Notes under the pieces: model-generated | The model's input: only the letters and a program-made list of their open reading frames with translations | Told to the model about the DNA's origin: nothing | Database searches by the model: none | Program-made: the position numbers and the translations under genes | From: Bacteroidia bacterium | GTDB lineage: Bacteria; Bacteroidota; Bacteroidia; SXHM01 | Direction of reading: 5' to 3' | Length of the DNA: 32,034 nucleotides | Assembly (NCBI GenBank): GCA_020054035.1 | Contig: JAGVLY010000024.1 | Coordinates: 1-32,034 of the forward strand | Part shown: positions 1-32,034 of the stretch, in pieces | How positions within the stretch are numbered: the stretch's first letter is position 1 | How the letters are laid out: each line of letters opens with the position of its first letter

Positions 1-1
1 C

Positions 2-2167
2 ACCGTTAAAAACACTACAGGTGCTGTTCAGCCAAAACTTGATTTAACACTGAAAGAAAAAATCAGTGGTAACACTATGAACGGTGTTACTGACAACAAA
101 GGGAAGGCGGAGTTTCATCTGAAGAAAGGAAACACTTATGTCATTGGATTTAAAGGAAAACAAAACCACAGTGAAATAGCCGTCCTAACTGGCGGAAGCG
201 GCTTTATTACTAAAACCATTACTTACGATGCACCTCTTTCAATAGTATCAGGAAAAACAGATACCATTAAACAAAACATTCCCCGCGACCAAAGTTCTAC
301 TGCTTCAGAAGCCCTCATCAAATTGGGTATAACCGACAAGAACGAGAGGCCGTTGACTAATGTACCGGTGAGTATGTTTTGCCGCAAAACCAACAAATTT
401 TATTCTTCAAAAACGGACAACACAGGTGAAGCCCGTTTTCTTGTACTTATTAATAACGACTATGAGATAAATGTTGATGCGGAACAAAACTTCCGTCAGA
501 TAAATGTTCCCGACAAGGCTTATCTGGGAATGACTAAAAAACTCATCTATACACCAACAAAACTGGACGAGACTGTTAATGGTGATACCATTACCCAGCA
601 ATTGGGTGAAGATGCAGAGCCCACCAATTCAAGAGTTTTAATAAAAATGCTGATTTCGGATTTGGATAGAAACCCATTGGCAAATGAACCTGTATTTATC
701 AATGAAAAGGAAGGGAATAAGGTATACTATGGTATTTCAGGCGAAGACGGAACGGTAAAGTTGCTGGTTCCTAAAGGCAATAAATATTTATTGAACTTTA
801 AATACGAACGCGATGTTGACTTGCTTGACCTAATGCAGAAAGAAGGCTACCGCACTATTGAAATTGAATACGGGTATATGGGCTCACAAAAAATTGAAGA
901 GTTCTATCAAACAGCCAAACGCGATAAAAATGGTTTCATTACTGAGTTTATGAGCACTAAAGCAAATCCGATAAAATTTGAAGGAACTATTGAAAAAACA
1001 GCACAGGGTTTTAACATCAATTACGGATCAGAATCCTCCACTCCTACTCCTGCTGCCTATGACGGAATGCTGCTCTCACATGGCGGTTACTACTCGCGCA
1101 ACTTCTTCAGTTTTGATGAAGCAACAGGAAAATACAACTGGGGTTCTGAATTTGCGGAAAGCGGACCTTCAAGTGCTGTTGTGGAAGACAGTGTATTACT
1201 GATTAACACACAATCCTGCACACTTTATGCGCTGGAAGCCTACACAGGAAAAATGCTGTGGTCAAAATGGTTGGGACCAAATTTATACTCCATGCCGTCA
1301 ATTGATAATGGAAAGGTATATGCTGTTTATCCAAATGAGTTGGGCGCAAGTGTTTCGCGACTTACACAAACAGGTAAAGGCGATTTGGAAGAGCTGAAAA
1401 ATGTGCTTGCCTGTTTTGATTTAAGAACCGGTAAAATCCTTTGGCAGAATTGGGTGAATGCCGAAGCACTTTCATCACCGGTTATCAGCGGCAGTAATGT
1501 TTACCTCACCTGTCTTTCGGGGAAGCTGTATGAGTTTGATAAAAATAAAGGAACTGTGTTAGGCAGCATAAATGATGTTGCAATGTCACCACCAACCATT
1601 GTAAATGATAAAGTTTTTGTGAGCGTAAAGAATGCAGGAAATGAAACTGTTGCTGTCTATTCAACGAATGGATTAAAACCGGTAAAGAAAATCACTTCAC
1701 TCAGTTCGCCTCTTTTTGTTGATGACCTTTATAATCTTTCGGCCAACGAACAAATGAATTTTTGCGGAACTCGAATACTGCACTATAAAGGCAAAAACTA
1801 CAATGTAATGGGCAACAAAGTTATCTGCTCTAACCCAGATGATGGTTCAATTGCATGGTCGGCTATCATTCCCGCAACCAAAACAGAAACAGATAAGCCA
1901 ATTGCTACCATGCCGATTGTAGCAGGCGGCAAAATTGTTATCTCTACTTTATCGGGACAGGTGATAGCTTATGAACCAACTACAGGCAAACAACTAAACT
2001 CATGGGAAACCAACAGTAAAGTGGAAACTCAGGCTACTATTAACAAAGGCTGGATCTATTCAGGAACCGAAGACGGAAAGACCGTTTCCATCAATACAGG
2101 AGACAGCAAGTTTACAGGATGGAATATGTTTGGCTATAACGGCAGCCACAACACGGTTGTGAGGTAA
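2..2167 (+). CDS. Secreted/surface protein with N-terminal Ig/carboxypeptidase-regulatory-like repeats and C-terminal PQQ-like beta-propeller; 5' end outside window
   Basis: Frame of ORF 77..2167 is open to position 2 without a stop (TVKNTTGAVQPKLDLTLKEK...), so the CDS is 5'-truncated. C-terminal half has repeated propeller-type motifs (LYALEAYTGKMLWSKW, ACFDLRTGKILWQNW, LYEFDKNKGTVLGS, VIAYEPTTGKQLNSW). Confidence 0.85.
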   Translation, partial: TVKNTTGAVQPKLDLTLKEKISGNTMNGVTDNKGKAEFHLKKGNTYVIGFKGKQNHSEIAVLTGGSGFITKTITYDAPLSIVSGKTDTIKQNIPRDQSSTASEALIKLGITDKNERPLTNVPVSMFCRKTNKFYSSKTDNTGEARFLVLINNDYEINVDAEQNFRQINVPDKAYLGMTKKLIYTPTKLDETVNGDTITQQLGEDAEPTNSRVLIKMLISDLDRNPLANEPVFINEKEGNKVYYGISGEDGTVKLLVPKGNKYLLNFKYERDVDLLDLMQKEGYRTIEIEYGYMGSQKIEEFYQTAKRDKNGFITEFMSTKANPIKFEGTIEKTAQGFNINYGSESSTPTPAAYDGMLLSHGGYYSRNFFSFDEATGKYNWGSEFAESGPSSAVVEDSVLLINTQSCTLYALEAYTGKMLWSKWLGPNLYSMPSIDNGKVYAVYPNELGASVSRLTQTGKGDLEELKNVLACFDLRTGKILWQNWVNAEALSSPVISGSNVYLTCLSGKLYEFDKNKGTVLGSINDVAMSPPTIVNDKVFVSVKNAGNETVAVYSTNGLKPVKKITSLSSPLFVDDLYNLSANEQMNFCGTRILHYKGKNYNVMGNKVICSNPDDGSIAWSAIIPATKTETDKPIATMPIVAGGKIVISTLSGQVIAYEPTTGKQLNSWETNSKVETQATINKGWIYSGTEDGKTVSINTGDSKFTGWNMFGYNGSHNTVVR

Positions 2168-2171
2168 AAAA

Positions 2172-2200
2172 GAAAGGGAACCCTGTTGGGGTTCCCTTTC
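2172..2200. terminator. Bidirectional rho-independent-type hairpin between convergent genes
   Basis: Perfect 12-bp inverted repeat GAAAGGGAACCC-TGTTG-GGGTTCCCTTTC directly after the stop at 2167 and downstream of the minus-strand gene ending at 2221. Confidence 0.7.
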
Positions 2201-2220
2201 AAACAAACACTTTTCAGTGA

Positions 2221-2487
2221 TTATTTTTTTGCTTTTCCTTTTGGAGCAGCAGCAACAGCAGCTAAAGAATCAGCAGTTGCTTGTGCTTTTGCAGCAGCTT
2301 CAACAGCAGCTAAAGAATCAGCAGTTGCTTGTGCTTTTGCAGCTTCAGCAGCTTGGATAGTAGCTAAAGAATCAGCAACTCTTGTAGAGTCAGCAACTTC
2401 TTTTGCTCTTTTTTCAGCAGCAGATGGTCCACAAGCAGCAAATACTGCAAATGCTAATACAGCAGGAACGTAAAATAATTTTTTCAT
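2221..2487 (-). CDS. Small Ala-rich lipoprotein with tandem 16-aa repeats
   Basis: MKKLFYVPAVLAFAVFAACGPSAA: signal peptide plus lipobox (FAAC); repeats AxAKAQATADSLAAVEA. Terminator at its 3' side. Confidence 0.8.
   Translation of the reverse strand: MKKLFYVPAVLAFAVFAACGPSAAEKRAKEVADSTRVADSLATIQAAEAAKAQATADSLAAVEAAAKAQATADSLAAVAAAPKGKAKK
2253..2346 (-). repeat. 48-bp tandem repeat (two near-identical copies, third degenerate) inside the lipoprotein gene
   Basis: caacagcagctaaagaatcagcagttgcttgtgcttttgcagc begins at 2253 and again at 2301; a related taaagaatcagcaa block occurs near 2365. Confidence 0.75.
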
Positions 2488-2614
2488 TGTTTTGTTTATT
2501 GGGTTTTTAAAATCGGGGACAAATGTATAGAGTTATACAAATAGTCTATACAAATATGTTAAAATTTTAAAATATTGATAATTAGCACTTTAAATGTTAT
2601 GCTCTACATAAAAA

Positions 2615-2639
2615 AAGCCTTGCACTGTGTGCAAGGCTT
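2615..2639 (-). terminator. Rho-independent terminator for the 2669..3058 minus-strand gene
   Basis: AAGCCTTGCAC-TGT-GTGCAAGGCTT, an 11-bp perfect stem followed on the minus strand by a T run (plus-strand aaaaaa at 2611-2616). Confidence 0.75.
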
Positions 2640-2668
2640 CCGATTAAAGACATAACGATAATTATCTG

Positions 2669-3058
2669 TTAATCTTTATATTGAGCATTAATCTGATCCG
2701 CTGAGGGCAGAATAACTTCTTTATTGCCGGCTTTTCTTACAAATTTCAAAAACTTACCTGTTCCTTTGCAGGCATAACCAATTACCGAATCTCTTGGAGT
2801 AACTCCGTTAAATGCAAAATATTTCCAGGTTTTATCTTCTTCCTGTACACACACTACAACATCCAAGGCATCGGTACAGGTGTTTTTCAATTTCACTTTG
2901 TAAGTGTCTTTCTTAAATTGACATTTCATACAATCTTCGCCCCAGGCAGAAGCATATTTTGTAAGGCAGTCGTTCCATTCCGTATCCTGATCATTTAGCG
3001 GAGGTGTAAAGGCAAATGCAAAAGGAATAAACAACGATAGTAGAATTAGTTTTTTCAT
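2669..3058 (-). CDS. Hypothetical secreted protein
   Basis: MKKLILLSLFIPFAFAFTP signal peptide; four cysteines; no family recognised. Confidence 0.65.
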   Translation of the reverse strand: MKKLILLSLFIPFAFAFTPPLNDQDTEWNDCLTKYASAWGEDCMKCQFKKDTYKVKLKNTCTDALDVVVCVQEEDKTWKYFAFNGVTPRDSVIGYACKGTGKFLKFVRKAGNKEVILPSADQINAQYKD

Positions 3059-3113
3059 TTTTAATGTAGTGTTGGTTTATAAATATTTTTAGCTGAAGGC
3101 AAACATCATTCCA

Positions 3114-3635
3114 TTATTTGCAATGTGTGTTCTTTAAAATGATTTTAGCTTCTTCGTTGCCTTTCTTTTTTGACTCGTTCCAGTCTTTGCAGGCTGCATC
3201 ATGGTCATTCAGTCCTTCTTTTGCCCAGCCTCTGTTGTTAAGGGCTTCACCGGCTTCTGTGTTATCAGGATTTAATGAAAGAGCCTTGTCGAAATCAGGC
3301 ATAGCAAGGTCAAATTTCTTTAGTTTATTGTAGGCACTCCCTCGGCTGATATACGCCCAGATATGTTCGGGATGCGCAGCTATTACTTTAGTATAATCAT
3401 CAATGGCAGCCTGATAATTCTTTTCAGCGCTTTGGCAAAAGGCTCGTTGCAATAAAGCATTCAAATGATCCGGCTTGCTGTTTAATACTTTGGTATAAAA
3501 ACCAATAGCGGTATGAAATTCTCCTGCCATCTTTTTCTGCTCGCCCTGATTGAACATACCATCTATATCCTGCGAGTAGGAAGTGAGAAGGTTAGAAAGT
3601 AAGAAAGTGAGAAGGAGTATAATTTGTTTACTCAT
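3114..3635 (-). CDS. Secreted TPR-repeat protein
   Basis: The internal ATG at 3635 gives MSKQIILLLTFLLSNLLTSYSQ (signal peptide), more likely than the 3677 start. TPR motifs: AIGFYTKVLNSKPDHLNALLQRAFC, AIDDYTKVIAAHPEHIWAYISRGSAY, AMPDFDKALSLNPDNTEAGEALNNRG. Confidence 0.85.
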   Translation of the reverse strand: MSKQIILLLTFLLSNLLTSYSQDIDGMFNQGEQKKMAGEFHTAIGFYTKVLNSKPDHLNALLQRAFCQSAEKNYQAAIDDYTKVIAAHPEHIWAYISRGSAYNKLKKFDLAMPDFDKALSLNPDNTEAGEALNNRGWAKEGLNDHDAACKDWNESKKKGNEEAKIILKNTHCK

Positions 3636-3698
3636 GGTGTTATTTTTTAAAGTATCGTATTCGTGAAAATAGTTCATGGTTTGTGGTTTTTAAAAACA

Positions 3699-4145
3699 TT
3701 ATTCAAACGTTTCTGTGCTCTTGTATTTGGGTTCTTGCACTAACCTAAGTAGATGCAGAAAGGCTTTTTGCAAACCTTTTACTGACTTATCATCTTCAGG
3801 GGTTACAATTTTCAACCGCGAAAAGTAATTCTTTTTTTCAACTAAGTATTCTTTTCGTTCTATGCATTTATCTCCGTCTATACACTTTATGATGAGGGCT
3901 TTTTCTTCGTCTGAATAAATTACTTCAGGATTCAGGTCAGTGATCAGGATGGTTTCTTCCATCATTTTCATTTCTTCTTTATAGGAAGTGAGTAACAGTA
4001 AACCTTTCTTTACATCTATCACATATTTACCGGTCAGCTTTCCGTTGATATAAGCCAAGGTTTCTTCCATGCTTATATTCTGTGCAAACGAAACTGCCGA
4101 CAGCAGAAAAAAGCAGCAACAAAAAAAAGTATTTTTAAGAAACAT
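3699..4145 (-). CDS. Hypothetical secreted protein
   Basis: Internal start MFLKNTFFCCCFFLLSAVSFAQ gives a clear signal peptide; no family recognised. Confidence 0.6.
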   Translation of the reverse strand: MFLKNTFFCCCFFLLSAVSFAQNISMEETLAYINGKLTGKYVIDVKKGLLLLTSYKEEMKMMEETILITDLNPEVIYSDEEKALIIKCIDGDKCIERKEYLVEKKNYFSRLKIVTPEDDKSVKGLQKAFLHLLRLVQEPKYKSTETFE

Positions 4146-4192
4146 AGGCTTCTGTAAATCCATTCAAAGAAAAGAAACAGTTTTTAAATTAG

Positions 4193-4208
4193 CAAAGATA
4201 TACCTTTG
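4193..4208. promoter_or_regulatory. Candidate abutting divergent Bacteroidota -7 elements
   Basis: CAAAGATA|TACCTTTG: TAtcTTTG on the minus strand and TAccTTTG on the plus strand, both matching TAnnTTTG, between divergent genes. No convincing -33 element seen. Confidence 0.35.
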
Positions 4209-4268
4209 ATTTTGAAATAATCTGTTTCAATACGTATTTTCGGCACAGAAAAAACAAAGATATTTTCA

Positions 4269-5711
4269 TTGAAAAGCATTTATAAGACCACGCTGTTGCT
4301 GTTTACAACACTTTTGGTGTCTGCCGTTTCATATACCCAAACACTGGATGTGCAGGGCAAGTTCAAGATTTATGACGGCAACTCAGAAGGGGCAATCATT
4401 ACCGTAGCTAAGAACGGTGCTGTTGTGCAAACAGTGCCTATTAAAGGATCTAAATTTTCGGTTAACCTTGAATTCAACGCAGATTATGTACTCACCTTTT
4501 CAAAGCCGGGATATATTGTAAAAAAGGTTGCTTTAAATACCCGCGCCCCTCGGGATTTAGTTGAAGAAGGTTTTGACCCTGTTGAATTTTTTGTAGAGAT
4601 TTTCAAACAATATGACGGAGTGAATATTGTTATTTTCAATCAGCCTGTTGCTATGTACCGCTATATGGAAGAACTGGATGGCTTTGGTTATGATACGGAT
4701 TACACCAAGTCTATTCTTTCGCAGATAAAAGAAGTTGAAAAACAATTAGAGGTAAAAGCAAAAGAAGAGCAGACCGCCTTAGCACAGGCACAGACACAAC
4801 AATCGGCACAGGCAAAGGCTGATGCTGAAGCCAAGAAAGCGGCTGAAGCAAAGGCTGCTGCCGAAGAAGAAAAAAGACAAGCCGAAGCAAAAGCTGAAGA
4901 AGAACGCAGACTGGCAGAAGCGAAACTAGCAGAAGAAACACGTAAAGCTACCGAGGCAAAAGCAGAAGAGGAGCGCAAAGCAGCAGCAGCTAAACTTGCC
5001 GAAGAAAAAAGACAAATGGCTGAAGCCAAAGCTGCAGAAGAAAAACGTTTAGCCGAGGAAGCAAAGGTTGCTGAAGAAGCACGCAAAGCAGCTGAAAAAG
5101 GACGTTTAGAAGAGGAAGCGCGCAAAGCAGCTGAAGCAAAAGCATCTGACGAAGCACGTAAGGCAGCGGCAAAAACTGCTGCTGAGGAAGAAGCCAAACG
5201 TATAGCAACAGCACAGGCAGAACAAGAAGCAAAAAAAGCAGCAGAAGCTAAAGCAGCGGAAGAAAAACGAAAAGCAGAAGAAGCACGTTTAGCCGAAGAA
5301 AACAGGCAGATAGAAATTGCCCGTGCCGAGCAGGAAGCACGTAAAAAAGAAATTCTGGCCAAAGCAGCAGAATCAGAAGAGAAGAGACTTGCAGCCGCAA
5401 AAGCTGTTGAGGAAGAGCGCAAAAAAGCTGCTATACTGCGGGCGCAGGAAGAAGAAAAAACACGTCAGCAGAACTACGCCAACGTGGAAGCAAAGAAGAA
5501 AACAAAAGAAGACTACTACACTCCCCTGCCCGATTCGCGCACCGAAGATACGGTGGATGACGGCAAAAAGAAAACTACTACCATTACCATTATCAAAAGC
5601 AATTACAAAACTACCTACGTAAAAGTAGTACACAACTGGGGCGGTGTGTTTTACTTTATGAATGATGAAGATATAACCGAGAGCGAGTTTAAGGCGAAGA
5701 CGAAGCTATAA
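4269..5711 (+). CDS. Secreted protein with N-terminal carboxypeptidase-regulatory-like domain and long Ala/Glu/Lys-rich (TolA-like) coiled coil
   Basis: MKSIYKTTLLLFTTLLVSAVSYTQ signal peptide (TTG start), DVQGKFKIYDGNSEGAIITVAKNG..., then about 230 aa of AEAKAAEEKRxAEEARxA repeats. Confidence 0.75.
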   Translation: MKSIYKTTLLLFTTLLVSAVSYTQTLDVQGKFKIYDGNSEGAIITVAKNGAVVQTVPIKGSKFSVNLEFNADYVLTFSKPGYIVKKVALNTRAPRDLVEEGFDPVEFFVEIFKQYDGVNIVIFNQPVAMYRYMEELDGFGYDTDYTKSILSQIKEVEKQLEVKAKEEQTALAQAQTQQSAQAKADAEAKKAAEAKAAAEEEKRQAEAKAEEERRLAEAKLAEETRKATEAKAEEERKAAAAKLAEEKRQMAEAKAAEEKRLAEEAKVAEEARKAAEKGRLEEEARKAAEAKASDEARKAAAKTAAEEEAKRIATAQAEQEAKKAAEAKAAEEKRKAEEARLAEENRQIEIARAEQEARKKEILAKAAESEEKRLAAAKAVEEERKKAAILRAQEEEKTRQQNYANVEAKKKTKEDYYTPLPDSRTEDTVDDGKKKTTTITIIKSNYKTTYVKVVHNWGGVFYFMNDEDITESEFKAKTKL

Positions 5712-5736
5712 CTCGATGTTCATCAAACTTTATCCT

Positions 5737-5744
5737 TATTTTTG
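5737..5744 (+). promoter_or_regulatory. Candidate -7 element (TAnnTTTG) upstream of lhr-like gene
   Basis: TATTTTTG 16 nt before the ATG at 5760; -33 element not convincing. Confidence 0.3.
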
Positions 5745-5759
5745 TAAGACAATATCATC

Positions 5760-8700
5760 ATGTCTCTCTTCCACCCTACCGTTGAATTCTGGTTTGCCAA
5801 AAACCTTGGTGAACCTACCGAGGTGCAGCGCCTTGCCTGGAAAGAAATAAAAGCAGGCAACAACACGCTGATTGCAGCACCAACAGGTTCGGGTAAAACA
5901 CTGGCTGCATTTCTTTCGGCTATTGATGATCTGGTAAAACAAAGTCTGGAATTCAGGTTAGAGAATGCAACACAAGTAGTTTATATTTCTCCGCTGAAAG
6001 CGTTGAGCAATGATATTGAGCGCAACCTGAATGTGCCACTATCGGGAATACAAAAAGAGTTGGAAGAACAAGGGTTGTTTCCTCCCGGAATACGTGTTAG
6101 TGTGCGCACAGGCGATACACCACAGGCCGAACGGATAGGGATGATTAAAAATCCTCCGCATATTTTAGTTACCACTCCTGAATCATTATACCTGATGCTG
6201 ACTTCCGTAAACGGAAGAAAAATATTATCCACCGTAAAGACGGTAATTGTGGATGAGATACATGCGCTGGTGGGCGATAAAAGAGGTTCGCATCTTGCGC
6301 TGTCCTTAGAACGTCTGGAAGTTTTAACAAAGAACAGATTGAGGCGCATCGGCATTTCGGCAACACAGAAACCGATTGAACAGGTTGCAGAATTTTTAAC
6401 CGGAACACATGGGAAAGAATATCCTGCCGTAATTGTAAACGCAGGACACAGGCGTAAATTAGACCTTGCCATAGAAGTTCCGCCCTCACCGCTAACGGCT
6501 GTAATGGCAAACGAAGTGTGGGGCGAGATTTATCAGAAATTAGAAGAGTTAATTCTTTCGCATAAGACCACGCTCATCTTTGTAAACACACGAAGATTAG
6601 CCGAGCGACTGGCGCATACCTTAACAGAACGCTTAGGCGAAGATGCCGTAACAGCGCACCACGGCAGCATGAGCAAAGACCACCGCTTTGATGCAGAGCA
6701 GCGGTTGAAGAACGGTTCGCTGCGGGCATTGGTTGCCACGGCTTCATTGGAATTGGGTATTGATATCGGTTCTGTTGATTTGGTTTGCCAGGTTGGTTCT
6801 CCTCGTTCCATTGCTGCATTTCTGCAACGGGTCGGTCGCTCGGGACACAGTGTTAAAGGAACACCCAAAGGGCGTTTATTTCCTTTGAACTTAGATGAGC
6901 TGGCAGAAAGTGTTGCTATTTTAGATGCCGTGAAGCGCGGTGAATTAGATAAAATAATTATCCCCGATAAGCCGCTTGACATCCTTGCACAACAACTGGT
7001 TGCCGAGGTATCATGTGATGAATACAAGGAAGATGATTTGTTTGAATTAGTGAAGAAGGCTTATCCTTATCGCAACTTAGAACGCAAAGAATTTGATGAA
7101 ATAGTAACCATGCTTTCGGATGGCTTTGCCACCAAGCGCGGCAGGCGCAGCGCTTACCTGCACCGCGATATGGTGAACGATACTTTACGCGCCCGCAAAG
7201 GCGCAAAGCTTACCGCCATTGTTTCGGGCGGTGCCATTCCCGATAATTTTGACTACGATGTTATTTTAGAACCTTCGGGCACTTATCTCGGCACGCTGAA
7301 CGAAGACTTCGCGATAGAAAGCATGGCAGGTGATATTTTCCAGCTGGGAAATTCATCGTGGAGAATACTGAATGTGGAAACAGGAAAAGTAAGAGTAGAA
7401 GATGCAGGCGGCATGGCTCCTACCATTCCCTTCTGGTTGGGCGAAGCACCTGGAAGAACGGTGGAGCTTTCGCAAGCAGTTTCAAGATTGCGCGCTGAAA
7501 TTTCAGAGAAATTAGGCAGCAATCATGATCTGCAACTGGAAGAAACTTCCAAAGCCTTGACAGAAGAGTTGGGTTTGTCATCATCTGCTTCCGAGCAGTT
7601 GGTAAACTTTTATGCTTCTGCACAAGCGGCACTGGGAGTAATGCCCACGCAGGAAACATTGGTGATGGAACGCTTCTTTGATGAAGCTGGTGATATGCAT
7701 CTTGTCATACATTCACCTTTCGGAAGCCGCATGAACAGAGCGTGGGGCTTGTCGCTGAGAAAACGCTTCTGCAAGAAATTTAATTTTGAATTACAAGCGG
7801 CAGCAACGGAAGATGCAATCATTCTTTCGCTGGGTTCAACACACAGCTTTCCGCTGGAAGAAGTGTTTCAATACCTGAATGCACAAACCGTGCGCACGGT
7901 GTTGATACAGGCGCTGCTTGATTCACCCATGTTTGAGATACGCTGGCGCTGGAATGCTTCCCGTGCATTGGCAGTGTTGCGCAGAAGAGCAGGAAAAAAA
8001 GTGCCTCCGCAAATACAGCGCATGAACAGCGAAGACCTTATTGCGCTTGTGTTTCCCGACCAGCTTGCCTGTTTTGAAAACATACAAGGCGAACGCGAAG
8101 TGCCTGACCATCCGTTGGTAAATCAGACGATACACGATTGTTTATATGAGGCAATGGACATTGAGCGGTTGGAAAATTTGCTGCGTTCCATAAAAGCAGG
8201 AGAACTGAACTTGGTGGCGAAAGATTTGAAAGAGCCTTCGCCTTTTGCGCATGGAATATTAAATGCGCGTCCTTACGCTTTCTTAGATGATGCACCGTTG
8301 GAGGAAAGGCGCACCAATGCCGTTCGCAACCGCAGGTGGATGGACCCTGAGCAAGCAAAAGATTTAGGAAAATTAGATGAAGCGGCTATTGAGGCCGTAA
8401 AAAAAGAAGCATTTCCGGAAGCAGAAAACTATGATGAATTGCACGATGCGTTGGTGCTTTCGGGCTTTATCACCGAAAAAGAAGGAGAAGAAAATAATTG
8501 GAAAAAGTATTTTGAAGAACTCGTGATTGCAAAACGTGCAACAGTTTTACATTTTCAACATATCCGTTTGTGGGTTGCCGTTGAAAGAGTTCCTCAGTTA
8601 GCGAAAGTTTATTCGCTGAACATGCTCTCCCCCTTTGGGGGAGCCGGAGGGGGCTTTAATCCTTTAGTAACTATTCCCGAAAAGATACAATCTGCTTTTC

Positions 8701-10127
8701 CGGAGAACCAAAATTCATTGGCAGAGATCATTCGCGGAAGATTGGAAATACTCGGGCCGGTAACGGCTTCATCTGTTGCTGAGACAATGGCGTTACCATT
8801 GACTGATGTGGATTTAGCATTGAGTGTTTTAGAAAATGAAGGGTTTGTTTTTCGGGGACAATTCAATCCCGATGAACCGGAGTTAGAGTGGTGCGAGCGC
8901 AGATTATTAGCCCGTATCCACCGCTATACCTTGAAGAAACTGCGCAGCGAAGTGCAGCCGGTGAATGCAGCAGACTTTATGCGTTTCCTGTTTCAGTGGC
9001 AGCAGGTGGAAACAGGCACACAGAGCGAAGGTCCGCAAGCTTTGAAAAAAGTATTGGAACAATTAGAAGGCTACGAAGCGCAGGCAGCAGCATGGGAAAG
9101 CGATATTCTTGCTGCACGTGTAAATGATTACGACCATCACTGGCTGGATGTGCTTTGTCTTTCGGGGAAATTTGCATGGGGAAGGTTCAGAATAAACAAT
9201 AACAGCAAAAATTCAGGGCCGGTAAAAACCACACCTATCTCTATTGTTTCGCGCCCTGCGCTGGGTATCTGGAAAGCAGAAAGCAATGTCGAAAAACCTT
9301 TTGAGCTTTCTCATAACTCAAAGAAAATACAGGAAGTGCTTGCACAATACGGTGCTATGTTCTTCAATGAAATAACTGAAAAGACAGGCTTGATGCGTGG
9401 ACAAACAGAAGAAGCGATGAACGAATTGGTATCGTGCGGGCTGCTGACTTCTGATAGTTTCACGGGCTTGCGGGCATTGCTGCTTCCCGCGAAATACAGC
9501 ACACAGGCGGGAAGGACAAAAAATAATATTGTGTTTACGATGGAACAGGCGGGGAGATGGAGTAGCTTAAGCCTCACCCCTAACCCCTCTCCGAAGGAGA
9601 GGGGAACAGAGCAAGAAAGTAAACGTGCTCTGGAGATGATTGCGCGAACCTTGCTGAAAAGATATGGTGTGGTATTCAGAAGATTGGCAGAGAAAGAAAA
9701 CCTTACTCCACGATGGAGAGAGTTGATAAAGATCTACCGCCTGATGGAAGCACGGGGAGAGATACGCGGTGGACGCTTTGTTGAAGGGATGTACGGTGAA
9801 CAGTTTGCCCTGCCTGAAACAATAGCACTCTTACGCAAAATAAGAAAGGACGAAAAATCAGGAAGATTGATCTCCATAAGTGCTAGTGACCCGCTAAATT
9901 TAACAGGAGTAATTACTCCCGGCAAAAGAGTTTCAGCACTTTACGGAAACCGCATTCTGTTTATGGATGGTATTGCGGTTGCTGTGAAAGACGGAAAAGA
10001 AATTGCACTGCTGCCCGCTGCTGACATTGATGCGTTGAAAGGCCGTGAGTGGCAAGTGCGCCAGGCATTGGTGCAACGGAATATTCCACCAAGACTGAGG
10101 GCTTATCTGGGGAAAGGGATTGGGTGA
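5760..10127 (+). CDS. lhr: Lhr-family (large helicase-related) DEAD/DEAH-box superfamily II helicase
   Basis: 1455 aa; Walker A APTGSGKT, motif II VDEIH, motif III ISATQ, motif [10 protein letters not shown]; long C-terminal region as in Lhr-like proteins. Confidence 0.9.
8624..8654. repeat. In-frame palindromic REP-like element
   Basis: gCTCCCCCtttGGGGGAGccggagggggc, 7-bp perfect stem (8627-8633/8637-8643), encodes SPFGGAGGG within the helicase ORF. Confidence 0.65.
9572..9606. repeat. In-frame palindromic REP-like element
   Basis: cctcacccctaaCCCCTCTCCgaaGGAGAGGGGaa, 9-bp perfect stem (9584-9592/9596-9604), encodes [11 protein letters not shown] within the helicase ORF. I recognise this peptide string as a recurrent one in unrelated bacterial ORFs. 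Confidence 0.75.
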
Positions 10128-10193
10128 ACACAAAATGTTGCTAAAAACATATTTTTCCTAATATTGCAGACTTAACTAATCTTAGTTATAATA

Positions 10194-11279
10194 GTGTCCA
10201 ATAAATTAAACTATAAAGCAGTCGATTTCTTCTGTGGGGGTGGTGGGATGAGCTACGGCATGCAGCAAGCAGGAATTGAAGTTCTCGCAGGAATTGATTA
10301 TGAGCCAACTTGTAAGGAGACATATGAAGCAAACATTAAAAACGCTGAATTTATTTTAGCAGATGTTTTCAATTTGTCAGAAAAAAGTCTTCAAAAAAAA
10401 TTAAATCTCAAAAAAAATGACAATGAACTAATTTTAATTGGCTGTAGTCCCTGCCAGTTTTGGAGCATCATCAATACAGACAAAAATAAATCAGAAAAAT
10501 CTAAAAACCTTCTTGTGGAATTTAGACGATTTGTTGAATATCTAAAACCTGGATATGTTGTTGTAGAAAATGTCCCTGGCGTTTTAAGGAAAAAAGAAGA
10601 AAGCGGATTAGCGTCATTCATAAATTGGTTAGAAGAAGAAAGAAACGGCTACAAAGTTCATTTTGATGTTCACAATGTTAGCGAATATGGAGTTGCTCAA
10701 AACAGAAAACGATTTACATTAATTGCAAACAGAGTTTCGAACGAGGAAATAATCCCATTAAAAAAAGCGGGAGAAAAATTGGCTGTAAAAGATGTGATAG
10801 GTACAGAAAATGGTTTTCCACGAATAGATGCAGGACACAAGGATGATAGTGATTTTCTACATACAGTTCCTTCTATTAGTCAAATCAACAAAGAAAGATT
10901 ACGATTAGTAAAAAAAGATGGTGGTAATCGTTTTGGTTTTGCAAAAAATAAAAGACTGCAATTAAAATGTTTTGTTGACAGAGACGATTCTTTCAAAGAC
11001 ACTTTCGGCAGATTATGGTGGAATAAACCTTCTCCAACTATCACAACAAAATTTTCCAGTATTTCAAATGGACGATTTGTTCATCCCGATGAAGACAGAG
11101 CATTGTCCTTGCGAGAAGGTGCATCATTACAATCATTTCCTAAAAGCTATAAATTTTATGGTAGCAGCGTTTCTTCTATTGCACGAATTATCGGCAATGC
11201 TGTTCCGCCTGAATACGCCAAGCAAATTGGTTTAGCAATCTTAACAAACACTAAAAATGCAAGAAGAAGTAAAAAATGA
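10194..11279 (+). CDS. DNA (cytosine-5-)-methyltransferase
   Basis: GTG start. C5-MTase motifs: I DFFCGGGGMSYGMQQAG, IV GCSPCQFWS, VI VVENVPGV, VIII QNRKRFTLIA, IX LSLREGASLQSFP, X RIIGNAVPP. Confidence 0.93.
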   Translation: MSNKLNYKAVDFFCGGGGMSYGMQQAGIEVLAGIDYEPTCKETYEANIKNAEFILADVFNLSEKSLQKKLNLKKNDNELILIGCSPCQFWSIINTDKNKSEKSKNLLVEFRRFVEYLKPGYVVVENVPGVLRKKEESGLASFINWLEEERNGYKVHFDVHNVSEYGVAQNRKRFTLIANRVSNEEIIPLKKAGEKLAVKDVIGTENGFPRIDAGHKDDSDFLHTVPSISQINKERLRLVKKDGGNRFGFAKNKRLQLKCFVDRDDSFKDTFGRLWWNKPSPTITTKFSSISNGRFVHPDEDRALSLREGASLQSFPKSYKFYGSSVSSIARIIGNAVPPEYAKQIGLAILTNTKNARRSKK

Positions 11280-13158
11280 AGTTTTAGAAATGAAGTTTGA
11301 CCCAAATACAATCGAGCATTTGGGCATACATCAATATTCAACTTTACCACCTGTAATTGCAGAATTAGTATCAAACTCCTATGACGCAGAAGCGGAAGCT
11401 GTAACTATTTATTTAGTTGACAATGGAGATAAAGAAATTACCATTGAAGACAATGGGCACGGGATGACCTTTAATGAGATCAACACAAACTTTCTCTTAA
11501 TAGGCAGAAATAGAAGACACAAGGAGGGCAAACAGAAAAGCAAAAATGATAAACGGCTTGTGATTGGCAAAAAGGGAATTGGCAAACTTTCATTCTTTGG
11601 TATTGCGGGAACAATTGAAGTTGAAACTATTCAAAACTATGTTTTAAATAGCTTCAAAATGGACTGGGATGACTTGAAAAAATTTGGAGAAGAAGATAAA
11701 ACATACACTCCAACGATTTTAAAGAAAGATGAAACAGTTGAGAAGAAACAAGGAACTACAATACGTTTAAAAAATATCAAAAGAAAAACCGCATTTCTTC
11801 CTAAGGATTTAGCGTATTCATTATCTAAAACTTTCACAGTATTTGACGAGCCAGACTTTAAGGTTAAAATAATTCACAACAACGAACCAGATAACGCAAC
11901 CGATGTAACTAACTCTCTTAAGTATTCAGGAATTACAAAACTGCATACATGGAAATTTCCAATAGTATTGAATCCAACAGGGTATGAATATGCCGACAAA
12001 ATCAATGGCGAAATTATTGCAGGAGTTGAAACTGTGCCTTCCTCTCTGAAAGGTGTAGCACTATTTTCAAGAGGTAAATTAGTAAACGAGCATAGTTTTT
12101 ATGATTTATCCGCATCAAGTTTTGGATACGATTACATTTCAGGATGGCTAAATGTTGATTTCATTGACGACTGGAAAAAAGAAGTCATTTCCACCAATCG
12201 CAAATCATTGATTTGGGAGGATGATGATGCTTCAAATTTGAAAAATTATTTAGCCTCAATAATTCCAACTTTCTATAACGAACAACGAGAGAAAAGAGAG
12301 GAAAAAGTTTTAGCAGACTTTAAAACTGAAACTGGAGAGGACATTCCTAAATGGTTAGAATCCCTACCATCACACGAAAATAAACTTGCAGACAAAATTG
12401 TCAAGACAATTTTTAAGAGTGAAATTGAATCGGGAAAAAGAGTTGAACTTATCAAATATGTTAAAGACTCTTTTCAATTTGAAGCATTCAAAGAGTTTGC
12501 AAGTGAACTTGAAGACCTTGAGCAAATAGATACAGCAAGTTTAATTCGCTTAATGAAGGAGTGGGAATTAATTGAAGCAAAAGAAATGTGCAAAATCGCT
12601 ATTGGGCGAATAGAAACAATAAACACTTTTGAAAAGCACATCAAAAATAAAGTGAATGAAGTTCCTACAATGAGTGATTTCTTGAAAAAATTCGCTTGGA
12701 TATTAGACCCAAGAATTCAAGAATTTGAAAATGAAATTTACTATTCTCAATTACTGAAAGAGAAGTATGCAGATGACAAGATTGCGTTCAGAGAATATTA
12801 CGAAGCTGAAGCCATAAATAGACGAATTGATTTTTTATGTATGGGGCTTGCAAGTAACTATTTCATAATTGAACTAAAAAAACCAGAGTTTGTAATTCGA
12901 GAAAAAGATATTAGGCAAGCCGCAGATTACAGGTCATTTATTGAATCTCATTTCGGAAACGAGCCACAGACTATAAAATCGGTTGTTGCTTATGTAATTA
13001 CAGGTTCAATAGACGGAGACAGGCTTGCAGTAGCTGCAATGAAAACATACGAAAAGGCTAACGAAGTTTATGTTCGGACATACCACGAACTTTTACGAAA
13101 TGCAAGAAATTATCATACGGAGTTTATTAAAAAGTATGAGCAGACACAGGTAAAGTAA
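11257..13158 (+). CDS. GHKL (MORC/paraMORC-like) ATPase with candidate C-terminal PD-(D/E)xK nuclease-like domain
   Basis: N-box VIAELVSNSYDAEAE, G1 IEDNGHGM, G2 GKKGIGKLSFFG. C-terminal RIDFLCMG...YFIIELKKP (D...ExK pattern). Overlaps the MTase by 23 bp; the alternative start at 11290 (MKFDPNTIEHLGIHQYSTLPP) would leave about 10 bp spacing. Confidence 0.85.
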   Translation: MQEEVKNEVLEMKFDPNTIEHLGIHQYSTLPPVIAELVSNSYDAEAEAVTIYLVDNGDKEITIEDNGHGMTFNEINTNFLLIGRNRRHKEGKQKSKNDKRLVIGKKGIGKLSFFGIAGTIEVETIQNYVLNSFKMDWDDLKKFGEEDKTYTPTILKKDETVEKKQGTTIRLKNIKRKTAFLPKDLAYSLSKTFTVFDEPDFKVKIIHNNEPDNATDVTNSLKYSGITKLHTWKFPIVLNPTGYEYADKINGEIIAGVETVPSSLKGVALFSRGKLVNEHSFYDLSASSFGYDYISGWLNVDFIDDWKKEVISTNRKSLIWEDDDASNLKNYLASIIPTFYNEQREKREEKVLADFKTETGEDIPKWLESLPSHENKLADKIVKTIFKSEIESGKRVELIKYVKDSFQFEAFKEFASELEDLEQIDTASLIRLMKEWELIEAKEMCKIAIGRIETINTFEKHIKNKVNEVPTMSDFLKKFAWILDPRIQEFENEIYYSQLLKEKYADDKIAFREYYEAEAINRRIDFLCMGLASNYFIIELKKPEFVIREKDIRQAADYRSFIESHFGNEPQTIKSVVAYVITGSIDGDRLAVAAMKTYEKANEVYVRTYHELLRNARNYHTEFIKKYEQTQVK

Positions 13159-13265
13159 TTTGCTTTACAAATAAGTTATTTTTTCGTCTTAGATAAACTA
13201 TTTCTTATGTATCTTGCTACATACCAGAGAGTCCAAAATCCTCGTTTATTATATTTAACATTAAA

Positions 13266-13601
13266 ATGGATTTCAAAGAAATAGAACAAAAGATACTCAA
13301 CTTTCGTGATGAGCGCAACTGGCAGCAGTTTCATCAGATAAAAGATTTACTGCTGGGGCTTAATATTGAAGTGGGCGAATTGCAGGAACTGCATTTATGG
13401 AAAACCGAACAACAACAAACCGAGATAGACCGCGAAAAGATAAAAGACGAACTGGCTGACATTTCTATCTTTCTTATTTACATCAGCAAGCATTATAACA
13501 TTGACCTTAGCGAAGCCATTGCGGCCAAGCTGGAAAAGAACGCAGCAAAATACCCGGTGGAGAAAAGCAGAAATTCAAATAAGAAATACAATGAGTTGTA
13601 G
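13266..13601 (+). CDS. MazG-like / dCTP pyrophosphatase-like nucleotide pyrophosphohydrolase
   Basis: FRDERNWQQFHQIKDLLLGLNIEVGELQELHLW...KDELADISIFLIYISKHYNIDLSEAI: all-alpha NTP pyrophosphatase ExxE / ExxD signature. Confidence 0.85.
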   Translation: MDFKEIEQKILNFRDERNWQQFHQIKDLLLGLNIEVGELQELHLWKTEQQQTEIDREKIKDELADISIFLIYISKHYNIDLSEAIAAKLEKNAAKYPVEKSRNSNKKYNEL

Positions 13602-13610
13602 CAAGAAGTA

Positions 13611-14660
13611 ATGGACAACGAGCAATCAAAACCACCGCGCAGAATTCGCTACAAAGGAACACACCCGAAAACCTTTAAAGAAAAATACAAGGAGTTGCAG
13701 CCCGAAAAATATGCTGCCGACATTGAAAAGGTAATGCAAAAGGGCAATACGCCTGCCGGCATGCACCGTTCCATTTGTGTAAACGAAATACTGGAATTCC
13801 TGAACATACAACCCGGACAAACAGGGCTTGATGCTACCTTAGGTTATGGCGGACACAGTTTAGAAATACTGAAACGCCTTACTCCGGGCGGACGTTTATT
13901 TGCCACAGATGTTGACCCCTTTGAATTGCCCCGCACCCGCGAAAGACTGGAAGCACTGGGCTATGGTCCTGATGTGTTATTTATCCGCAAGATGAATTTC
14001 TCGGGAATAGAACAGATTGTTTATGAATCCGGTACGTTGGATTTTGTGTTGGCCGATCTGGGTGTTTCGTCCATGCAGATAGATAATCCGGAAAGAGGTT
14101 TTTCACTAAAAGTGGAAGGCCCGCTTGACCTACGTCTAAATCCTAAAAGCGGCAATCCCGCATCACACCTGCTGAAAAGAATAAGTCAACCCCGTCTGGA
14201 AGAACTGCTGATTGAAAATTCTGATGAACCCCATGCAGCAATTATAGCAGCTGCCATAAAGAATGAAATAAATAAGAACACGCCCGTTGAAACAACCACA
14301 CAACTAAAAGCCATTATTAAAGAAGTATTACAGTTTATTCCTGCTGATGAACGCGATGAAACAATTAAGAAAACCTGTCAACGCTGCTTTCAGGCACTTC
14401 GCATCATTGTAAACGATGAGTTTGGTGTGTTAGAAAAATTCTTGGAAAAACTTCCCGCTGCACTTTCACCGGGCGGCAGAGTAGCTATACTCTCCTTTCA
14501 TTCGGGCGAAGACAGAAGAGTTAAAAAATCATTTCAACAGTTTTTCAGAGAAGGTGTTTACAGCGAAATTGCTCCCGACCCTATTCGTCCATCGGTAGAA
14601 GAAATAGGCAGCAACCCGCGTGCACGTTCAGCTAAGTTGCGCTGGGCAATAAAATTATAA
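13611..14660 (+). CDS. RsmH-family 16S rRNA (cytosine(1402)-N4)-methyltransferase paralogue with basic N-terminal extension
   Basis: MHRSICVNEILEFL...GLDATLGYGGHSLEILKRL, DLGVSSMQIDNPERGFSLK.GPLDLRLN, QALRIIVNDEFGVLEKFLEKL, LSFHSGEDRRVK; about 50-aa N-terminal PPRRIRYKGTHPKTFKEKYKELQPEKY extension. Confidence 0.88.
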   Translation: MDNEQSKPPRRIRYKGTHPKTFKEKYKELQPEKYAADIEKVMQKGNTPAGMHRSICVNEILEFLNIQPGQTGLDATLGYGGHSLEILKRLTPGGRLFATDVDPFELPRTRERLEALGYGPDVLFIRKMNFSGIEQIVYESGTLDFVLADLGVSSMQIDNPERGFSLKVEGPLDLRLNPKSGNPASHLLKRISQPRLEELLIENSDEPHAAIIAAAIKNEINKNTPVETTTQLKAIIKEVLQFIPADERDETIKKTCQRCFQALRIIVNDEFGVLEKFLEKLPAALSPGGRVAILSFHSGEDRRVKKSFQQFFREGVYSEIAPDPIRPSVEEIGSNPRARSAKLRWAIKL

Positions 14661-14709
14661 TTTCGCAACGAAAATGCAGTAATTTATTTTCTCCTTAAAC
14701 CTATTATTT

Positions 14710-15474
14710 ATGTCAGAAGAACAAGGCACAGTCACTACTGCCACTGAAAACGGGATAGCTACCATCACCTTTTATCATCCTCAAAGCAACTCATTACCAG
14801 GCGCATTGTTACGACAACTTGCTGAAGAAATAACCAACGCAGGCAACAACTCTGATGCAAAAGTGATTGTATTGAAAAGCCAAGGCGAGAAAGCCTTTTG
14901 CGCAGGTGCATCATTTGACGAACTTATTTCCATTAAAGACAGCGAAACGGGCAACTATTTTTTCTCGGGATTTGCGGCTGTTATCAATGCAATCCGCAAA
15001 GCGCCAAAGTTTGTTATTGCACGTGTGCAGGGCAAAGCAGTAGGTGGTGGCGTTGGAATTGCATCTGCAGCTGATTATACATTTGCATTAGATTCAGCTT
15101 CCGTAAAACTGAGCGAACTGGCAGTTGGTATTGGCCCATTTGTGGTAGGTCCTGCGGTAGAACGCAAGATCGGAACATCAGCATTTGTGCAGCTTTCCAT
15201 CAATGCCACCAAATGGGAAAGCGCAGCATGGGCAAAAGAAAAAGGTCTGTATGCCGAAGTATTTTCTTCCGTTGAACAAATGGATGAAGCAGTGAAATTG
15301 CTGGCTATGACCCTTTCATTCAGCAGTCCGGAAGCCATGGCAGAGCTAAAGAAAGTTGCGTGGCAAGGAACAGAGAACTGGGACAGTTTACTTTCCGAAA
15401 GAGCAGCCATCAGCGGCAGACTGGTACTTTCAGATTTTACAAAAGACGCTATCAATAAATTCAAACAAAAATAA
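14710..15474 (+). CDS. Enoyl-CoA hydratase/isomerase family protein
   Basis: Crotonase fold signatures: AFCAGASFDELISI, GKAVGGGVGIASAADYTFA. Confidence 0.88.
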   Translation: MSEEQGTVTTATENGIATITFYHPQSNSLPGALLRQLAEEITNAGNNSDAKVIVLKSQGEKAFCAGASFDELISIKDSETGNYFFSGFAAVINAIRKAPKFVIARVQGKAVGGGVGIASAADYTFALDSASVKLSELAVGIGPFVVGPAVERKIGTSAFVQLSINATKWESAAWAKEKGLYAEVFSSVEQMDEAVKLLAMTLSFSSPEAMAELKKVAWQGTENWDSLLSERAAISGRLVLSDFTKDAINKFKQK

Positions 15475-15484
15475 AATAGTTACG

Positions 15485-17104
15485 ATGAAACATCTTTTCC
15501 TCTTTCTCACGTTCTTACTTTCTAACCTTCTTTCACTTCATGCGCAAACGCCAAGCTGCGAAGTAAAATGCTTTTCAGGAAACTGTCAAAATAGTTTTGG
15601 CAAGTATCAATACAGCAACTGTGTTGTTTATGAAGGCTTTTTCAAAGACTCCAAACCAAACGGCAAAGGCAAATACCTTTATACTACCGGTGATGTGTAT
15701 GATGGTGAATTTATCATGGGTAAACGCGAGGGCTTTGGTGAGTTCAAATGGACTGATGGAACTCGTTATGAAGGCGACTGGAAAGCCGATGTAATGGATG
15801 GCAAAGGAACTATCTGGTATGCAAACGGTGAAAAATATGTGGGTGAATGCTACAACTCAAACCGTGAAGGAAAAGGAATCCATTACAATGCCAACGGAAC
15901 CGTTTTCCATGATGGCTACTGGAAAAATAATGACAAAGCACCAACTTCAACTTCCGTTACAGGTGGAACCCAGAACAGTAATTCACAAATTTCGGGAGGT
16001 AATACTACTAACACCACTCCACCGGCAGATGAAGATGATTATTCGTGGCTTGACGCATGGCTGGATAGCTATGACGAAACAACAGATGAAAGCGCGACAA
16101 AAACAGAAGAAACAAAATCTAAAACCATTACAGGCGAAACAACGCAGGGAACATCATCCGGCAATTTCTGCACCGACTATAAAACTATTGCAGCTACAGC
16201 CGGTGAATATTTTACAAGCATTCAAGGAAGCATTCGCTCACAAACAGGAGACATGTTTAAAACAACCATTTACAACACCACTAAATCTATTACCGGTTCA
16301 AAGGATTGTTATGTGCAATACATTTTAGGTACCAGCTACTATGCAATATTTGGTGAATATGATACCTATTCTGCTGCCGAAACAAAGTTTAATGAACTGC
16401 AAGGCAAAATAAAAAGTTGTATGACTGATAAGTTGCTTGAAAATGGCAAAACCACCGAATACATTCTCAAAGACCTTTCCATTATTAAAAAATATCCTGA
16501 TGGCTTTGATTTGTTTGGCGACCAACTTGATATTTACAAGAGTGTTGAAACAGGCAAATACGAAGTAAGGCTGTATATCTCAACTAACACATGGAACAAC
16601 AGGGTTTACACCATTACTTCACCGGGCGGATCGGGCGATGCAACGTTTGATACCAACCTGAAAAAAATCATGGAAAGCAGCCGCAATACATTTGCTGCTG
16701 TATTGGGCGAAAAACATGAAACCAAGAATTTATTCGGAACTTATGTACACTATGATATTAACGCCACACTTCCCGGCATTTTTGACCTGAGTTACACCGA
16801 AGGGGGCTTTGCGCTTACAAAAGAAATTACAGGCGTACGATACGATGGCTCAAGTGAAGCCGATGCAAAAAGAATTTACAATGAGTTGGCTGAAAAAATA
16901 AAAAAATCATTAGGCTATAACTATGTTTATATCACTACGGAAGACGATAAAGGCGAGTGGAAAAATTTCAAGCTTGCTTCAAAAAGCGAGATGAAGGCTG
17001 ATGACACTCCCGTAGTTACCGTAAAATACGATTACGACAGCTACGATAAAAAGTATTCGGTTGAAATAAGCTTCGGGTATAAAGCATTTGGCGGAATATT
17101 ATAG
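15485..17104 (+). CDS. Secreted MORN-repeat protein
   Basis: Start at 15485 gives MKHLFLFLTFLLSNLLSLHAQ signal peptide; MORN repeats YEGFFKDSKPNGKGKYLY, YDGEFIMGKREGFGEFKW, YEGDWKADVMDGKGTIWY. Confidence 0.85.
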   Translation: MKHLFLFLTFLLSNLLSLHAQTPSCEVKCFSGNCQNSFGKYQYSNCVVYEGFFKDSKPNGKGKYLYTTGDVYDGEFIMGKREGFGEFKWTDGTRYEGDWKADVMDGKGTIWYANGEKYVGECYNSNREGKGIHYNANGTVFHDGYWKNNDKAPTSTSVTGGTQNSNSQISGGNTTNTTPPADEDDYSWLDAWLDSYDETTDESATKTEETKSKTITGETTQGTSSGNFCTDYKTIAATAGEYFTSIQGSIRSQTGDMFKTTIYNTTKSITGSKDCYVQYILGTSYYAIFGEYDTYSAAETKFNELQGKIKSCMTDKLLENGKTTEYILKDLSIIKKYPDGFDLFGDQLDIYKSVETGKYEVRLYISTNTWNNRVYTITSPGGSGDATFDTNLKKIMESSRNTFAAVLGEKHETKNLFGTYVHYDINATLPGIFDLSYTEGGFALTKEITGVRYDGSSEADAKRIYNELAEKIKKSLGYNYVYITTEDDKGEWKNFKLASKSEMKADDTPVVTVKYDYDSYDKKYSVEISFGYKAFGGIL

Positions 17105-17230
17105 AAGCATAAACACTGTCTACTTATCGTTTATTTCGACAATCTTATACTTAACGCTATATTGTTTGTCGAATAACCTGCTTGAAAGAACAATATTCTG
17201 AATAATTCGTATATTGCGGTATAAATTACC

Positions 17231-17246
17231 TCTGCCTCCGGGCAGA
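17231..17246. repeat. Small G/C-rich palindrome in the leader of the E1 gene
   Basis: TCTGCC-TCCG-GGCAGA perfect 6-bp stem in an otherwise AT-rich intergenic region. Confidence 0.5.
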
Positions 17247-17264
17247 CAGGGAAACCAATAAGGT

Positions 17265-19358
17265 ATGGCTGCAATCGTAACGGAGAAAAAGAAAGCCGGT
17301 TCTGTTTTGCCGGGAAACACGCTGTTAAAGGCGTGGCAACTGATGTGCACAGCCCGTGCCATGTCAGCTATTTACGAGAAGAATGCTAAAATAACTTCCA
17401 AATATGTTCACGCCACTTCGCGCGGACATGAAGCAATACAACTTGCATTAGGCTTACAATTATTGCCTCAGGATTTTGTTGCGCCTTATTACCGCGATGA
17501 TTCTATTTTGTTAGCAATAGGTATGCAGCCATACGAACTGATGCTGCAACTATTGGCAAAACGTGATGATCCTTTTTCGGGCGGAAGAACGTATTACTCG
17601 CATCCAAGTCTGAAGCGCGATGAAATGCCTAAAATACCGCACCAGAGTTCCGCAACGGGAATGCAGGCAATCCCTGCAACAGGTGTGGCAATGGGATTGC
17701 AGTATCAGGAATTGATTGGTTTAAAAGCTTCGGCAGAAAAACCAATCAGCGTTTGCTCGCTGGGTGATGCATCAATAACCGAAGGTGAAGTAGCCGAAGC
17801 ATTTCAAATGGCAGTGCTCAAAAAACTGCCCATATTGTATTTAGTGCAGGACAATGAATGGGATATTTCAGCAACGGCAAAGGAGATACGTGCGATGGAT
17901 GCGACTGAATATGCCAGAGGATTTAAAGGACTGGAAGTGCGCAGCATTGACGGCACTGACTTTATAGAGTGTTATAAAACCGTTTCGGAAGTGATAGAGC
18001 TTATGCGTAAAGAGCGCAGGCCATTTCTTATTCATGCAAAAGTTCCGTTGCTTAATCACCACACATCTGGTGTGCGCATGGAGTTTTACCGCAGTGAAGA
18101 AGACCTGGCAAAACATAAAGCGCGCGATCCGTTTCCTAAGTACAGAAAGCAATTAATTGAAATTGGTGTTACAGAAAAAGAACTTGCTGAACTGGAAGAA
18201 GAAGCAAACCAATTAGTAGAAGAAGATTTTGAAAATGCGTTAAAAGCAGAAGACCCTCAGCCATCGGATTTGTTTTTACATGAGTTTGCCCCTTCCCCTG
18301 TTACCGAAGAAAAAGGAGAACGCAATCCCGCAGGCAAACAGCCTACGGTGATGGTTGACTCTGCATTATTTGCTATCAGAGAATTGATGGCAAAGCATCC
18401 CGAGTGTTTGCTTTATGGACAGGATGTAGGCGGAAGATTAGGAGGAGTATTCCGTGAGGCAGCAACACTGGCACAACAGTTTGGGGATAACAGAGTATTT
18501 AATACTCCAATACAGGAAGCATTTATAATAGGAAGCACCGTTGGCATGAGTGCCGCAGGATGCAAACCCATTGTAGAAGTACAGTTTGCAGATTATATCT
18601 GGCCGGGCTTAAATCAATTATTTACAGAAGTAAGCCGCTCGTGCTATTTAAGTAATGGCAAATGGCCTGTGAGTTGTATTATCCGTGTCCCCATCGGTGC
18701 ATATGGCAGTGGCGGTCCTTATCACTCATCCAGCGTTGAGTCAGTAGTAACAAATATTAAAGGAATAAAGATAGCATATCCATCAACCGGTGCCGATTTA
18801 AAAGGACTAATGAAAGCTGCATATTATGACCCAAACCCTGTGGTTATTTTAGAACACAAAGGTTTGTATTGGTCAAAAATAAAAGGAACGGAAGAAGCCA
18901 AAACCATTGAACCGGATGAAGAGTATATTATTCCTTTCGGTAAGGCAAGGATTGCATTGGAGGCATCGGCAGAAGAATTAGTAAGCGGAAATACCATCAC
19001 GGTTATCACTTACGGAATGGGTGTTTACTGGGCAAAAAATGCAGCCAAAAACTTTCCGGGCAAAGTAGAAATAGTTGATTTACGAACACTTAATCCGCTG
19101 GACGAAGAAACAATTTATGCTTCGGTAAAAAAGCACGGAAAGTGTTTAGTGGTAACGGAGGAACCTGTAAATAATTCATTTGCGCAAAGCATTGCAGGGC
19201 GCATTTCCAAAACCTGTTTTGAATATTTAGATGCACCTGTGGATGTAATCGGTTCGGAGAATTTGCCGGCTATTCCTTTAAACTCAATCTTGGAGCAAAC
19301 GATGATTCCATCGGCTGAGAAAGTGGCGGTGGTTATGAAGAATTTGTTTGAGTATTGA
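17265..19358 (+). CDS. 2-oxoacid dehydrogenase E1 component, fused alpha+beta subunits (697 aa)
   Basis: E1-alpha ThDP signature GDASITEGEVAEAF...YLVQDNEWDIS; E1-beta HPECLLYGQDVGGRLGGVFREA, RVFNTPIQEAFIIGSTVGMS, PIGAYGSGGPYHSSSVES. Confidence 0.9.
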   Translation: MAAIVTEKKKAGSVLPGNTLLKAWQLMCTARAMSAIYEKNAKITSKYVHATSRGHEAIQLALGLQLLPQDFVAPYYRDDSILLAIGMQPYELMLQLLAKRDDPFSGGRTYYSHPSLKRDEMPKIPHQSSATGMQAIPATGVAMGLQYQELIGLKASAEKPISVCSLGDASITEGEVAEAFQMAVLKKLPILYLVQDNEWDISATAKEIRAMDATEYARGFKGLEVRSIDGTDFIECYKTVSEVIELMRKERRPFLIHAKVPLLNHHTSGVRMEFYRSEEDLAKHKARDPFPKYRKQLIEIGVTEKELAELEEEANQLVEEDFENALKAEDPQPSDLFLHEFAPSPVTEEKGERNPAGKQPTVMVDSALFAIRELMAKHPECLLYGQDVGGRLGGVFREAATLAQQFGDNRVFNTPIQEAFIIGSTVGMSAAGCKPIVEVQFADYIWPGLNQLFTEVSRSCYLSNGKWPVSCIIRVPIGAYGSGGPYHSSSVESVVTNIKGIKIAYPSTGADLKGLMKAAYYDPNPVVILEHKGLYWSKIKGTEEAKTIEPDEEYIIPFGKARIALEASAEELVSGNTITVITYGMGVYWAKNAAKNFPGKVEIVDLRTLNPLDEETIYASVKKHGKCLVVTEEPVNNSFAQSIAGRISKTCFEYLDAPVDVIGSENLPAIPLNSILEQTMIPSAEKVAVVMKNLFEY

Positions 19359-19361
19359 TTT

Positions 19362-20048
19362 ATGCAGAAACTTCTTTTATTGCACGGTGCCACCGGTTCA
19401 TCACAACAGTTTGAACAGGTAGCAGCCCTGCTTAATAACAGCTTTGAAATACACACCCTTGATTTTTCGGGACATGGAGGAAAACCAATTCCTGACGAGC
19501 CTTTCAGCATTGAGTTATTTGCAAAGGATGTACTTCGGTGGATGCAGCAGAACAAGATAGCAACCATTGATATTTTCGGCTACAGCATGGGCGGATATGT
19601 TGCTTTATATCTTGCAAAAAATCATCCCGAAAAAGTTGGCAAAGTATTTACCCTTGCCACCAAATTTAACTGGAACCCCGAAGGTGCAGCCAAAGAAGCA
19701 GCTATGCTTAACCCCGAAAAGATTGTTGAGAAAGTTCCTGTCTTTGCCAAAGCACTGGAACAAAAACACGGTGAGAACTGGAAAACTGTTTTAATAAAAA
19801 CAGCAGAGATGATGATTAATCTGGGCAACTCCCCTGCCCTGCCCTTAACTTCACTTACAGAAATACAACATCCTATTTTGATTTCCGTTGGCGATAAAGA
19901 CAACATGGTAACGCTGGAAGAAACCATTGCAGCTTACCGCTCAATAAAAAACGGACAACTGCTGGTGCTGCCTCAAACACAGCATCCATTTGAAAGGGTA
20001 AATCCCAAAAGAATTGCAGCTAAAATAAGTCGTTATTTCAGCGAGTGA
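19362..20048 (+). CDS. Alpha/beta hydrolase
   Basis: LLLHGATGSSQQF oxyanion region, nucleophile elbow GYSMGGY, late His QTQHPFER. Confidence 0.88.
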   Translation: MQKLLLLHGATGSSQQFEQVAALLNNSFEIHTLDFSGHGGKPIPDEPFSIELFAKDVLRWMQQNKIATIDIFGYSMGGYVALYLAKNHPEKVGKVFTLATKFNWNPEGAAKEAAMLNPEKIVEKVPVFAKALEQKHGENWKTVLIKTAEMMINLGNSPALPLTSLTEIQHPILISVGDKDNMVTLEETIAAYRSIKNGQLLVLPQTQHPFERVNPKRIAAKISRYFSE

Positions 20049-20425
20049 ATCGCTACGCGATTGCCTTCGCTGTCAATAAACAAGCCCATATAACCAATAT
20101 CAGGCGTTATCAGTTTTTTCTCCTGAAGCACTTTCCCACCTGCTTTTTCAACACGCGCCAACTCCACTGCAAGGTCAGCAGCTTGTGAGGTAAAGTAAAT
20201 TAATACACCGTCATTTTTTGAAGTAGCATAAAACTCCTTGTTATAAACCAATGAACCCTGCGCACCCGGTTTATTATCCAATGCCGGAAACCAACCCATT
20301 TCAATTGGTCCCATTACATGTTTTGAAATACTGATTTCAAAAACAGTTTGGTAAAAAGTGATGGCTCTGTCCATATTGTCAACCGGAATTTCAAACCAGC
20401 CAACCATGTTTCTTTGTAGTTCCAT
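20033..20425 (-). CDS. VOC (glyoxalase/bleomycin-resistance) family protein
   Basis: WFEIPVDNMDRAITFYQTVFEI...VEKAGGKVLQEKKLITPDIGYMGLFIDSEGNRVAIHS. Confidence 0.88.
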   Translation of the reverse strand: MELQRNMVGWFEIPVDNMDRAITFYQTVFEISISKHVMGPIEMGWFPALDNKPGAQGSLVYNKEFYATSKNDGVLIYFTSQAADLAVELARVEKAGGKVLQEKKLITPDIGYMGLFIDSEGNRVAIHSLK

Positions 20426-20467
20426 TGTGTTAAATTTTTAGATGTGTATGCAAATATAAAGAATACT

Positions 20468-20512
20468 TCTCTGCGGCTCTCTGCGTAAAACTCTGCGACC
20501 TCTGCGGTTAAA
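20468..20512. repeat. Interspersed CTCTGCG-type repeat upstream of bioB
   Basis: tCTCTGCGgctCTCTGCGtaaaaCTCTGCGacCTCTGCGgttaaa: four CTCTGCG units at 20469, 20479, 20491 and 20500. Confidence 0.65.
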
Positions 20513-20531
20513 ATTAGTTGCCGTAAATCTT

Positions 20532-20539
20532 TATCTTTG
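20532..20539 (+). promoter_or_regulatory. Candidate -7 element (TAnnTTTG) for bioB
   Basis: TATCTTTG 22 nt before the bioB ATG; -33 spacing not convincing. Confidence 0.4.
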
Positions 20540-20561
20540 CGCGAATCCCAAAAAGAAAAAC

Positions 20562-21524
20562 ATGTCCTGGACTTTAGATAAAATATTAGAAGTTTACAAT
20601 ACACCCTTGTTGGAATTAGTTTTCCAAGCACAGCAGGTTCATCGTCAATACCACACCCCAAGCGAGGTGCAGGTTAGTTCACTGCTATCCATTAAAACTG
20701 GAGGCTGTGCTGAAGACTGCGCCTATTGCCCGCAGGCAGCCCGCTACAACACCGATGTTAAGGTGCATAAACTGATGACACAGGAAGAAGTAGTAAGTGC
20801 TGCAACTAAAGCAAAAACAGCAGGTGCATCACGCCTGTGTATGGGAGCTGCCTGGCGCGAAGTGCGTGATAACCGCGATTTTGACAATGTACTGGAAATG
20901 GTAAAAAGCGTGAACGGCATGGGCATGGAAGTATGCTGTACCCTTGGAATGCTTACCGAAGAACAGGCGCAGAAACTGGCTGACGCAGGATTGTATGCTT
21001 ACAACCACAACATTGATACATCAGAAGAAAACTACGATAAAATCATTACTACCCGTACTTATAATGACCGCCTGCACACCATTGAAAACGTGCGCAAAGC
21101 CGGAGTAAGCGTATGTTCAGGTGGAATTATAGGAATGGGAGAAAGTGTGGAAGACCGTGCAGGTATGTTGTTAACTCTTTCCAATCTTGACCCTCAACCT
21201 GAGTCTGTTCCGATTAATGCATTAGTGCCTGTTGCAGGAACTCCTCTTGAAAATCAACCCATTGTTCCTATTTGGGACATGGTGCGCATGGTAGCTACGG
21301 CACGTATAGTAATGCCAAGAACAACGGTGCGCCTTTCTGCGGGAAGAACACGCATGTCGCTGGAAGGACAGGCTTTGTGCTTCTTAGCCGGAGCAAGTTC
21401 AATTTTTGCAGGTGATAAATTATTGACCACTCCCAATCCTGATTTCAATGAGGATATGGAAATGTTCAAACTCTTCGGGTTAACTCCAAAAGAAGCTTTT
21501 AAAGAAGTGGCACATGCACATTGA
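20562..21524 (+). CDS. bioB: Biotin synthase
   Basis: Radical SAM CxxxCxx[50 protein letters not shown]. Confidence 0.96.
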
Positions 21525-22644
21525 TGAGCGCCTGAGCGCATCACTGGAAAAAAGAATTTCCGAAAAAACCTTTCGCTCAATCACGCTGAAAAGCGGATTG
21601 ATTGATTTTTCATCCAACGATTACCTTGGTTTTGCACGCTCTGCAAAACTGAAAGAGAAAATCAAAGAATACGAAAACACAGAACAGAATTTACTGAATG
21701 GCTCTACCGGTTCGCGGCTGCTGTCAGGCAATTCAGCCTTTGCTGAAGAACTGGAAAAGTTTATTGCAGATTATCATAACGCAGAGGCAGCATTACTCAT
21801 CAACTCAGGTTACGATGCAAACCTTGGTTTGTTTTCAGCGCTGGGCAGAAAAGGCGATACTATTATTTATGATGAGCTCATCCATGCATCAGTGCATGAT
21901 GGCATGCGGCTTTCCAAAGCAGATTGCAAACCATTTGCACATAATAACACTGTACATCTTGAAGAACTTTTAAAACAAACAACAGGGCAAATTTTTGTTG
22001 CTGTTGAATCAGTTTATTCAATGGACGGAGACTTTGCTCCATTAAAAGAAATTGCCGCACTCTGCAAAAAATACAACGCCAGTCTTATTGTTGATGAAGC
22101 CCATGCTACAGGAATTTTCGGAGAAAATGGAAAAGGAAGAGTTTGTGAATTAGGTTTGAAAAATGATGTGTTTGCTCGACTGATTACATACGGAAAAGCT
22201 ATAGGGTGCAATGGTGCGGCAGTTATAGGCAGCACATTGTTAAAAAACTACCTCGTTAATTTTGCACGTTCATTTATTTACACAACGGCAGCGCCTGTGC
22301 ATAACTTACATGCAATAAAAAGCGCTTACGATTTATTACTGAAATCTGAAGAAACAATTTCTTCTCTCAAAAAACTGATTGCACTTTTTAAACAGATAAT
22401 AATCACTGTTGATGGAATAAATCTGCACGAAAGCTCCTCTCCTATTCAAAGCATTATTATCCCGGGAAATGAAAAGGTGAGAAATGTAGCAGAACAAATA
22501 CAGGAAAAAGGTTTTGATGTTCGCCCGTTGGTAAGTCCTACTGTGCCTGCAGGACAGGAACGAATAAGAATTTGTCTACACGCTTTTAATACAGAAAAAG
22601 AAATTGAAGATTTGGTTTCAGCAATTCAATTATCGCTGCAATGA
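21514..22644 (+). CDS. bioF: 8-amino-7-oxononanoate synthase (AONS family)
   Basis: [41 protein letters not shown]-Lys region [13 protein letters not shown]; overlaps bioB by 11 bp. Confidence 0.92.
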
Positions 22645-23249
22645 GAAAGATATTTGTAACCGGAATTGGAACTGGTATTGGTAAAACAATTATTTCCGCT
22701 TTGCTTACAGAAAAATTGAAAGCCGATTACTGGAAACCTGTTCAATCAGGAAACCTCGATGACACAGATACCGATTTAGTACGAAGATTAGTTTTTAACA
22801 ACCTATCCGTTTTTCATCCTGAGACATTCAGATTAAAGCAACCCCTATCGCCTCACGTTGCCGCTGAAATTGATGGAGTTGAAATAAATTTGGAAGATTT
22901 TAAAATTCCTGAAACAAAAAACAACTTAGTGATTGAAGGCGCAGGCGGGTTGATGGTTCCGCTTTCAAACCAACTCTTTGTTATTGATTTGATAAAGCAT
23001 ATAAATGCAGAAGTAGTTCTTGTTTCACAGAACTACTTAGGCAGTATCAATCACACGCTGCTATCAGCAGAGGCATTGAAATCAAGAAATATAAATGTAA
23101 CGGGGATAATTTTTAATGGCGAAACTTATCCGCAGGGTGAGCAGATAATACTGCAGCACACCGGACTTCGGTGTTTGGCAAGAGTGCCGCAGATGAATAA
23201 TATTTCGCGAGAGAGCATAAAGCTGTTTGCTGAAAAGTTAGAATTGTAG
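22641..23249 (+). CDS. bioD: Dethiobiotin synthetase
   Basis: VTGIGTGIGKTIISALL P-loop, WKPVQSG, VIEGAGGLMVPL; ATGA overlap with bioF. Confidence 0.94.
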   Translation: MRKIFVTGIGTGIGKTIISALLTEKLKADYWKPVQSGNLDDTDTDLVRRLVFNNLSVFHPETFRLKQPLSPHVAAEIDGVEINLEDFKIPETKNNLVIEGAGGLMVPLSNQLFVIDLIKHINAEVVLVSQNYLGSINHTLLSAEALKSRNINVTGIIFNGETYPQGEQIILQHTGLRCLARVPQMNNISRESIKLFAEKLEL

Positions 23250-23255
23250 TTCGGA

Positions 23256-23384
23256 TTACATCCCAACTTCGTCACCACTAATAATATGAGTAGGTGAAGG
23301 TTGTGCAGTTGCAGTAGTGTTGCTAGAGCCGCTTCCAACTAATGTTGAAACTGCGATAATGATGGTGGTAATTGCTGAAATCAT
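23256..23384 (-). CDS. Uncalled 42-aa small secreted/membrane peptide, copy 1: MISAITTIIIAVSTLVGSGSSNTTATAQPSPTHIISGDEVGM
   Basis: ATG at 23384, TAA at 23256. Paralogous to copy 2, with differences mostly synonymous; below the 60-aa cutoff of the ORF track. Confidence 0.7.
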   Translation of the reverse strand: MISAITTIIIAVSTLVGSGSSNTTATAQPSPTHIISGDEVGM

Positions 23385-23568
23385 GGTGTTTGTTTTTTTA
23401 AGAGTTAGTAATTGATTATTTATTTTTACATTCCAACTTCGTCTCCGCTGATAATGTGAGTAGGTGAAGGTTGTGCAGTTGCTGAAGTGTTGCTTGAACC
23501 GCTTCCGATTAATGTTGATACTGCAATGATGATGGTGGTAATTGTTGAGATCATGGTGTTTGTTTTTT
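23259..23568 (-). repeat. 170-bp-period tandem duplication carrying the two small genes
   Basis: Homologous blocks 23259-23398 and 23429-23568; start codons 170 bp apart. Confidence 0.85.
23426..23554 (-). CDS. Uncalled 42-aa small secreted/membrane peptide, copy 2: MISTITTIIIAVSTLIGSGSSNTSATAQPSPTHIISGDEVGM
   Basis: ATG at 23554, TAA at 23426. 39/42 residues identical to copy 1; shared leader AAAAAACAAACACC-ATG. Confidence 0.7.
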   Translation of the reverse strand: MISTITTIIIAVSTLIGSGSSNTSATAQPSPTHIISGDEVGM

Positions 23569-23705
23569 GAGGTTTGTAATAAAGTTTAATTGGGTGCTTT
23601 TAGTTTTTTAGTTGCACTTTAGTTTGGTCGTTTATCGAATAGCATGTAAATTGTAGCCGACTATTCCAAAAAAATAACTATAGTGAAATCACCCTGAAAG
23701 CCGCG

Positions 23706-25262
23706 ATGCGAGAGGAAAACATACAACACCTGAAGCACATTGTTGACGCACTCAATAAAAATGAGAAAGAGGTTCTTGTTGAATACCTCAAGGCATTTGA
23801 CAGCCGCTCAAGTGGCTACAAGCCAAAGACTCTAATCATTTTAGACTTGTTGTTAAAAAACGATGACTTATCGATAATCAATAAGTATTTGAAGAAGAAA
23901 TTCGGGGCTAAGTCGGAAGATGCACTACGAATGATGATGTATCGCCTGAAAGAAAAAATAGGCGAAAGTTTAGTGTTGGACGTAAATATTATGCGTGAAG
24001 GGGTCTACAGTGAACTTTCGCAGGCACGTGCAAACATTGCGAAGAAAAAAATCATTGCACTTATTTACACATCAAGAGGAATAGCACATGAAACCCTTGA
24101 GTTGTATGATAAGGTAATTTCTCTGGCAAAAAAATTTGAGTTCTATAACGATCTGATAGAGGTGTTGATGTATAAGCAGCAACACGTAGGAATTAGGGAA
24201 GGGAAAAAAGCATATAACAAGCTTACAGAAGAAATCAACTTCTATGAAAAAAGCCGCACTGCAGCAAATGATGCAATAAAGGCATACTATGAAGTATCTA
24301 TTAACTGGGGCTTTAAAGGACTGAACAGAAATGTTCCCGATCCGGGGTATATTACTTTTCTTGAAGATAAACTCTCAAAACTCAAAAAGGACTTTGAAGA
24401 GACTTCCTCCGCTTTGGTTGGTTATTACTACTATACTATTAGTGTAGAATATAATCAGGTTCTTCATTTTGGAAAAAAAGCCAGTGAGTATTGTAACTAT
24501 CTGGTTGATCTGGTAAAAAATAATCCTTCCATTTATTTGAAACTAAGATTAGGAAACGTTTACCTTAATTACAGTCAGAATGAATTATTCAATTATGAAT
24601 TTAATTCAGCTTTACAAAATGCATTGGAAGGAAAGAAGTGTTTCAATACCGGCACCTATAATTACAACAACAGTCTTGAACTTGAATTTTATGCAAATTT
24701 CTACTCCGGTAATCTGAAGGATGCTACTACTACGATTGAAACACTTATTCAAAACACAAAAACAGATAAAAGCGAATTCTCTACTGCAAAGCGACATTAC
24801 CTCTTAGCCTGCACCTATTTCGCGCAGAAACAATTTATCAAAGCAAATCGCACCTTACAGTTTACTTCATCGGCCGAAAAAGACAAAGAAGGCTGGAACA
24901 TCGGTATGCGTATTTTCAATATTATGAATACAGTAGAAAATGCTCAGTATGACCAAGCCGATTTACTGATTATGAATTTACGCCAGTTCATCAAAGAAGC
25001 ACTGAAACTCAAATTTGTTCCCGAACGCGATAAAATCATTCTGGAAATACTGCTTGAACTTAGAAAACAAGGCTATGATTTTGAGAAAATAGTTAAAACA
25101 AAGCATCAGCAATTGGAACAACTTGCTAATGTTAAAGGAAACCACTCATGGCAAATTCAATCACCTGAACTTATTGTGTTCCATCGCTGGGTAGTTGCAA
25201 AGGCAAAAGAAAAATTTTATGAGCCTGTTTATAGAATGGAAGTAGTAAACAGTATTGACTAA
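23706..25262 (+). CDS. Large helical, probably TPR-like protein of unknown function (518 aa)
   Basis: Helix-rich throughout; repeats such as ALQNALEGKKCF, KRHYLLACTYFAQKQFIKANRTLQF. No signal peptide and no canonical HTH recognised. Confidence 0.7.
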   Translation: MREENIQHLKHIVDALNKNEKEVLVEYLKAFDSRSSGYKPKTLIILDLLLKNDDLSIINKYLKKKFGAKSEDALRMMMYRLKEKIGESLVLDVNIMREGVYSELSQARANIAKKKIIALIYTSRGIAHETLELYDKVISLAKKFEFYNDLIEVLMYKQQHVGIREGKKAYNKLTEEINFYEKSRTAANDAIKAYYEVSINWGFKGLNRNVPDPGYITFLEDKLSKLKKDFEETSSALVGYYYYTISVEYNQVLHFGKKASEYCNYLVDLVKNNPSIYLKLRLGNVYLNYSQNELFNYEFNSALQNALEGKKCFNTGTYNYNNSLELEFYANFYSGNLKDATTTIETLIQNTKTDKSEFSTAKRHYLLACTYFAQKQFIKANRTLQFTSSAEKDKEGWNIGMRIFNIMNTVENAQYDQADLLIMNLRQFIKEALKLKFVPERDKIILEILLELRKQGYDFEKIVKTKHQQLEQLANVKGNHSWQIQSPELIVFHRWVVAKAKEKFYEPVYRMEVVNSID

Positions 25263-25639
25263 TTGCAGCCACACTCCTGCCCTGCCCTTCTGACAGCATT
25301 CAGCACTACAACAGTATCACAAAGTGAAAAATCCATTTGGATTTTATCTTCACTTATTTCAAGCAGGTAGTATTTACAAGGTTTTTCACGCACTCTACTT
25401 TTATCAAAATTCACTTCTGTCTTTTTAATAATTGAAGCAATGCTGTCTTTATTCAAATTCAGGCAAGCCAATTGACAAATTGCTTTTTCTGAAATCACAG
25501 GTTTGCGCTCTATGATTTCTGTTTTTACACGTTCGCCCGGCATCCAGAAGTCAAAACTTCTTCCGCGCATCAGCAAAAAATAAATAAAGATTGCACCAAT
25601 GGTGAAGCCAATTATATAATAGAATACCCGTTTAGCCAT
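25259..25639 (-). CDS. Hypothetical single-pass membrane protein
   Basis: MAKRVFYYIIGFTIGAIFIYFLLMRG N-terminal TM; start directly after the ald stop (TAAATG). Confidence 0.7.
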   Translation of the reverse strand: MAKRVFYYIIGFTIGAIFIYFLLMRGRSFDFWMPGERVKTEIIERKPVISEKAICQLACLNLNKDSIASIIKKTEVNFDKSRVREKPCKYYLLEISEDKIQMDFSLCDTVVVLNAVRRAGQECGCN

Positions 25640-26860
25640 TTAAAATGCTGCCAGCAACAACTCTATATCCGTGTAAGGAATTTTATAGGTATCGCCAAGA
25701 AATTTATTAGTGAGCTTACCGTTGTAAAGATAAATACCATGTCTCAGACCCTGATTATTGCGTATCATATTTTTCATTCCACCGCTGTCGCCAACATTGA
25801 GCAACATAGGTGCAAAAATATTACTCAAGGCATGAGATGCTGTTTGTGCAACACGCGATGCAATGTTTGGAACACAATAGTGTGTTACCCCATGTTTAAT
25901 GAAAACAGGATCAGCGTGACTGGTAACACGCGATGTTTCAAAACATCCTCCTTGGTCAATGCACACATCAATAACAACTGAACCCTCTTGCATATTACTT
26001 ACCATTTCGTCAGTTACAAGACAAGGTGTTTTACCGGATTTGGAACGAATAGCACCTATCACCACATCCGCACGCATTAAGGCTTTTGCCAAAATTTTAG
26101 GTTGTATGATGGATGTATAAATCCTTCTGCCAATATCGTTTTGCAAACGTGAGAGTTTATAAATGGAATTATCAAACACTTTTACGTTTGCACCTAAACC
26201 CAATGCGGCACGTGCTGCTGATTCACCAACAGTTCCCGCACCAATAATAACTACTTCCGTTGGAGGAATTCCGCTGATACCACCCAGCAACATACCACGC
26301 CCTTCGTTTACATTGCTCAAATACTCGGCTGCTATCAACACGGCTGTGCTTCCTGCAATTTCGCTCATGCTACGCACAAAGGGATAAATCCCTACTTTGT
26401 CTTTTATGTAATCGTAAGCAATGGCACTGGCTTTTTTTGCCATTAATTGTTTTAAAAAGTTTTCGGGTTGAATGGTTAATTGCAGTGCAGAGAATAACGT
26501 TTGACTCGGCTGCATAATCTCAATCTCTTCTAATGATGGCGGAGCAACTTTTAAAACAATATCGGCTTTGTAAACTTCTTTTATATCATAGGCAATCTGC
26601 GCTCCTGCTTCACTGTAATCAGTGTCGGTAAAATTTGCGCCTTTTCCCGCATTGGTTTCAATTACTATTTTATGTCCGTTGGCTACCAATAGTTGAACTG
26701 CATCCGGAACAAGTGGTACGCGATTTTCCTGAAAATGCGTTTCTTTAGGAATACCAATATAAAGGTCTTGCTGCTTACGACCTACTTCTAGCATTTCTTC
26801 CTGCGGCATCAGTCCTGCCGAAGTAAGCGTAAAAAATCCACTGCGTTTTTGTTCCATCAT
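25640..26860 (-). CDS. ald: Alanine dehydrogenase family protein
   Basis: IGIPKETHFQENRVPLVPDAVQLL, VVIIGAGTVGESAARAALGLGANVKVFD, VIDVCIDQGGCFETSRVTSH. Confidence 0.87.
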   Translation of the reverse strand: MMEQKRSGFFTLTSAGLMPQEEMLEVGRKQQDLYIGIPKETHFQENRVPLVPDAVQLLVANGHKIVIETNAGKGANFTDTDYSEAGAQIAYDIKEVYKADIVLKVAPPSLEEIEIMQPSQTLFSALQLTIQPENFLKQLMAKKASAIAYDYIKDKVGIYPFVRSMSEIAGSTAVLIAAEYLSNVNEGRGMLLGGISGIPPTEVVIIGAGTVGESAARAALGLGANVKVFDNSIYKLSRLQNDIGRRIYTSIIQPKILAKALMRADVVIGAIRSKSGKTPCLVTDEMVSNMQEGSVVIDVCIDQGGCFETSRVTSHADPVFIKHGVTHYCVPNIASRVAQTASHALSNIFAPMLLNVGDSGGMKNMIRNNQGLRHGIYLYNGKLTNKFLGDTYKIPYTDIELLLAAF

Positions 26861-26863
26861 TAA

Positions 26864-27343
26864 TTATGCTCTGTATATGAGTGTTGCGTTAATTGTTCGT
26901 ATTTCGTTGGTGTTGGTTATTTCCACTTTCACATATTCATCCGGCAAAAGGCTTTCAATAATCTGCGGCCATTCAATAAGGCAATAGTTATTGCTGAAGA
27001 AATAATCGACACAGCCCGTATCTTCTGCCTCCTGAGTAGTTTTCAATCGGTAAAAATCAAAATGATAAACCGGAACATTCTTGCTGTCGCGGTATTCATT
27101 GATAATGGAAAATGTAGGACTGCTTACCAAATCTTCAACTCCCAGCTCTTTACAAATAGCTTTGATGAAGGTTGTTTTGCCTGCACCCAGGTTGCCCGAA
27201 AAAGTCAGAACTTTTGCGCCATCGCAGAAAGCAAGCAATTCTTTGGCTGCTTTGCCAAGGTCGCTAAGACTTTCGGATTTTATGGAAACTGTTTTTTGAG
27301 TAGAAGTTGCGGTCATTTCCTTTAAAGAAAGGTTTGAAAACAA
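26864..27343 (-). CDS. tsaE: tRNA threonylcarbamoyladenosine biosynthesis ATPase TsaE
   Basis: FSGNLGAGKTTFIKAICKELGVEDLVSSPTFSIINEY...YHFDFYRL...LIEWPQIIESLLP. Confidence 0.92.
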   Translation of the reverse strand: MFSNLSLKEMTATSTQKTVSIKSESLSDLGKAAKELLAFCDGAKVLTFSGNLGAGKTTFIKAICKELGVEDLVSSPTFSIINEYRDSKNVPVYHFDFYRLKTTQEAEDTGCVDYFFSNNYCLIEWPQIIESLLPDEYVKVEITNTNEIRTINATLIYRA

Positions 27344-27495
27344 TACTATACAAACATAATGCTTTTTTTTAAGCAGTTTTTTGTTTCAACTCACGATTTA
27401 ACCAACATTGATTTGTGTTAATATTTTGTGCATAAAACAATTACAGAACTACCTGATTTTCTGACTACTATTGAACTCGATTAACACAAAATCGG

Positions 27496-27690
27496 ATGCG
27501 CAAACAACCTGTTATGAACGAACTAAGTAAGCTCCAGCACTACATAAAACGATTTTGTCCCGAGCTTGGCAACGTAAAGTTCAGCAAAACACGTTACGCA
27601 GATTTATCGGAAGACGAGCAGGACGAATTGATTGAAAAATACATCAGCAGCATCAAGGCTTTATCGACAGAAGACAACCGGACTAACTGA
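27496..27690 (+). CDS. Small conserved-looking protein (64 aa) upstream of sigma factor
   Basis: MRKQPVMNELSKLQHYIKRFCPELGNVKFSKTRYADLSEDEQDELIEKYISSI: well-composed soluble helical sequence, co-directional with the sigma factor gene. Confidence 0.5.
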   Translation: MRKQPVMNELSKLQHYIKRFCPELGNVKFSKTRYADLSEDEQDELIEKYISSIKALSTEDNRTN

Positions 27691-27745
27691 TAACCGGTAA
27701 CCTAATTCATTAATTTCCGTTTAGTTGCCCCTATTCATTCAGAAA

Positions 27746-28609
27746 ATGAGGCAATTTGTCATAACACAAGGTATTACTGAAAAACAAGAGGAATCTTTTT
27801 ACCTCTATCTGCGTGATATTGCAAAAGAAAATGTGCTTTCCACAGAAGAAGAAGTGCAACTTGCAGAACGAATAAAAACCGGTGATATGTTTGCGCTTGA
27901 AAAGCTGACTAAAGCTAATTTAAAGTTTGTGGTTAGTGTTGCAAAACAATACCAACACCGCGGTCTTACCCTTCCTGATCTTATTAATGAAGGTAACCTT
28001 GGACTTATTATAGCTGCCCAAAAATTCGACAGCGCAAAGGGCTTCCGCTTTATTACGTATGCTGTCTGGTGGATTCGCCAAAGCATTATCAATGCTATTT
28101 CCGAGAAATCAAGAGCCATAAAAATTCCGCGCAAGCAGGTAGATACCCTGAACAAGATACGGAACGCCATGCGTCATTTGGAACAAAAGTTAGAGCGTGA
28201 GCCCTCTTTAGAAGAGCTTTCAGAACATCTTGGTTTACCTGAAGAAAAGATTTCTGCTTTGCTTAGCGTTAACAAACCTGTTGAATCGGTTGATAATAAT
28301 TTTGGCGAAGATTCAGAGTTTAGTCTTAAAGACATCATATCTAATCCCGACAACGATTTATCGGATAGTAACCTGATTGATGAATCGCTGAAAGAAGAAA
28401 TAAGACGCTCGCTCTCTAAATTAGATATTAAGGAACGCGAAGTGCTGCAATTCTACTATGGATTGGGTGCTACCAAAGGCTTAGACCTTGAAGAAATATC
28501 AAGAGAGATGAACCTTAGCACCGAGCGTATTCGCCAGATAAAAGAGCGTGCTTTAAGGCGTTTGCGCCTTGGTTCAAGAGGGATGAACCTTCGTAATTTT
28601 CAGAATTAA
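27746..28609 (+). CDS. RpoD/SigA-like sigma-70 family RNA polymerase sigma factor
   Basis: LRDIAKENVLSTEEEVQLAERIKTGD, LPDLINEGNLGLI, FITYAVWWIRQSI, region 4.2 LEEISREMNLSTERIRQIKERALRRLR. ATG at 27746 gives MRQFVITQGI. Confidence 0.92.
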   Translation: MRQFVITQGITEKQEESFYLYLRDIAKENVLSTEEEVQLAERIKTGDMFALEKLTKANLKFVVSVAKQYQHRGLTLPDLINEGNLGLIIAAQKFDSAKGFRFITYAVWWIRQSIINAISEKSRAIKIPRKQVDTLNKIRNAMRHLEQKLEREPSLEELSEHLGLPEEKISALLSVNKPVESVDNNFGEDSEFSLKDIISNPDNDLSDSNLIDESLKEEIRRSLSKLDIKEREVLQFYYGLGATKGLDLEEISREMNLSTERIRQIKERALRRLRLGSRGMNLRNFQN

Positions 28610-28629
28610 ATTACACTGTGAAATCGGTT

Positions 28630-28740
28630 GCCACTGATTTCACAGATTCACACAGATTTTTTTCACAAATTTAGAAGCTGCTTTTTAGCCAATCCGTAAA
28701 ATGAGTGTAATTAGTTGCTTTATTCTGTGAAATCTGTGGC
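28630..28740. repeat. Long-spaced inverted repeat between convergent genes
   Basis: GCCACTGATTTCACAGATTCACACAGATTTTTTT (from 28630) and ...TTCTGTGAAATCTGTGGC (to 28740): arms match in about 17 of 18 bases, spacer about 75 bp. Confidence 0.65.
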
Positions 28741-28745
28741 TAAAA

Positions 28746-31163
28746 CTAAAACTCCGGAAACTCATCCGGATCAGCATCGTGCATGATGCTGTAAATTGCT
28801 TCCACTACATCTTCCACACCCGGCTTAGAGAAATAGTCGCCATCGCTTCCGTATGCAGGACGGTGAGGTTTTGCGCTCAGTGTTTTAGGTTCAGAGTCTA
28901 AATACTGCCATGCCTGTTGCCCTTCCACCACTTGTTGCATCATATATGCTGATGCGCCACCCGGAACATCTTCATCCACGAACAAGACACGGTTGGTTTT
29001 CTTAATAGACTCAACAATGCTCTTGTTTATATCAAACGGCAGCAAGGTTTGCACATCAATCAGTTCAACAGAGATACCAAGTTCCTTTAATTGGGTTACG
29101 GCTTCCTGCGCTATGCGGCAACAAGAACCATAAGTAACCAGTGTAACATCGGTTCCTTCTGTAAGAATTTCAGGGATACCGAGCGGAGTTCTGAATTCGC
29201 CAATATTATCCGGCAAGCGTTCTTTTATGCGGTAGCCGTTAAGCGGTTCTATAATAATAGCAGGATCGTCAGCAGCAAGCATGGTATTGTAAAAACCTGC
29301 TGCTTGTGTCATGTTGCGGGGAACAAGCACATAAATTCCGCGAAGAGAGTTGATGATCATTCCCATCGGTGAACCGCTGTGCCAGATGCCTTCGAGCCTG
29401 TGGCCACGGGTGCGGATAATAACGGGAGCTTTTTGTCCTCCTTTGGTGCGATAGTGAAGTGAAGCTAAATCATCGCTTAAAATCTGTATCGCGTAAAGCA
29501 AATAATCTAAATACTGTATCTCGGCAATAGGGCGCAAGCCGCGAATGGCAAGACCTATTCCCTTGCCTGCTATGGAGGCTTCACGAATACCTGTATCGAA
29601 AATGCGATTCTCGCCAAACATAGCCTGCAAGCCTTCAAAGGCTTGGTTCACATCACCAATCTTACCCAAGTCTTCGCCAAAGGCAAGCACTTTATTATTG
29701 GTTGCAAATATTTTTTCAAAGTTGGCTTTCAATATTTCGCGACCATCTTTCATGGGTGATGCATCGGAATACGCAGGCGCAACGGCTTTTACTGCCAGCG
29801 CATTTTCTGCGGACTGACTATGAAGATGTGAATTATAGCGGTCGGCATTCTGTTCCTGCGCTTCTTTATACCAAGCCTGCAATTGTTGTTTCGCGGCTAA
29901 TTCTTCAAAGCGTGTGGCACGCAGAACTTTTCTTACGGCAGTAATAATATCTTTTCGGACAGGATCAATGGCGGTGGTCAATTCATTTTTAATGGCGTTT
30001 ACCTTTTCAGCGTTCTCGCTCTCGGCAGCAATAAAATCAATGTAAGCCGAAACGGTTCTCAGTTCCTGCTTTATCTCGTTATTAAAGGAATCCCATGCAG
30101 CTTTCTTGGCATCACGGGCATATTTCTTTGCGTTCTCTTCTATCTCGTCTAATTCTTCGGCAGTGGCAATGGCATTGGAAAGCATCCATTCGCGCATTTT
30201 AACAATACAATCAAATTCTGTTTCAAAGTCAAGGCGGTCTTTGCCTTTGTAGCGCTCGTGCGAGCCGGAGGTGCTGTGTCCCTGCGGCTGTGTTAGTTCC
30301 TGAATGTGGAACAATACCGGTACATGCGTTTCGCGGCACTCGGCAATTCCTTTCTCGTACAACTCACAAAGTCCCGGATAATCCCAGCCTTTGGCGGTGT
30401 AGATGCGGATGCCATTAGTGTTTTTCTCTTTAATGAAACCGCGCAAAGCCTCTGAAATGCTTTCCTTGGTGGTTTGTACTTTCTTGGGAACTGAAATTCC
30501 GTAGCCATCGTCCCAAACTGATATTGCCAAGGGAACTTGTAAAACTCCTGCGGCATTAATGGTTTCGAAGAACAGTCCTTCTGAAGTGCTGGCATCGCCA
30601 ATGGTTCCGAAGGCTACCTCGTTTCCTTTATTGGAAAAAGAGGTTTCATTCTTCAGTTCGGGGGTGTTGCGGTAAACCTTTGAAGCCAAGGCCAAACCCA
30701 ACAGGCGGGGCATTTGAGCAGCTAAAGGCGAAATATCAGAAGTGGAGTTTTTATTCTCCATCTGGTTTTTAAACATTCCGTTTTTGTCGAGCATACGAGT
30801 TCCGTAATGCCCGTTCATGCTGCGCCCTGCTGATGAAGGCTCGGCCTCCACCGAAGGGTGGGCAAACAATTGCGCGAAAAACTCCTGAACAGTAAGTAAG
30901 CCGCACGCCATCATAAAAGTCTGGTCGCGGTAATAGCCCGCACGGTGGTCGCCATCACGGAAAGCCTTTGCCATGGCTATCTGTGCCACTTCCTTCCCAT
31001 CACCAAAAATACCGAACTTGGCTTTTCCGGTAAGCACTTCTTTGCGCCCCAACAAGCTTGCCTGACGGCTTTCGTTGGCTATGCGGTAATCGTTAAGAAC
31101 GGTTTTGCGGAATTCTTCTACTGAAAGGGTCTTGTTCAAGTTCTGCTCTGCTGCTCGTGCCAT
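28746..31163 (-). CDS. 2-oxoacid dehydrogenase E1 component, fused alpha+beta subunits (805 aa)
   Basis: E1-alpha GTIGDASTSEGLFFETINAAGVLQVPLAISVWDDGYGIS; E1-beta VLAFGEDLGKIGDVNQAFEGLQ, RIFDTGIREASIAGKGIGLAIRGLRPIAEIQYLDY. Confidence 0.9.
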   Translation of the reverse strand: MARAAEQNLNKTLSVEEFRKTVLNDYRIANESRQASLLGRKEVLTGKAKFGIFGDGKEVAQIAMAKAFRDGDHRAGYYRDQTFMMACGLLTVQEFFAQLFAHPSVEAEPSSAGRSMNGHYGTRMLDKNGMFKNQMENKNSTSDISPLAAQMPRLLGLALASKVYRNTPELKNETSFSNKGNEVAFGTIGDASTSEGLFFETINAAGVLQVPLAISVWDDGYGISVPKKVQTTKESISEALRGFIKEKNTNGIRIYTAKGWDYPGLCELYEKGIAECRETHVPVLFHIQELTQPQGHSTSGSHERYKGKDRLDFETEFDCIVKMREWMLSNAIATAEELDEIEENAKKYARDAKKAAWDSFNNEIKQELRTVSAYIDFIAAESENAEKVNAIKNELTTAIDPVRKDIITAVRKVLRATRFEELAAKQQLQAWYKEAQEQNADRYNSHLHSQSAENALAVKAVAPAYSDASPMKDGREILKANFEKIFATNNKVLAFGEDLGKIGDVNQAFEGLQAMFGENRIFDTGIREASIAGKGIGLAIRGLRPIAEIQYLDYLLYAIQILSDDLASLHYRTKGGQKAPVIIRTRGHRLEGIWHSGSPMGMIINSLRGIYVLVPRNMTQAAGFYNTMLAADDPAIIIEPLNGYRIKERLPDNIGEFRTPLGIPEILTEGTDVTLVTYGSCCRIAQEAVTQLKELGISVELIDVQTLLPFDINKSIVESIKKTNRVLFVDEDVPGGASAYMMQQVVEGQQAWQYLDSEPKTLSAKPHRPAYGSDGDYFSKPGVEDVVEAIYSIMHDADPDEFPEF

Positions 31164-31204
31164 TGTGCTTAATTACTGTTTGTGGCAAATATAAAGGAAT
31201 CAAA

Positions 31205-31699
31205 TTACAACCAATTGCCTCCGCCTCTTTCTGATGCATCCCATATTTTAAGAGACATCGCAGCAGCTACTTCTTTAGCAAGTTCAAATGCTTTTGAGGC
31301 ATTCAAGGTTTCAAACAATAAAATTCTCATTTTACTTTTTGTAATTATATTGACTTGAAGAACTTCGTTTTTTAAAGTAAGAGTTCGCCCCGCTCTGCTT
31401 GTATTAGTGCTTAGAAAATTTACCCTAAAAACCGAAACATATTTTAATTCAGGGATAGTCATCCATCTCCCAAATTTAAAAAACCTTAATGTCGTAAAAA
31501 CCCTGTATCTCTTATTATTAAAATCAATTTCAATCCCGGTGTGATATAATAAAACAAGTGCTGAAGCAACAGCTAACAGTGAACTCAAAATTACAGATTC
31601 TGGAAACCCAAGAATTGCAAAACCTGCTAAGAAATACCCAATAATTATTAGCGGAACAGGTTTGTCTCTTTTGTAAATAAATATCAGGTTTTTCATCAT
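31205..31699 (-). CDS. Hypothetical membrane protein (two TM helices then PH-like domain)
   Basis: PVPLIIIGYFLAGFAILGF...VILSSLLAVASALVLLYHTGIEIDFNNKRYRVFTTLRFFKFGRWMTI. Confidence 0.65.
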   Translation of the reverse strand: MMKNLIFIYKRDKPVPLIIIGYFLAGFAILGFPESVILSSLLAVASALVLLYHTGIEIDFNNKRYRVFTTLRFFKFGRWMTIPELKYVSVFRVNFLSTNTSRAGRTLTLKNEVLQVNIITKSKMRILLFETLNASKAFELAKEVAAAMSLKIWDASERGGGNWL

Positions 31700-31713
31700 T
31701 TAAAGTTAAAATT

Positions 31714-32034
31714 CTAAATCCCATACTCCAGCCTCAGCACATTATCCTCCAACTTAGCAACCGAATGCGGCAGGTTGCGCAGCATATTCAGCATATTGGT
31801 GTTGGAGGCGTGTATCTCGGCACGGAAGGTTGTGATGCCGTTTTCCTTGGCATAGGTGGCAAGGTGGCTGAGTAAAATCTTGCCGATGCCTTTATGGTGA
31901 TATTCGTCAATTACGGTTATACCGGCTTCGGCTACTTTGGGGTTATCTTCTGTGCGGAAATAGCGGGCTACTCCTATTCCGTAAATTTCATCGTTCTCTT
32001 TTTTGTAGGCAACAATTCCTACGCGGCTAGTATC
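31714..32034 (-). CDS. GNAT-family N-acetyltransferase, C-terminal part (5' end outside window)
   Basis: Minus-strand frame open to the window edge: DTSRVGIVAYKKENDEIYGIGVARYFRTEDNPKVAEAGITVIDEYHHKGIGKILLSHLATYAKENGITTFRAEIHASNTNMLNML...; acetyl-CoA motif HHKGIGKIL. Absent from the ORF track because it is truncated. Confidence 0.85.
   Translation of the reverse strand, partial: DTSRVGIVAYKKENDEIYGIGVARYFRTEDNPKVAEAGITVIDEYHHKGIGKILLSHLATYAKENGITTFRAEIHASNTNMLNMLRNLPHSVAKLEDNVLRLEYGI

Follow-up and report, generated by a model that had tools for sequence, protein, structure and literature searches.

A horizontally acquired two-gene cassette in a Bacteroidia bacterium pairs a C5-cytosine methyltransferase with a predicted GHKL ATPase–Shedu-like nuclease fusion of the BbrUII/HgiDII–paraMORC3 kind

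ParaMORC3 proteins join a GHKL ATPase and S5 region to a C-terminal, RecB-like nuclease of the restriction endonuclease fold with an E-D-ExK signature, and are common in Bacteroidetes and proteobacteria (Iyer, Abhiman and Aravind, 2008). Fusions of paraMORC bodies to Ymh domains have also been described in restriction-modification (R-M) neighbourhoods, where an analogy with PrrC and RloC was proposed (Anantharaman, 2013; PMC3710099). In the BbrUII/HgiDII group, M.HgiDII is an experimentally characterised methyltransferase (MTase) that forms 5mC in GTCGAC (PMC5867850). VcSduA, which carries a GHKL domain and a Shedu nuclease and has no MTase, restricts phage and needs both its ATPase and its nuclease residues (PMC12137116).

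Here we describe two genes, M and R, found in the window, by which we mean the whole 32,034-nucleotide stretch of Bacteroidia bacterium DNA that was analysed (Table 1). Judged by sequence comparison, the pair is a real R-M cassette that looks intact, and it joins the BbrUII/HgiDII–paraMORC3 kind as a new member scoring below the family threshold. The Pfam DNA_methylase profile covers M over its length (E 1.9e-54), and motifs I (DFFCGGGG), IV (GCSPCQ), VI (ENVPG), VIII (QNRKR), IX and X (GNAVPP) are all present, in agreement with an earlier reading of the sequence alone (the sequence-only reading), which had claimed a complete C5 MTase motif set and a coupling overlap between the genes; R indeed starts inside the end of M. 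A search with the Pfam C5 MTase profile found M alone in this ~68% complete genome. The short palindrome AACTAATCTTAGTT lies at positions 10174–10187, just 5′ of the GTG start of M, and is a possible operator or promoter element. An Rfam scan of the window returned no match.

Table 1. Coordinates of the M–R cassette and of the regions discussed in the text (window positions; residue numbers refer to R)
Feature	Position	Strand	Basis
M, C5-cytosine DNA methyltransferase, 361 aa, GTG start	10194..11279	+	Pfam DNA_methylase, motif set
R, GHKL ATPase–S5/clamp–predicted PD-(D/E)xK nuclease fusion, 633 aa, ATG start	11257..13158	+	23 bp overlap with M
GHKL ATP-binding domain of R, residues 31–166	11347..11754	+	HATPase_c_3, E 1.8e-21
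S5-like segment of R, GVALFSRGKLVN, residues 266–277, conserved basic K274	12052..12087	+	Family alignments
Body common to R and Ymh/HEPN-fused relatives, residues 1 to about 385	11257..12411	+	Block identity
Predicted Shedu-like PD-(D/E)xK nuclease domain of R, residues 448–633	12598..13155	+	AF2, SduA 8ps5 match, SduA_C/HSDR_N_2 profiles, invariant residues
Inserted DNA, ~3.1 kb, approximate extent	10128..13258	.	Empty sites in congeners, GC

The GHKL motifs noticed in R from its letters are supported by a profile match and can be placed individually: the N-box at residues 34–44 (E36, N40, D43-A44), G1 at 65–70 (D65-x-G-x-G69-M70), G2 at 104–111 (GKKGIGKL) and G3 at 166–169 (GT at 166). The S5-like region holds a conserved basic motif, SRGKLVN, in a part of the model where AF2 pLDDT falls below 50, and its K274 is a putative lysine finger from what is known of MutL and MORC. 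The full-length AF2 model, built from five sequences, is of low confidence (pLDDT 61), which counts against our preferred explanation as regards clamp and dimer; in Foldseek it matched the N-domains of MutL and Hsp90, and its match to the N-terminal 40 kDa fragment of MutL is suggestive of an S5 fold.

The nuclease fold was instead read from an AF2 model of residues 448–633 alone. A whole-protein Pfam search had given a weak match to the C-terminus (HSDR_N_2, E 1e-3). The domain model, built from ten family sequences, has a pLDDT of 80 and a pTM of 0.78, and places D525 and E539-x-K541 on successive strands followed by a QxxxY helix. Against the PDB, one Foldseek match fell below E 0.001, namely the DNA-bound form of E. 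coli SduA (8ps5), with E 8.4e-5, a probability of 1.00 and a query-length TM-score of 0.40. Lower in the list came FokI, EcoO109I, MspJI and the Shedu protein of B. cereus, and matches to APOBEC and RNA polymerase were treated as noise. The Pfam profile SduA_C was found at E ≤ 0.1 in nine of the ten R family members (best E 8.4e-7) and in R of the window at E 4.5e-4 and 20.9 bits, below the Pfam cut-off of 27. In nine aligned members of the family, with identities as low as 26%, E468, W481-x-L-D-P485, R523-I-D525, E539-x-K541-x-P543 and Q554xxxY558 are invariant, and the C-terminal pattern is therefore not a chance one. The candidate active site comprises E468, D525 (nucleotide 12829) and E539-x-K541 (E539 at nucleotide 12871), plus Q554xxxY558. 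The D...ExK pattern that the sequence-only reading had seen, with its glutamate at nucleotide 12871, is thus confirmed, and the PD-(D/E)xK fold, for which it had proposed structure prediction as a check, is supported by the domain model. By fold and motif, the domain is best read as a predicted Shedu-like PD-(D/E)xK nuclease.

The curated family closest to R is NCBIfam NF050001, “BbrUII/HgiDII family restriction enzyme” (E 1.3e-91), which matches in two stretches covering nearly the full length. The score of 308 bits lies below the curated cut-off of 550, and the closest relatives of R likewise score ~300–315 bits; a function shared with the family is therefore extrapolated, which we count against our preferred explanation. 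PADLOC models for Type II restriction endonucleases (REase_II) match R at about 1e-29, and PHROG 6203, annotated as of unknown function, spans residues 7–630 (E 3.7e-110). The sequences above the NF050001 cut-off include L022, L055 and the P2-like phage L054, to which R is 26–27% identical; compared with the above-cut-off loci L022, L024 and L055, R is ~26–27% and M ~37–38% identical. In the tree, R and four relatives (L016–L019) form a separate clade (UFBoot/SH-aLRT 96/90), nested in a larger one (100/99) that adds L026, L052 and the Ymh fusions. Since R belongs to a well-supported clade of its own, its recognition site probably differs from those of the BbrUII/HgiDII members. The sequence-only reading was right to see a two-gene C5 R-M module with ATPase and nuclease in one polypeptide and no separate classical restriction endonuclease. 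Its view of the arrangement as non-canonical is not supported: NF050001, PADLOC REase_II and paraMORC3 already cover it, and exactly this protein plan had been given for paraMORC3 in the work that the sequence-only reading itself cited (Iyer, Abhiman and Aravind, 2008).

The cassette lies between lhr and a mazG-like gene. The module is missing from six other genomes of the genus, and in four of these the two genes are ~40 bp apart, an empty site that here holds 3.1 kb. The GC content of the insert is 0.336, compared with 0.466 for lhr and 0.429 for mazG and rsmH. No terminal repeats or target duplications of at least 8 bp were found at its ends. The M–R pair has been acquired horizontally as an AT-rich two-gene cassette. 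We considered the upstream lhr helicase as a component of the system and rejected it, as the four congeners without the module keep lhr in place beside mazG/rsmH, which makes it a host core gene.

The M–R gene order is also found in relatives from Bacteroidota, Nitrospirota and an archaeon, and on plasmids. A C5 MTase is immediately adjacent in all seven relatives of the window subfamily with intact flanks, upstream of R in six (L016, L017, L018, L019, L026 and L052) and downstream in one (L053). A Nitrospirales metagenome-assembled genome, Leeuwenhoekiella, Prolixibacter and an Altiarchaeales single-cell genome each have an R relative of 50–52% identity with a C5 MTase directly upstream; relatives of M that adjoin the same type of R are 50–71% identical to it, with the Leeuwenhoekiella enzyme at 71%. 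Members of the R subfamily also stand beside MTases only 25–28% identical to M (L026, L052 and L053), so that specificity between M and R may not be one-to-one, a further point that we count against our preferred explanation. The pair could in principle be chance neighbours, an orphan regulatory methylase next to an unrelated GHKL protein such as a MutL- or Hsp90-like repair factor, and Hsp90 and MutL profiles do match the GHKL domain of R. However, organisms as distant as Nitrospirota, Bacteroidota and an archaeon share the two genes in one and the same order, the pair moves as a single insertion, and R has a nuclease domain that Hsp90 lacks and that resembles SduA most closely in fold. We consider such a coincidence highly improbable.

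More distant relatives of R were found on mobile elements. One is carried by the Acinetobacter wuhouensis plasmid pOXA23_010062 (L052, 4938–6884), where the R-M pair sits directly 3′ of TniB/TniQ-type transposition genes, as if it were Tn7-like cargo on a resistance plasmid. Others occur on a Streptococcus plasmid, beside a HaeIII-type system, and on haloarchaeal plasmids. A BbrUII-type R gene is carried by P2-like phages and prophages (L054, L117–L127). The copy in phage PhiR44_1 is annotated “ParaMORC3” and lies between the portal gene (gpQ) and the replication gene (gpA), where it faces a Dcm gene in convergent orientation. The P2-like R proteins are 75–100% identical in ten IMG/VR contigs, and an eleventh contig (L127) has a frameshifted gene. 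Searched against viral contigs, R of the window has no close relative; only the P2-like BbrUII-type branch of the family has any.

We conclude that M and R probably form a Type II-like R-M system of the paraMORC3 or BbrUII/HgiDII kind, acquired as a two-gene cassette, in which M marks DNA and R cuts DNA that is unmethylated. This conclusion draws on the complete motif sets of M and R, the NF050001 and PADLOC matches, the linkage with a C5 MTase, the nuclease fold and residues, and the clean AT-rich insertion. It also draws on the wider family on plasmids and P2-like phages (“ParaMORC3” with Dcm), the GTCGAC specificity of M.HgiDII and phage restriction by VcSduA. M would methylate cytosine at C5 within a short site and so mark the host DNA. 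R would act as a GHKL dimer whose N-domains and S5/clamp middle may close around DNA when ATP binds; its body would recognise unmethylated target sites, the Shedu-like C-terminal domain would then cut, and methylation would block recognition. From analogy with MutL, other GHKL proteins and VcSduA, we infer that the dimer closes and clamps DNA, that R recognises a site and depends on ATP, and that the system acts in defence.

An alternative is that R is an ATP-gated nuclease like Shedu and VcSduA, which would sense features of phage DNA (ends, tracking or unmethylated DNA) and cut non-specifically, M serving as a self mark or antidote. The nuclease domain of R is closest to SduA, VcSduA has the same plan of GHKL and Shedu nuclease and works without an MTase, and standalone GHKL–SduA_C proteins exist (L037–L039). 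Moreover, the same GHKL body is found with a HEPN RNase-type domain (L031, L032, L035 and L002), where no site-specific DNA cutter would be expected. On the other hand, C5 MTase linkage is consistent in the R subfamily, the curated family nearest to R takes its name from restriction enzymes that have a defined palindromic site, and L037–L039 fall in a separate, distant clade. We regard this alternative as rather unlikely, though it is the strongest competitor to a Type II-like R-M system.

The recognition site was sought through site avoidance. In genome stretches totalling 507 kb (L079–L116), counts of GTCGAC, CCGG, GCCGGC and ACCGGT, and of every palindrome of 4 or 6 bases, gave no convincing module-specific signal; GTCGAC occurs once against 10 expected in the 507 kb, a deficit confounded by a general depletion of TCGA. 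Homology was equally silent on the site, as no methylase of proven specificity is close enough to M. Among loci that have been studied, L051 from Neisseria gonorrhoeae has the methylase nearest to M, and papers on gonococcal R-M systems gave no unambiguous identification, hence no site is claimed, which we likewise count against our preferred explanation.

The strongest avoidance, which dominates these statistics, is that of CGNCG (CG-any-CG), counted 4 times on both strands of the 507 kb sample against 1315 expected, one of the two sites being in a tRNA-Met gene. The motif is absent from the window and from samples of six congeners (L128–L142; 0 against 39–297 expected), unlike CG-N0-CG and CG-N2-6-CG, whose counts are normal. 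As this absence is common to congeners without the module, it is unrelated to the module. In the whole genomes of 60 relatives, we counted GCGGCG against GCGCGG, a control with the same letters. The genome of the window (G000) has 0/577 (GCGGCG/GCGCGG), and GCGGCG is also nearly absent from several other families of the class (G009, 0/395; G012, 1/1109; G014, 3/901; G019, 2/1011; G027, 1/701; G058, 6/1801; G059, 0/331), but not from most. The absence is patchy and all-or-none. The congener G002 is an exception, with 1898/2572 in its whole genome and none in 100 kb of its largest contig. We know of no mechanism for a patchy, all-or-none motif taboo of this sort.

The body of R is shared with proteins that carry a different effector. 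Over residues 1–330, R is 42–46% identical to the GHKL bodies of L031, L032, L035 and L002, comparable to the 44% seen with the nuclease-type relatives L026 and L052. In blocks along the alignment, identity to the Ymh-fused proteins is mostly 22–65% up to residue 320, 15–25% at 321–400, and zero or background past ~400. The C-terminal domain thus switches at residue ~385–400 to a Ymh (HEPN) domain, with PF09509 found in L031 and R-x4-H motifs, such as RNPASH and RHPLQH, in all four. The MTases of L031, L032 and L035 are 46–53% identical to M. The gonococcal locus L051 is a broken module of this type, with a frameshifted methylase in two pieces (65% identical to M), a fragmented GHKL gene with a Ymh (HEPN) C-terminus and then a vsr gene, near comEA/comP-like genes; its sequence record carries no annotation of it. 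Elsewhere, MTases 46–71% identical to M (loci L006, L007 and L042 19–2112; 68–71% at L007 and L042) adjoin longer GHKL proteins of about 700 to over 1000 aa that resemble R in the ATPase domain only; at L042, HATPase_c matches the protein a second time, close to the C-terminus.

By sequence comparison, the C5 methylase and the GHKL domain stay constant, and it is the effector that varies. This suggests, as a hypothesis, that the body senses methylation state. Perhaps, in this clade, the unmethylated site is read by the ATPase clamp rather than by the nuclease, and the effector can be exchanged between a Shedu-like DNA nuclease and a HEPN RNase, both guarded by related C5 methylases, an idea we advance tentatively. 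If true, one methylation-sensing platform could lead either to restriction of DNA or to a response that cuts RNA. It would then provide a simple experimental system for studying how the methylation state of DNA is sensed by GHKL clamps, which is also asked of eukaryotic MORC proteins. The same fusions bear on another explanation, a suicide cassette neutralised by its MTase, in which R would become active in infected or M-losing cells and kill them in the manner of PrrC or RloC. The HEPN-Ymh effectors with R-x4-H motifs on the same body are consistent with this, as is the analogy already proposed for paraMORC-Ymh proteins, but R of the window has a predicted DNA nuclease rather than HEPN, and we find the explanation improbable here.

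Compared with known systems, the cassette shares with the BbrUII/HgiDII family (NF050001) a GHKL N-terminus, a PD-(D/E)xK-type C-terminus and an adjacent C5 MTase, and with paraMORC3 intact GHKL motifs and a fused C-terminal restriction endonuclease fold with E-D-ExK; here the nuclease can be placed more precisely, as Shedu-like. R differs from MORC proper, whose signature GhXhhpXXRhl reads GVALFSRGKLV in R and fits at 10 of 11 positions, with K for R, so that the label “MORC-like” originally given to it should be corrected to paraMORC3-like. MORC proper also has a superfamily II helicase in the same operon in ~70% of neighbourhoods, a criterion that is not absolute; the helicase gene upstream of the cassette, lhr, belongs to the host core. 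Relative to paraMORC-Ymh (PMC3710099), the GHKL body and the C5 MTases are related (MTases 46–65% identical), whereas the C-terminus is a HEPN RNase-type domain there and a predicted DNA nuclease in R. The fusions themselves were already noted in 2013; what is new here, at the level of sequence, is that the boundary of the swap has been measured, on bodies that are closely related and whose methylases are related too. Shedu (SduA) is a stand-alone single gene, whereas R overlaps a C5 MTase gene in an arrangement conserved in its relatives. VcSduA and other GHKL-type Shedu proteins have the same order of GHKL ATPase and Shedu nuclease in one polypeptide; VcSduA works as a single gene without an MTase, whereas R is paired with M, and the GHKL–SduA_C relatives are phylogenetically distant from R. 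With the M–R pair, the GHKL-type restriction enzymes, a poorly characterised group, gain a distinct subfamily that is widely mobile, and the pair joins three literatures, those on BbrUII/HgiDII R-M systems, paraMORC3 and Shedu.

Follow-up and report, generated by a model that had tools for sequence, protein, structure and literature searches.

The present study describes a locus of a Bacteroidia bacterium in which two tandem genes for 42-residue peptides diverge from a gene for a leaderless 518-residue protein with a tetratricopeptide repeat (TPR) fold. We consider that this locus probably (at a probability of about 0.6) constitutes a peptide-ligand/receptor regulatory module that works like the RRNPP systems. 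It lies in the window, i.e., the whole 32,034-nucleotide stretch of DNA analysed here. Intracellular sensing of secreted peptides has so far been described as a trait of the Gram-positive Bacillota, and the surveys of intracellular peptide-sensing systems that we consulted covered Firmicutes and viruses (PMC10075063, PMC9765709). We found no earlier description of the gene pair in the open-access literature, and it is apparently undescribed. If the proposed reading is true, it would open peptide communication in one of the dominant phyla of soil, water, and gut. Furthermore, the analysis of the locus names the exact peptides for synthesis and the promoters to watch. All results are computational and come from genome sequences, many of which are MAGs, and the gene calling was crude.

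In the model that we propose, the product of each small gene would be a precursor in which a dispensable spacer separates a hydrophobic leader at the N-terminus from a tail formed by the ~9 C-terminal residues (here IISGDEVGM). This tail would be the ligand, probably after export and proteolysis. The 518-residue protein would bind the tail in its TPR superhelix. Its N-terminal five-helix domain would relay the output. The likeliest place for this is the divergent promoter that both sides share, which would make the peptide genes autoregulated; the receptor or a partner may bind the conserved DNA elements. Tandem gene copies and internal tail repeats could raise the dose or diversify the signal, which would pass between cells by export and re-import. 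Coordinates of the features are given in Table 1.

Table 1. Features of the locus in window coordinates, with the basis for each.
Feature	Position	Strand	Basis
Peptide gene, copy nearest the receptor, MISTITTIIIAVSTLIGSGSSNTSATAQPSPTHIISGDEVGM	23426..23554	-	ORF; purifying selection between copies; same position in sister genomes
Peptide gene, distal tandem copy, MISAITTIIIAVSTLVGSGSSNTTATAQPSPTHIISGDEVGM	23256..23384	-	ORF; 143-nt direct repeat with the other copy; purifying selection
Tail codons IISGDEVGM, proximal copy, proposed ligand (putative binding)	23429..23455	-	C-terminal 9 codons, kept across the genus; related tails elsewhere
Tail codons IISGDEVGM, distal copy	23259..23285	-	Same basis as the proximal copy
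Shared divergent promoter region, first peptide gene to receptor gene	23555..23705	.	90% mean column identity, seven genus sequences
Strongly conserved element ATGCTATTCGATAAACGACCAAACTAAAGTGCAAC, candidate operator (putative function)	23611..23645	-	25-bp core identical and single-copy in six genus genomes; TATCGATAAACGACCAAAC kept in a clade with receptors 40-43% identical
Receptor-regulator candidate, 518 aa	23706..25262	+	AF2 pLDDT 92.2, pTM 0.87; TPR matches; conserved pairing
N-terminal five-helix domain, residues 1-95, candidate effector domain	23706..23990	+	AF2, full protein and domain alone
TPR-like helix pairs, residues 103-474, candidate peptide-binding superhelix	24012..25127	+	AF2 helices; Foldseek matches

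Both 42-codon ORFs are real coding genes. They are present in the window with the sequences and the identical 15-residue tail that the original prediction had read, and a tandem repeat holds both, its copies being 89% identical and 170 bp apart. The same A-rich stretch (AAAAAACAAACACC-ATG) precedes each copy. The 14 codons that differ between the copies carry 13 synonymous and 3 non-synonymous changes (pS 0.41, pN 0.03), which indicates that the ORFs are genes under protein-level selection. The 15-residue tail had been called invariant; this applies to the two copies of the window, whereas across species the conserved unit is the last ~9 residues (IISGDEVGM). A signal-peptidase-like cleavage site between A-T-A and Q, also proposed at the outset, is restricted to the window species and has no wider conservation. 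The peptide genes converge on the end of a group of biotin-synthesis-like genes (bioB/bioF/bioD, by eye) at window positions 20562-23249.

Within the genus, the TPR gene is present in 7/7 genomes at 80-94% identity, and all seven carry tandem or single peptide copies at the same site. The divergent peptide genes are legible in six genomes, in 2, 3, 4, 4, 2, and 1 copies; in G001, a contig end cuts a peptide copy. Where the upstream region is legible, 149-153 bp separate the start of the first peptide gene from that of the TPR gene. Full-length peptide matches are 51-62% identical to those of the window, and the corresponding receptors 91-94%. The precursors of the genus keep leader and tail, while the spacer is variable and is absent in a 29-aa form (MIATISTILVAASILVGTSA-IITTDQTGM). 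Four copies of this form in one genome show up to 8 synonymous and 0 non-synonymous changes, and the 29-aa versions in two sister genomes likewise differ between copies by synonymous changes only. The consensus of the genus tail is I-I-[ST]-x-[DE]-[EQ]-[VT]-G-M. A second receptor-peptide pair also occurs in the genus (L129:3256-4710 and L138:3268-4722, with divergent upstream ORFs). Its peptides, MATLLAILLSLNLITS...IIWETNEK, are found in two copies, and its TTAGTCGAAG/TTAATCGAAA elements stand 21 bp apart.

The original prediction stood or fell with co-occurrence of such small ORFs with the family of the 518-residue protein in other genomes, and this pairing holds across Bacteroidota. By profile search, the family is present in 116 of 396 sampled Bacteroidia genomes (95 of the 340 good genomes) and in 43 of 300 genomes of a phylum sample, with another class represented among the 43. 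We read the upstream gaps of ~125 family genes, and most had a small divergent ORF with a hydrophobic N-terminus upstream. At gaps of at least 250 bp and a stricter hydrophobicity cutoff, a divergent hydrophobic ORF was found for 60/100 members of the family, compared with 1/18 control genes taken from these loci. The family sample contains closely related sequences and, in a few cases, truncated duplicates of loci from the genus, and the control set is small. Same-strand hydrophobic ORFs under these settings numbered 15/100 for the family and 8/18 for the controls. At gaps of at least 350 bp and a cutoff of 2.2, the divergent counts were 66/92 and 1/17, respectively, and 181 of 1840 shuffled family gaps (~10%) scored. 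Tandem similar ORFs occurred in 14/114 family gaps, compared with 0/30 controls and 1/114 on the opposite strand.

Presence and leader class of the partner track the receptor tree: when each receptor was labelled by hand as having a short partner, a long one, or none seen, a FastTree tree with several long branches required 22 changes vs 48.9 for shuffled labels. All long-type partners fall within one receptor clade of 30. No partner was detected in the upstream gaps of family genes in some receptor clades, which possibly have another ligand or have lost the partner; clades in which no divergent hydrophobic ORF was detected are those around L023, L118, L143, L145, L147, L151, L155, L158, and L167. 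A related TPR subfamily (mostly MANQPND..., ~60 bits) showed no such small ORFs at nine loci. Receptor paralogs number 4-9 in each of four f37 genomes, and tblastn found no plasmid or phage homologs of the window receptor. Among named isolates, Acidiluteibacter ferrifornacis S-15 has the receptor, on a contig that begins a short way ahead of the gene.

Outside the genus, the precursors include MELLIAVLIAFGVVSS...IIGLEETDF, MIEVILAVLISTGSV...RIVDVEDTGL, MSTIILLVSMLFSG... with three IIVDEIGH units (in two ORFs), two copies of MELLVAFLIAFGVV...IIWGAEGDDF, MSSIIISMLLALN... with five KPSTMFDQTDG units, and, in another clade, MTALITILISLLGYG...; internal tail repeats are found in the precursors of several clades. 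Many tails have in common a motif of the type I-I-x-x-[DE]-[DE]. Among 58 hand-picked peptides, the genus left out, the pattern [IVL][IV].{1,3}[DE][DEQ] fell within the last 15 residues of 20, vs a mean of 3.0 in shuffled tails, and of 8/41 vs 1.7 after removal of similar tails; the pattern was widened after some tails had been seen, and these figures are descriptive. The motif is missing from several clades, e.g., those with GGW.DW or SGWGLK tails. In one clade, secreted-type partners of ~90-100 aa bear an HHHH or SHHH stretch and conserved cysteines (upstream ORFs of L095, L030, and L015).

The leaders bear directly on where the tails would act. As had been remarked for the window peptides, a basic n-region is lacking in the short class: K/R occurs within the first 8 residues in 0/37 short precursors, compared with 21/21 long ones. 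The long precursors belong to a receptor clade whose partners of ~90-130 aa have K/R-containing Sec-like leaders and tails often like IIGHEDV or IVGHDDI. Since the short leaders are unlike ordinary Sec signals in this respect, ordinary Sec export of the short class is doubtful. The small proteins could instead remain within the inner membrane or at its surface and present their acidic tail on the cytosolic side, where they would tether or titrate the TPR protein, and the pair would be an internal sensor (e.g., of membrane state or export capacity) rather than a cell-to-cell signal. Such an arrangement would also make re-import needless, as the leaderless TPR protein should be cytosolic. However, the clade with ~100-aa partners combines Sec-like leaders with similar tails, which places those tails outside the cytosol, and the repeated tails within one precursor resemble excisable units. 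We regard retention at the membrane as unlikely.

Bacteriocin-like and RiPP clusters commonly have small precursors with leaders, genes in tandem, and rapid divergence. By this likeness, the small genes could specify bioactive peptides for secretion, either bacteriocin-like or natural products of ribosomal origin, and the TPR protein would be their regulator, chaperone, or immunity factor and not the receptor of a signal. Yet no modification enzyme, protease, or exporter recurred beside the pair among 30 downstream genes, the precursors matched no Pfam or NCBIfam precursor family above cutoff, and the tail is under purifying selection between copies. A ribosomal peptide precursor, one of the alternatives named along with the original prediction, is a poor fit, and we find it quite improbable that the genes serve this purpose. 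The other, a type I toxin-like membrane peptide whose proximity to the TPR gene is incidental, also fits poorly and has very little probability: size, hydrophobic N-terminus, and tandem copies are alike, but the pairing with the TPR family is phylum-wide, the hydrophilic tail is as strongly conserved as the leader, and no Rfam family, Rfam covering known RNAs, was matched in 22500-25700.

The 518-residue product of the divergent gene is leaderless and helix-rich, as had been described, and the AF2 model, built with 108 homologs, is all helical and confident (Table 1), the five-helix domain being followed by TPR-like pairs. The TPR superhelix that the original prediction had suspected is borne out by Foldseek, which matched LGN/Pins, a STAND TPR sensor, and designed TPRs and, among bacterial peptide receptors, Rap of Phi105 with peptide, RapF with peptide, and RapI. 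The sequence profile matched generic TPRs, RapJ (8e-7), and NprR (4e-3) via the repeats only, with TPRs of designed and eukaryotic proteins ranking ahead of RapJ and NprR. Neither Pfam nor NCBIfam has a model that covers the protein. Residues conserved in the family comparison include K394, N398, R402, R441, W482, E488, and W495. The basic ones among them would suit acidic tails, with a hypothetical placement in the groove.

The N-terminal domain has no significant PDB relative by Foldseek or profile search, in agreement with the earlier remark that the partner has no recognised HTH or Rap domain. Its last helix is basic, and R80 is near-invariant. Helices 3-5 recall the recognition region of OmpR/SARP winged helices; an HTH in this domain was rejected after Foldseek and profile search gave nothing significant. 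At the other end of the gene, a 126-aa protein is encoded convergently (25259-25639), overlapping the TPR stop by 4 bp, and adjoins the TPR gene in several sister genomes.

RRNPPA receptors have 5-9 TPRs and a variable N-terminal domain (HTH, or the Rap three-helix bundle), and their adjacent propeptides of 50-120 aa give a mature pheromone of 5-10 aa, usually C-terminal, which is re-imported by Opp (PMC9765709, PMC11343458, PMC3601957). The window protein has the superhelix, and most of its family has the adjacent small gene (in the genus, every member). The small gene encodes a hydrophobic leader and a conserved ~9-aa tail, the short class being devoid of K/R in its first 8 residues. In contrast, the N-terminal domain has five helices in place of an HTH or three-helix bundle, and homology to the known receptors is TPR-mediated, with none specific to a subfamily.

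Rap-Phr resembles the present pair in that a cytosolic TPR receptor, whose N-terminal domain is helical but not an HTH, is encoded beside a small precursor with a C-terminal ligand segment (here proposed), and the duplicated pheromone units known from one Phr-type precursor (PMC11343458) recall the tail repeats seen here. It differs in that Rap has a three-helix bundle (PMC3601957) where we find five helices of no known fold, in that the precursor gene is downstream there and divergent here, and in the phylum; the similarity runs only via generic TPRs. Rgg-SHP and ComR-ComS share with our locus the short hydrophobic precursor and, as we propose, autoregulation. Rgg/SHP pairs with divergent gene order are also known. 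However, those receptors have an N-terminal HTH (PMC9765709), and none was detected here. NprR and PlcR are likewise TPR peptide receptors with an adjacent propeptide, and NprR was matched through its TPRs, whereas they have an HTH effector domain and a downstream propeptide (PMC9765709).

On present evidence, the family would work like an RRNPP system; because no helix-turn-helix was found and the similarity to Rap and NprR runs only through TPRs, we do not claim RRNPP membership. An RRNPP-like peptide-sensing pair in a diderm, as first proposed, is a good candidate in view of the conserved pairing and the superhelix, while its effector domain is neither a recognisable HTH nor Rap. A broader reading is that cytosolic peptide-gated TPR regulators with fast-diverging propeptides form a phylum-wide RRNPP-like pheromone system that evolved independently in the diderm Bacteroidota. 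The effector domain of this system would be of a separate kind, and its peptides would have a way across both membranes. We advance this broader reading tentatively, at somewhat below even odds.

The region between the divergent genes carries conserved DNA elements. Throughout the genus, a nearly invariant block, CATGCTATTCGATAAACGACCAAACTAAAG, stands between the peptide and TPR starts. Each of the six genomes searched has this block once, and no further copies that could serve as regulon markers were found there with up to 3 mismatches allowed. In the f9 clade, where receptor identity to the window protein is 40-43% (38% in L098), TATCGATAAACGACCAAACGAAAG is kept at the same position, and part of the clade has an inverted partner, GTCGTTTATCGATA, beside it. 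The 11-mer GTCGTTTATCG (at most 1 mismatch) occurs in 14/124 family gaps, many of them from close relatives, vs 0/30 control gaps, and in 5 of 49 de-duplicated regions vs 0.1 expected. Other clades have pairs of TCGA cores with a spacing of 19-21 bp, in 7/49 regions vs 0.39 shuffled (six pairs at exactly 21 bp; one such pair also in 1/30 control gaps), or pairs of TGTC cores with a spacing of 19-20 bp, in 9 regions vs 0.36. The cores of this region were found by exploring the same data used for the counts. In a neutral scan of direct-repeat spacing over the 49 de-duplicated gaps, the excess was greatest at 28 bp (13 regions vs 4.0), and 19-21 bp came next. TTTGTCC is enriched on the peptide strand (11/49 vs 0.8), an excess for which the Bacteroidota -33 promoter box may partly account, and the fuller -33/-7 pattern is present in 8/49 regions vs 1.0. 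The conserved paired elements would be the sites of a regulator, and this regulator is probably the TPR protein itself, because no other gene is co-conserved.

No recurring operon partner that would name the output was found among the 30 downstream genes, which points to targets in trans or to the peptide genes themselves. As candidates for a putative re-import, OppA-type binding proteins are present in 6/6 genus genomes searched and POT transporters also occur in the genus; no OPT transporter was found in the genus genomes. Elsewhere in the window, a large helicase-like ORF (5760-10127) holds a 12-residue stretch, which presumably resembles a translated interspersed Bacteroidota repeat. It is followed by a group of C5-methyltransferase-like, ATPase-like, and small MazG-like genes (10194-13601, by eye), which could be a defence or modification cassette.
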